A DNA stretch of 39,090 nucleotides from Methanoculleus sp. (GTDB lineage: Archaea; Halobacteriota; Methanomicrobia; Methanomicrobiales; Methanoculleaceae), in NCBI RefSeq assembly GCF_020696975.1, contig NZ_JAJGBK010000030.1, positions 1-39,090 on the forward strand, read 5' to 3'. Made by a program: the position numbers and the translations under genes. Of the stretch, positions 1 through 39,090 are shown one piece after another. Numbering within the stretch: the stretch's first letter is position 1; every line of letters starts with the position of its first letter. Below the pieces are notes generated by a model. It was given only the letters and a program-made list of their open reading frames with translations, did not search any database and was not told the origin of the DNA.

Positions 1-149
1 GGGAGCAGCTCCTTCACCTTGTCCACGGCGGCCTGGGCCTTCTCGATCGTCCTCGAGCCGATGATGACGTCTTCTCCCGCCTCTACAAATCGGGTCGCAA
101 TCCCGAGACCCTGTCCCCCCGTTCCACCAATTACTCCAATCGTTGTCAT
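1..149 (-). CDS. fno: NADPH-dependent F420 reductase (F420H2:NADP oxidoreductase), N-terminal part
   Basis: Only the first 49 codons lie in the window; the gene runs off the left edge. The translation starts MTTIGVIGGTGGQGLGIA, then has GEDVIIGSRTIEKAQ. The G8-G9-T10-G11-G12-Q13-G14 stretch is the Rossmann nucleotide-binding loop of the F420H2:NADP oxidoreductase (Fno/NpdG) family, and the SRT motif after beta-2 fits NADP(H) recognition. Known of the family: it transfers hydride between F420H2 and NADP+, supplying NADPH to methanogens. A TATA-like AAATTTATG on the + strand (177-185) sits about 32 nt upstream and there is no Shine-Dalgarno sequence, so the mRNA is probably nearly leaderless. 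The missing C-terminal half is the only reason for not being fully sure. Confidence 0.85.
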   Translation of the reverse strand, partial: MTTIGVIGGTGGQGLGIATRFVEAGEDVIIGSRTIEKAQAAVDKVKELL

Positions 150-242
150 ACAGTTCACTTCAATCAATTGTTTACGAAATTTATGTTCATTGTTCTGTGC
201 ATCGGATGTTATCCGCCGTTGGCAACCGTGGCTGTCCCTCAG

Positions 243-274
243 ATGCAGTTCGCGGGCGGGAAAGCGAACTGCAT
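243..274. repeat. Perfect inverted repeat upstream of fno
   Basis: ATGCAGTTCGC (243-253) and its exact complement GCGAACTGCAT (264-274) flank a 10-nt spacer rich in G and A. It lies about 95-125 bp upstream of the fno start codon, further away than a core promoter element, and could be a transcriptional hairpin or a binding site. The partial word CGAACTGCGAAA recurs at 379-390. Confidence 0.5.
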
Positions 275-564
275 GGCGGTTGCCTCCAGCTCGCTTCCTT
301 TCTCGTGCCGTCCCGTCGGGACCATGGCTTCCATTTTTGCTAATTTTGTCACCTATTCGTCTCAGAGGGCTCCCTAAAACGAACTGCGAAACAGCGGTGT
401 ACCTAAAGCGAAGCACTCGCACGCAGGTCATCCGCGGTCACATCGAACGATGCCCCTTGCTCCTACCAAAACGGCAGTCGCATATCACGTCAGGGGGTGC
501 GCCCGGTGGAACGGCGGGCCTGCGAGCACCAGAGGTGCGATTAACGGCTACCAGATAGCAGGAA

Positions 565-589
565 CTCGAAAAACCCCGAGGGTTTCGAG
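565..589. other. Strong hairpin of unknown role
   Basis: CTCGAAA (565-571) pairs with TTTCGAG (583-589), and CCC (574-576) with GGG (580-582), leaving two bulged A and a 3-nt loop. No T-tract follows on either strand, so a terminator role is doubtful. Confidence 0.35.
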
Positions 590-1124
590 CGGGAAGAACG
601 GGAAGGATGTCCCCCCCGGCAGAGGGTTTCAGGGCGACCTCTCTAAGGAGTAACTGCACATCGTACCCCTTAAATGTTTGCACACTGTGTCATAGAGTAT
701 AATCGCCGCCGATTCCACTGAAAGAAGACAAGGGTGGCTGCATCAGGCGTGTGAGATATGTGCCGGTTCTGACGCAAACCGACTCTTCAGACAGGCAATG
801 CCACTCCCTGCCGTGCGATCTTCAGCGGACAGTGATGCAGCCAGTATCGTGCGGTGAGATACCAGCCTACTCATGGCCTGATAATGGCCTCTCACTACTG
901 AGAAGCAGAAAAAGAGGGAAATTAAAGGCTTTAGCAGAATATGGTCACCAGCCGCCTGACAGAATGTGGTCTGCAACAGGTGCGCGTCTCACAGCAGCAG
1001 GGCGCAGCCGATATAACCGGACTTGCTGCCGGGCAAAGACCCGGCAGAAAAGACCCCCCGGTGTGCCTCGTTCCCGTGTCCCCGGCAGCTGACGATGGAC
1101 CGGGAGAGTCCCCTCAACAAGCGT

Positions 1125-1544
1125 TCAGACGGACTTCTCCCAGCCCTGGCCCATATCGACCAGGGGCCTCACTTCAGCGACCTCAAACGTCACCGAGGCA
1201 TGGATCATCGCCGCAGCCGCCTCGCCGGCGATCTCCGCAATCTTCTTCCGATAGGTGTCCAGCACCTCGCCGGAGGTCGCGTACTCCTTCATCGTCAGGT
1301 AGACCCGCAGCCCCTTCCAGTCCATGATCGTCTCTCCCTGCTCCACAATGGTGTAGACGGCGTTCGGGTTCTCCTGCAGGTAAGCAAACGTGCGGTTCTC
1401 TCCAATTCCCATGACGACGGTCTTCTCGTCGACCATCATCGGCGAACCGAAGACCGCCGCATCGACCTTTCCGTCTCCGTTTGCGGTGCTCAGAAGGCCG
1501 ATCCTCGGCTGCTTGTTGAAGTATTCCATCAGTCTGGATGCCAT
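1125..1544 (-). CDS. Pyridoxamine 5'-phosphate oxidase family (flavin split-barrel) protein
   Basis: 139 residues. The N-terminus (MASRLMEYFNKQ, then IGLLSTANGDGKVDAAVFGSP) followed by a strand-rich core and the helix-linked segment TYRKKIAEIAGEAAAAMI is typical of small FMN-binding split beta-barrel proteins of the PNPOx-like superfamily. In methanogens such proteins bind FMN or F420 and act as small reductases or flavin carriers; the substrate cannot be told here. The start is set by GGGAGGAAAG about 6 nt upstream of the ATG. The gene is followed on the same strand by nothing obvious and is preceded, about 100 bp away, by the 3' end of the 1644-2774 gene. A second protein of the same superfamily is at 33584-34012. 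Confidence 0.75.
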   Translation of the reverse strand: MASRLMEYFNKQPRIGLLSTANGDGKVDAAVFGSPMMVDEKTVVMGIGENRTFAYLQENPNAVYTIVEQGETIMDWKGLRVYLTMKEYATSGEVLDTYRKKIAEIAGEAAAAMIHASVTFEVAEVRPLVDMGQGWEKSV

Positions 1545-1643
1545 GGTTCTTTCCTCCCGTTGACCCCGGTTATATCACTCCTGCTTAAAAGAGTATGGGT
1601 GGCAGCCCCTTCCAGAAACCGAATGGCTGCAGGAGCTGCGGTC

Positions 1644-2774
1644 TCACACCGCCAGGAACTCTCCGGGAGCGAGGCTGGTGGCGAGCATCACCATATTGAT
1701 CTCCCGGTTCCCGGTCCAGGTGCCGGCTTCCCGGTTCTTACCATCCATCCAGAAGCGCTCGATCGTATCGGCGAGCGGCACATACTGCACGAGGGCCTCC
1801 ACCCACCCCGAGAGGTCCGGGTTCTCCCGGACCCGTTCCACGAGGGGCCCGGCCCCCCGGAGCCCGATCGAGACCCCGAACTCCCGGAAGGCGAGGCGGT
1901 ACTCCGCGGGGTAGCGGATCGTTCCGCCCCCGACGAAGCGTGCGAGGCCTGCAAGAGCTGCGTCAAGGATGGAAGTCAGCAGGTCTTCGTATGAAGACCC
2001 CTCCCGGGCCGCGAGCTGCGCCAGCCTCCCGGCGTCAAAGAGGAGGCCGCCGATCCCGAGCGGGTCGTCGGTGGCAAGGATCCCGCCACGGCAGATGCGG
2101 GACAGATCGGCGATCTCGACCGAGAGGTCGGCCCCCCCTGCCGCCGCGTTGATCTCGCTGTAGGTGACAAACCCGTCGAGCGGGTCGTGCTGGCCCATCG
2201 CGGGGACGAGAGGCCGGGACAGGTCGATGCTCATCTTCCAGTACATCCTCCTGCCGCCGGAGGATGGGGCGTAGGTGAACGCGGTATGGGCAGCCTTTGC
2301 AAGTTCCACCGCCCAGCGGGTATAGGCCGGATCAGAGGTGACCCGGCTCACCCGGTTGAGCGCGTGCATCCACTTCGTGAGGTAGTGGTAATACTGTCCA
2401 TCCCGTTCCCACTCGAGCCTCTCATCGAACGGCTCGTCGGACCGGCGCTCGGGAAACGGCTTTCCAATCCGGAGACCGCCCCGGGTGGGATGCGCCTCCC
2501 CCTCTGCCTCGGGCAGACCGCTGATCCACCCTGTCCGCGGGTCGTCGTCGCGGTGCCGACCGAGGGTTTGGTGCACCTGGTCGACCAGGCGGAGGGCGAG
2601 GTCGCGGCAGTCTGCGTCGCCTGTCCGGCGGAAGAGGTCAAGGTAGTTGCAGACCGCGTAGGCGTCCGTCCAGAGGTAACGCCGTGGATGAGGGGCTGGC
2701 GGGTCAAGCCCGGTCATACCAGCGAACTCCGCCATGAGGTCCCGGACGATCGAGGTCTTCGCGTTATCCGTCAT
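1644..2774 (-). CDS. Conserved hypothetical protein, possible alpha/alpha-toroid fold
   Basis: 376 residues from the ATG at 2774, which has GGGAGGAAG directly upstream; a longer frame opens at 2810 but lacks a ribosome site. I do not recognise a named family. The sequence is rich in aromatic and charged residues in helical segments (YLWTDAYAVCNYLDLFRRTG near residue 35, QYYHYLTKWMHALNRV, YTRWAVELAKAAHTAF, RRMYWKMSIDLSRPLVPAMG), a layout like the (alpha/alpha)6 barrels of epimerases and glycoside hydrolases. There is no signal peptide or membrane helix, so it is probably cytosolic. An enzymatic role on sugars is only a fold-level guess. It is divergent from the S9 peptidase gene. Confidence 0.7.
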   Translation of the reverse strand: MTDNAKTSIVRDLMAEFAGMTGLDPPAPHPRRYLWTDAYAVCNYLDLFRRTGDADCRDLALRLVDQVHQTLGRHRDDDPRTGWISGLPEAEGEAHPTRGGLRIGKPFPERRSDEPFDERLEWERDGQYYHYLTKWMHALNRVSRVTSDPAYTRWAVELAKAAHTAFTYAPSSGGRRMYWKMSIDLSRPLVPAMGQHDPLDGFVTYSEINAAAGGADLSVEIADLSRICRGGILATDDPLGIGGLLFDAGRLAQLAAREGSSYEDLLTSILDAALAGLARFVGGGTIRYPAEYRLAFREFGVSIGLRGAGPLVERVRENPDLSGWVEALVQYVPLADTIERFWMDGKNREAGTWTGNREINMVMLATSLAPGEFLAV

Positions 2775-3116
2775 CTCTTCCTCCCGCGGATACTGTCCGC
2801 CACCCGGCATAACCTTTTCCGGGGAACCGTGGCCCTGCGGTCAAAGCGTTTCCCACTCTCGGCACCGCCGCGCGGACGGCTCCCCGGCCCCCATCATCTC
2901 CTTTACGGCGTACCCCTCGTGTTCCTGCTCTGACCCGGCTTGATCCGGCTGTGTCCGGGCCGCCGGGAGGTTTCGACCGCTGGTCAGGGTATACCCTCCG
3001 GTAAACTCCTTGTTCAACGAAAACAGCTTGAGTGTTCGATTAAATGCGCGATTGCCTGCGGGAGGGACCCAATTTCAAAAAGAAAATATATCAATGACCG
3101 ACGGGCATCATCATCT
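2775..3116. other. Divergent intergenic region
   Basis: About 340 bp between the 1644-2774 gene (minus) and the S9 peptidase (plus). Frames running through it show no recognisable protein. Its right end carries the peptidase promoter (3083-3091). I see nothing else specific. Confidence 0.5.
3083..3091 (+). promoter_or_regulatory. TATA box of the S9 peptidase gene
   Basis: AAAATATAT in an A-rich stretch, centred 30 nt upstream of the ATG at 3117. With archaeal initiation about 25 nt downstream of the box, the transcript would begin only a few bases before the start codon. Confidence 0.6.
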
Positions 3117-5192
3117 ATGAGCTGCCGAAGATCAGCAGAATTATGTCTCCTGCTTCTCACTGGAGTGGGGCTCTTCTTCGTCCTTTCCGGCCACGCGGCC
3201 GCGTCGGAAGCAACCCACCCGTTCACCGCAGAGGATCTCGTCATGATGAAACGGATTGGAGGGACCGCCTCCTCTCCCGACGATCAGTGGATCGTCTTCC
3301 CTCTCTCGACTGCCGACCTCGATGCAAACAGACGACTGAGCAGTCTCTGGATCGTCCGACCGGACGGATCGGACCTGCGCCAGCTGACGACTCCACCCGG
3401 GGATGATTCGGATCCCTGCTGGTCGGCGGACGGCCGGACCATCTATTACCTCTCGACCCGCTCGGGCACCTCGCAGGTCTGGAAGATAGAACCGGAGAAT
3501 GGGAAGCCCGTTCAGGTGACACAGACTCCTCTCGATATCTCCAACCTGAAGATATCCCCGGACAAAAAGAGCCTTGCCTTCACGATGGAGGTCTTCCCCG
3601 GCGCTTCCGTCGAGGAGACCGCCTCCCGCCTCAACGAGATCAATAGGCAGAACACGTCTTCGATGGTGTACACCGAACTCCCGGTCCGGCACTGGGATGC
3701 CTGGTCGACCGAGCTCCGGAGCCACATCTTCGTGATGCCACTCGATACCGGGGAACCCGTGGACGTCATGAAGGCGATGGACGCCGACAGCCCGTCAAAA
3801 CCCTTCGGCGGCCCGGAGGAATTCACCTTCACCCCCGACGGTTCGGGAGTGGTCTTTTGCGCTAACGATAGAGGGCGAGAAGAGGCATGGCTCCTGAACT
3901 TCAACCTCTACCTCGCGCCGGCGGACGGGTCCGGCCTGCCGGTCAACCTCACCCCCGGAAACCTGGCCCGGGACACCATGCCGGTCTTCTCGCCCGACGG
4001 GACCAGGCTCGCCTACCTTGCCATGACGCGTCCGGGATACGAGGCGGACCGGTACGAGATCCGGCTCCGCTCGTGGCCCGACGGGGGAGAGACCGTGCTC
4101 GCGAAGGAGTGGGACCGGTCGCCCACCTCAATTCTCTGGTCGCAAGACGGGAAGACCCTCTATGCCACCGCCCCAAACCTCGGGCAGCACTCGCTCTTTG
4201 CGATCGATGCGGCCACCGAGGAGGTCCGGACCCTGGTCGAAGAGGGCTCCGTCTCCCCGGTGGAGGTTGTCGGAGACCGGATCATCTACGGTCACGCGAA
4301 CATCACCGCCCCGCCCGATCTCTATGCCCTGGACCCTGCCGGGAACCGGACATGGCGCATCACCGGGATCAACCAGGACCGAATATCGGCCGTTCGCATG
4401 GGCGAGTACGAACAGTTCTCGTTCTCCGGCTGGAACAACGAGACCGTATACGGGTATATCGTAAAGCCGGTGGACTTCGATGAATCGAAACGCTACCCGG
4501 TCGCATTGCTGATCCACGGTGGGCCGCAGGATTGGCTTGGAAACAGGTTCCACTACCGCTACAATCCCCAGCCCTATGCGGGAAGGGGGTATGCCGTGAT
4601 CATGATCGATTATCACGGGTCGATAGGCTACGGCCAGTCATTCACGGACTCCATACGGAACGATTGGGGAGGAAAACCCCTCACGGATCTGCAGAAAGGA
4701 CTCGATGCGGCTCTGGCAACCCGCCCCTGGATGGACGAAGGCAACGTCTCGGCCTTCGGTGCATCCTACGGCGGGTATATGGTGAACTGGATCGCCGGAA
4801 ACTGGCCCGAGAGGTTCCGCTGCCTCGTCTGCCATGCCGGACTCTTCGATCTCCATTCGTTCTACTACAGCACCGAGGAACTCTGGTTCCCGGAATGGGA
4901 GTTCAACGGCACACCGCAGTCCAACCCGGACGGCTACAACCTCCATAACCCGGCAGATCATATCGACAACTGGACGACGCCCATGCTCGTGATCCAGGGA
5001 AGGCTGGACTACCGGGTGCCGGAGACGCAGAGTCTTGCCGCCTTCACCGCCCTCCAGCGGAAGGGTATCCCGAGCCAGTTCCTCTGCTACCCCGATGAGA
5101 ATCACTGGGTGCTAAAGCCCCAGAACAACATCTTCTGGCATTCGACCATCCTCGACTGGATGGACCGGTGGACGGGGAACACCGCAGCGTGA
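3117..5192 (+). CDS. Exported S9 (prolyl oligopeptidase) family peptidase
   Basis: 691 residues from the ATG at 3117. The frame extends upstream to 2940, but the TATA box at 3083-3091 and the signal peptide place the start here. Residues 1-30 form a signal peptide (Arg-Arg, then a hydrophobic run ending HAAASEA). Residues 35-430 are WD40-like beta-propeller repeats (DDQWIVFPLS, PDGSDLRQLT, SPDGTRLAYLAM), and residues 440-690 an alpha/beta hydrolase domain with GASYGG. The catalytic triad reads Ser550, Asp631 (GRLDYRVP) and His663 (ENHWVL). Family members are oligopeptidases or acylaminoacyl peptidases; this one should act outside the membrane on short peptides. It is monocistronic, with LLM oxidoreductase convergent. 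Confidence 0.92.
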   Translation: MSCRRSAELCLLLLTGVGLFFVLSGHAAASEATHPFTAEDLVMMKRIGGTASSPDDQWIVFPLSTADLDANRRLSSLWIVRPDGSDLRQLTTPPGDDSDPCWSADGRTIYYLSTRSGTSQVWKIEPENGKPVQVTQTPLDISNLKISPDKKSLAFTMEVFPGASVEETASRLNEINRQNTSSMVYTELPVRHWDAWSTELRSHIFVMPLDTGEPVDVMKAMDADSPSKPFGGPEEFTFTPDGSGVVFCANDRGREEAWLLNFNLYLAPADGSGLPVNLTPGNLARDTMPVFSPDGTRLAYLAMTRPGYEADRYEIRLRSWPDGGETVLAKEWDRSPTSILWSQDGKTLYATAPNLGQHSLFAIDAATEEVRTLVEEGSVSPVEVVGDRIIYGHANITAPPDLYALDPAGNRTWRITGINQDRISAVRMGEYEQFSFSGWNNETVYGYIVKPVDFDESKRYPVALLIHGGPQDWLGNRFHYRYNPQPYAGRGYAVIMIDYHGSIGYGQSFTDSIRNDWGGKPLTDLQKGLDAALATRPWMDEGNVSAFGASYGGYMVNWIAGNWPERFRCLVCHAGLFDLHSFYYSTEELWFPEWEFNGTPQSNPDGYNLHNPADHIDNWTTPMLVIQGRLDYRVPETQSLAAFTALQRKGIPSQFLCYPDENHWVLKPQNNIFWHSTILDWMDRWTGNTAA

Positions 5193-5276
5193 GGGAACAC
5201 CCGGTCGCCTTACGGCACGAGCAATTCTCCCTCACAATCTAAGATCCAGCAGGCGGGAACTGAAAAGAGGTGATTG

Positions 5277-5305
5277 CCGGCCCCCACTTCACCGTGCGGG
5301 GCCGG
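5277..5305. terminator. Hairpin between convergent genes
   Basis: CCGGCCCC (5277-5284) and GGGGCCGG (5298-5305) form an 8-bp GC stem with a 13-nt loop. It straddles the stop codon of the LLM oxidoreductase and lies about 85 bp past the S9 peptidase stop. It may help termination from either side, but no U-tract follows, so the call is tentative. Confidence 0.3.
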
Positions 5306-6305
5306 GGACCATCCTTCCCCCGGTCTCGGCTCGTGGGGGCTTGATCCCGAACTCCGGCAGGATGGTGTCGTGCGCGAGGTTGATGAACGCCTCCTGGTCC
5401 GGGCCGACCTGGTGGATCAGGACGCTGTCGTAGCCCATATCGACGAACTTGCCCACTTTTTCTATAATCTTCTGCGGGTCAGGACCGCAGAGGACGTTCT
5501 TTGCGACATCCTCGGGCGTCACCATCTGCTGCAGCTGGTCAAAATGCGCCGGCATGGGGACGACCCAGTTCAGTTCTCCCTTGTTTGCAGCGACGGGGAA
5601 CCACTCGTATGCCGTGCGCTTCGCCTCCTCCTCGCTCCGGGCGTAGCAGACCACGGTCTCGATCATGCACGATTTGCCCTCGCCGCCCGATGCACGGAAC
5701 GTCTCGATGACCTCCTCGGGCTTCTGCTCGAAGTGGATGAGCGCGTCGCCGATCTCGCCGGCAACCTCCGCCGCCATCGGCCCTTCGGCGGAGATGCGGA
5801 GCTGCGGGAGCTGCTCGGGAAGCTCGAAGATCTGCGCATTGTCAACAGTGTAGTAATTGCCGTAGTAGTCCTGCGAACCGCCTTTCCAGAGCGTCCGGAT
5901 GATGTTCACCGCTTCGCGGAGCATATCAAGCCGCACCGGCTCAGACGTCGGGAAAAAGTCTCCCGTGACGTGCTCGTTTAAGTTCTCGCCCGTCCCGAGG
6001 CCGAGCTCGAACCTCCCCGGCATCATATTCGCCGCGGTTGCGGCGGCCTGCGCGACGATCGCCGGGTGATAGCGCACCAGCGGGCAGGTCACGCCGGTGG
6101 AGACCTTGACCCGCGAGGTGGCCTGCGATACCCCGCCGATGGTGCACCAGGCAAATCCGGCGCGCCCGTGGTTCGTGATCCACGGCAGGTAGTGGTCGCT
6201 GATGCTCAGAAACGAGAACCCGGCGTCCTCGGCCAGTCTTGCATTCTTCACCAGTTCAGGCGCGCTGTGCGACTCGGTGAAGAGTTTGTAGCCAATCTCG
6301 ACCAT
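5289..6305 (-). CDS. F420-dependent LLM-class oxidoreductase, glucose-6-phosphate dehydrogenase family
   Basis: 338 residues, full length for the family. The start has GGAGAGAAGG just upstream. Residues D37-H38 and W42 in SISDHYLPW, and the G104-T105-G106-E107 run followed by N110 and H112, match the F420-binding and catalytic positions of mycobacterial FGD1 (Asp39/His40/Trp44, Glu109/Asn112). The rest is a luciferase-like TIM barrel. The family transfers hydride between F420 and an alcohol or sugar; methanogen members usually have unknown substrates, so glucose-6-phosphate should not be assumed. It is cytosolic and apparently monocistronic. Its presence points to F420 as a cofactor of the host, as does fno at the window start. 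Confidence 0.9.
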   Translation of the reverse strand: MVEIGYKLFTESHSAPELVKNARLAEDAGFSFLSISDHYLPWITNHGRAGFAWCTIGGVSQATSRVKVSTGVTCPLVRYHPAIVAQAAATAANMMPGRFELGLGTGENLNEHVTGDFFPTSEPVRLDMLREAVNIIRTLWKGGSQDYYGNYYTVDNAQIFELPEQLPQLRISAEGPMAAEVAGEIGDALIHFEQKPEEVIETFRASGGEGKSCMIETVVCYARSEEEAKRTAYEWFPVAANKGELNWVVPMPAHFDQLQQMVTPEDVAKNVLCGPDPQKIIEKVGKFVDMGYDSVLIHQVGPDQEAFINLAHDTILPEFGIKPPRAETGGRMVPGPAR

Positions 6306-6428
6306 TCCTTCTCTCTCCTCTCAGGTTCCCCGTGCCCTGCATTGAGGCGCCGGGGTATGGGCGGCGAGAGAGATCGTCACCGGGCTTAAGCGTTGTGCCG
6401 GTCGGAAAAAGCGCTACCCGGGGGCCGC

Positions 6429-7247
6429 TCAGTACCCCGTCGCGTAGTAGTAGCCGTCCTCTTCCCGGACGCGGACCGGGACGCGGAAGAGGGCGCCGAT
6501 GGCCTCATCGGTCAGGACCTCGGCCTTTCTGCCGTCCATCCGGACGGCACCGTCCCGCATCAGGATGACCCGCCCGATCTCCGGGATGATGTCGTGGAGG
6601 TTGTGGGTCACGAGGATGATGCCGGTGCCGGACTGTGCAATCTTCCTGATGGTATTTCTGAAAGTGTGGAGCGCGGCGAGGTCAAGGCTGTTTGTGGGCT
6701 CGTCGAGGACGAGGGTGCCCGGATCGTGGACGAGCGCCCGCCCGATCAGGAGCCTGCGGGCCTCGCCCGAGGAGATCTCCGTCATCGGGCGGTCGGCGAG
6801 GTGCGCGACGTCGAGGAACTCGAGGATATCGTCGGCCTTTTGCTCCATCGCGTCCGTCACCTCGTGGGAGAGGAAGAGCCCGATGCTTGAGAAGAACCCG
6901 GAGAGGACGACCTCGCGGCCCGATATCCTGCGGTTGAAGATCTGCTGGAGGTCCCCGGAGACAAGCCCTATGTGGGAGCGAAGGTCGAAGGCGTCCCAGG
7001 TCTCCCGCCCCCGGAACCGGAACGTGACGTCCGGGCCCGGCGAGGATGGATAGTACTCGCGGGTGATCGCCCGGATGAGCGACGACTTCCCGGCACCGTT
7101 CGGTCCGAGGATGGCGATATGCTCCCCTTCGCGGATCGTGATCGAGACCCGGTCGAGGAGTCTGTGGCCGTCCCGGACAACGCTGACGTTCTGGAACTCG
7201 ACGAGCGGCGGGGCGGATGGCCGAGCGCCGGCAGTGCTGTCAGTCAT
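6429..7247 (-). CDS. ABC transporter-type ATP-binding protein
   Basis: 272 residues. Walker A G48-PNGAGKSS-56, Q-loop region near Q101-Q102, signature SSGEA at 159-163, Walker B TLVLDE at 178-183 with catalytic E183, and switch His215 (VTHNLHD). All ATPase motifs are intact. The protein most resembles ModF-like or iron-siderophore-type ATPases that stand alone. No permease or binding protein is next to it, so either the membrane partner is elsewhere or the protein acts outside transport. The N-terminal extension of about 15 residues before the first strand is Ala/Pro-rich. A weak GCGGAGCGG lies upstream of the ATG. It shares direction with the DUF1673 operon but is separated from it by about 90 bp. 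Confidence 0.88.
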   Translation of the reverse strand: MTDSTAGARPSAPPLVEFQNVSVVRDGHRLLDRVSITIREGEHIAILGPNGAGKSSLIRAITREYYPSSPGPDVTFRFRGRETWDAFDLRSHIGLVSGDLQQIFNRRISGREVVLSGFFSSIGLFLSHEVTDAMEQKADDILEFLDVAHLADRPMTEISSGEARRLLIGRALVHDPGTLVLDEPTNSLDLAALHTFRNTIRKIAQSGTGIILVTHNLHDIIPEIGRVILMRDGAVRMDGRKAEVLTDEAIGALFRVPVRVREEDGYYYATGY

Positions 7248-7340
7248 TCCGGCCGCTCCGCCGGGTGGGGTATTCGGTACAGGGATTCCATCGATTGTCG
7301 CTGTGTAGGTTGGACGGTTCTCGTCAAAAGGTATGCCCCG

Positions 7341-8084
7341 TCATCGCGGGGAGCCGAGCAGCGCGGCAACCCTCTCCGGGTCGTCCGTGTAAATGTGGAG
7401 GAACCCGGCGGGTACCAGCCTCACTCTGACGTGGCCGGGATACCGCAGACTGACCAGGGCACGATAGAGCAACTCCAGCATGAACACCAGCCAGCTGACC
7501 GCCAGGAGAACCTGGAAGCCAAGATCGGGGTCGACGATCGGGCCGCCCGGATAACGCATCAATCCGTTCCCTATGGTGGCAAAGAATATCGCTGCAGTCA
7601 TGAGTATCAGGAGGAGCGCGGACGCCCAGCGGGGTATGGAGAGAATGGGTTGTTTCACCTCGACCGATCGGACCGTATCCTTTCCGAAGACAAGCGGCCC
7701 GGTATGCGATCTCTGGATGGTGACTGAGTTCCTGGAGAACTCGATCGCGGTCCTGTACGGATCGAAGTAGATGCGCCATGCGGCCCAAGCCAGAAGGGAA
7801 ACAGCCATGAAGGTAAAGATGAGCCCTGGCCACAGGGAGGGGATGAGGACGGATACCACGAAGAGGAAGAGGAAACCGAGGAAGCCGAGTGGCATCAGCA
7901 CAAAGAAGCGAGGACTGGTGTACTCCACGAACACGCCCTCTACCACCTCCCGGCTGCCGTCTGCCGCGGTCCCGAGCCCGACCACGCCGTCCGGCGCGGC
8001 GTACCGCCGCCGACCGGTGCCGGCAGCTGCCGCGTTCGGGCACCAACCGAGCTTCTTCCTGAGATATTCCATGAAGAACGTCAT
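7341..8084 (-). CDS. DUF1673-like membrane protein (third of three)
   Basis: 247 residues from the ATG at 8084, whose bases overlap the stop of the upstream paralogue as ATGA; a second in-frame Met lies four codons later. The frame stays open to 8822, but that part is only the antiphase of the neighbour. The N-terminal motif LGWCPNAAAAGTGRRRYAAP is shared with the next gene. About four hydrophobic segments follow, in two pairs (roughly residues 62-110 and 155-215), split by a strand-rich part (FSRNSVTIQRSHTG) that recalls bacterial PH-like domains. The tail is IYTDDPERVAALLGSPR. DUF1673 is a family of unknown function described in methanogens; the assignment is by motif recall. Confidence 0.8.
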   Translation of the reverse strand: MTFFMEYLRKKLGWCPNAAAAGTGRRRYAAPDGVVGLGTAADGSREVVEGVFVEYTSPRFFVLMPLGFLGFLFLFVVSVLIPSLWPGLIFTFMAVSLLAWAAWRIYFDPYRTAIEFSRNSVTIQRSHTGPLVFGKDTVRSVEVKQPILSIPRWASALLLILMTAAIFFATIGNGLMRYPGGPIVDPDLGFQVLLAVSWLVFMLELLYRALVSLRYPGHVRVRLVPAGFLHIYTDDPERVAALLGSPR

Positions 8085-8812
8085 CTGGCTACCCCCAGCA
8101 CTCGGGCTATCCGTTTGGGATCGTCCGTGTAGATCACAGCAATCCTCTTCTTCGTGGTCGTTATCACCAGGACCTGCAGGTAGTGGGTCCGCACGTAGGT
8201 GCGGTAGAAGAGCACCGGAAAGAAGATCGCGGCGGCAAGCCCGAAGATGAACCGCATGGAAGATGGATCTGAAAATCCAGCGTATATACTGCCGGCCGCC
8301 GATATGAAAAGCGCCGTGAACGCTGCCGTGAGAAGCCGGGGTGAGAGGGGAGGTCGGTTCTCCTTCACCTCCGCCTTCACGATGGCATCCTTTGGAATGA
8401 CGATAGGCGAAAAGAGCGGCCGCTGGATGACGACGGCGTCGCGAGCGACCTCGATGCAGGCTCTTCGTATGGCCCCGTATAACTCCAGGGCGGCGTAGCC
8501 CAGAACGATCGCCGGCAGGAACAGCCTCCCTGCAGGAGGGATAATGAATGTCGGAACCGTAACGAGGGCTGCCGGAGCCGTAACAAGGAGGATCCCGATG
8601 AGAGAGGCGCCGGCAAGCAGCAGCAGGAAGAGCCTCCCCGGGGTGCCGATTGGGCCGTAGTCCACCAGCGCACCCTCCACCACCTCCCGGCCGCCTCCTG
8701 TCGCCATACCGACCTCGCCCTCCGGCGCGGCATATCGCCTGCCGGTGCCGACCATTGCTGCGTTCGGGCACCAGCCCATCCATCTCCGTATCGTCTCGGA
8801 GAACTTCATCAT
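8081..8812 (-). CDS. DUF1673-like membrane protein (second of three)
   Basis: 243 residues. Its start (ATGATG) overlaps the stop of the preceding gene, and its stop overlaps the next start, each as ATGA, so translation is likely coupled. It begins MMKFSETIRRWMGWCPNA, has the same GTGRRYAAP block as the downstream paralogue, hydrophobic hairpins near residues 60-115 and 160-205, and the internal strand ARDAVVIQRPLFSP followed by IPKDAIVKAEVKE. The C-terminus is IYTDDPKRIARVLGVAR. Paired hydrophobic segments around a PH-like core suggest an inner-face membrane protein; function unknown. It arose with the 7341-8084 gene by tandem duplication. Confidence 0.8.
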   Translation of the reverse strand: MMKFSETIRRWMGWCPNAAMVGTGRRYAAPEGEVGMATGGGREVVEGALVDYGPIGTPGRLFLLLLAGASLIGILLVTAPAALVTVPTFIIPPAGRLFLPAIVLGYAALELYGAIRRACIEVARDAVVIQRPLFSPIVIPKDAIVKAEVKENRPPLSPRLLTAAFTALFISAAGSIYAGFSDPSSMRFIFGLAAAIFFPVLFYRTYVRTHYLQVLVITTTKKRIAVIYTDDPKRIARVLGVAR

Positions 8813-9417
8813 ACGCGTTCACCCTCTGTTGCCGTATCCACGGTATACACCGACCCCTTCTCCGCGATCATGATCGCCTTGTGCCGGCGCTCCCAGAGGA
8901 TCGTGAGGCCGTACCAGGTCCAGCAGATGAGACACATGCCCAGCATGAGCCCGAGAATCCGGTCGAACATCCCGCCCAGAACAAAATACGCCATAACGGC
9001 GGCGAGGAGAACGGAGGCCACCGGCAGACTCAGAGACCGGACGATGCGCTGTCTCCGGGTCATGTTGTCCCTGACGAACTCGCCGGCGGCAACCCGTGCA
9101 TACTGCTTCCGGTAACTGAGCAGGAAACCGAGGGCCGCTCCCACCCCAATGGCGAGGCCCGTCCATACGGCCGGGTACCCCGGAGGAGCATCCTCGACCA
9201 GGGTAAAGAGCGCCGCTGCCGCCGCCGAGAAGGCTATCGCCGTTATCAGCAACTGGTTATGGTAGCGCTTCCACCACCCGGGTTCGACCCGGAGGGGGCC
9301 ATCCTGCCCCCCCGCCGCCGCGGCCGTCGCCGGCCGCACCTTGAGATCCGTCCGCATCGACGCCTGCAGGGGGCACCAGCCCAGGTATGCCCGTATCGTC
9401 TCCATAAGAGGCATCAT
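8809..9417 (-). CDS. DUF1673-like membrane protein, divergent first copy
   Basis: 202 residues from the ATG at 9417, which overlaps the stop of the HTH regulator; the stop overlaps the next start. The longer open frame to 9969 is antiphase to the regulator and is not used. The start MMPLMETIRAYLGWCP keeps the GWCP motif of the two paralogues, but the GTGRRYAAP block is replaced by an Ala-rich linker (near residues 30-40). Four hydrophobic segments follow (two near residues 57-105, two near 135-175). The C-terminus VYTVDTATEGERV keeps only a trace of the TDDP tail. It is the most diverged member of the triplet and may have taken on a different role. Confidence 0.75.
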   Translation of the reverse strand: MMPLMETIRAYLGWCPLQASMRTDLKVRPATAAAAGGQDGPLRVEPGWWKRYHNQLLITAIAFSAAAAALFTLVEDAPPGYPAVWTGLAIGVGAALGFLLSYRKQYARVAAGEFVRDNMTRRQRIVRSLSLPVASVLLAAVMAYFVLGGMFDRILGLMLGMCLICWTWYGLTILWERRHKAIMIAEKGSVYTVDTATEGERV

Positions 9418-9860
9418 ATCATCTCCCGGAGTTTCGCAAAGAGTTCGTCGGCCAACCGTGTCGGATCGTCGGTCTTCGTGAGCACAATCCCCAGTTCGTC
9501 CGCGTAGCCCCAGAGGAGCTCGATGCACCGGGCGTACCGGGGGCATGTGCCGCAGTCGCCCTCGTGCTCGTACCAGACCTGCACCCCGTGGTCTGCCGAG
9601 ACGAAGACGATCGCAGCCGCATTGAAGGGGACGGAACGGCCGAAGAGGACGCCTTTTTCCGCGTTCAGGCGCTCGACCTCGATCTGGTTCGCCTGCGCCA
9701 TCTCGAGAAGCGTCTCTTCGACCTTGCGGTCCATGGCAAGCAGCGCCTTCGAGACCGCCTGGCGGGATATCTTGAAGCGATTCGCGATCTGGATGTTTAC
9801 AAGACCGCTCCGCCTGAGCTGCCAGAACGCGAACTGCCTCTCGTCCAGGGATAGGGGCAT
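9414..9860 (-). CDS. HTH transcriptional regulator with Cys motif
   Basis: 148 residues. Residues 5-45 form a helix-turn-helix (ERQFAFWQLRRSG, IANRFKISRQAVSKAL), followed by a helical linker (residues 46-68) and a small strand-rich sensor part with C103-x2-C106-x5-C112, a possible metal or redox site. The last 25 residues contain TKTDDPTRLADELF, which resembles the C-terminal motif of the membrane proteins encoded downstream. It is the first gene of a four-gene operon in which every junction overlaps as ATGA. A perfect inverted repeat lies between its TATA box and start codon (9863-9882), suggesting autoregulation. The family name is unknown to me; DNA binding is well supported. Confidence 0.8.
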   Translation of the reverse strand: MPLSLDERQFAFWQLRRSGLVNIQIANRFKISRQAVSKALLAMDRKVEETLLEMAQANQIEVERLNAEKGVLFGRSVPFNAAAIVFVSADHGVQVWYEHEGDCGTCPRYARCIELLWGYADELGIVLTKTDDPTRLADELFAKLREMI

Positions 9861-9862
9861 GC

Positions 9863-9882
9863 GTCAACATAGACGGGTTGAC
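9863..9882. promoter_or_regulatory. Operator-like inverted repeat at the HTH-DUF1673 operon start
   Basis: GTCAAC (9863-9868) and GTTGAC (9877-9882) form a perfect inverted repeat with an 8-bp spacer. It begins 3 bp upstream of the start codon at 9860 and abuts the TATA box, so a bound protein would cover the transcription start. The encoded HTH protein is the obvious candidate. Confidence 0.55.
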
Positions 9883-9891
9883 ATAATAAAC
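9883..9891 (-). promoter_or_regulatory. TATA box of the HTH-DUF1673 operon
   Basis: GTTTATTAT on the minus strand, centred 27 nt upstream of the ATG at 9860. This spacing predicts a leaderless mRNA. Confidence 0.6.
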
Positions 9892-10035
9892 AATTCGGTT
9901 TGTCCTCATCGAACTCAACCCTAAGCCTCTCCTCGTGCCGGAGGATACCTGCACCTCACCCGAACCCATCTTCGCCTGAGAAGAGACGTTGCATTGCTAT
10001 ACGACCGCACAAAACGCAAGCCTTAACTGCCCGGA

Positions 10036-10044
10036 GATATTTAG
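10036..10044 (+). promoter_or_regulatory. TATA-like box of the TetR gene
   Basis: GATATTTAG, followed by palindromes at 10048-10059 and 10061-10078 that would overlap the transcription start. The expected leader is about 30 nt and carries TGAGGA about 10 nt before the ATG. Confidence 0.45.
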
Positions 10045-10047
10045 AGT

Positions 10048-10078
10048 GAGTGGTCACTCTAGAGTGACCGGTCGCTCT
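10048..10078. promoter_or_regulatory. Double palindromic operator for a TetR-type repressor
   Basis: Two palindromes in tandem: GAGTGGTCACTC (10048-10059) and AGAGTGACCGGTCGCTCT (10061-10078, one mismatched pair). Both contain the half-site GAGTGACC or its complement. Their place between TATA box and start codon, directly upstream of a tetR gene, is the usual arrangement for autorepression by TetR proteins, which bind such 12-18 bp dyads. Confidence 0.65.
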
Positions 10079-10093
10079 GAGGAATGGATCCGT

Positions 10094-10672
10094 ATGACCG
10101 AGGAGAGGAACGAAAAGAAAGCAGCCATCGCCGGAGCAGCCGTCAGGCTCTTCACGGAGAGGGGGTTCCACGGCACCCCGACATCGCTCATCGCGCGCGA
10201 GGCCGGCGTCTCGAACGGGACGCTCTTCCATTACTTCCCAACGAAAGAGGAACTCATCAACTTCGCCTACTTCGAGGTTAAAAGCCGGATGACGGAGGAT
10301 ATCGGCAGGGGAGTCGACGGGGAACAGGCGAACAGGGAGAAGATGCGGAGATTATGGCGCAGCGCCGTTCTCTGGGGGGTCGACCACCCCGACGAATACA
10401 TGTTCGTCCAGCAGTTCTGCTCGTCCCCGTTCATCAGGAGACTGCCCCCCGAGGAGTTCCTGAAGGACGCCCCGGCCGTCTTCGAGGTTCTTACCGAAAC
10501 CCTCGGGAAGAGCTGCCTCGAGGGCATGGCGATCGAGGTCGCCTTCTCCGTCATATCCTCTCCGATCGACGCCGTCATCAGGTCGATCATCAACTCGGGC
10601 GGCAACCTTGACGCAGATCGGTTGATCGACGCTTCGTTCGAGATCATATGGAGGGGGTTGACGGGAGAATGA
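10094..10672 (+). CDS. TetR/AcrR family transcriptional regulator
   Basis: 192 residues from the ATG at 10094; an upstream in-frame ATG at 9989 would translate through the operator and is rejected. Residues 8-55 are the TetR HTH: AAVRLFTERGFHGTPTSLIA, then EAGVSNGTLFHYFPTKEELI, with the invariant YF-x-K-EEL block. The C-terminal ligand-binding half is unspecific. Its stop overlaps an ATG of the following aldo/keto reductase frame, and both are probably co-transcribed. By family, an effector ligand would release the protein from the palindromes at 10048-10078. The ligand cannot be read from the sequence; a substrate or product of the reductase is a reasonable guess. Confidence 0.92.
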   Translation: MTEERNEKKAAIAGAAVRLFTERGFHGTPTSLIAREAGVSNGTLFHYFPTKEELINFAYFEVKSRMTEDIGRGVDGEQANREKMRRLWRSAVLWGVDHPDEYMFVQQFCSSPFIRRLPPEEFLKDAPAVFEVLTETLGKSCLEGMAIEVAFSVISSPIDAVIRSIINSGGNLDADRLIDASFEIIWRGLTGE

Positions 10673-10701
10673 CTGAGAGTGCGGGAGAGGAGGAACTGAC
10701 C

Positions 10702-11910
10702 ATGCTGTATCGGAAGATGGAGAAGACCGGGGACGAACTCTCGGTACTGGGCTTCGGCTGCATGAGGCTGCCGACGAAGGGTATGGGCATCGATGAAGAA
10801 CGGGCGATACGGCAGATCCGGTACGCCGTCGACCACGGGGTGAACTACCTCGATACCGCGCTGCTATACCCGGGAAGCGAGCAGGTGCTCGGCCGCGCGC
10901 TCGCCGACGGCTACCGGGAGAGAGTCAAGCTGGCGACGAAACTGCCGCATATGCTCGTTACGTCACGCGAGGATATGGACAGGATGCTCGATCTCCAGCT
11001 CAAGACCTTAAAGACGGACCATATCGACTACTACCTTATCCACAGCCTCTCAAGCGGTGAAGGCTGGAGGAAGATGAAGGATCTCGGGGTCGCTGAGTTT
11101 CTCGATGCGGCGAAGGCGGACGGCCGGATCGTGAACGCAGGCTTCTCATCCCACTGTGGCGTCGAGGCCTTCAAGGAGATCGTCGACGACTACGACTGGG
11201 ACTTCTGCCAGATCCAGTACAACTACCTGGACGAGACGAACCAGGCAGGGACTGAGGGGCTCATATATGCGGCATCAATTGGGCTCGGTGTCGTCATCAT
11301 GGAGCCGCTCCGGGGCGGCTACCTTGCAAAGGACCCGCCGGCAGAGGTGCAGGCCGTCTGGGACGAGGCCGACGTGAAGAGGACGCCGGCCGAGTGGGGG
11401 CTCCGGTGGGTCTGGAATCACCCGGAGGTCACGGTGGTCCTCTCGGGGATGAACGACGAGCGGCATATCGAGGAGAACATCCGGATCGCCGGCGAAGCCC
11501 GCCCGAATTCTCTCACGGAAAAGGAACTCGAGATCGTCGGCCGGGCGGCGGAGGCTTACCGCAGCCTGAACAGGGTGGGCTGCACCGGGTGCCGGTACTG
11601 CATGCCCTGTCCGGCGGGCGTCAACATCCCCGGATGCTTCGAGGCCTACAACACCGAGAGCGGAACGCTCCAGTCGAAGGTGATGTACCAACTCCACATC
11701 GGAGGGAAGATGGACGGAGCGGAACCGGCGTATGCGTCGCTCTGCAGGAACTGCGGCAAGTGCGTGAAGGTATGCCCGCAGCACCTCCCCATCCCGGAGC
11801 ACCTCGCGGAGGTCGCGAGGGAGTACGAGAGCGTCGGCATCCGGCTCATCGGGAGCGTGTCGGAGTATGTCCTCAGGCTCATGCGCTGGAACACGATGAG
11901 GAAAACCTGA
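10702..11910 (+). CDS. Aldo/keto reductase with C-terminal 4Fe-4S ferredoxin domain
   Basis: 402 residues from the ATG at 10702 (MLYRKMEKTGDELSVLGFG), which has GGAGGAAC upstream and is the usual N-terminus of the family; an in-frame ATG at 10669 that overlaps the tetR stop would add 11 residues. Residues 1-290 form an AKR barrel with D51, Y56, K80 and H114 in the catalytic positions. Residues 295-375 hold two Cys clusters, CTGCRYCMPCP and CRNCGKCVKVCP, that bind 4Fe-4S centres. This fusion is common in anaerobes and suggests electron exchange between ferredoxin and a carbonyl/alcohol couple. It is probably in one operon with tetR and so controlled by it. Confidence 0.92.
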   Translation: MLYRKMEKTGDELSVLGFGCMRLPTKGMGIDEERAIRQIRYAVDHGVNYLDTALLYPGSEQVLGRALADGYRERVKLATKLPHMLVTSREDMDRMLDLQLKTLKTDHIDYYLIHSLSSGEGWRKMKDLGVAEFLDAAKADGRIVNAGFSSHCGVEAFKEIVDDYDWDFCQIQYNYLDETNQAGTEGLIYAASIGLGVVIMEPLRGGYLAKDPPAEVQAVWDEADVKRTPAEWGLRWVWNHPEVTVVLSGMNDERHIEENIRIAGEARPNSLTEKELEIVGRAAEAYRSLNRVGCTGCRYCMPCPAGVNIPGCFEAYNTESGTLQSKVMYQLHIGGKMDGAEPAYASLCRNCGKCVKVCPQHLPIPEHLAEVAREYESVGIRLIGSVSEYVLRLMRWNTMRKT

Positions 11911-11924
11911 AGCGGCACGGATCA

Positions 11925-11936
11925 GAAAATTAATTG
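11925..11936 (+). promoter_or_regulatory. TATA box of the DUF169 gene
   Basis: GAAAATTAATTG centred about 29 nt upstream of the ATG at 11960, fitting a leaderless transcript. Confidence 0.5.
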
Positions 11937-11959
11937 CCGTTCCCCCGGAACAGAGCCGT

Positions 11960-12736
11960 ATGGATACAGCACTGCGCGACGCCTACACGCGGCTTCACGA
12001 GAAGTACTTCCCGGGGACGGAACTCCCGATCGCTTTCGAGGTCGGGGGCGCGACCGACGGTGTGGAGAAGGCCCCCGCCCCGAAGGGCTGGAGGTGCTTC
12101 GTCTGCGACCTTACGAAGGTACGAAACGGCAAAAGCCTCGTCTTCGACGAAGAGTCGATCGGGTGCCGCGGGGGGAGGTTCTACCTCGGCTACGACGCCG
12201 AACGGTTCCCCGACTTCCGCTACTTCCTCTCCTACGGAAAGCCCGGTGAGATGGAGGGAGAGCGCTACAAGCAGACGCCGGAGATCGTCGACGAACTCGA
12301 CCGGGGAACCACAAGGATACCGACGAAGGGAAAGAGCATCGTCTTCAAGCGCTGGGACAACCTCACGGACGCCGACAATCCGGACGCTGTCGTCTTCTTC
12401 ACGCGGCCCGAGGTGCTCTCCGGCCTTTTTACGCTTGCAAACTTCGACCGGGCCGACCCCTACGGCGTCATAACTCCCTTCGGCGCCGGGTGCAGCTCGG
12501 TCTTTTATTTTCCCTGGCTTGAGCAGCAGAGCGAGAGCCCAAGAGCGGTCCTCGGAATGTTCGACCCCTCGGCACGGCCCTGCATCCCGACAGACGTCCT
12601 GACGATGGCCTTCCCCATGAAGAAGTTTGAGAACGTCATCGGCTTCATGGAGGAGAGTTTCCTCATCACGGACTCATGGGAGAAGGTGATGAAGAAGATC
12701 GAGCGGAGCGACAGACTGCATTCACCTAAAAAATGA
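11960..12736 (+). CDS. DUF169 family protein
   Basis: 258 residues. The block CFVCDLTKVRNGKSLVF followed by GCRGGRFYLGY (residues about 46-80) and the later segment ITPFGAGCSSVFYFPW (near 180) are typical of DUF169 proteins, which are widespread in methanogens and anaerobic bacteria and have no established activity. Conserved Cys residues near positions 46, 49, 69 and 183 may be functional. No signal peptide or membrane span. It has its own TATA box just after the aldo/keto reductase stop, so it is likely transcribed separately. The gene converges on the dienelactone hydrolase gene, with the 62-bp repeats between. Confidence 0.85.
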   Translation: MDTALRDAYTRLHEKYFPGTELPIAFEVGGATDGVEKAPAPKGWRCFVCDLTKVRNGKSLVFDEESIGCRGGRFYLGYDAERFPDFRYFLSYGKPGEMEGERYKQTPEIVDELDRGTTRIPTKGKSIVFKRWDNLTDADNPDAVVFFTRPEVLSGLFTLANFDRADPYGVITPFGAGCSSVFYFPWLEQQSESPRAVLGMFDPSARPCIPTDVLTMAFPMKKFENVIGFMEESFLITDSWEKVMKKIERSDRLHSPKK

Positions 12737-12764
12737 CCGGATGGGGGGGGATCAGCCGAGCGTT

Positions 12765-13012
12765 CAGTCGAACATGCTGCGCATGTTCTCCAACTCCTGC
12801 CGGGCACTTACGCGCCCGCCAGTCGCCAGTCGAAAACGCTCCGCGTTTTCTCCAACTCCTCTCAGGCACTTACGCGCCCGCCAGTCGCCAGTCGAAAACG
12901 CTCCGCGTTTTCTCCAACTCCTCTCAGGCACTTACGTGCCCGCCAGTCGCCAGTCGAAAACGCTCCGCGTTTTCTCCAACTCCTCTCAGGCACTTACGTG
13001 CCTGAGAGTCGT
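12765..13012. repeat. Four tandem copies of a 62-bp hairpin repeat
   Basis: Copies start at 12765, 12827, 12889 and 12951. Each holds a first hairpin of 8 bp with a 3-nt loop, then TCCAACTCC, then a second hairpin around TTAC. Copies 2-4 carry GAAAACGC-TCC-GCGTTTTC; copy 1 carries GAACATGC-TGC-GCATGTTC, changed on both arms so pairing is kept. The second hairpin is imperfect in copies 1 and 2, has 5 bp in copy 3, and in copy 4 has 11 perfect pairs (arms 12982-12992 and 12997-13007). The period of 62 is not a multiple of three, which argues against coding. The last copy contains the stop codon of the minus-strand hydrolase gene. Confidence 0.9.
12982..13007. terminator. 11-bp hairpin at the hydrolase 3' end
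   Basis: CTCTCAGGCAC and its exact complement enclose a TTAC loop. The minus-strand hydrolase stop codon (TAA, 12994-12996) lies in the loop and its last codons form one arm. Lying between two convergent genes, it could stop or stabilise either transcript. Confidence 0.45.
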
Positions 13013-13761
13013 TGCTTGAAAAAAACCACCATCTCCTGATAGGCGCTCTCTGCGACGGGCGTCTCCACCAGTTGCCCGTCCTCCCTGATCATGAACCCGT
13101 GCGGCTCGCCCTGGTAGACCTTGAGCTCGAAGTACTTCCCGGCCGCATCGAGATCGGTCGCGTACCGGTAGATATCGCCCACCGGGCTTGCCTCATCCGC
13201 CGTGCCGTGGATGATCAGCATCGGGTCGGTGATGTTCTCGACGAACTCTGCCGGGGGGGTCCCGTTCGCCTGCCCGCCGGAGTAGGGGAAGCCGTACCAG
13301 GCGACGCCCGCACTGAACTCCTCAATCTGCGGCAGGAAGAGCATCGTGTAGCGCCCGCCCGCGCAGAACCCCGTCAGGCCGATGCTGCTCTCATTCACCT
13401 CGGGCCGGGTCCCAAGATACGCGACCGTATCGCGGACCAGCCCCTCCATCACGGTGTCCTCCGGCGACTCCTCGAAAGTCTGCCACTCGGGGGCGATGAC
13501 GACGAACCCCTCCGTCGCCAGGCGGTCGACCATGACCTCGTAGCCGGGCTCGAGCCCGTTGAAGGAGTGGAGCAGCACCAAGGCCGGGGACGGCCCGTCG
13601 CCCTCGGGGGTCGTGATGTAGGCCGGATAACTCTGACCGCCGCTCTGGATGTTCACCGTCGTTCCGTTCCGCATCCCGGCAGTGCCCACGTCGCTGGCGC
13701 CGGCTGAGCCGACCAGGAGGAGCAGGGATACAACCGCAACAAGCAGGATGACGTTTCTCAT
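12994..13761 (-). CDS. Exported dienelactone hydrolase family protein
   Basis: 255 residues with a signal peptide (residues 1-22, hydrophobic run, cleavage near AGA-SDV). Alpha/beta hydrolase with nucleophile C133 in GFCAGG, D189 in HGTADEASP and H221 in GEPHGFM: the Cys-Asp-His triad typical of dienelactone hydrolases. Substrate unknown; the exported location makes an intracellular chlorocatechol role unlikely, and esters or lactones outside the membrane are more plausible. The last codons and stop sit inside the fourth copy of the 62-bp repeat, so the C-terminal Leu-Ser-Gly-Thr derives from repeat DNA or gave rise to it. Confidence 0.9.
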   Translation of the reverse strand: MRNVILLVAVVSLLLLVGSAGASDVGTAGMRNGTTVNIQSGGQSYPAYITTPEGDGPSPALVLLHSFNGLEPGYEVMVDRLATEGFVVIAPEWQTFEESPEDTVMEGLVRDTVAYLGTRPEVNESSIGLTGFCAGGRYTMLFLPQIEEFSAGVAWYGFPYSGGQANGTPPAEFVENITDPMLIIHGTADEASPVGDIYRYATDLDAAGKYFELKVYQGEPHGFMIREDGQLVETPVAESAYQEMVVFFKQRLSGT

Positions 13762-13852
13762 GGGTCTCTCTCCATCTGGGGGTGCACCCCCCCATCCTGC
13801 TCACGTCATATAACAATGTCGCCCGGTCGGTACACCGGGCAAAAAGAGATGA

Positions 13853-15673
13853 TCAGATGAGTTTCCGGATCTCTGCAAACGTCGCGTTCTTCCAGACCCA
13901 CACACTGCTGCCGGTATAGTTCAGCCCGCCAGCAGCGCGGAGTTCCTCAAGGTTGTAGACCCGAGGTCCGTACTGGTAGCCAGTCTCGTTCAGCCACCAT
14001 CCCGGATACCCGGGCTCATCGACCGCCTCCGTTGCCGGATCGGTGATGAGACCGTTTGAATACATCACGATCAGTGTGCCCCCGAGACTGTGCCACTCGT
14101 CGATGATCTCGTCGCCCCGCGTGACGGTGAAGTTCGTCAGGAGACGTGCCGCCCCTTCCTCGTCGCCGGCGGCGATGAGGTCGGCCGCCTCTCTATCGGT
14201 CTCCTGCACGAGGGCTATCGATTCGGCCTCGAGTTCACCCTGTTTCGCGGCGATGATCTCGATCATCGCGTCGTAACGAAGCATGGCCCAGTTCGTCACG
14301 AGGTCGAACGTCCAGTAGGCTGTATCGCTATCGTATTTCAACCGGTCGCCGGACGCGTACGCGGCGGATACGTTCGTCGAGCCCGCGTAGATCGGCGCAT
14401 AGACCGTCTCGTATGCGACCGCCGGACCAAACCAGAGCACGCCTCCCACCGGGTCGGGGAGGGACGACCGTGCCTGGGCGACGTAACTGTAACTGCAGAA
14501 GACCGCCGAGACCGGCCGCGGGTTCGCCCCGGCACGGACCTCCATGTACGACCCGTTCTGGAAGTTCGTGTGGGCGTCGTCGGGCCCCAGGTAGCGGTAC
14601 GGGTTCCCGAACGGCCCTGCGGCCGCGCCGGCCGAGAGATCGAACCCGGTTCCCTCGTAGTGATCCCGGAAGAGCGAGAACGCTTCGGTGAGGTTGACCT
14701 TCTCGTCGGGCTTGATGGTGAACGGGTACGCCTTCGTGTACGAGTCCTCAACGTACGGGCTCAGGTTGAGCGACGGGGCAAGCCGGTCCTGGATGCGCCA
14801 GACCCGCATCAGCGAGTAGTAGGGATGCGCATACTCGCCGTAGCTGACGGCCTCGAGCCAGTCGAGGGAGCCGTCCGCAGGCGACCATGCGCCGGCCTCT
14901 TCGAGTTTGCCAAAGAGGTCCTCCGAGTATATCTGGTCAGGGTCACCGGGGACGACCTCACGGATCCTGAACTCGTTCGCCGCGACAAAGACCTCGCCGT
15001 CGGGGATCCTCTGTGCGACCCAGAGGCCTCCGCCGTCCTCCGGATCAAGGCTCGAGCAGATCTCAATGACCCACGCCTCCTCCGGGTCGGCGAAGACGAG
15101 CGTCTCGCCGGTTCCGTAATAGCCGTAGGTGTCGATCAGGCCGCCGACAAGTTCGACCGCCTCCCGTGCCTTCGTGCACCGCTCGAGCGCCACGTTCGAG
15201 AGCTCCGAGGAGTAGAAGATCCGCTTTCCTTCGGCTGCGTTGAGTTCCACTTTCGCGTAGTCGGTGCACTCGGCAGAGAGGAGCTGGTGCTCGTTCATCA
15301 TGCCATATGAGCCGGTGTAGTAGGCGTAGGTGTGCGGCACCTGGTCGATGTACCCGAGAATCAGGCACGAATCACCGCCGCTCGCACCTCCCGCCGCATC
15401 TGAACCGCTGTCGGGATCGAAGACGATTGCTCTCTTTTCTCCGGGAGCATGGTCGGCTGCGGGGATGTAAAGAAGGCTTATGTCGTCGACGTTTCTCCAG
15501 TCTATCCCGACGCCGTCGTTCGTATGCCCGACGTACATCGACCCGTCTTCGGACGCACCGGGCGTTATCGCAAAGACAGTACACGCCGCTGCATTTGCCG
15601 ACAGAAGCAGGAATGCAGCAAACAGGCAGAGGCCGCTTCGCAGGAGAACAGTTATACCGACACGCTTTCGCAT
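13853..15673 (-). CDS. Exported peptidase family C69 (dipeptidase) protein
   Basis: 606 residues from the ATG at 15673. An open frame continues to 15919, but the TATA box at 15695-15702 and the signal peptide support this start. Residues 1-30 are the signal peptide (RSGLCLFAAFLLLSANAAA); C31 directly follows and is the expected N-terminal nucleophile (CTVFAITPGASEDGSMYVG) exposed by processing. NEHQLLSAECT and the residues around ADPEEAWVIEICSS fit C69 dipeptidases of the Ntn-hydrolase fold. The product should be secreted or surface-held and cleave dipeptides. A Trp/Tyr-rich C-terminus (YPGWWLNETGYQYGPRVYNL) follows the catalytic domain. Confidence 0.9.
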   Translation of the reverse strand: MRKRVGITVLLRSGLCLFAAFLLLSANAAACTVFAITPGASEDGSMYVGHTNDGVGIDWRNVDDISLLYIPAADHAPGEKRAIVFDPDSGSDAAGGASGGDSCLILGYIDQVPHTYAYYTGSYGMMNEHQLLSAECTDYAKVELNAAEGKRIFYSSELSNVALERCTKAREAVELVGGLIDTYGYYGTGETLVFADPEEAWVIEICSSLDPEDGGGLWVAQRIPDGEVFVAANEFRIREVVPGDPDQIYSEDLFGKLEEAGAWSPADGSLDWLEAVSYGEYAHPYYSLMRVWRIQDRLAPSLNLSPYVEDSYTKAYPFTIKPDEKVNLTEAFSLFRDHYEGTGFDLSAGAAAGPFGNPYRYLGPDDAHTNFQNGSYMEVRAGANPRPVSAVFCSYSYVAQARSSLPDPVGGVLWFGPAVAYETVYAPIYAGSTNVSAAYASGDRLKYDSDTAYWTFDLVTNWAMLRYDAMIEIIAAKQGELEAESIALVQETDREAADLIAAGDEEGAARLLTNFTVTRGDEIIDEWHSLGGTLIVMYSNGLITDPATEAVDEPGYPGWWLNETGYQYGPRVYNLEELRAAGGLNYTGSSVWVWKNATFAEIRKLI

Positions 15674-15694
15674 AAGGAAAAGAGACAAAACGAG

Positions 15695-15702
15695 TTTAAA
15701 AG
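15695..15702 (-). promoter_or_regulatory. TATA box of the C69 peptidase gene
   Basis: CTTTTAAA on the minus strand, 25 nt from the ATG at 15673; no ribosome binding site is present in between. Expected to give a leaderless mRNA. Confidence 0.6.
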
Positions 15703-15753
15703 AATAGCGAATCGGTCGTTGCCGTTTCGGCACGGCAGGACGGAAGGGCAAAG

Positions 15754-15761
15754 AATATAAT
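15754..15761 (+). promoter_or_regulatory. TATA box of the NTF2-like gene
   Basis: AATATAAT centred 28 nt upstream of the ATG at 15786. With the box at 15695-15702 it makes a compact divergent promoter pair. Confidence 0.6.
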
Positions 15762-15785
15762 GCCCGCAGGACTGTTTGTAAAACA

Positions 15786-16244
15786 ATGGACCCTGACGCG
15801 CGTTTGAGCATGATAGAAGACTTCTTTGCCGCGTATGCGGCGAACTTCAACAGAGCCCTCAACGATGTGCCGGAGATCGATGTCAAGGCGACGGCCGGAG
15901 CGTTTGCCGACTGCTTCATAGCCGCGGACCCGAACGGCGTCTCCTGCGGGAAGAACGACGAGAAGTTCCGCGCCCGGATTCCCGCGGGTTTTGCATTCTA
16001 CAGGAATGTCGGGACAAAAACCACGAAGGTCGCGTCGCTTGCGGTCACACCTCTCGACGATTATCATCTGATGGCAAAGGTGCACCGGGTATCGGTTTAC
16101 CGGAAGAAGGGCGGCAGCGAAGAGCGGATCGATTTCGTTAACATCTACTTTGTCCGGACAATCGGTGAAAAACCCCGGATCTTTGGGTACATCACCGGGG
16201 ACGAGCAAAAACTGTTGCGGGAGCGGGGATTGATCCCGGGTTGA
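15786..16244 (+). CDS. NTF2-like (SnoaL-type) small protein
   Basis: 152 residues. An N-terminal helix pair (LSMIEDFFAAYAANFNRALN) is followed by a helix with FADCFIAADPNG and four strands (LAVTPLDDYHLMAKVHRVSV, IDFVNIYFVRTIG, RIFGYIT), the alpha+beta cone of the NTF2/SnoaL superfamily. Such proteins are small-molecule binding domains, isomerases or accessory proteins; nothing identifies the ligand. It is a lone gene with its own TATA box, divergent from the C69 peptidase. No signal peptide. Confidence 0.7.
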   Translation: MDPDARLSMIEDFFAAYAANFNRALNDVPEIDVKATAGAFADCFIAADPNGVSCGKNDEKFRARIPAGFAFYRNVGTKTTKVASLAVTPLDDYHLMAKVHRVSVYRKKGGSEERIDFVNIYFVRTIGEKPRIFGYITGDEQKLLRERGLIPG

Positions 16245-16877
16245 CCCATCCTCATACAAGCCTCGTCGGCCGGGGGACCGGGTAATCCCAAAATTACGGA
16301 GATCTAACATTTAGATGCATGGGGCACCATGATCACCGTTGTCAAAATACTCGCGATCCGATAGTTGTGCACCAGGCCTTTAAAGCCAGACCGGCTTGCA
16401 GGAGCCAATATTTTTTATGCTCACTTATCCCACCGCAGGTATTCCACCCGGACTTTCCCCTCCAGAACATTCTCCGAGATCGGCAAAGTATGCCGCGCAG
16501 GTAAACGACTTTCCTGAAAACTGGAGGTTGAACGTTAAAAACAGGGAATGGACCCTCTCATTAAAGGAATTTTGGGACATACTCCCATATAAAAGTTTAA
16601 TACCCATTGTCCGAAGAACCATACATTAGAGGTAAGATCGCGGCTGAAGACCACGAAGAGCGCACGATATCATTAGCCTGCAGGGGTATTCGCTGCCAGA
16701 AGATGAACACTCACGGCGCCCGGAGTCGGCAGAAGATCGCGTTTGTACAGGATACGATCCTGCCTCGTATGAAATAGCACAAGTGCCGGAAAGGTGTGAA
16801 CTTCCAGAGATACCCCGCTTGATGACGTACCTTCAAAGAGAGGCTCAGGTCAGCATACCGCCCGGATTAATCACACT
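16245..16877. other. Gene-poor region with a strong orphan promoter
   Basis: About 630 bp with no recognisable protein. A strong TATA-like CCATATAAAAG is at 16585-16595, yet no sensible start codon follows closely. The lower GC content near 16400-16620 suggests regulatory or RNA-coding sequence. A transcript from that promoter would run toward the histidine kinase with a leader of about 470 nt. Confidence 0.45.
16585..16595 (+). promoter_or_regulatory. Strong TATA box without an adjacent gene
   Basis: CCATATAAAAG followed by an AT-rich stretch; predicted start near 16617. It could serve a non-coding RNA or a long leader of the kinase operon. Confidence 0.45.
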
Positions 16878-17087
16878 ATGAGCAAGCCAGGTAAGAGCCC
16901 GGGACCCCAACGAGGAGCGGGGATAACACCCGTTGAAGATAGCCCCCTGCCAGGACCCTGGTTCACACAGGAAGCGTTGCTCGACGGCAAAGATGCAGGC
17001 ATTTCTCTCGACCGGAGCCTCCCTGAAAAGAGCAGGCGCCGGGCTCCCACGAAGATTGAGTCGCACCGATATGGAGTCCAAGCATGA
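16878..17087 (+). CDS. Possible 69-aa protein coupled to the histidine kinase gene
   Basis: An open frame from ATG 16878 whose TGA overlaps the kinase ATG as ATGA, the arrangement used for translational coupling in this genome. The protein (MSKPGKSPGPQRGAGITPVE, later ISLDRSLPEKSRRRAPTK) is basic, rich in Pro and Gly and matches nothing I know. A TATA-like GGATTAATCA lies directly before the start. The overlap could be chance; the kinase has no ribosome binding site of its own that I can see, which mildly supports coupling. Confidence 0.35.
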   Translation: MSKPGKSPGPQRGAGITPVEDSPLPGPWFTQEALLDGKDAGISLDRSLPEKSRRRAPTKIESHRYGVQA

Positions 17088-20035
17088 AGATACTGATACT
17101 TGAGCATGACCCGAACGATCTGGAACAGATACGCAGACTGCTCGCAGATTCACAGGGGTTTGATCACGAGACCCTATCCGCCCGGGATCTCCCGTCTGCG
17201 CTATCCATTCTGCGCGAGGGTGAGATCGATCTCATCCTCCTCGACCTGAACATCACGGAGAGCCAGGGCATCGATGCGGTCAGGACCGTGCGAAGACACA
17301 CGCCGCGCACTCCCATCGTGGTCCTGTCCGAACTCAACGATGAAGAGACCGGGCTTGCGACACTCAAGGAGGGGGCGCAGGACTATCTTGCAAAGGGCCA
17401 GCTGACAAGATTATCGTTCACGCGATCGCTACGTAACGCGCAGGAACGTAACCGGGTCGAACAGGAGCTGATCCGCAAGAACAGGGAACTCAGCAATGCC
17501 TACGAAGATCTGACGGAAACGCAGAGGAAGTTGAGGCAGAACCTGAAGGAACTGGAGGAGAGCGAGCATTCGCTGCGGGAGACGACCGGGCACCTGGAGA
17601 GCCTGATTGCGTATGCAAACGCCCCGATCATTGTCTGGGATGCAGACCTCAGGATCACCCGGTTCAACAACGCCTTCGAGCGGCTGACCGGGCTGACCGC
17701 GCTTGAGGTCATCGGCCGGTCCCCGGCAATACTCTTCCCCGAGGCCCGGCGGGAAGAGTTGATGGGTCTCATCCGAAAGGCGACGGCCGGAGAGCAGTGG
17801 GAGACCGTTGAGATCCCCATCCTCACGACGGACGGCAGGATCAGGATCGTCCTGTGGAACTCCGCCGCCGTGTACGAAGACGACCGAAAGACGGTCTCCT
17901 CGGTCATCGCCCAGGGACAGGACATCACCGCCCGTAAACAGGCCGAAGAGGCGTTACGGAGGGCCCACGACGATCTGGAGATACGTGTTCTGGAACGCAC
18001 ACTCAAACTCCGCGAGGCAAACGAGGCCCTGCAGGCCGAGATCACCGAGCGCACCCGGGCCGAAGAAGCAGTGCGCACAGAGCAAAAACGCCTCTATGAT
18101 GTCCTGGAGACGCTGCCCGCATACGTGATACTCCTGTCACCGGACTATCGTGTGCCCTTTGCGAACCGCTTCTTCCGGGAGCGGTTCGGCGAGTCCGGCG
18201 GCCGGCGCTGTTACGAGTATCTCTTCGGATATACTGAGCCCTGCGAGAACTGCGAATCTTATCTTGTCATGAAGACGGGAACGCCCCATCGCTGGGAATG
18301 GATCGGGCCGGATGGCCATAACTACGATATCTTCGACTTTCCCTTCACCGACGCGGACGGGTCGTCCTGCATCCTGGAGGTGGGCATCGATGTCACCAAG
18401 CGCAAGCGGGCCGAGGAGGCGTTGCAGAGATTAAACGAGACGCTTGAAGCGCGCGTGATCGAACGCACGGATGAGCTCACGAAGGCCAACGCCATCCTTA
18501 ACACCATCACCGAGAACACGCCGGCACCCATCTACGTCACCGACCGCCAGAGCCGTTTTGTGATGTGCAACCCCGCTGTGCTCCGGACGCTCGGCAGACC
18601 TGTCTTTGAAGTGCTCGGCAGATCGGCAATCGAACTCCTTGGCCCTGAGGTCGGCGGGCCCATCATGACCAACGACCAGCGCGTGGTAGAGACCGGGACT
18701 ACCGGGACCTTCGAAGAGATAGTCGGGGACAGGATCTTTTACGCCATAAAGACACCCATGCGGGATTCCCGGGGAAGCGTCACCGGAGTCATCACCGTCG
18801 GAACGGAGATCACCGAGCGGAAGAAGGCGGAAGCGCAGAAGCAGGAACTCCTGGAACAGCTGCAGCAATTCGCCGAAGAGATGGAGGTCCAGAATAAAGA
18901 ACTGCAGTCCACCACCAAGCAACTCCAGCAGAAAAGAGACGAACTGGCCCGCCTTAACCGGGTGCTACAGGATAGCGAGGCGCATTTCCGTTCTCTCATC
19001 GAGAATGCCTCGGATATCATCATGCTTCTCGATACAAAGGGGTATATCACCTACGCAAGCCCCTCAATGGAGCGGATCGGGAGTTACAACCCCGATAGCC
19101 TCATCGGCCTGAGGATACTCGACCTCACACATCCCGACGACGTTTCAGGGGTGGTGGAAGCAATGAGAACCGCAACGGCCCAGCCCACGGCGAGACCCAA
19201 CTTCGAGGTCCGGATCCGGGATGCTGCCGGACGGTGGATATCCCTCGACGTTACGGGTGCGAGCCTGCTCCGGGAAGGTGGCGATCGGGGGTTCATCATG
19301 AACGCACGCGACGTCACCGATCGCAAACGGGCCGAGGAGGAACGGAGCAGGCTGATCGCCAGTCTTGAGGAGGCGCACCGGGAGGCGAACCTCTATCTCG
19401 ATATCATGACGCACGACATCAGGAACGCAAACAACGTCGCGAGCATCTATGCCGACCTCATGCTCGACCTGCTGGAGGGGGCTGAGAAGACCTACGCCCA
19501 GAAGCTTCACGAGAGCATTGCACGAAGCACCGAGATTCTCATGAACGTGGCGGCGATCCGCCGGATTCGTACCGAGGCCGCGGGTTTCGTACCGGTGAGC
19601 CTCAACGCGGTCATAGAAGAGGAGATCCGGAACTTCCGTGGCGCATCAATATGGCAGGAGGTTCCGCCGTTCGAGGTTCAGGCGGACAACCTCCTGCCCA
19701 CGGTCTTTACGAATCTTATCAGCAATAGCGTCAAATTCGGCGGCCCGGGCGTGGAGATCACCGTCCGGGCGGAGGAGCGGGACGGCGATGTGCTGGTCTC
19801 GGTTGAAGACAACGGACCCGGTGTGCCCGACGACGTAAAAGAGAGACTCTTCCAGCGGTTCGAACGGGGGAAAGCCCGGGGGAGGGGCGATGGGCTCGGG
19901 CTCTTCATCTGCAGAACGCTGGTTGAGCGCTACGGCGGACGAATCTGGATCGAGGACCGGGTCAGGGGATGCCCGGATAAGGGAGCGGCATTCAGGTTCA
20001 CGCTCAAGCCGGCGAAACCCGGCCAGGAGGCCTGA
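17084..20035 (+). CDS. Hybrid sensor: receiver domain, four PAS domains, histidine kinase
   Basis: 983 residues, soluble. Residues 1-125 are a response-regulator receiver with acidic residues H8-D9 and phosphoacceptor D54 (LILLDLN). Coiled linkers separate PAS domains at about 170-290, 350-455, 480-590 and 640-750; the second has CYEYLFGYTEPCENCES, a Cys cluster. The kinase core has H777 in DIMTHDIRNANN, N-box LISNSVKFGG, G1 VEDNGPGVPDD and G2 RGRGDGLGLF. Archaeal family members with a leading receiver sense intracellular signals and pass phosphate on. No cognate output gene is adjacent. Confidence 0.93.
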   Translation: MKILILEHDPNDLEQIRRLLADSQGFDHETLSARDLPSALSILREGEIDLILLDLNITESQGIDAVRTVRRHTPRTPIVVLSELNDEETGLATLKEGAQDYLAKGQLTRLSFTRSLRNAQERNRVEQELIRKNRELSNAYEDLTETQRKLRQNLKELEESEHSLRETTGHLESLIAYANAPIIVWDADLRITRFNNAFERLTGLTALEVIGRSPAILFPEARREELMGLIRKATAGEQWETVEIPILTTDGRIRIVLWNSAAVYEDDRKTVSSVIAQGQDITARKQAEEALRRAHDDLEIRVLERTLKLREANEALQAEITERTRAEEAVRTEQKRLYDVLETLPAYVILLSPDYRVPFANRFFRERFGESGGRRCYEYLFGYTEPCENCESYLVMKTGTPHRWEWIGPDGHNYDIFDFPFTDADGSSCILEVGIDVTKRKRAEEALQRLNETLEARVIERTDELTKANAILNTITENTPAPIYVTDRQSRFVMCNPAVLRTLGRPVFEVLGRSAIELLGPEVGGPIMTNDQRVVETGTTGTFEEIVGDRIFYAIKTPMRDSRGSVTGVITVGTEITERKKAEAQKQELLEQLQQFAEEMEVQNKELQSTTKQLQQKRDELARLNRVLQDSEAHFRSLIENASDIIMLLDTKGYITYASPSMERIGSYNPDSLIGLRILDLTHPDDVSGVVEAMRTATAQPTARPNFEVRIRDAAGRWISLDVTGASLLREGGDRGFIMNARDVTDRKRAEEERSRLIASLEEAHREANLYLDIMTHDIRNANNVASIYADLMLDLLEGAEKTYAQKLHESIARSTEILMNVAAIRRIRTEAAGFVPVSLNAVIEEEIRNFRGASIWQEVPPFEVQADNLLPTVFTNLISNSVKFGGPGVEITVRAEERDGDVLVSVEDNGPGVPDDVKERLFQRFERGKARGRGDGLGLFICRTLVERYGGRIWIEDRVRGCPDKGAAFRFTLKPAKPGQEA

Positions 20036-20064
20036 TGACACCGGGCCCGGCCGCCATGGCAGCA

Positions 20065-21615
20065 TCACCGCTGTGAGGGCAGGTCGCTCCCGGTCGCATC
20101 TGCCGGGCAATCCTGCTCGGGGAGAACTACGGGGCAGGGCATATCGCTCCGTTTCTCCGGGCAAACAAGTTTGATGCGGACGGCCTCCGCCAGGTCCTCC
20201 GTCGTCAGGAGGAGGAGCGTATCCTCAGCCTCGATGACGGTGCTGCCGCCCGGAACAAAGCGTTCATCCCCTTTCTGCATCAGGATGATGAGGGCGCCTT
20301 TCGGCAGCCCGAGGTCGACGACCTGCTTGCCGACTACCGGGGCGTCGGGCGGGATGACAATCTCAAGCAGTTCGCTCGATGTGTCCGGATCGACCTCGAA
20401 CTCCCGGGAGAGTTTGCGCGTCTCCTCGATCGGGGCGGCGAGACCGAGCCACCGGGCAACAGAGGGGATCGATGTCCCGTGGACGAGAGCCGAGACAAGG
20501 ACGATGAAGAAGACGATATTAAAGATCGCCTCGGCGTTCGGCACCCCTGCAACAAGGGGGTAGGTCGCGAGGATGATCGGGACGGCACCCCGCAGTCCCA
20601 CCCAGGAGACCAGGGCCTTCTCGTTCATCGGCATCTTCCAGGGGAGCAGCGTGATCAGGACGGCAACCGGCCGCGCGATCAGGATCAGGAAGAGGGCAGC
20701 GAGAAGACCGGGAACAACTGCTGCTACGAGCTCTGAGGGGAAGACGAGGAGGCCGAGCGCAAGGAACATCACGATCTGCATCAGCCAGGCTACCCCGTCG
20801 TGGAAACGGATCAGGCTCTTTTTATGAAGGACAATACTGTTCCCCATGACCAGCCCGGCTATGTAGACCGCAATAAACCCGTTTCCTCCGACGGTTGCGG
20901 TCAGCCCGTAGGTCAGCAGGACCATCGTGAGGCAGAGGACCGGGTAGAGCCCTTCAGACTCCAGCTTGAGACGGTTGATGAGCCAGACGATGAACCTGCC
21001 CATCCCGTAGCCGAAGAGGCCACCAACCGCCATCTGCTGCACGAACATCGGGACGATGGCGAGCAGCGACGTTTCCGGGACAAGGATCACGCCGATGATC
21101 CCGGTGGTGAGGAGGACCGCCATGGGGTCGTTGCTTCCGGACTCTAACTCCAGGAACGGCCGGAGGTTTCCCTGGAGGCGCGCTCTCGCCATTCGCAGGA
21201 CCGAGAAGACTGCCGCCGCATCAGTGGACGAGACGACCGCCCCGAGGAGAAGGCCCACAAGCGGGGGGAACCCAAGGACCAGGACGGCAAACGCGCCGAG
21301 CAGGGCCGCCGTCAGGACAACGCCGACGGTTGAGAGAGCAATGCCCGGCCAGAGAACAGGCTGGATCTGCTCCCAACGGGTATCCAGACCGCCGGAGAAG
21401 AGGATATATGCAAGTGCAACAACCCCGATGATCTGGGCAACCGCCGGATCATCGAACGGGATGCCGCCCGGCCCTTCCGAACCCGCCAGCATCCCGACGA
21501 CGAGGAATATGAGGAGCGCAGGGACGCCAAGCCGCTCTGAGAACTTGTTTGCAAGGATGCTAATCAGAAAGAGCAGCGCTATACCGAGAAGTAAGAGCTC
21601 GAGGGTGAGTACCAT
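20065..21615 (-). CDS. Cation/proton antiporter (NhaP2/CvrA-like) with TrkA_C domain
   Basis: 516 residues. About 12 membrane segments of a CPA1-type exchanger fill residues 1-390, with SSTDAAAVFSVLR near 130 and ELESGSNDPMAVLL near 155; the acidic residue in the ND pair is the transport-site hallmark. Residues 405-480 (SSELLEIVIPPDAPVVGKQV, LPKGALIILMQKGDERFVPG) form a TrkA_C (RCK_C) regulatory domain. Together this matches K+/H+ or Na+/H+ antiporters of the NhaP2/CvrA type that control ion and turgor balance. A short Cys-containing tail (CPEKRSDMPCPVV, then QDCP) is unusual. A TATA box lies at 21643-21651. The gene is convergent with the kinase. Confidence 0.92.
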   Translation of the reverse strand: MVLTLELLLLGIALLFLISILANKFSERLGVPALLIFLVVGMLAGSEGPGGIPFDDPAVAQIIGVVALAYILFSGGLDTRWEQIQPVLWPGIALSTVGVVLTAALLGAFAVLVLGFPPLVGLLLGAVVSSTDAAAVFSVLRMARARLQGNLRPFLELESGSNDPMAVLLTTGIIGVILVPETSLLAIVPMFVQQMAVGGLFGYGMGRFIVWLINRLKLESEGLYPVLCLTMVLLTYGLTATVGGNGFIAVYIAGLVMGNSIVLHKKSLIRFHDGVAWLMQIVMFLALGLLVFPSELVAAVVPGLLAALFLILIARPVAVLITLLPWKMPMNEKALVSWVGLRGAVPIILATYPLVAGVPNAEAIFNIVFFIVLVSALVHGTSIPSVARWLGLAAPIEETRKLSREFEVDPDTSSELLEIVIPPDAPVVGKQVVDLGLPKGALIILMQKGDERFVPGGSTVIEAEDTLLLLTTEDLAEAVRIKLVCPEKRSDMPCPVVLPEQDCPADATGSDLPSQR

Positions 21616-21791
21616 CTGTGGATACGATTCGTGCTTGTGGTGCCTTAAAACTGTCTCTTCGTCATATTCACCGGATGCGGAGAACCAGGGGGATTAAACA
21701 GGACCGTGGGGGACTCTGCCGGATATCGCCTCGATGCGTTTCGCGGGATTGATATGGTTGCCGCAAAAACGGTTATCAGGTGAAACCCAGG

Positions 21792-22880
21792 ATGGCAGAC
21801 GTCCCCGTTCTTCCCCGGTCCACGAGCGCCATACTCCTGCTGACGGCAGCAGTATTCCTCATCATCGGGATTCAGGCGATCGCGTATATCATCACTATCA
21901 TCGTCGTATCGATGATCCTCGCCATGATCGCGTATCCCGCGACAAAAGCGCTCCGGTCAAGGGGTCTGCCGGAGATCGCCGCCGTCGGTGCGGTCACCGT
22001 CATTGCCTGCCTTGCAGTCCTGCTGGTCTGTTATGTCGTCTTCTTCTCGTTCGAAAACCTGATCTCAAGCCTTCCCCTCTACCAGAAGGAGTTGACTGCC
22101 AGACTCTCAGAGATCCTCGCGGTCCTTGAGAAGTTCGGGATCAGCACAGGCTCGTTCTCCCCATCTTCGATTAACCTGCAGGGGTTTGCCGGGTTCCTCT
22201 CCTCGTCCGCGATAAGTCTTGCGGACCTCCTCCTCTATCTCTTCCTGATAGCGGTAACGACAATCTTTACCCTTATCGAGGCACCGCGGATGCCCGGGCG
22301 GATACGGAGAGTGACGGGGGGCCGGGCCGAGAGCGTCGAGGCCTTCTCCCGCATGAGCAGGTTCCTGATCGACTTCGTCATCGTCAGGACCGAGGCAAAC
22401 CTCGTTCACGGCTTCCTCTTCGGTGCGTTCCTCTGGGTCATGGGGGTGCATGCAGCCGTGCTCTGGGGGGTGCTGACGTTTCTCCTCTCGTACATCCCCT
22501 ACATCGGCCTGATCGTCGCGGCGCTCCCGGCAATCTTCTTTGCCTGGCTGCAGTTCGGGCTCTGGGGCGCGGTCGCGGTGATTGCAGCCGTCGCGGTCCT
22601 GAACGCGCTTGTGGAGAACCCGATCTTTGCGCACTTCGCATCGATGCGCTTCGATATCCCCGCCCTCGTGGTCATCCTCTCGGTCATCTTCTGGGGCTGG
22701 ATTCTCGGTGTTGCCGGGATGATCTTTGCCGTCCCGCTCACCCTTATCGTCCTGATGATCGCCCAGTCGAGCGACGACTGGGCGTGGGTGAACACGATCC
22801 TCGGCGTCGACCACCTCTTCACAGGAGAGCAACGGCCCTCGGCGGCGAGGGAAGGGGCCGGGACGCCGCCGGTGAGGTAA
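21792..22880 (+). CDS. AI-2E family transporter (PerM-like membrane protein)
   Basis: 362 residues from ATG 21792, placed by AGGTGA about 8 nt upstream; an in-frame GTG at 21780 would include that site. It has an N-terminal hydrophobic pair, a central amphipathic domain (residues 90-150) and a C-terminal group of helices with YIPYIGLIVAALPAIFFAWL and GMIFAVPLTLIV, the signature layout of the AI-2E/PerM family. Members export small molecules or exchange Na+/H+; quorum-signal transport should not be assumed in an archaeon. It is divergent from the antiporter gene and could serve ion balance together with it. Confidence 0.9.
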   Translation: MADVPVLPRSTSAILLLTAAVFLIIGIQAIAYIITIIVVSMILAMIAYPATKALRSRGLPEIAAVGAVTVIACLAVLLVCYVVFFSFENLISSLPLYQKELTARLSEILAVLEKFGISTGSFSPSSINLQGFAGFLSSSAISLADLLLYLFLIAVTTIFTLIEAPRMPGRIRRVTGGRAESVEAFSRMSRFLIDFVIVRTEANLVHGFLFGAFLWVMGVHAAVLWGVLTFLLSYIPYIGLIVAALPAIFFAWLQFGLWGAVAVIAAVAVLNALVENPIFAHFASMRFDIPALVVILSVIFWGWILGVAGMIFAVPLTLIVLMIAQSSDDWAWVNTILGVDHLFTGEQRPSAAREGAGTPPVR

Positions 22881-22964
22881 GCGGCCTGGCGCTTACGTTC
22901 CGGCACCGGGGCACCGGAAGGTTGATGGTTTCCCCGGGTCCCCTTTCCAGAGGAGGGAGCGGGA

Positions 22965-23228
22965 ATGCTTTCTACACGCAAGATCATCAAGGAGATCTGG
23001 GATGCACAGGGCTACGGGAACCTTGCCGTCTGGGCGGATGGGATGACCGCCATCGTCGCCCCGGGCGAGAACCCGAAGAGAGACGGGGAAGCGCCGCTTG
23101 CGATCTTCAAGCCCATACCCCTCGTTGCGGGGTTCTCGATGCTGGATTTCGCCATCCATGATACCGGCCTCATCGAGCAGATCGAGACGGCGATCCGGGA
23201 AGCGGGCGGTGAGATCGAGCGGGACTGA
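22965..23228 (+). CDS. Small conserved-looking protein of unknown function
   Basis: 87 residues. A strong GAGGAGGGAG lies 5 nt before the ATG. The sequence (MLSTRKIIKEIWDAQGYGNL, PGENPKRDGEAPLAIFKPIP, then FAIHDTGLIEQIETAIREAG) has a helix-strand-strand-helix pattern, no signal peptide and no Cys motif. I do not recognise a family. Good ribosome site and codon pattern argue that it is expressed. It follows the AI-2E gene by 84 bp and converges on the cupin gene. Confidence 0.65.
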   Translation: MLSTRKIIKEIWDAQGYGNLAVWADGMTAIVAPGENPKRDGEAPLAIFKPIPLVAGFSMLDFAIHDTGLIEQIETAIREAGGEIERD

Positions 23229-23270
23229 GCACGAAAATAAGGAATAGTTTTCAGGCACTTTCAGGGAGCG

Positions 23271-23672
23271 TTACTCCGTCGTCTTTCCGTCGAAATGCTC
23301 TTCCTGGGCCATGGCCTCCTCGCGGGTCTTCCGGACGACCTTGTCCTGGTGCTCCGGCGGGGAGTAGATCGTGTAGAGTTTAAGGTCTGCGGTCTTTGAG
23401 GTGTTCACCACGTTGTGCTTTGCACCGTTCGGTACGATCACAGCACTGCCGTCCTTGACAGTGTACTTCGTATCGTCGATTATGACAACGCCTTCTCCTG
23501 CCTCGAACCGGAAGAACTGGTCGACGTCGTCGTGGACCTCCTCGCCGATCTCCTCACCGGGTTTGAGGCTCATCAGCACGAGCTGGCTGAAGTTGCTCGT
23601 ATAAAGAACCCTGCGGAAATCGGTATTCTTTACGGTCTCGGTCTCGATATCAGTCATAAAGCCTTTCTTCAT
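23271..23672 (-). CDS. Cupin domain protein
   Basis: 133 residues. Cupin motif 1 is EEVHDDVDQFFRFEAGEG and motif 2 is VIVPNGAKHNVVN, supplying His and acidic/Gln metal ligands. Known small cupins of this type include sugar-isomerase-like and metal-binding proteins; the substrate is not predictable. The start has GGAGG 7 nt upstream of the ATG, one of the strongest ribosome sites in the window. That site partly overlaps a 13-bp palindrome (23683-23695). A TATA box (GATTAAATAC on the minus strand, 23735-23744) predicts a leader of about 40 nt. Confidence 0.88.
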   Translation of the reverse strand: MKKGFMTDIETETVKNTDFRRVLYTSNFSQLVLMSLKPGEEIGEEVHDDVDQFFRFEAGEGVVIIDDTKYTVKDGSAVIVPNGAKHNVVNTSKTADLKLYTIYSPPEHQDKVVRKTREEAMAQEEHFDGKTTE

Positions 23673-23682
23673 TGCATAACCT

Positions 23683-23695
23683 CCTGATGATCAGG
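23683..23695. promoter_or_regulatory. Palindrome touching the cupin ribosome binding site
   Basis: CCTGAT-G-ATCAGG, a perfect 6-bp dyad with one central base. Its last two bases are part of the GGAGG Shine-Dalgarno of the cupin gene on the minus strand. Could be an operator or a translation-masking hairpin. Confidence 0.35.
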
Positions 23696-24017
23696 GTTGC
23701 TATAGGGTTGATAAGTTTCTATGTAGGGCCACGAGTATTTAATCGTTAGGTCATTTTAACGATTTTGATTGTAGAACAGTCGCACGACGGTTTTCCGCCG
23801 CCAATCAGAGCCCCTCCATGCGGTGAAACGCCCATTCTGCCGGCAAAGTTAAGGAATTTCCCGGTGAGAGCAGACATAGGGGACCTTCGTCCGCCGCCAG
23901 CTGGCGTGGACAGCCGGGCCTCCAGGACAAGCATACACCCTTGACTCCGAGAATACTGTTCCCGGAATCTTGATGGGCCGGTAGAAGAGACCTTTCAGGA
24001 TAAGACCGGAGACCGCC
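23696..24017. other. Intergenic region between cupin and mpg
   Basis: About 320 bp. Holds the cupin promoter and a TATA-like CATTTTAACG on the + strand (23751-23760) that could drive mpg with a leader of about 240 nt. I see no gene or RNA family. Confidence 0.4.
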
Positions 24018-24611
24018 ATGATCCTCCCACCAGCATTCTACGAACAGGATACCGTGACCGTCGCAAAGGACCTGCTGGGGTGCCTGCTTGTCCACCGGGA
24101 GGAGGCAGGAGTGACGATGGGCTGGATCGTCGAGGTCGAGGCCTACCTCCAGGGGGACCCGGCGGCCCACTCATACCGGGGAGAGACACTGAGGAACCGG
24201 GCCATGTTCGGGCCGGCGGGTCATGCCTACGTCTACCGGATCTACGGCCTGCATACCTGCGTCAACGTCGTGACCGGCCCGGAAGGGACGGGGGAGGCGG
24301 TCCTTGTCCGGGCGCTCGAGCCGGCGGCCGGGATCGAACGGATGCAGGAGAGACGGGGGATGAGTGATCCCGTCTCGCTCTGTAGCGGCCCCGGAAAACT
24401 GACGCAGGCGCTCGGCATCACGATGGACCTCGACGGGACCTCCCTCTCTGACGGCCCCCTCCAGGTCTGGTCGCCCGGGAGCCTGCCCGACCGCCGGCCG
24501 GAGGGAAGAGACGGGGAGATCGTGCAGACGACCCGGGTCGGGATCACGAAAGCGGCGGACCTTCCCCTCAGGTTTTACCTCAAGGGGAGCCGCTACGTCT
24601 CGCGGCGGTGA
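24018..24611 (+). CDS. mpg: DNA-3-methyladenine glycosylase (AAG/MPG family)
   Basis: 197 residues, normal length for the family. IVEVEAYLQGDPAAHSYRG contains catalytic E41 followed by A42-Y43, as in human AAG (Glu125, Tyr127). RNRAMFGPAGHAYVYRIYG and SGPGKLTQALGI are further signatures. It removes alkylated purines such as 3-methyladenine and hypoxanthine from DNA, starting base excision repair. GGAGA lies 6 nt before the ATG. Its last 32 nt overlap the 3' end of the iron-sulfur protein gene on the other strand. A second, unrelated alkylation-repair domain is at 32867-33580. Confidence 0.95.
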   Translation: MILPPAFYEQDTVTVAKDLLGCLLVHREEAGVTMGWIVEVEAYLQGDPAAHSYRGETLRNRAMFGPAGHAYVYRIYGLHTCVNVVTGPEGTGEAVLVRALEPAAGIERMQERRGMSDPVSLCSGPGKLTQALGITMDLDGTSLSDGPLQVWSPGSLPDRRPEGRDGEIVQTTRVGITKAADLPLRFYLKGSRYVSRR

Positions 24612-25461
24612 CCCCGCCGGGACCGCGGCGCCGGACCCTGCTCCCTTCCACCACCTCGCCCTGGAGCGTCACGGTCTGCTCGGCCACCGGGATCTCTTTT
24701 CCCGCACGCTTGAGGGCCTCGTCCACGACATACCGCACCCCGCTGCAGCAGGGCACCTCCATGTGTATGACCGTGACCGACCGGACCGTGTGCCGCGAGA
24801 AGATATCGGCGAGTTTGGTGACGTAGCCGGGGACGTCTGCGTCCAGTTTCGGGCAGAAGATGAGCAGGATCCGGTCCCGCAGGAAGTTCCGGTGGAACTC
24901 CGGGTAGGCGAAGGGGACGCAGTCCCCGGAGACAAGGAGGTCCGCGTCGTCGAAGTAGGCGGCCGCGGGGTTTGCGAGCGTCAGCTGGACCGGCCACTGC
25001 CGGAGTTCCGACCTCGCCTGCGGCGCAGGCTCCGTCTCCGCGGTCTCTTCGGCGAGGATACTCCGTGCCACGGTGCCCGGACACGCCGCATGTTCCGCCG
25101 CGGCCCCGTGCTGGGGGACCGGGATACCGTTCGCGGTCAGGTACTCGACCGCCTGGCGATAGAGGCCCTCCTCCCCGTGGCCGAGGAGGTGCTCCAGGTG
25201 CGCCCTGATGACGGCCTCCCCCTGGGGGACGATCCTTGCCATCACGGCCTTCTCATCGTATGGCCCGGCCTCCCGCTCGACGACGCAGATCGCGCCTTCC
25301 GGGCACGTCCCGATACAGGCGCCGAGCCCGTCGCAGAAGAGGTCGCTCACGAGTCGTGCCTTCCCGTCGATCACCTGGAGCGCTCCTTCCGGGCAGTCCG
25401 GTATACAGAGCCCGCACCCGGTGCACTTCTCCTCGTCGATATCGATGATCTTTCTCTTCAT
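24580..25461 (-). CDS. 4Fe-4S ferredoxin-like iron-sulfur protein
   Basis: 293 residues from the ATG at 25461, which has GGAGAG upstream; the frame to 25497 lacks a site. Residues 5-65 contain CTGCGLCIPDCPEG and CDGLGACIGTCPEG: one standard 4Fe-4S motif and one with the spacing CxxxxxCxxxC. Residues 165-265 form a second domain with CPKLDADVPGYV and HMEVPCCSGV. This two-domain ferredoxin type is widespread in anaerobes, but its partner and role are not established. The gene overlaps mpg tail to tail by 32 nt, so its extreme C-terminus (RRSGSP) is constrained by mpg. Confidence 0.88.
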   Translation of the reverse strand: MKRKIIDIDEEKCTGCGLCIPDCPEGALQVIDGKARLVSDLFCDGLGACIGTCPEGAICVVEREAGPYDEKAVMARIVPQGEAVIRAHLEHLLGHGEEGLYRQAVEYLTANGIPVPQHGAAAEHAACPGTVARSILAEETAETEPAPQARSELRQWPVQLTLANPAAAYFDDADLLVSGDCVPFAYPEFHRNFLRDRILLIFCPKLDADVPGYVTKLADIFSRHTVRSVTVIHMEVPCCSGVRYVVDEALKRAGKEIPVAEQTVTLQGEVVEGSRVRRRGPGGVTAARRSGSP

Positions 25462-25573
25462 CCCCGCTCTCTCCGTATGATTCAGTCTCTTCGTCACCGA
25501 TGGTGAAAAGCGTTTGCGGCCGGATATCCCGATACGAAAGCAGTTATCCCGGAGCGGAGAAAACTGTAGAGTA

Positions 25574-26878
25574 ATGTCCTCCTCCCCGATCCACTACCCT
25601 GCACCCGCCTTCGACATCTTCAACGTCTACTTCGAGCGCATCTACGACCCGACGATGCACGTCGTCTTCACCTTCGACGGCAAGGTCGACGCCGGGGGCC
25701 TGCGGGAGGCGACGGTGAGGGTGGTCGGATCCGACCCCTACATCCGGTCCCGGTACGCGGAGGTCGACGGCCGGCCCGTCTGGGAGGAGATACCGGAGGA
25801 GGAGTGGGGGAGAGCCTTCGTCCTCCCCCGGACCGGCGAGGATGAGCCTCTCACGACACCCCCGCCGCCGCTTGACGTCCGCGCCGGGCCGCAGGTCCGG
25901 GTCGGTCTCTACCGGCGAGAAGAGGGAGACATCGTCGCCGTCACGTGCCACCACGGCTTCTGCGACGCCTCGGGCGCCCTCGCACTTGCGAGGGATCTCT
26001 TCGCGGCATACCGGGGAGTCATGGACGACCCGGGGTTCCGGCCGGTCCCCCGCGATCCGTACGAGCGGAGCACGGACAGAATTCTTGCTCTCCACTCGAC
26101 AGAGGAGCAGAAACAGGCGCTTGCCGAGGAGGAGCCCTTCGTCGACCGGTGGCGCTTCCCGGTCGAGCGAACCGGGCGGGGGATGCCCAGGATCGCCCGC
26201 CGGACGCTTGCCCCCGAGCGGCTCGGGCGCATAAAGGCGTTCGGGAGAGAGCACGGGGCCACGGTGAACGATCTCCTGATCGGTGCATTCTTCCTTGCGC
26301 TGGCAAAGATCCGGGACGACCCTGCTGACAGGGAGGAGCCCCGCTCAATCCTCACCTCAGCAGACCTCCGGAGGAGGTATCCCGGCCTCTACGAGAACTC
26401 CCCGCTCACGAACCTCTCCATCGCCTACGAGATCACCCTCTCTGCCGGGGAGGGGAGCCGGCTTGAGGATATTATCGGCCAGGTGACGGCGGCGACGGCA
26501 CGCAAAAAGGCAGGAAGTCTCGGCGTTGCCGCCATCCTCTTCTACGAGGGGATCATGGCGGGCGGGATGCCGGCAGTGCGGGCGTTCTATGACGGGATGA
26601 TCGAGCGCTACCAGCAATCAGGCCACAAAAACCCGGTCTTCTCGAACCTCGGGATATTCGACCCCGGTGATTATCTCCCGGTTCCCGGAAAGGATGGTGC
26701 AGATGTCGGGATTCAGGATATCCAGTATCTCCCCTGCGTCTGCTGGCCCTACGGGTTCCTGATGATCGCCTCCACCTTCCGCGGCCGCCTGACAATCGCG
26801 TCGGCCTACGAGGAGGGGCCGTACCTGACGGCGACCGTGGAGCGGTTCCTCGAGTACGTGGACGAATATCTTCCCTGA
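25574..26878 (+). CDS. Stand-alone condensation-fold (acyltransferase-like) protein
   Basis: 434 residues from ATG 25574, with GGAGCGGAG upstream. The motif H126-H127-GFC-D131-AS-G134 matches HHxxxDxxG of the condensation/BAHD/PapA superfamily, whose second His is catalytic. FGREHGATVNDLLIGAFFLA and the later SNLGIF are also typical. No adenylation or carrier domain is attached or adjacent, so it is not part of a recognisable NRPS. It probably transfers an acyl group or forms an ester or amide in lipid or metabolite synthesis; the substrates are unknown. It is the only such gene here and divergent from the iron-sulfur protein. Confidence 0.85.
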   Translation: MSSSPIHYPAPAFDIFNVYFERIYDPTMHVVFTFDGKVDAGGLREATVRVVGSDPYIRSRYAEVDGRPVWEEIPEEEWGRAFVLPRTGEDEPLTTPPPPLDVRAGPQVRVGLYRREEGDIVAVTCHHGFCDASGALALARDLFAAYRGVMDDPGFRPVPRDPYERSTDRILALHSTEEQKQALAEEEPFVDRWRFPVERTGRGMPRIARRTLAPERLGRIKAFGREHGATVNDLLIGAFFLALAKIRDDPADREEPRSILTSADLRRRYPGLYENSPLTNLSIAYEITLSAGEGSRLEDIIGQVTAATARKKAGSLGVAAILFYEGIMAGGMPAVRAFYDGMIERYQQSGHKNPVFSNLGIFDPGDYLPVPGKDGADVGIQDIQYLPCVCWPYGFLMIASTFRGRLTIASAYEEGPYLTATVERFLEYVDEYLP

Positions 26879-26936
26879 CTCTCCCCCGGGGGAGACCCGG
26901 ACCCTTTTTCTCCTGCCCGGCCCACCATTGACCGTG

Positions 26937-27425
26937 ATGGACACACGCACGTTCAGCGTCAGACCGGTCGGCACCGTGCATGCCGGCGAGGGATCGTTCC
27001 TGATCGAGATCGACGAACCGTTCCGGCCCGCCCTCCGGGGGCTTTCGGGGTTCAGCCATATCCAGGTCCTCTGGTGGGGCGACAGGGCCGATACGGCAGA
27101 GTGCCGGAGCGAGACCGTCTGCAGAAAGCCCTACACAAAAGGCCCGGAGACGATCGGGATCTTTGCGACCCGCTCGCCGGTCCGGCCGAACCCGATCGCC
27201 CTCTCGGCGGTCCCGGTGCTCGGCGTCGACGCCGCCGCGGGCGTGATCAGGGTCGCCTACATCGACGCCGACGACGGGACGCCGGTCCTCGACATCAAGC
27301 CCTACCTCCCGTGCACCGAACGGGTCCGCGACGTGAGGGTGCCGGCATGGTCGGCGCACTGGCCGCAGTGGTATGAGGAGAACGAGGGGTTCGACTGGGC
27401 GGCGGAGTTCACGGGCGAGGAGTGA
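26937..27425 (+). CDS. trmO: tRNA (N6-threonylcarbamoyladenosine37-N6)-methyltransferase TrmO
   Basis: 162 residues from ATG 26937; GTG and TTG codons lie just upstream in frame and cannot be excluded. The N-terminus VRPVGTVHA, the block FATRSPVRPNPIALSAV and LDIKPYLPCTE are hallmarks of the TrmO/TsaA-like (UPF0066) family. These enzymes use S-adenosylmethionine to methylate t6A at position 37 of certain tRNAs, through an unusual beta-barrel fold. It is a short protein without the C-terminal extension seen in bacterial TrmO. Only 28 bp separate it from the convergent lipoprotein gene. Confidence 0.92.
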   Translation: MDTRTFSVRPVGTVHAGEGSFLIEIDEPFRPALRGLSGFSHIQVLWWGDRADTAECRSETVCRKPYTKGPETIGIFATRSPVRPNPIALSAVPVLGVDAAAGVIRVAYIDADDGTPVLDIKPYLPCTERVRDVRVPAWSAHWPQWYEENEGFDWAAEFTGEE

Positions 27426-27453
27426 GCGGTGCCGCGAGGAAAAAAGAGAGGTA

Positions 27454-28374
27454 TCAGGCCCCGATGAAGAAGAGCACCGCTTCGGCAAGTCCGTCCGGGT
27501 CCTGGTACATCAGGCCGTGCCCGGCCCCTTTGAACTGGACGACCCATGCACCCGGGATCCTCTCGCCGAGGATGAAGGCATTCTTCGGCGGGGTGATGAT
27601 GTCATCAGTCCCCGTGACCACGAGCGTCTTCTGCGTGATCTCCGAGAGGCGGTCGTAGGTGCCGTTCCAGGTCGCCATCGCCGTGGCCTGCCGTCCGATG
27701 CTCTCCGGGCTCGAAGACTCGGTCACCTCCGGGAAGTAGGAGAAGAGGTCCGGATGATCGGCAAACCAGTCCGAGGGGAAGAGGAGCGAAAGCAGCCTTG
27801 CTCCCTGTTCGCGTGGGGTGCCCGTGGTATCCGTGAGCCGGGCGAGCACCTCGGGCGTGGGCTGCACGGCCTCGCTGCCGCCGCTGTCCCCGCTCACCAG
27901 GATCAGGGAATCGACTCTCTCCGGGTGCCTGAACGCAAGTTCCTGGGCGATATCGGCGCCCATCGACCACCCCAGCACGTGGGCGCGGGAGATGTTGAGC
28001 GCGCTCATCAGCCCGGCCGTATCGTCGGCGAAGAGTTCGAGAGAGAACGGGGCGTCCGAGGCCGTCGTCAATCCCATTCCCCGGTTGTCGAAGACGATCA
28101 CCCTGTGGTCTTCGGCAAGTCTCTCGATAAGCCCGGTGCTCCAGAGATCCATGGTGCCGGCAAAACCCATGATCATGATGATCGCATCACCGGTGCCGAC
28201 CGTCTTGTAGGCGATATCAATATCCCCGACGTGCACCGTCTGGACCGGGGCGCCGGTGATATTGACCGGCGATGCGGTCTCCGGCGCCGAACCCATGCAC
28301 CCCGCAGCGAGGACGGCCGCGGCGAGGACGAGCACGGAGGCAGTGAAAGCAGCGAATACGGTTGTCATCATCAT
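27454..28374 (-). CDS. Lipoprotein alpha/beta hydrolase
   Basis: 306 residues from the first of three consecutive ATGs (28374); AGAGGA lies upstream. Residues 1-25 are a signal sequence ending in lipobox LAAGC26, so the protein is probably lipid-anchored outside the cell membrane. Alpha/beta hydrolase core: oxyanion region MGFAGTMDLW, nucleophile S137 in GWSMG, D258 in TGTDDIITPP, H286 in GAGHG. The substrate is unknown; relatives include esterases, lactonases and haloperoxidase-like hydrolases. It lies 190 bp downstream of ahbC on the same strand but probably has its own promoter. Confidence 0.9.
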   Translation of the reverse strand: MMMTTVFAAFTASVLVLAAAVLAAGCMGSAPETASPVNITGAPVQTVHVGDIDIAYKTVGTGDAIIMIMGFAGTMDLWSTGLIERLAEDHRVIVFDNRGMGLTTASDAPFSLELFADDTAGLMSALNISRAHVLGWSMGADIAQELAFRHPERVDSLILVSGDSGGSEAVQPTPEVLARLTDTTGTPREQGARLLSLLFPSDWFADHPDLFSYFPEVTESSSPESIGRQATAMATWNGTYDRLSEITQKTLVVTGTDDIITPPKNAFILGERIPGAWVVQFKGAGHGLMYQDPDGLAEAVLFFIGA

Positions 28375-28566
28375 CGCATTCCTCTTTCCAGATTCAAAAT
28401 CCGGGAGGATAAGCATTGTGAAACATGCGTCGCTGTTCACCGCACCGACATAACGATCCTCTTCTCGCATCGGCCGCTGCCGGGGATACCGGCACAGGGT
28501 GTCGCGGACGCACCCGGCATCCCGCTCGACAGGATGCAGTAGCGGTGGAGCCGCCACCCCCTTATT

Positions 28567-29748
28567 TTACTGCTCGACGAAACAGAACGGGTCCTCGGCA
28601 GCGTGGTCCCCGCCGGCGGCATACGCCCGCACCCGGCAGCCACCGCCGCAGAGGTCCCGGTAGCCGCACCGCCCGCACTTCCCCGAGAGGTCCCGTGGCT
28701 CGGCCCTGAACCGAGAGAGGACGGGGTTCTCCGCGTCCTGCCAGATGAGGGAGAACGGCCGTTCCCGGACGTTGCCGACGAGGAACTCTGGTGACCGGGC
28801 GAACTGGCAGGGGTAGACGTCTCCTTTCGGGTCGACGTTTGCCACCCGCTTGCCTGCGCTGCACCCCCCGTTCAGAGACCGGACGAGCGCTTCGGCCTCG
28901 CGGACGTCGGGAGACCCGTCCCGCTCCATGGCCCGGAGGAGGTGGACGCAGTCCTGCGGGGCATCGACGGTCAGGAACTCCATGAGACCGGGGTCGGCCT
29001 CCAACGCCCTCCGGTAGAGGAGGGTGAGCGCCTCGTCCACCTTCTCCGGCCCCACCTGGAGCCGGTCGTAGGCCTCGCCCCCCCTCCCGCTGGGGACAAG
29101 CCAGTAGAGGCAGAACCGGGAGGCACCGAGCGCCGCCGCGAGGTCGATGAGGGGATCGAGTTCCTCCGTGTTCTCCTCTGTCAGGGTGACCCGGAGGCCG
29201 GTCCGGATGCCTGCCTCCCGGCACCGGGAAAATCCCTCCACTGCCCGCTCAAACGCGCCCTCCGTCCCCCGAAACCCGTCGTGGGTCTCCGGCCGCGCGC
29301 CGTCGAGCGATATCCCGACGTATCCGATCCGTGAGTCCCGGATCATCCGGGCGGCGCTGGAGGTGATCAGGGTGCCGTTCGTGCTGAGCGCGGTCCGGAT
29401 CCCGCGGTCCGCCGCTGCCCGGGCGATCCGGGGCAGGTCGTCACGGAGGAGGGGTTCCCCGCCGGAAAAGAGAATGAGCGGGACGCCCATCCCGGCAAAA
29501 TCCTCGATGAGGGCGAGGGCCTCATCGGTCGTGAGCTCCTCGTCCGTCCTCGAGCCCGGCCCGGACCTGCTGTAGCAGTGGGCGCAGGCGAGGTTGCACC
29601 GGTCGGTGAGGTTCCAGAAGACAACCGGCCGGTACTCCTGCATGAACGCGAGGTACTTCCCCGGTACTTCTGTAAGCGGCCTGTTCTGGTGGCGGACGAC
29701 ATCGCTGACCGTCCCCCGTCCATGCATGCACTGTGTAATCCTGTTCAT
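28567..29748 (-). CDS. ahbC: 12,18-didecarboxysiroheme deacetylase (radical SAM)
   Basis: 393 residues. Its ATG (29748) overlaps the stop of ahbB as ATGA. The N-terminus (CMHGRGTVSDVVRH, then RPVVFWNLTDRCNLACAHCYS) matches AhbC/NirJ-type enzymes; C51, C55 and C58 bind the SAM-cleaving 4Fe-4S cluster, and FSGGEPLLRDDL is the SAM-binding GGEP motif. The C-terminal SPASM-like part has CSAGKRVANVDPKG and CGRCGYRDLCGGGCR. AhbC removes the two acetate side chains from didecarboxysiroheme to give Fe-coproporphyrin III in the archaeal and sulfate-reducer heme route. Operon context with siroheme decarboxylase genes supports the call over a generic SPASM enzyme. Confidence 0.85.
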   Translation of the reverse strand: MNRITQCMHGRGTVSDVVRHQNRPLTEVPGKYLAFMQEYRPVVFWNLTDRCNLACAHCYSRSGPGSRTDEELTTDEALALIEDFAGMGVPLILFSGGEPLLRDDLPRIARAAADRGIRTALSTNGTLITSSAARMIRDSRIGYVGISLDGARPETHDGFRGTEGAFERAVEGFSRCREAGIRTGLRVTLTEENTEELDPLIDLAAALGASRFCLYWLVPSGRGGEAYDRLQVGPEKVDEALTLLYRRALEADPGLMEFLTVDAPQDCVHLLRAMERDGSPDVREAEALVRSLNGGCSAGKRVANVDPKGDVYPCQFARSPEFLVGNVRERPFSLIWQDAENPVLSRFRAEPRDLSGKCGRCGYRDLCGGGCRVRAYAAGGDHAAEDPFCFVEQ

Positions 29749-30233
29749 TCCAGATCGCCTCCATTCTCGCCGATACGCACGTTCGGCACCCTCTTGTACT
29801 CTTCGGTGCTGAAGAGGACGATATACTCCCTGCACCCGACCGCCCGTGCAATCTCCTCGACCGCAGAGCGCACCTCCTCCCGGCTCCTGCCGTGGTGAAC
29901 GGTGTAGAGGGTGTACTCCCATCTCTCCGGCACCGGCCGGCGCAGGTAGCAGTGGGAGAACCCCGGCAAGGAGGCGAACCGGGAGAGCGCCCCCTCGTCC
30001 CACCCGGCGGGCGGGCGCCAGGCGACGAGAGCGTTTGCCGTGATTCCGACGCTCCGCTGGTTGATCCGGGCCCGGATCTTCCGGATCACCCCCTCGCCAC
30101 GGAGGCGTTGCGCCCGGCGGAGCACCTCCGCCTCCGATATGCCGAGCCTCTTCCCGATCACGCCAAACGGTTCGCTGACCGCGGGAATCCCCTTCTCAAG
30201 TTCTTTGAGAAGGCGGACGTCAATCGGGTCCAT
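29745..30233 (-). CDS. ahbB: Siroheme decarboxylase subunit AhbB
   Basis: 162 residues from ATG 30233, preceded by GGGGGAGG; the start lies within the last codons of the upstream gene (14-bp overlap). An N-terminal AsnC/Lrp-like winged helix (IGKRLGISEAEVLRRAQRL) is followed by an RAM-like domain with HCYLRRPVPERWEYTLYTVH, HGRSREEV and FSTEEYKRVP, which are typical of the AhbB subunit. With AhbA it removes two carboxylates from siroheme. Despite the HTH-like fold these proteins are enzymes. The AhbA partner is fused to the preceding AhbD protein. Confidence 0.85.
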   Translation of the reverse strand: MDPIDVRLLKELEKGIPAVSEPFGVIGKRLGISEAEVLRRAQRLRGEGVIRKIRARINQRSVGITANALVAWRPPAGWDEGALSRFASLPGFSHCYLRRPVPERWEYTLYTVHHGRSREEVRSAVEEIARAVGCREYIVLFSTEEYKRVPNVRIGENGGDLE

Positions 30234-31767
30234 GAGGCGCCTCCCCCGACAGGCGGAAACGGACATCTATCTTATAGGCCCGGACGGTGGGAAGGTCGAG
30301 CGCGTCCTCCTCCGGGATGCCGGTCCGCGAGAGGATGTCCGCGAGCACCGCGGAGAGCCGTTCCTCTGTCGGGGCGGCCAGGGTGAACCAGAGGGCGTAG
30401 GGGTGGTCCCGCCGGAAATTATGCGAGACCTCCGGGTAGCCGCTGACGATCCCTGCCACCTCGTGCACCCGGTCCTCCGGGACGCGGAGCGCGACCAGGG
30501 TCGCGGCGGCAAGCCCGAACCTTCGGGAGTCAAAGACCGGCGAGACGCTGCGAAGGACGCCCGCCGCCGCGAGTCTCCGCATCCTCGCAAGAAGGTCGTC
30601 TTCCGCGATCCCGAGATCGGCCGCGATCCCGGTCCACGGGCGGGGCACCAGGGGGAGGTCGTCCTGGAGGGCATCCAGGATCGCGAGGTCGGTCTGATCG
30701 ATGCCCCCGGGCTCGTAGGGGCACCACGGGTCCTCGCGCGAGACCTCCCCGCAGGGGTTGTCGGGCCGCATGAGGCCGTCGCACCACCGGGCCGGGACGG
30801 TCCCAGCCCCGCGGTAGGCCCGCGCCCGGCACCCCCCGCAGACCCCCTTATAGCCGCAACGGCCGCACTTTCCGGTGAGCCGGTCCGGGTCGCGGAGAGC
30901 GTCAAAGAGCTCCGAATGGTTCCAGATCTCGGAGAACGTGGTCGTCCGGAGGTTGCCCGCGCTCACCGGCAGGTAGGGGCAGGGCGTCACCTCCCCGGTC
31001 GCGTATATCCGGCAGTAACTGATCCCGGCCATGCAGCCCCGGCTCCATCCGGGGTTCTCGATCCCGGCCTCGTCGGCGATCCGGCGGAACTGGGGTGCGC
31101 ATGTCGAGCGGATCCGAAGACCGCTCTCCCGGTACCGGAGAAGGATATCCCGGATCAGGTCCTCGTACTCGCGGGGGCTGCCCTGCCCGGGTTCGTGTCC
31201 CCTCCCGGTCTCCACCGGGAAGAAGACCTGGTAGTCGCGCACGCCGAGGGATTCGCCCAGTCCAAGCACCGCCTCCACGTCGGCGAGGAAGGGGCGCATG
31301 ACCGTCATGTTGATCCGGACGGCGAGCCCCGCGTCACGGCAGCGCCCGATCGCGCGAACCGCCCGCTCCCATACACCGGAAACCCCCCGGAACGCGTCGT
31401 GGGTTTCCGGATCCGCCGAATCAAGGCTGACCGCCACCGATCGTACCCCCGCCGCGGCGAGCCGCTTTGCCGTCGCTCCATCGAGGAGGAACCCGCTCGT
31501 CCCCATCGCCATGACGAGTCCCCGCTCCGTCCCGTACCGGGCGACCTCAAAGATATCCTCCCGCATCAGGGGTTCTCCCCCGGAGAGGACGACGACGGGC
31601 TTTCCGGTGCTCGCAATCTGGTCGATGACCGAGAATGCTTCCTCTGTCGAGAGCACCCCGTCTGCTTCGTGCTCACCTGCATCCGCGTAGCAGTGAGCGC
31701 ACTTCAGCGGACAGCGGAGGGTGACGTTCCACGAGATCAGGGCGGGGCATCCCGGTGTGCCGGTCAA
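30220..31767 (-). CDS. ahbD-ahbA: Fusion of heme synthase AhbD with siroheme decarboxylase subunit AhbA
   Basis: 515 residues. Residues 1-355 are radical SAM: C19-x3-C23-x2-C26 in RCPLKCAHC, LSGGEPLMREDIFEVARYG, and a C-terminal Cys-rich SPASM-like part (CMAGISYCRIYATG, CGRCGYKGVCGGCRARAY), fitting AhbD, which decarboxylates two propionates of Fe-coproporphyrin III to yield heme. Residues 365-510 are an AsnC/Lrp-like domain with RPWTGIAADLGIAEDDLL and HNFRRDHPYALWFTL, fitting AhbA. So first and last steps of the pathway sit in one polypeptide. No ATG is available and the start is TTG at 31767, so the exact N-terminus is uncertain. CTTTAACG at 31861-31868 could be its TATA box (minus strand). 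Confidence 0.8.
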   Translation of the reverse strand: MTGTPGCPALISWNVTLRCPLKCAHCYADAGEHEADGVLSTEEAFSVIDQIASTGKPVVVLSGGEPLMREDIFEVARYGTERGLVMAMGTSGFLLDGATAKRLAAAGVRSVAVSLDSADPETHDAFRGVSGVWERAVRAIGRCRDAGLAVRINMTVMRPFLADVEAVLGLGESLGVRDYQVFFPVETGRGHEPGQGSPREYEDLIRDILLRYRESGLRIRSTCAPQFRRIADEAGIENPGWSRGCMAGISYCRIYATGEVTPCPYLPVSAGNLRTTTFSEIWNHSELFDALRDPDRLTGKCGRCGYKGVCGGCRARAYRGAGTVPARWCDGLMRPDNPCGEVSREDPWCPYEPGGIDQTDLAILDALQDDLPLVPRPWTGIAADLGIAEDDLLARMRRLAAAGVLRSVSPVFDSRRFGLAAATLVALRVPEDRVHEVAGIVSGYPEVSHNFRRDHPYALWFTLAAPTEERLSAVLADILSRTGIPEEDALDLPTVRAYKIDVRFRLSGEAPHGPD

Positions 31768-31951
31768 GGATCCATCCCACCTGCTTCTGCGTTCCGGGAG
31801 AAGGCCGTCCTGTAAGGCTCCATCGTGGGCTGCATCCCCCTCACCTCCCCTCGCCTTTGACTTTAACGTTGTGATGGTCGCAGGGATCTGCTCACCCCGG
31901 CGTCCCGGCCCGATCGAGATGCATATCAGTCCCGATGAGTAACTCCAGGAT
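31768..31951. promoter_or_regulatory. Divergent promoter region of the ahb cluster and the MPE-AlkD gene
   Basis: 184 bp. Minus-strand TATA-like CGTTAAAG (31861-31868) faces ahbD-ahbA and would give a leader of about 70 nt. A weaker CATATCAG near 31922-31929 faces the plus-strand gene. No dyad operator stood out. Confidence 0.35.
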
Positions 31952-33580
31952 ATGCCGATGACGAGGATACTCGGTTTCAGCGATCTTGCGTGGGGAACAC
32001 GGGAGCCGGGCCGATCCCGCGGCGGGAGGATCGACCCCGGCTCGTTCCTCCGCCTGGTCGAGGAGACGGATCCCGGGATCGTTGTATTCGCCGGCGACGG
32101 CGCCTATGACCGGTGCTCGCGGTCGGGAGGCGACGAGACCGATCTCTTCCTCGTCCTCATCCAGGAGATTGCAGCGGCAGGGCGGCACTGCGTCATCGTC
32201 GAGGGGAACAACGACGATACCTTCGGCACCTACGGACGGGTCCGGAAGGCAGCGGAGGCGAACCCCCGCATCCACGAGGTATCGGGGAGGGTGCGGGAGG
32301 TCTGCGGCATACGCTTCCTCGGCGTCCCCACCGGAAAAGAGAGGAGGATGGCCCGCTCGGCCGAAGGACCGGTCGATATCGTGGTTGCCCACGCCCCTCT
32401 TGCGAACCGGGTCTGGCTCTTTGACCTCCCGGCGGCGTGCATCATCACCGGCCACTACGGGAGGATGGCGGGCGTGATCGCCGGGAAGGCATACATCGCC
32501 CTCGACTGCTCCCCGTCCTCATACGCGGTGATCGACTGGGAGGAGGGATGGCGGCGGATCGCATACGCCGCCGGAGCGTGCCGGCTTGAGATGCGCCCGG
32601 GGGAGGGGGTCGCCGCGGCCGGCTGCGACGCCGCGGAGGTCCGGCGCCTGACGGAGGGGACGGGACCGCTCCCGTATCGTGAGGAGGTCGAGGCGCTGCG
32701 GCGGGCGAAGCGGGAGATTTCGGCGCTCGGCCGGGAAGAGGTCACCCGGCGACTGCTTGCGATGGGGATCAAGAAGACGCACATCGAGCGGTATCTCGGG
32801 AAGCGGCAGGCTCTGGGCCGCCGCAGAGAGGAGCGCTTATCATACGGCCCCCCCGTACCCGTGAGCATGGATCCGGTCGTCGAGGCGATACGGTGGGAGT
32901 TTGCGGCACACGCTGACCCTGAGATATGCAAGAAAAGCCAGCGGTTCTTCAAGGAGGAGGTCCGGTGCTACGGGATGAAGACGGCGACCGCGGTCGCGAT
33001 TGCAAAAAAGTACTGGAAGGAGGTGAAATCCCGCGAGAAGAAGGAGATCTTTGTCCTCTGCGAGGAACTCTATTCGTCAGGGATGATGGAGGAGGCGTTC
33101 GTCGTCTCCGAGTGGGCTTCACGGCTCGCCGCCCGATACGAGCCCGAAGATATCGCCGTCTTCCGCCACTGGATCGAGACCTACATCACGAACTGGGCCA
33201 CCTGCGACGGCCTCTGCAACCACGCCGTCGGGGACCTCGTCGTCCGGTTCCCGGAGCAGATCGAGGAACTGAAGCGCTGGACGCAGTCGGAGAACCGCTG
33301 GATGCGGCGGGCGGCGGCGGTCTCGCTGGTCGTCCCGGCAAGGCGCGGAGAGTTCCTCGACGAGGCCCTCAAGATCGCCGATCTCCTCCTCACGGATACG
33401 GACGACATGGTCCAGAAGGGCTACGGGTGGCTCCTCAAAGAGGCGAGCAGAAAGCACACCGACGAGGTCTTCTCCTACGTCACGGCAAAGAAACAGAAGA
33501 TACCCCGGACGGCTTTGCGGTATGCCATCGAGCGGATGCCAAAGGACCTGAAAGTGGAGGCAATGAAAAAGGACTGGTGA
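31952..33580 (+). CDS. Metallophosphoesterase domain fused to an AlkD-like DNA glycosylase
   Basis: 542 residues (a second Met is at codon 3). Residues 1-215 resemble calcineurin-like phosphoesterases: SDLAWG with D11, AGDGAYD with D49, GNNDD at 85-89, H147 in VVAHAPL and GH at 167-168. The His of the usual DxH and the last His of GHxH are absent, so activity may be altered. Residues 225-300 are a charged linker. Residues 306-542 are a full-length AlkD HEAT-repeat domain: NWATCDGLC with W415 and D419 (four apart, as Trp109/Asp113 of Bacillus cereus AlkD), ENRWMRRAA with R452, and GYGW with W493. AlkD excises bulky or cationic alkylated bases. A C7 run lies at the junction. Confidence 0.8.
   Translation: MPMTRILGFSDLAWGTREPGRSRGGRIDPGSFLRLVEETDPGIVVFAGDGAYDRCSRSGGDETDLFLVLIQEIAAAGRHCVIVEGNNDDTFGTYGRVRKAAEANPRIHEVSGRVREVCGIRFLGVPTGKERRMARSAEGPVDIVVAHAPLANRVWLFDLPAACIITGHYGRMAGVIAGKAYIALDCSPSSYAVIDWEEGWRRIAYAAGACRLEMRPGEGVAAAGCDAAEVRRLTEGTGPLPYREEVEALRRAKREISALGREEVTRRLLAMGIKKTHIERYLGKRQALGRRREERLSYGPPVPVSMDPVVEAIRWEFAAHADPEICKKSQRFFKEEVRCYGMKTATAVAIAKKYWKEVKSREKKEIFVLCEELYSSGMMEEAFVVSEWASRLAARYEPEDIAVFRHWIETYITNWATCDGLCNHAVGDLVVRFPEQIEELKRWTQSENRWMRRAAAVSLVVPARRGEFLDEALKIADLLLTDTDDMVQKGYGWLLKEASRKHTDEVFSYVTAKKQKIPRTALRYAIERMPKDLKVEAMKKDW
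32847..32853. repeat. Seven-C homopolymer at the domain junction
   Basis: A run of seven C within the linker codons just before Met306, which starts the AlkD part. Such tracts are prone to slippage and sequencing error, so whether both domains are one protein depends on its exact length. A TATA-like CTTATCATAC lies just before it (about 32836-32845). Confidence 0.5.
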
Positions 33581-33583
33581 GGT

Positions 33584-34012
33584 TTAGAACCTGACCCGGG
33601 GCGCTTCGGCCTCCCGCATATTATTCTCCATCGTCCAGAAGTATGCCTCGCCGTGAGCCACGCAAAAGACGGCAAGTTTCGGGTCGTCCGGGCCGGAGAT
33701 ACCGATCTGGAGGAGCCACGGCCGTTCCGCGGCGAGCCGCTTCTTTAAGGCCGGATCATCGACGAACTCAACCGTTCCTGCGACCCGCATCATCCTTCCT
33801 GCATCGCCGGGCTCGTAGAAGCAGAGTTCGACCTTCGGATTCTTCGTAAGCTGCTGCCAGACGGCCTTCGGGGTCCCGGTATGGTAGTAGAACCCGGTCT
33901 CATCGGCAAACCACATGGCAAACGCCCTGACCCGTGGCTGGTCGCCGTCCATTGTCGCGATGTAGGTCACGGGGTTGGCGTTTGCGAATTTCACGCAGTC
34001 GGAAAAGTCCAT
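33584..34012 (-). CDS. Pyridoxamine 5'-phosphate oxidase family (flavin split-barrel) protein
   Basis: 142 residues. MDFSDCVKFANANPVTYIAT, PRVRAFAMWFADETGFYYHT and NPKVELCFYEPGDAGRMMRV form the FMN-binding split barrel; the pattern is the common general-stress/PNPOx-like family in methanogens. Cofactor FMN or F420, substrate unknown. GGAAGGAGA lies directly before the ATG. It ends 3 bp after the stop of the convergent MPE-AlkD gene. It is only distantly similar to the protein at 1125-1544 and not a recent duplicate. Confidence 0.85.
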   Translation of the reverse strand: MDFSDCVKFANANPVTYIATMDGDQPRVRAFAMWFADETGFYYHTGTPKAVWQQLTKNPKVELCFYEPGDAGRMMRVAGTVEFVDDPALKKRLAAERPWLLQIGISGPDDPKLAVFCVAHGEAYFWTMENNMREAEAPRVRF

Positions 34013-34198
34013 TCTCCTTCCTCATACACCCATACGGAAGCGGAGCAAAAAAGGGTTCCGGGACCGGCCGGCAGGCCGGCGTCCGGAACTCCCCCCGAGC
34101 CCGGTAACTGTTGTGATGCCGAATAAACAACGATGGATACGGTTTCTCCAATATGGGGCAAAACCAAACAGCAAAATCTCAACACGAACACCGAGTGT

Positions 34199-34224
34199 GT
34201 ATAAAGGCTTAGAAACATTTTAAT
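34199..34224 (+). promoter_or_regulatory. Two TATA-like boxes before the triple-sensor gene
   Basis: GTATAAAGG (34199-34207) and ATTTTAAT (34217-34224). The second is 25 nt from the TTG at 34246, which would suit a leaderless start; the first would give a leader of about 15 nt. Confidence 0.45.
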
Positions 34225-34245
34225 GGGCACCGTACCCAGTCTGAA

Positions 34246-35718
34246 TTGGAGTTGTGTATTCTGACGCAGCAAAATCTTCCGATCAAGTTAGTGGTCGGTA
34301 TCATCGCCCTGATCATCGTTATAGCAGGGATTCTGATTATATTCTCCCCGGGAGGGGAGAATCCTGTTCCGAAAGAGACCACGCAGGACGAGTTGAAGGC
34401 TCTTGCAGTGGAGATCGCGGGCCAGATCGACGGCGATGCCTTCGCCGCCCTCAAGCCCGGTGATGAGACCACACCGGAGTTCATCGCCATCCGCGACCAG
34501 CTCGCCGCCTTCCGGGACGAAAACCCCGGGATCCTCTACGTCTACACGATGCGCAAGGTCGGGAACGCCACCGAGTACGTCGTGGACGCTGACTACGGCA
34601 GCGGCGACGCACCCAGGATAGGCGAGGTCTACTATCCCACGGACGAAGACACCAGGTTCCTCGCCGGGTTCAAGGAGCCCTCGGCTGAGGACGAGTATTA
34701 CACCGAAGAGTGGGGCAATGTCGTTGCCACCATCATTTCCGGGTATGCCCCCATCAAGGACGCGAGCGGGGCCATCGTCGGGCTCGTCGGTGTCGACATG
34801 GGGAGCACGGAGGTGATCGCGGGTGCAGATTCACTGCCGAAGGCGCCCACGGAGGAGGAACTGAAGGCCCTCGCCGTGGAGGTTGCGGGCACAATCGACG
34901 GTGGCGCTCTCGCCGCGCTCAAGCCGGGTGACGAGGCCACCCCGGAGTTCACCGCCATCCGCGACCAGCTCGCGGCCTTCCGGGATGAAAACCCCGGAGT
35001 GATCTACGTCTACACGATGCGCAAGGTCGGGAATGCCACCGAGTACATCGTCGACGCGGACTACGGGACCGATGACGGAGTCGAGATAGGCTACACCTAC
35101 CAGCCCACGGAGTATGACACCCTGTTCCTCGCCGGGTTCGAGGAGCCCTCGGCAGAGCCCTATTACATCGGAGAGTGGGGCGACGTCGTCTACATGGCTA
35201 CCTCCGGGTACGCTCCGGTCAAGGACGCAAGCGGGGCCGTCGTCGGAATGGTGTGTGTCGACGTCGGGGGCGCGATCACCGAGGATATGCTGAAAGACCT
35301 CGCAGTTGAGATTGCAGGCAAGATCGACGGCGATGCCCTCGCCGCGCTCAAGCCCGGCGACGAGGCCACACCGGCGTTCACCGCCATCCGCGACCAGCTT
35401 GCCGCCTTCCGGGACGCAAACCCCGAGGTCCTCTACGTCTACACGATGCGCAATGTCAACGATACCGTCGAGTACATCGTTGATGCGGACTACAGGCCCG
35501 GTGAAGAACCCGCGATAGGCAGCCTCTACCAGCCCACGGACGATGACTCCGCGCTGCTTGCCGGGTTCACCGGACCCTCCGCGGAGAGCGAACTCGCCAC
35601 CGAGGAGTGGGAGAACACCACCGCCGCCATCATCTCCGGGTATGCTCCCGTGAAGGACTCGACCGGCGCCATCGTCGGGCTCGTGGGCGTCGATATGGGG
35701 AGCACGGTTGCCCACTAA
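34246..35718 (+). CDS. Membrane-anchored protein with three tandem Cache/PDC-like sensor repeats
   Basis: 490 residues; the start is TTG at 34246 or 34252. One N-terminal hydrophobic segment (residues 14-34, LVVGIIALIIVIAGILIIF) anchors it, with the rest outside. Three repeats follow at about residues 50-204, 206-348 and 349-490. Each has LAVEIAGxIDGDAxAALKPG, IRDQLAAFRDENPG-LYVYTMR, VDADYG and SGYAP-KDASGA-VG-V-VDMG. This is the extracellular sensor fold of many methyl-accepting and kinase receptors (PDC/Cache type), but here no HAMP, kinase, MCP or cyclase domain is attached. Function unknown; ligand binding or a periplasm-like adaptor role is possible. Confidence 0.82.
   Translation: MELCILTQQNLPIKLVVGIIALIIVIAGILIIFSPGGENPVPKETTQDELKALAVEIAGQIDGDAFAALKPGDETTPEFIAIRDQLAAFRDENPGILYVYTMRKVGNATEYVVDADYGSGDAPRIGEVYYPTDEDTRFLAGFKEPSAEDEYYTEEWGNVVATIISGYAPIKDASGAIVGLVGVDMGSTEVIAGADSLPKAPTEEELKALAVEVAGTIDGGALAALKPGDEATPEFTAIRDQLAAFRDENPGVIYVYTMRKVGNATEYIVDADYGTDDGVEIGYTYQPTEYDTLFLAGFEEPSAEPYYIGEWGDVVYMATSGYAPVKDASGAVVGMVCVDVGGAITEDMLKDLAVEIAGKIDGDALAALKPGDEATPAFTAIRDQLAAFRDANPEVLYVYTMRNVNDTVEYIVDADYRPGEEPAIGSLYQPTDDDSALLAGFTGPSAESELATEEWENTTAAIISGYAPVKDSTGAIVGLVGVDMGSTVAH
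34393..35715 (+). repeat. Three coding repeats of about 430-465 bp
   Basis: Copies at about 34393-34857, 34861-35289 and 35290-35715. The block from the ALKPG codons to the VDADYG codons is nearly identical in DNA between copies 1 and 2, including silent positions, and slightly less so in copy 3. This points to recent duplication or gene conversion. Confidence 0.8.
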
Positions 35719-35926
35719 AGCCCACCCGTACGAGAACAACCGTTCATGACGCCGACCCACCGGCGCCATCAGCGGACCCGGCGGGGATCTCCGGGATCCC
35801 CCCCGGACTCCGGTGCAACGAGAACCTCTCTCCTTCGCGGCCGGGAACCTGCACGGTCCCATTCACCCGATGTGCCGGTCCAGCCTGCCCGTTTGCAGAA
35901 CCGCGTATCGGGCGGGCGCATGAATA

Positions 35927-35935
35927 GGTTTTAAC
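35927..35935 (+). promoter_or_regulatory. TATA box of the radical SAM/SPASM gene
   Basis: GGTTTTAAC centred 28 nt upstream of the ATG at 35959, with no ribosome site between; predicts a leaderless transcript. Confidence 0.5.
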
Positions 35936-35958
35936 GTCTTCAAAGAGAACTCGGTACG

Positions 35959-37116
35959 ATGAAGAGCCCTTTCCACGTCATGATCATCCCCACGCTCGGC
36001 TGCCCCTCAAAATGCCACTACTGCTGGAGTTCGGATGAAGGGTCTCCGAGGATGAGCATCGAGACGGTCCAGGCGATAGCCGAATGGCTCAAGGACTACC
36101 AGTCCAACCAGGTCACGATCACCTTCCACGGTGGCGAGCCGCTCCTTGCCGGCGCAGAGTTCTACCGGCAGACCCTCCCCATCCTCTCCGGGGAACTTGC
36201 CCACCTCACACCGACGTTTGCCCTGCAGAGCAACCTCTGGCTCCTCACCCCGGAACTGGCACAGGTGCTCGCGGAGTACCGTATCCCGATCGGCTCGAGC
36301 ATCGACGGCCCCGAGGAGATCACCGACACGCAGCGAGGAGAGGGCTACTTCAAGAAGACCATGCGGGGCTACGAGATAGCGCGGGCGAACGGGCTTGAGG
36401 TCCGGTTCATATGCACGTTTACCAACCGGTCGGTCAGGGAGAAGGAAGCGATCTTCAACTTCTTCCTCGAGCGGGGGTTCCCGCTCAAACTCCACCCGGC
36501 GCTCCCGTCGCTCCGAAGCAAAGACCCAAAGGAGTGGGCGCTCGAACCGGAGGAGTACGGGGAGCTGCTCGTCTACCTCCTCGACAGGTACCTGGAGAAC
36601 CTGGGCCGGATCGAGGTCATGAACATCAACGACCTCTGCAAATGCATCTTCACCCGGCACGGCACCGTCTGCACATACGTGGACTGCATGGGAACCACCC
36701 TTGCAATCGGCCCTGACGGGAGCATATACCCCTGCTACCGCTTCGTCGGCATGCCGGAGTACGTGATGGGGAACGTCCGCGACCGCCCCACGGCCGAAGA
36801 CCTCGCCCGGTCGGAGGCCTGGAAGCTGATGCACGCGTTCAAGGACTACGTCGACCGCGAGTGCGCCGGGTGCTCTCACATCAAGTACTGCCGGGGAGGG
36901 TGCCCCTACAACGCGATCGCCCCGACGGACGGTGAGGTCCGGGGCGTCGACCCCCACTGCGTGGCGTATAAACGGATATTTGATGAGATCACTACCCGGT
37001 TGAACGACGAGATGTTCGGGTCGGCGGATATGGAGATGGGCGGGTTCGGCTTCCCGCCCCGGAAGGGGGCGAAACCGGGGATCATGGCGATCCTCAGAAC
37101 GATGGCGACGAGGTAG
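35959..37116 (+). CDS. Radical SAM/SPASM domain enzyme, possibly peptide-modifying
   Basis: 385 residues. The SAM cluster is C15-x3-C19-x2-C22 in LGCPSKCHYCW and the SAM site FHGGEPLL. The SPASM region holds C-M-GTTLAIGPDGSIYPCYRF and CAGCSHIKYCRGGCPYNA, for two auxiliary 4Fe-4S clusters. This layout is shared by anaerobic sulfatase maturases and by a methanogen family annotated as putative peptide-modifying enzymes. No sulfatase and no small Cys-rich precursor is visible within about 1 kb on either side, so the substrate is unknown. The C-terminal 35 residues (after DEMFGSAD) are a Met/Gly/Pro-rich tail beyond the SPASM domain. Confidence 0.88.
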   Translation: MKSPFHVMIIPTLGCPSKCHYCWSSDEGSPRMSIETVQAIAEWLKDYQSNQVTITFHGGEPLLAGAEFYRQTLPILSGELAHLTPTFALQSNLWLLTPELAQVLAEYRIPIGSSIDGPEEITDTQRGEGYFKKTMRGYEIARANGLEVRFICTFTNRSVREKEAIFNFFLERGFPLKLHPALPSLRSKDPKEWALEPEEYGELLVYLLDRYLENLGRIEVMNINDLCKCIFTRHGTVCTYVDCMGTTLAIGPDGSIYPCYRFVGMPEYVMGNVRDRPTAEDLARSEAWKLMHAFKDYVDRECAGCSHIKYCRGGCPYNAIAPTDGEVRGVDPHCVAYKRIFDEITTRLNDEMFGSADMEMGGFGFPPRKGAKPGIMAILRTMATR

Positions 37117-37130
37117 GGGTCGGTGCGGGA

Positions 37131-37138
37131 ATTAATAT
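37131..37138 (+). promoter_or_regulatory. TATA box of the DUF998 gene
   Basis: ATTAATAT, 26 nt before the ATG at 37161. It includes part of another in-frame ATG (37137), which therefore is unlikely to be translated. Confidence 0.5.
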
Positions 37139-37160
37139 GGGAGAGGGCCCACTCATCAGT

Positions 37161-37772
37161 ATGCGCGGAACCGATCCCGCAGACAGCAACCGGACGGTTG
37201 CAGGGGTGCTGCTCTTCCTCCTCCCGGTCCAGTTCCTGACCGCCCTCATGGCCGGCGCGGCCATCGCGCCCGGCTACAGCATCAACACGAACGCGATCAG
37301 CGACCTCGGCGTCATCGGCGAGACGGCGTGGCTCTTCAACGCCTCCCTCTTTGCCGCCGGGCTCCTGAACATCGCCGGCGGCTACTTCCTCTACCGCTCC
37401 TACGGGAGGGGATGGATCCTCCCCGTCTTCCTCCTCGCCGGCATCGGGGCGATCGGCGCCGCGGTCTTTACGCTCGATATCCCCGGCATCCACGGCCTCT
37501 TTGCGCTCGCGGCCTTCGTCTTCTTCAACCTCGAGGCGATCGCCGGCTCCACGCTCGTCCGGGGGCCGCTGAGGGCGATCGCGGTCATCGCCGGCATTCT
37601 CGGCCTCGTCTTCCTCGTCGCGCATGCCGCAAGCGACTTCGGCATAACAAACCTCTACGGCCCCATCGGTCACGGCGGGTCGGAGCGGATGATCGTCTAC
37701 CCGGCTCTCTTCTGGCTCGCGGCGTTCGGGGGCTACCTCATGGCGCCGGCTACGTCCTCCCGGTCGCCCTGA
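37161..37772 (+). CDS. DUF998 family membrane protein
   Basis: 203 residues from ATG 37161, chosen because the box at 37131-37138 would start the transcript near it. About six hydrophobic helices (first near residues 13-36) with PGYSINTNAISDLGVIGETA after helix 1, and LFNASLFAAGLLNIAGGYFL, follow the DUF998 pattern. These are six-helix integral membrane proteins of unknown activity in archaea and bacteria. The extreme 3' end (23 bp) overlaps the methyltransferase remnant on the other strand. It follows the radical SAM gene by 44 bp but has its own promoter. Confidence 0.85.
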   Translation: MRGTDPADSNRTVAGVLLFLLPVQFLTALMAGAAIAPGYSINTNAISDLGVIGETAWLFNASLFAAGLLNIAGGYFLYRSYGRGWILPVFLLAGIGAIGAAVFTLDIPGIHGLFALAAFVFFNLEAIAGSTLVRGPLRAIAVIAGILGLVFLVAHAASDFGITNLYGPIGHGGSERMIVYPALFWLAAFGGYLMAPATSSRSP

Positions 37773-38097
37773 AGAACGTGTAGCAGAAGACCCCATCGGG
37801 CTCAGAGGTCCGGTAGAGGTCGGCTATCCCCCGCTCCCACTCCTCCCTGTCCATCATCCCCCGGCCCACCGCGTCCTCCCCGACGCCCTCGACCATGGCG
37901 GTGAAGGTCAGCCGCGTGAACCCGCGGGCGAGGTCCGGCCGGGGGCCGTCCGCGTAGACCATCCGCGGCGAGACCCGGACGTCGCGGTAGCCGGCGCCGG
38001 TGACGAGGGGATAGAGTTCCCGCCCGATCAGGGCGTTTCCGCCCGCCTCACGCTGGAGGTCGACGAGGCACCCGGTCGCGCCGAAAGTCGCGTACAA
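37750..38097 (-). pseudogene. Methyltransferase remnant (C-terminal part only)
   Basis: About 115 codons encoding the C-terminal portion of a class I SAM-dependent methyltransferase: GRELYPLVTGAGYRDVRVSP, GFTRLTFTAMVEGVGEDAV, DLYRTSEPDGVFCYTFF. The SAM-binding Rossmann half, including the Gly-rich motif I, is missing; the frame's only start is a TTG with no ribosome site. Similarity to a methyltransferase seems to stop near 38060-38090, where kinase-like sequence begins on the opposite strand. A very short functional protein is unlikely. Confidence 0.75.
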
Positions 38098-38318
38098 CCT
38101 GCTTGAGAACGCGCTCCGGCGCGGGAGTCCCGGACGACGATAAGGAGCGGATCTTCCGGTGGGGGTATGGGAAGAACACCGGGTTCGGGCTCGCCTTTGC
38201 CCGGGATATCCTCTCCTTGACCGGGATCAGTATCCGTGAAACGGGGACGGCGAGCCGGGGGGCCCGGTTTGAGGTCCTGGTCCCTCCCCGGGTGTGGAGG
38301 CCGCATCAGGAAGACTGA
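38081..38318 (+). pseudogene. Histidine kinase remnant (ATPase C-terminal part, frameshifted)
   Basis: The + strand at 38084-38119 reads KVAYNLLENALR, a kinase N-box. In another frame, from 38121, it continues AGVPDDDKERIFRWGYGK, then TGFGLAFARDILSLTG and GARFEVLVPP: the G1 and G2 boxes and the end of a HATPase domain. The usual 30-40 residues between N-box and G1 are gone and the frame shifts, so an internal deletion occurred. Everything upstream (sensor, dimerisation His) is absent. The frame ends at 38318. Confidence 0.75.
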
Positions 38319-38327
38319 GGCCGCCCC

Positions 38328-38846
38328 CTACGGCCGGATGACGTACTCCTCGATGAGCCTCCAGGACCCGTCTTCCGCCATGATCTCGTTCCTCCAGGCG
38401 ATTGCCTGCGGATCGGCCGCATCCCAGACGAACCGCAGGGGGACGGCCGGGTCCATGGACTCCATGATGAGCCGGTCGCCTTCCAGCCTCCCTCTAAAGA
38501 TCATGGCAACCCCATTGCTGTCGACGGCCAGGCCCCGGTACTCCCCGGCCCTCGCATCCCACCCCGCGATCCAGTGAGCCTTCCAGGTGACCACCAACTC
38601 TCCGGCAATGAACTGGTCCTGCTCGAACCTGCAGGAGCGCCAGAGGCCGTTTATTATCCACTCGCAGTCCGCTCTGCCCCTGGCCTCCATCTCGGGCGAC
38701 CCGGGGCCCATACCGCCTGCTCTCACCCTGCCCGTCCAGGTCCCGCTCGGGTGGAACCGGGCAAGCGCTTCGGTCTCGGGTCCGGGTCTCCGCACGGTGG
38801 GCTCCCACCGGGCAGCCGTTTTTGTCGGTCTCTCGGCCACTCGCAT
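38328..38846 (-). CDS. DUF1579-like small beta-rich protein
   Basis: 172 residues from ATG 38846 (MRVAERPTKTAARWEP). Open frame to 39089 is not used: GATATAAAC at 38876-38884 is a good minus-strand TATA box whose transcript would begin about 38853. Repeating beta strands (WTGRVRAGGMGPGSPEMEA, ADCEWIINGLWRSCRFEQDQ, then YRGLAVDSNGVAMIFRGRLE, GDRLIMESM) look like the DUF1579 beta-barrel, a family of unknown function; the match is by pattern. No signal peptide. The gene lies next to the remnants at 37750-38318, just beyond the breakpoint. Confidence 0.7.
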   Translation of the reverse strand: MRVAERPTKTAARWEPTVRRPGPETEALARFHPSGTWTGRVRAGGMGPGSPEMEARGRADCEWIINGLWRSCRFEQDQFIAGELVVTWKAHWIAGWDARAGEYRGLAVDSNGVAMIFRGRLEGDRLIMESMDPAVPLRFVWDAADPQAIAWRNEIMAEDGSWRLIEEYVIRP

Positions 38847-38875
38847 CACCACCCGGGGATGGGAGCACCGGCCAG

Positions 38876-38884
38876 GATATAAAC
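38876..38884 (-). promoter_or_regulatory. TATA box of the DUF1579-like gene
   Basis: GTTTATATC on the minus strand, about 34 nt from the ATG at 38846. GTG codons at 38849 and 38852 would be closer to the transcript start and cannot be excluded as starts. Confidence 0.5.
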
Positions 38885-39014
38885 GATCGCCCGGCGCGCC
38901 ATGCCGCCGGAGGGAGGGGGCAGGGGCAGGGGCAGCCGCAGAAGAGACCCCGCAGCCGGGAACCGCGACCGCAAAGGACTTGTCGCATCGTATGCCACCC
39001 CTGTTACGGTCACC

Positions 39015-39090
39015 ATGAGCCAACCCACCCCCCGATGCGGAGAAGACTCGGTCTGTACGCTTGAAGACCTCGGCTGGACGGAAGAGCACG
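39015..39090 (+). CDS. Start of an unidentified gene, possibly ribosome GTPase RsgA
   Basis: The last 76 bp open from ATG 39015 as MSQPTPRCGEDSVCTLEDLG followed by WTEEH, and run off the window. The LEDLGW phrase recalls the N-termini of RsgA GTPases, but 25 residues do not prove it. I see no clear ribosome site or TATA box close upstream. Confidence 0.3.
   Translation, partial: MSQPTPRCGEDSVCTLEDLGWTEEH

Follow-up and report, generated by a model that had tools for sequence, protein, structure and literature searches.

Why should an archaeal helix-turn-helix (HTH) regulator share an operon with three membrane proteins, and by what part might their products be connected? The question is raised by a compact locus in the window, the whole 39,090-nucleotide stretch of Methanoculleus sp. 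DNA analysed here, in which a regulator gene is followed by three DUF1673-like genes. This operon has the look of a hitherto undescribed module for immunity or for membrane-to-gene signalling, and its parts, from the promoter onwards, are as follows.

9883-9890, minus strand: TATA-like box, TTTATTAT, centred about 27 nt 5' of the start codon, in a promoter inferred to be leaderless
9863-9882, no strand: candidate operator dyad GTCAAC-N8-GTTGAC, GTCAACCCGTCTATGTTGAC, unique in the genome and at a fixed position before 99 regulators
9414-9860, minus strand: regulator (HTH) gene, 148 aa, with an HTH with a long third helix (1-57) and an alpha/beta domain (60-147) containing H-x3-C-x2-C-x5-C
9525-9566, minus strand: H99-x3-C103-x2-C106-x5-C112 of the regulator, a candidate metal or Fe-S site
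9438-9473, minus strand: TDDPTRLADELF of the regulator, which begins its last helix; family form DPTxxAxEL, from the alignment and the secondary structure of the model
8809-9417, minus strand: membrane protein 1 (gene 2), 202 aa, DUF1673 (Pfam, 49.2 bits), with the N-terminal GWCP tag
9358-9417, minus strand: N-terminal tag of membrane protein 1, MMPLMETIRAYLGWCPLQAS, from the tag logo
8081-8812, minus strand: membrane protein 2 (gene 3), 243 aa, DUF1673 (Pfam, 30.9 bits), tagged
8753-8812, minus strand: N-terminal tag of membrane protein 2, MMKFSETIRRWMGWCPNAAM, from the tag logo
8093-8131, minus strand: C-terminal motif of membrane protein 2, YTDDPKRIARVLG
7341-8084, minus strand: membrane protein 3 (gene 4), 247 aa, DUF1673-like, tagged, with a predicted PH-like domain split by two transmembrane (TM) hairpins
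8025-8084, minus strand: N-terminal tag of membrane protein 3, MTFFMEYLRKKLGWCPNAAA, from the tag logo
7353-7391, minus strand: C-terminal motif of membrane protein 3, YTDDPERVAALLG

The four-gene arrangement given in the original prediction, an HTH gene plus three DUF1673-like genes, is upheld by the translations, by the Pfam scores and by the 4-nt ATGA overlap at each of the three junctions between adjacent genes. Genes 2 and 3 score above the DUF1673 (PF07895) cut-off of 30.4 bits and gene 4 falls just below it at 27.4, while all 47 members of the alignment of the gene 4 protein match DUF1673 at E<=0.1; in the home genome, DUF1673 matches are limited to these three genes. The GWCP string said to mark the N-termini occupies residues 13-16 in all three membrane proteins.

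The surroundings of the operon hold several further features. An ABC ATPase gene (ModF-like, 6429-7247) lies about 100 bp 3' of the operon in many Methanoculleus loci, and was not seen directly behind the operons of other genera. On the other side, a divergent TetR-type gene (9989-10672) probably starts at about 10094, and just 5' of this point stands a perfect 18-bp palindrome, GGTCACTCTAGAGTGACC (10052-10069), which is probably the operator of that TetR-type regulator itself. Farther away, near-identical tandem DNA repeats at 12733-13019 have open frames on one strand, and a 490-aa protein (34246-35718) consists of three repeats alike in sequence (LAVEIAGxIDGDALAALKPGDE), apparently a sensor domain present three times. 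Two radical-SAM genes accompany AsnC-like decarboxylase-type segments at 28567-31767, one apparently fused (30220-31767), and these genes, judged by sequence alone, resemble those of alternative haem synthesis (AhbA-D).

The clearest sign of regulation lies at the promoter. The ATG of the regulator is at 9860, and the interval from the TATA box to this codon is occupied by a perfect dyad, as had been claimed. Its degenerate form, GTMAACN8GTTKAC, occurs once in the 2.29-Mb home genome, at the operon promoter, and most genomes of the genus likewise have a single occurrence, at the regulator, the few second sites being mostly asymmetric. Conservation upstream of orthologues, which the original prediction had made a test of the idea, was borne out: each of the 99 distinct full-length regulators has its best dyad 2-3 bp 5' of the start codon; at least six of the eight outer dyad pairs are matched before 95 of the 99, against about 6% of shuffled sequences. 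Uniqueness in the genome and conservation before 99 regulators rule out a chance origin of the dyad.

An AT box is centred 26-27 nt 5' of the start codon in 88 of the 99 regulators, and no Shine-Dalgarno-like site was found upstream of any of them. In archaea, a TATA box so spaced means that the transcript begins at or near the ATG. Taken together, the distance and the absent Shine-Dalgarno-like site suggest that the operon mRNA is probably leaderless, which would place the dyad at about -22 to -3 from the inferred transcription start. A protein sitting there would impede assembly of the initiation complex, so that autorepression is the simplest reading, and that the regulator controls its own operon through the dyad is, in our judgement, very probable. 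Repression, including binding of the dyad, is what we infer from the position of the dyad, its conservation and its co-variation with the HTH.

The AlphaFold2 model of the regulator (pLDDT 88.7, pTM 0.83) places helices at residues 7-17, 22-29 and 33-57, four strands within 60-97 and further helices at 109-123 and 133-147, giving the order sigma70-region-4-like HTH, long helix, alpha/beta domain. In the structural comparison, which effectively covers residues 1-93, EnfR (8hno) comes first with Z 7.8 over 61 residues, a score shared by LuxR-type HTH domains; sigma region 4 is also among the matches, all of which have Z below 8. Against true Tfx proteins, the regulator profile reaches 60% in hhalign over columns 5-98. 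The Tfx family model TIGR00721 gives 16.8 bits against a cut-off of 60.25, and a canonical Tfx gene stands elsewhere in the home genome (G000:C11:31336-31731, 120.7 bits), for which reasons an ordinary Tfx was rejected; the ArsR family gives no match. The protein is best called divergent Tfx-like; as modelled, it appears to resemble the Tfx/EnfR "eighth note" regulators (PMC10570040) in the N-terminal sigma70-region-4-like HTH, the long third helix and the small alpha/beta domain, and it differs from them in its score under the Tfx cut-off, its His-Cys3 loop and the separate true Tfx elsewhere in the genome. EnfR is a dimeric repressor, with an inverted repeat centred at -21 from the start codon of its target (PMC10570040).

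The His-Cys3 loop, which the original prediction had not mentioned, is nearly invariant among the 99 distinct homologues, with C103, C106 and C112 present in all and H99 in 97. Its H-x3-C-x2-C-x5-C spacing equals that of the His-Cys3 [4Fe-4S] site of NuoG, and sub-threshold Pfam matches to NuoG and Fe-hydrogenase Fe-S motifs fall on this stretch; the NuoG-type domain model PF10588 scores 12.6 bits against a cut-off of 27. Zinc is an equally possible ligand of the site.

Of 393 genomes spread over the phylum, 72 contain the regulator, as do 61 of 150 relatives, and it is absent from several Methanomicrobiales genomes of at least 98% completeness. Sixty named genome contigs carry it, from Methanoculleus, Methanoregula, Methanosarcina, Methanolobus, Methanococcoides, Methanoperedens, ANME-2 and others. 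In these 60 loci, we counted as tagged every ORF with G[WL]C[PR] near its N-terminus and at least one TM segment predicted by a simple hydropathy count; tags beyond DUF1673 were counted in regulator loci. This gave 169 tagged membrane ORFs in 53 loci, one to seven per locus and all on the strand of the regulator, 117 of which have a start codon followed by A, as in an overlapping NTGA. Three of the other seven loci end with their contig, one has an N gap, in two the tag is variant or broken in frame, and L102 has none. In 16 Methanosarcinales-type genomes, DUF1673 matches adjoin the regulator, bar two weak exceptions. With nearly all DUF1673 matches of these genomes beside the regulator and tagged ORFs behind it, the link is mutual and old. 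The proposed linkage of an HTH gene to DUF1673 thus held in nearly every testable locus and, together with the conserved dyad, it agrees with the predicted single, apparently autoregulated module. A decayed copy of the regulator was also seen (L185:600-984), with a decayed operator (GTCGCC..GTTGAC) and an altered tag (GRCP), all three degrading together.

The targets have the N-terminal GWCP tag in common and almost nothing else. Tagged proteins range from 88 to 601 aa and from one to nine TM segments; in an alignment of 150 of them, no column is invariant except those of the tag residues G and C, and the consensus of the tag is E-x-I-[RK]-[RK]-x-[LM]-GWCP. SdpI and DUF1648 are each matched by nine of the 150, locus L110 being an example (63 and 61 bits), and among long tagged proteins Pfam gives few names, namely DUF6159, SdpI and one weak AglB-core match. 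No SdpI domain was found by Pfam in the three membrane genes of the window, and the Methanoculleus tagged proteins of 253-255 aa were aligned separately from the SdpI group. For the gene 4 protein, the model (pLDDT 72.7) shows the tag as a short helix (2-11), followed by a low-confidence linker and a PH-like fold broken by two TM hairpins. The predicted fold has the seven-stranded barrel and capping C-terminal helix of the class, the structural matches listed are PH, PTB or PH-like domains (best Z 11.2, rmsd 2.4 over 83 residues), and homologues weakly match bPH_5/6/11. A PH-like domain had been anticipated, and the model supports one in membrane protein 3.

The original prediction had placed the connection between regulator and membrane proteins at the other end, in related C-terminal tails through which they would interact. 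The strings are present as described and alike by eye, and hhalign, comparing the membrane motif with the regulator, selects the same 22 columns and only these; homology found no support in the comparison, which gave 2.5% probability. The structural contexts differ as well, YTDDPxRxAxxLG forming the last strand and C-helix of the PH-like fold in the gene 4 model, and TDDP of the regulator lying in a loop ahead of its last helix, where it is retained in species whose membrane proteins do not have the motif. Besides, most targets are without it, the motif being found in about 31-35 of 169, in one target lineage. A common C-terminal tail as the unifying feature was rejected on these numbers, and interaction through such tails is extremely improbable; any link between regulator and membrane proteins more likely runs through the N-terminal tag.

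A second regulator clade with altered operator and tag, also absent from the original prediction, bears on both of these elements. Fourteen of the 99 regulators form a monophyletic clade B (support 0.999), the other 85 being termed clade A. In clade A, the recognition helix reads ISRQAVSxAL, the operator GTCAAC..GTTGAC and residue 108 is R, K or H, with 225 WC-type tags against 2 GLC-type strings. In clade B, the helix reads ITRQGVSQAL, the operator GTAAAT..ATTTAC, with both half-sites altered, and residue 108 is E; its 29 tags are GLC-type, mostly GLCRK (the GLC[RP]K variant), and GWCP is not among them. Positions 32, 35 and 38 in the HTH, 108 in the Cys loop, and 50, 61, 84, 115, 116, 141 and 144 separate the clades almost fully, and both sets stand side by side in single genomes (L100, L105, L116, L149, L155-L157). 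That operator and HTH changed together speaks for the dyad being where the regulator binds. The change of the tag together with that of Cys-loop residue 108, each side gaining the opposite charge, suggests contact; being a single evolutionary event among linked genes, it does not prove it, and the co-variation may have come from one duplication of a linked operon followed by drift, without contact. It is a tentative idea, which we hold to be less likely than not, that the tag is a portable docking peptide, any membrane receptor bearing which would report to the one repressor of its operon, with at least two orthogonal pairs (GWCP/R108/GTCAAC and GLCRK/E108/GTAAAT) working next to each other in archaeal genomes free of crosstalk.

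The reading that we prefer joins these elements into one circuit. The Tfx/EnfR-like regulator, probably a dimer, would bind the dyad between the TATA box and the leaderless start and repress its own operon, which would yield otherwise unlike membrane proteins bearing one tag, an amphipathic segment ending in GWCP; in this operon they belong to DUF1673, and for at least one a split PH-like fold is predicted, whereas elsewhere they are SdpI-type, DUF6159-type and other proteins. The membrane proteins would respond to a redox change, to damage of the membrane, or to a toxin or antimicrobial peptide; the tag would then dock the regulator through or near the His-Cys3 loop, and the regulator would leave the DNA, so that more protective membrane protein is made. 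We infer the docking on the tag, the membrane-borne signal and the protective role. As a whole, a Tfx-like autorepressor released by tagged membrane proteins in the way that SdpR is released by SdpI has in our view an even chance of being right; release through the tag itself falls a little short of that, and a role in immunity or envelope stress is plausible but somewhat doubtful.

The closest precedent is in Bacillus subtilis, where SdpI confers immunity and also acts as the receptor bringing SdpR, an autorepressor, to the membrane (PMC1626106). In both systems, as we read the archaeal one, an autorepressor is encoded together with one or more polytopic membrane proteins, and some tagged archaeal proteins match SdpI or DUF1648, as counted above. 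However, SdpR belongs to the ArsR family whereas the archaeal regulator is Tfx-like, and the archaeal arrays hold several unlike membrane proteins with a common N-terminal tag, for which sequestration and a toxin would follow by analogy. For leaderless bacteriocins, too, membrane proteins with PH domains are reported to provide immunity and transport (PMC11580447); they resemble the gene 4 model in being membrane-integrated with a PH-like fold (PMC11580447, PMC8657885), but the archaeal operon has no recognised bacteriocin gene and its predicted PH fold is split by two TM hairpins. The SdpI-type members and the PH-domain immunity proteins are leads that point the same way. An anti-phage system was set aside, as neither the four proteins of the operon nor the SdpI-type protein had a PADLOC match.

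Two other accounts have to be weighed against this circuit. The regulator itself may be the sensor, its His-Cys3 site holding an Fe-S cluster or a metal and setting repression or derepression by redox state or metal supply, with the tag put to some other use (assembly, membrane anchoring, a shared cofactor). The conservation of the four residues, the NuoG-type spacing, the weak Pfam matches there and the strictly anaerobic hosts are all consistent with such sensing, which would, however, explain neither why each regulator type has its own tag type nor the charge reversal at residue 108 within the Cys loop. We consider it unlikely, and it is compatible with the preferred circuit rather than exclusive of it.

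That the regulator serves a housekeeping membrane operon for lipid or envelope maintenance, as an activator or in plain homeostatic autorepression, and receives no signal from the membrane proteins, appears improbable to us. In favour of this account, what has direct support is just the conserved dyad at the promoter of the regulator, and the PH-like proteins, as modelled, could bind lipids; yet an operator between the TATA box and a leaderless start favours repression over activation, and housekeeping is at odds with the patchy presence of the regulator, missing even from nearly complete Methanomicrobiales genomes, with the varying number of tagged genes and with the strong divergence of the targets.

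The membrane family itself has been noted before. DUF1673, or arCOG06827, the "MGWCP motif" of which was noted in 2014, has been listed as a membrane-protein expansion in Methanosarcina (PMC4158269) and as a large supercluster (PMC4390880); the downstream genes of our operon belong to this family, and the passages retrieved on it mention no linked regulator, operator, PH fold, SdpI-type members or GLCRK variant. A text search covering mainly the main texts of openly available papers returned no functional study of DUF1673, MGWCP or archaeal SdpI immunity, and no account of the variant tag, the operator or the regulator.

DUF1673 has been archaeal "dark matter", listed for more than ten years without a function, and a dedicated, sharply conserved regulator at its own promoter, a PH-like fold and SdpI-type members make it a testable system. 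If it is true that the tag recruits the repressor, many different membrane proteins would be wired in modular fashion to one promoter, and no relay of this kind for membrane stress or immunity might have been described before in methanogens or methane-oxidising archaea.

Follow-up and report, generated by a model that had tools for sequence, protein, structure and literature searches.

A candidate heme b operon with a joined ahbD-ahbA gene in a Methanoculleus genome, and the oxygen-defence enzymes that its heme may serve

Why should a member of the Methanomicrobiales, a type of host that is thought to lack cytochromes, carry genes for heme synthesis, and why should the last enzyme of the pathway be joined to a subunit of the first? 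Both questions are raised by a locus in the window, i.e. the whole 39,090-nucleotide stretch of DNA that we have analysed, where an earlier note had read a minus-strand run of heme (Ahb) genes that opens with an AhbD-AhbA fusion. We are fairly confident that these genes form a siroheme-dependent operon for heme b, that its heme serves mainly the enzymes of hydrogen-peroxide and oxygen defence, and that the fusion has arisen through a short deletion. The proposed Methanomicrobiales host is also supported, the window being Methanoculleus-like. The features of the locus are the following:

30220-31767, minus strand: ahbD-ahbA fusion gene, 515 aa, with a TTG as the first possible start in frame
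30718-31767, minus strand: AhbD-type radical SAM/SPASM domain, fusion residues 1-350
30253-30702, minus strand: AhbA-type siroheme decarboxylase domain, fusion residues 356-505, with the motif HNFRR
29745-30233, minus strand: ahbB, 162 aa, ATG start, with the motif HCYLR (HxYxR)
28567-29748, minus strand: ahbC-type radical SAM/SPASM gene, 393 aa, ATG at 29748
28496-28542, plus strand: catalase scar, the last 14-15 codons and the TAG of a deleted small catalase gene
27454-28557, minus strand: alpha/beta hydrolase (PF00561, 98.3 bits), as the listed open reading frame; the real start may lie further in
31764-31835, minus strand: 23-codon upstream frame, its ATG preceded by GGAGGTGA and its TGA overlapping the TTG of the fusion

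Read 5' to 3' on the minus strand, the fusion gene is followed by ahbB and then by the ahbC-type gene (28567-31767); the ATG of ahbB at 30233 overlaps the 3' end of the fusion gene by 14 bp, and the ATG of the ahbC-type gene overlaps the stop of ahbB as ATGA. All four enzyme types of an AhbABCD operon are present together, in an order that is also kept in relatives. Comparison with five fused relatives gives NG86 dN/dS values of 0.17-0.21 (D), 0.23-0.31 (A), 0.27-0.47 (B) and 0.21-0.28 (C), and by this measure all four segments are under purifying selection; the radical SAM cysteine motifs and the HxYxR motif occur in the window and in 15/15 relatives examined. Coordinates, profiles and purifying selection thus confirm the run and its two junctions as they had been described.

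The N-terminal part of the fusion (residues 10-322) is matched best, among all models, by TIGR04545 (AhbD), with 325.6 bits (E 4e-97); this score is below the curated cut-off of 500 bits, a narrow one that is passed by 45/246 genomes of the phylum and by 1/3 matching control genomes, and the domain is therefore named AhbD-type. The domain carries CX3CX2C at 19-26 and a full eight-cysteine SPASM at 223-349, which is the pattern given for methanogen AhbD (PMC10452713) and is also found in 15/15 relatives examined; its last cluster cysteine, C349, is located about six residues ahead of the AhbA domain. In the tree, the window's D domain is placed on the AhbD side, apart from AhbC and NirJ, together with the reference AhbD genes (phylum genes over the TIGR04545 cut-off, approximately 39-44% identical to it), a grouping that does not exclude TIGR04053, whose rows share that side.

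The C-terminal third (residues 362-504) is matched by NF040708 (AhbA) with 128.1 bits (E 2e-37), narrowly under the cut-off of 140 bits, for which reason it is named AhbA-type; it scores 100 bits with the AhbA chain 4czd_A, as against 28 bits with the AhbB chain 4czd_B. The NirDL-like helix-turn-helix (PF22451, 53.1 bits) and the AsnC-like ligand domain (PF17805, 72.9 bits) are both above their cut-offs, as compared with 30.2 bits for the AsnC helix-turn-helix, and a true AsnC/Lrp regulator, which the earlier note had allowed for at this position, has been rejected, the decarboxylase-type domains and 4czd_A scoring better. With the two profiles on one open reading frame, the proposed fusion stands. 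The structure prediction that had been suggested has confirmed the two folds, the Foldseek match of the AhbA domain being 4czd and the search adding nothing beyond the folds; the AlphaFold model has a mean pLDDT of 69.3, and pLDDT drops below 50 in a stretch of the SPASM region and at the junction (residues 295-356), so that the geometry of the domains has not been taken from it.

AhbB reaches 145.2 bits with NF040707, above the 125-bit cut-off, and its HCYLR keeps the HxYxR motif with the catalytic arginine (PMC4145669); as an AsnC/Lrp-type regulator it has been rejected, with LysM at 27.3 bits and LrpA at 23.6 bits, far under their cut-offs. The third gene product, with CX3CX2C at 51-58, scores 327.2 bits with TIGR04347, 316.3 bits with TIGR04546 (AhbC) and 309.8 bits with NirJ; the TIGR04546 cut-off of 650 bits, under which it falls, is passed by 36/246 phylum genomes. 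Profile cut-offs have been dropped as the sole test of AhbC and AhbD because most relatives in the phylum also score below them. The tree joins reference AhbC to NirJ and leaves the window's C enzyme outside that group. We infer the name AhbC from the operon context only, as the profiles do not separate AhbC from NirJ. The assignment of the operon to the heme (Ahb) family is nevertheless supported by the AhbD, AhbA and AhbB scores, and the two radical SAM genes have their highest scores for AhbD and for TIGR04347/AhbC/NirJ rather than for the peptide maturases among the non-heme SPASM families, to which sequence comparison might have assigned them.

The near-equal scores of the C enzyme with NirJ and AhbC, and of the D domain with NirJ2 (320.5 bits) and AhbD (325.6 bits), as well as the position of NirJ inside the C side of the tree, would fit an operon whose product is not heme b but another modified tetrapyrrole, e.g. 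a heme d1-like one; we hold such a product to be very improbable, as the D domain has the eight-cysteine SPASM reported for AhbD of methanogens and sulfate reducers (PMC10452713), and the neighbours of the operon are heme enzymes. In a heme b operon, by analogy with characterised homologues, AhbA and AhbB would decarboxylate siroheme, the AhbC-type enzyme would remove two acetate side chains, yielding iron-coproporphyrin III, and the AhbD-type enzyme would form both vinyl groups of heme b. The uroporphyrinogen methyltransferase that had been named as worth looking for is present in this genome, at 298 bits against a cut-off of 185. The AhbABCD locus of Methanosarcina barkeri is similar, with the four enzyme types, distinct AhbA and AhbB and an eight-cysteine SPASM AhbD (PMC3942049, PMC10452713, as far as their available text goes), but there AhbD is a protein of its own, whereas the window has it fused to AhbA.

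The start of the fusion gene may be read in two ways. An ATG at 31835, with a good ribosome-binding site, is located upstream of the TTG and out of frame with the fusion, and seems to match the start position in relatives; the frame that it opens runs for 23 codons and ends in a TGA that overlaps the TTG as TTGA. Judged from this arrangement, either the fusion starts at a coupled TTG or there is a frameshift in the tract.

The search for the fusion across Methanomicrobiales has shown it to be real but rare: AhbD and AhbA are fused in 8/71 genomes that have a gene match at E 1e-90 or better, seven of them from the genus of the window and one from another family. All fused members inspected have a single junction, with one small variant, and the fusion probably arose by one event. 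Elsewhere, the same gene order occurs unfused, usually with an ATGA overlap; relative to L011, about 26 nt (manual count) are deleted in the window across the former ahbD/ahbA overlap, and such a deletion would have taken out the stop codon, leaving both proteins fused with hardly any linker.

Since the two genes are unfused in most relatives, a functionally neutral joining, in which a small deletion united overlapping genes and left an AhbA half that acts like any AhbA/B subunit, without channelling, is a live rival to any gain from proximity, and we consider it reasonably likely: the rarity of the fusion, the identical unfused order with its ATGA overlap, and the one junction with one small variant, as a single event would give, all point this way, against which stands its retention in seven genomes of the window's genus and in one of another family, where each half evolves under purifying selection. 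A link that is itself neutral would be compatible with this as well.

The fusion might instead channel intermediates, or couple the first and last steps (heme feedback), within one complex. In the established pathway, the AhbC step falls between AhbA/B and AhbD, and AhbD would make no direct use of the AhbA/B product; together with the unfused state of most relatives and a structure model too weak at the junction, this makes a coupling role rather doubtful in our view. On the other side, AhbA/B purified from M. barkeri and from D. vulgaris comes with heme, and the M. barkeri enzyme responds to the redox state of that heme (available part of PMC4145669); a heme synthase tethered to AhbA might favour this kind of control. 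NirDL (4ch7) and the archaeal AhbA-AhbB fusions likewise join a siroheme decarboxylase subunit to a pathway protein, but they unite two subunits of one enzyme, whereas the window unites one subunit with the last enzyme. A 2024 survey lists an ahbAB-ahbD fusion (cluster 36.2) in five Methanomicrobia assemblies (PMC11237513); it comes from the same broad group as the window, is described there, in the text available, as ahbAB with ahbD, and is possibly the same D-A fusion.

The adjacency of heme enzymes is more telling than the fusion itself. AhbB is encoded in 76/185 Methanomicrobiales genomes (74 above the curated cut-off), and catalase or KatG occurs in 68/76 genomes with ahb and in 30/109 without (Fisher p 9e-18, uncorrected for kinship); singly, catalase is absent from 41/76 and KatG from 40/76 of the ahb genomes. 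One of the two enzymes adjoins the ahb operon in 43/68 genomes, in several orientations. Eight ahb genomes have neither; in three of these (G004, G015, G018) cydA-like genes adjoin ahb, and one (G023) has the start of a catalase at a contig end. As 30/109 genomes without ahb have catalase or KatG, heme may come from elsewhere in these. The counts include as present a catalase match with stops (G221), a KatG match with an internal stop (G051) and partial matches (G306, G308, G320, G356, G368 and some others); they take as lacking ahb G373, in which ahbD lies at the end of a contig and next to a catalase, G026, with only a 62-residue ahbD-like piece, and genomes with AhbD-like paralogues from the fusion and TIGR04545 searches of the family. 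In G021, G025, G280, G340, G342, G374, G377 and others, ahb is located on short contigs, where a missing neighbour therefore means little, and the set of 36 ahb loci, in which some genomes are possibly listed twice, does not stand for 36 organisms.

In the window, the neighbour is a remnant: the catalase scar agrees with the C-terminus of the catalase at 11/14 residues, and nowhere else in the window does the agreement reach 9/14. The scar is convergent with ahbC, 24 bp away, and DNA homology to L006, L007, L009 and L010 stops at it; the alpha/beta hydrolase region matches 996 nt of L009 at 87% (blastn), where the homologous region lies beyond the catalase. Another scar, different and longer, is found in G035. 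The search for heme proteins elsewhere in the genome has returned a full-length, open catalase on another contig (HPII profile, 1064.5 bits, cut-off 1102). The intact catalase of this genome is unlinked to the ahb operon. Catalase, which the earlier note had offered as one reason for making heme, gains support from the co-occurrence, the adjacency and the scar, and heme is most likely made for hydrogen-peroxide and oxygen defence; it would be delivered here to the large HPII-type catalase, and in relatives to the catalase, KatG or cytochrome bd-like pair beside the operon. In the open-licence PMC papers covered by our literature search, as far as their available text goes, no statement of an ahb-catalase link was found.

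The pair just mentioned adjoins ahb in G004, G015, G022 and G029, with pieces in G018. Its proteins score 51.8 and 61.5 bits with PF01654 (cut-off 26.2); NCBIfam profiles match neither, and a PDB sequence search returned nothing for the first protein and a weak match (E 4e-4) for the second protein, two histidines of which align with histidines of the 5doq chain that we take to be heme ligands. The label "cytochrome bd-like" refers to these scores and aligned histidines. PF02665, matched in 1/185 genomes, is uninformative about cytochrome b of the HdrE type, being silent in the Methanosarcina acetivorans control, which presumably has HdrE. With such pairs beside ahb and so insensitive a b-type test, the "cytochrome-poor" description given to the host is not established for the order. 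That heme is made chiefly for respiratory cytochromes, or for a gas or redox sensor, nevertheless seems improbable to us: the bd-like pairs favour it, as do the MsmS-like sensors of four Methanomicrobiales genomes (PMC8351635, available text), but adjacency of catalase or KatG (43 genomes) is far commoner, and the single PF02665 match, weak test as it is, also speaks against it.

Genes of this pathway have been recorded in the order before: a 2010 table (PMC3004389) gives ahb-nir genes in three Methanomicrobiales, including Methanoculleus marisnigri JR1 (MEMAR_0876-0879) and Methanoregula boonei (MBOO_0955-0958), which, like the window, have the four expected types, under consecutive locus numbers, but, unlike the window, as four separate genes; no heme-protein neighbour is mentioned for them in the available part of that paper. 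A 2021 study found AhbABCD in 0/32 Methanomicrobiales and suggested environmental heme (PMC8351635), and a 2025 study placed the full heme pathway only in Methanosarcinales (PMC7618691); the 76/185 genomes with ahb contradict both statements, as they stand in the text available to us.

We lean slightly towards the view that heme synthesis in Methanomicrobiales is a mobile oxygen-defence trait, in which ahb moves and persists in company with catalase, KatG or the CydAA'-like pair as its heme enzyme, not with methanogenic cytochromes. In the lineage of the window, a foreign fused operon, together with its own small catalase, would have displaced the native operon beside the large catalase, and two losses of the small catalase would have left the scars. 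The heme-enzyme neighbours give the ahb pathway of the order a testable purpose; if this view is true, these methanogens would make heme because of oxygen exposure, not respiration, and how well they tolerate hydrogen peroxide and oxygen could be tested.

The three minus-strand reading frames that the earlier note had placed at 28567-31767 are present in the sequence as it stated, preceded by a short upstream frame:

31764-31835, minus strand: frame of 23 codons, ATG at 31835, with GGAGGTGA upstream as a good ribosome-binding site
TTG start at 31767, minus strand: AhbD-AhbA fusion protein, 515 aa, the TTG being the first possible start in its own frame
ATG start at 30233, minus strand: AhbB, with a 14-bp overlap with the fusion gene
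ATG start at 29748, minus strand: AhbC-type protein, with an ATGA overlap

The sole uncertain detail of these frames is the N-terminus of the fusion, because the ATG at 31835, which seems to be the counterpart of the relatives' start codon, opens a frame in a different phase from the fusion; its TGA overlaps the fusion's TTG (TTGA), and the fusion either starts at a coupled TTG or reflects a frameshift in the upstream tract.

The N-terminal part of the fusion has AhbD as its top NCBIfam model (325.6 bits) and carries the CX3CX2C motif and the complete eight-cysteine SPASM pattern that the consulted part of PMC10452713 gives for methanogen AhbD, while residues 362-504 match AhbA (NCBIfam, 128.1 bits); among solved structures, NirDL and 4czd_A match the C-terminus far better than 4czd_B. 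The second protein is above the NCBIfam cut-off for AhbB, and its HCYLR fits the HxYxR motif, in which the arginine is the proposed catalytic residue and its mutation abolishes activity (PMC4145669, in part). Siroheme-decarboxylase-type HTH and ligand domains (Pfam) are above their cut-offs on both the fused C-terminus and AhbB, and the same CX3CX2C/SPASM and HxYxR motifs are found in 15 of the 15 relatives examined. The third protein scores 327 bits with TIGR04347, 316 with AhbC and 310 with NirJ (NCBIfam). A tree of 87 rows splits the AhbD-type side from the AhbC-type side with strong support, but separates neither AhbD from TIGR04053 nor AhbC from NirJ; therefore, the name "AhbC" rests on context. 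AhbD-like SPASM proteins from genomes lacking ahb (loci L070, L074, L075 and L077; open frames of about 485-567 aa) form a separate clade.

The search for the fusion across other genomes, which the earlier note had called for, recovers it in few places: at a threshold of E 1e-90, a match is present in 71 of the 185 Methanomicrobiales genomes, eight of which have the fusion, namely seven of the window's genus (window included; the others 83-87% identical to the window) and G165, a genome of another family (79%). A scan of genome contigs has yielded 24 loci, of which 23 carry archaeal titles (chiefly Methanomicrobiales) and the remaining one is a remote match in a Clostridia bin. The junctions inspected are those of the window and of 52 loci, some organisms being repeated and L027 stopping short of the junction: in fused genes, CPYEPGG is joined directly to (I/A)DxxDLAIL, with a single small variant (CPYEPGTADR, in L010); in split relatives, the ahbD TGA usually overlaps the ahbA start by four bases, and in one Methanoculleus group an in-frame TGA is followed by the ahbA start directly or within a codon. 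The fusion is unusual and rare, and probably has a single origin. The fused operon looks foreign to Methanoculleus, because the AhbD part of the window is only 52-57% identical to that of split operons in other Methanoculleus genomes, but 61-70% identical to that of split operons in other families and in G001, of the window's family. Two draft genomes (G348 and G370) have two ahbD-type loci each.

Further genes of the window are:

25514-26878, plus strand: condensation/PapA-like acyltransferase domain protein (PF00668, 32.5 bits), in a methanogen
31952-33580, plus strand: 542-aa protein, residues 314-529 matching the DNA alkylation repair domain (PF08713), N-terminal part metallophosphoesterase-like by eye; shorter separate frames in its place in some relatives
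34246-35718, plus strand: protein with three similar repeats (by eye in translation) and a weak sCache match
35959-37116, plus strand: radical SAM/SPASM protein (PF04055 61.0 bits, PF13186 32.6 bits); several fused relatives likewise have it close to the operon

The locus has kept traces of a catalase. Beyond the ahbC stop, DNA homology between the window and four fused relatives still covers the final 14-15 small-catalase codons before it ends at 28496; at L009, the catalase sits between ahbC and the hydrolase region. In the genome G035 a longer remnant is kept, a 27-residue end, so the small catalase has probably been lost twice. The host genome also has a large catalase on another contig, full length and uninterrupted (1064.5 bits with the HPII profile, against a cut-off of 1102), the locus of which is 85-87% identical to that of the genome G011 from just downstream of the G011 ahbC onward; no ahb gene has been found in the 11.5-kb host stretch with this catalase. 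This G011-like locus without ahb suggests that the fused operon may have replaced a native one, since lost, that stood next to the large catalase, with direction and donor putative.

The earlier note had proposed a catalase as a reason for making heme, an option that gains support from co-occurrence: catalase or KatG is present in 68 of the 76 genomes with AhbB (74 above cut-off) and in 30 of the 109 without, in a Fisher test that takes genomes as independent and ignores kinship. Catalase occurs in 56 and KatG in 45 of the 185 genomes; within the family, catalase is found in 21/26 genomes with AhbB versus 0/14 without. AhbB lies at most 4 kb from either enzyme in 43 of the 68 (20 catalase, 23 KatG).

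Arrangements derived from the listed strands and positions.
Large catalase: after ahbC, same strand
Small catalase: after ahbC, convergent
Small catalase: before ahbD, same strand or divergent
KatG: before ahbD, same strand or divergent
KatG: after ahbC, convergent

Since these arrangements differ, they suggest that the association arose repeatedly, rather than as one inherited cluster. Nine genomes of one genus (G161, G241, G283-G288 and G292) have catalase and no AhbB match, and are possible heme scavengers.

Eight genomes with AhbB have neither catalase nor KatG; the neighbourhood gives no explanation for G025, G281, G342 and G374. The other four of the eight, together with G022 and G029, show these arrangements:

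G004 (one contig): directly after ahbC, a cupredoxin protein, then two PF01654 proteins
G015: as in G004
G022, G029: as in G004, with catalase elsewhere in the genome
G018: G004-like, only the second PF01654 protein matched
G023: contig ends inside a catalase start

The PF01654 pair resembles archaeal CydAA' oxygen reductases, a putative assignment whose name appears in one reference title. In genomes of the window's genus, this pair of neighbouring genes, both like cytochrome bd subunit I (L178:10494-13919 in G004; also L189, L190, L191 and L193), shows 51% identity between its members and is accompanied by a GSDH/fasciclin protein as well as the cupredoxin protein.

The ahb genes have been seen in the order before, and the literature record is contradictory. 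In the parts of these sources consulted, ahb-nir genes are listed for M. marisnigri, M. boonei and M. palustris (PMC3004389), and PMC11237513 describes ahbA and ahbB as split in Methanomicrobiales and counts five Methanomicrobia assemblies with an ahbAB-ahbD fusion; PMC8351635 gives AhbABCD in 0/32 and KatG in 7/32 Methanomicrobiales, suggesting environmental heme, PMC7618691 assigns the complete pathway to Methanosarcinales only, and PMC9478090 reports it in 32/41 archaeal lineages. The literature searched has yielded no statement of a link between ahb and defence enzymes.

The pathway in the window is thus already known, whereas its fusion is rare and unusual; we infer the reactions of the pathway and the benefit of the fusion, and a link to defence heme enzymes would offer a testable explanation for keeping ahb.
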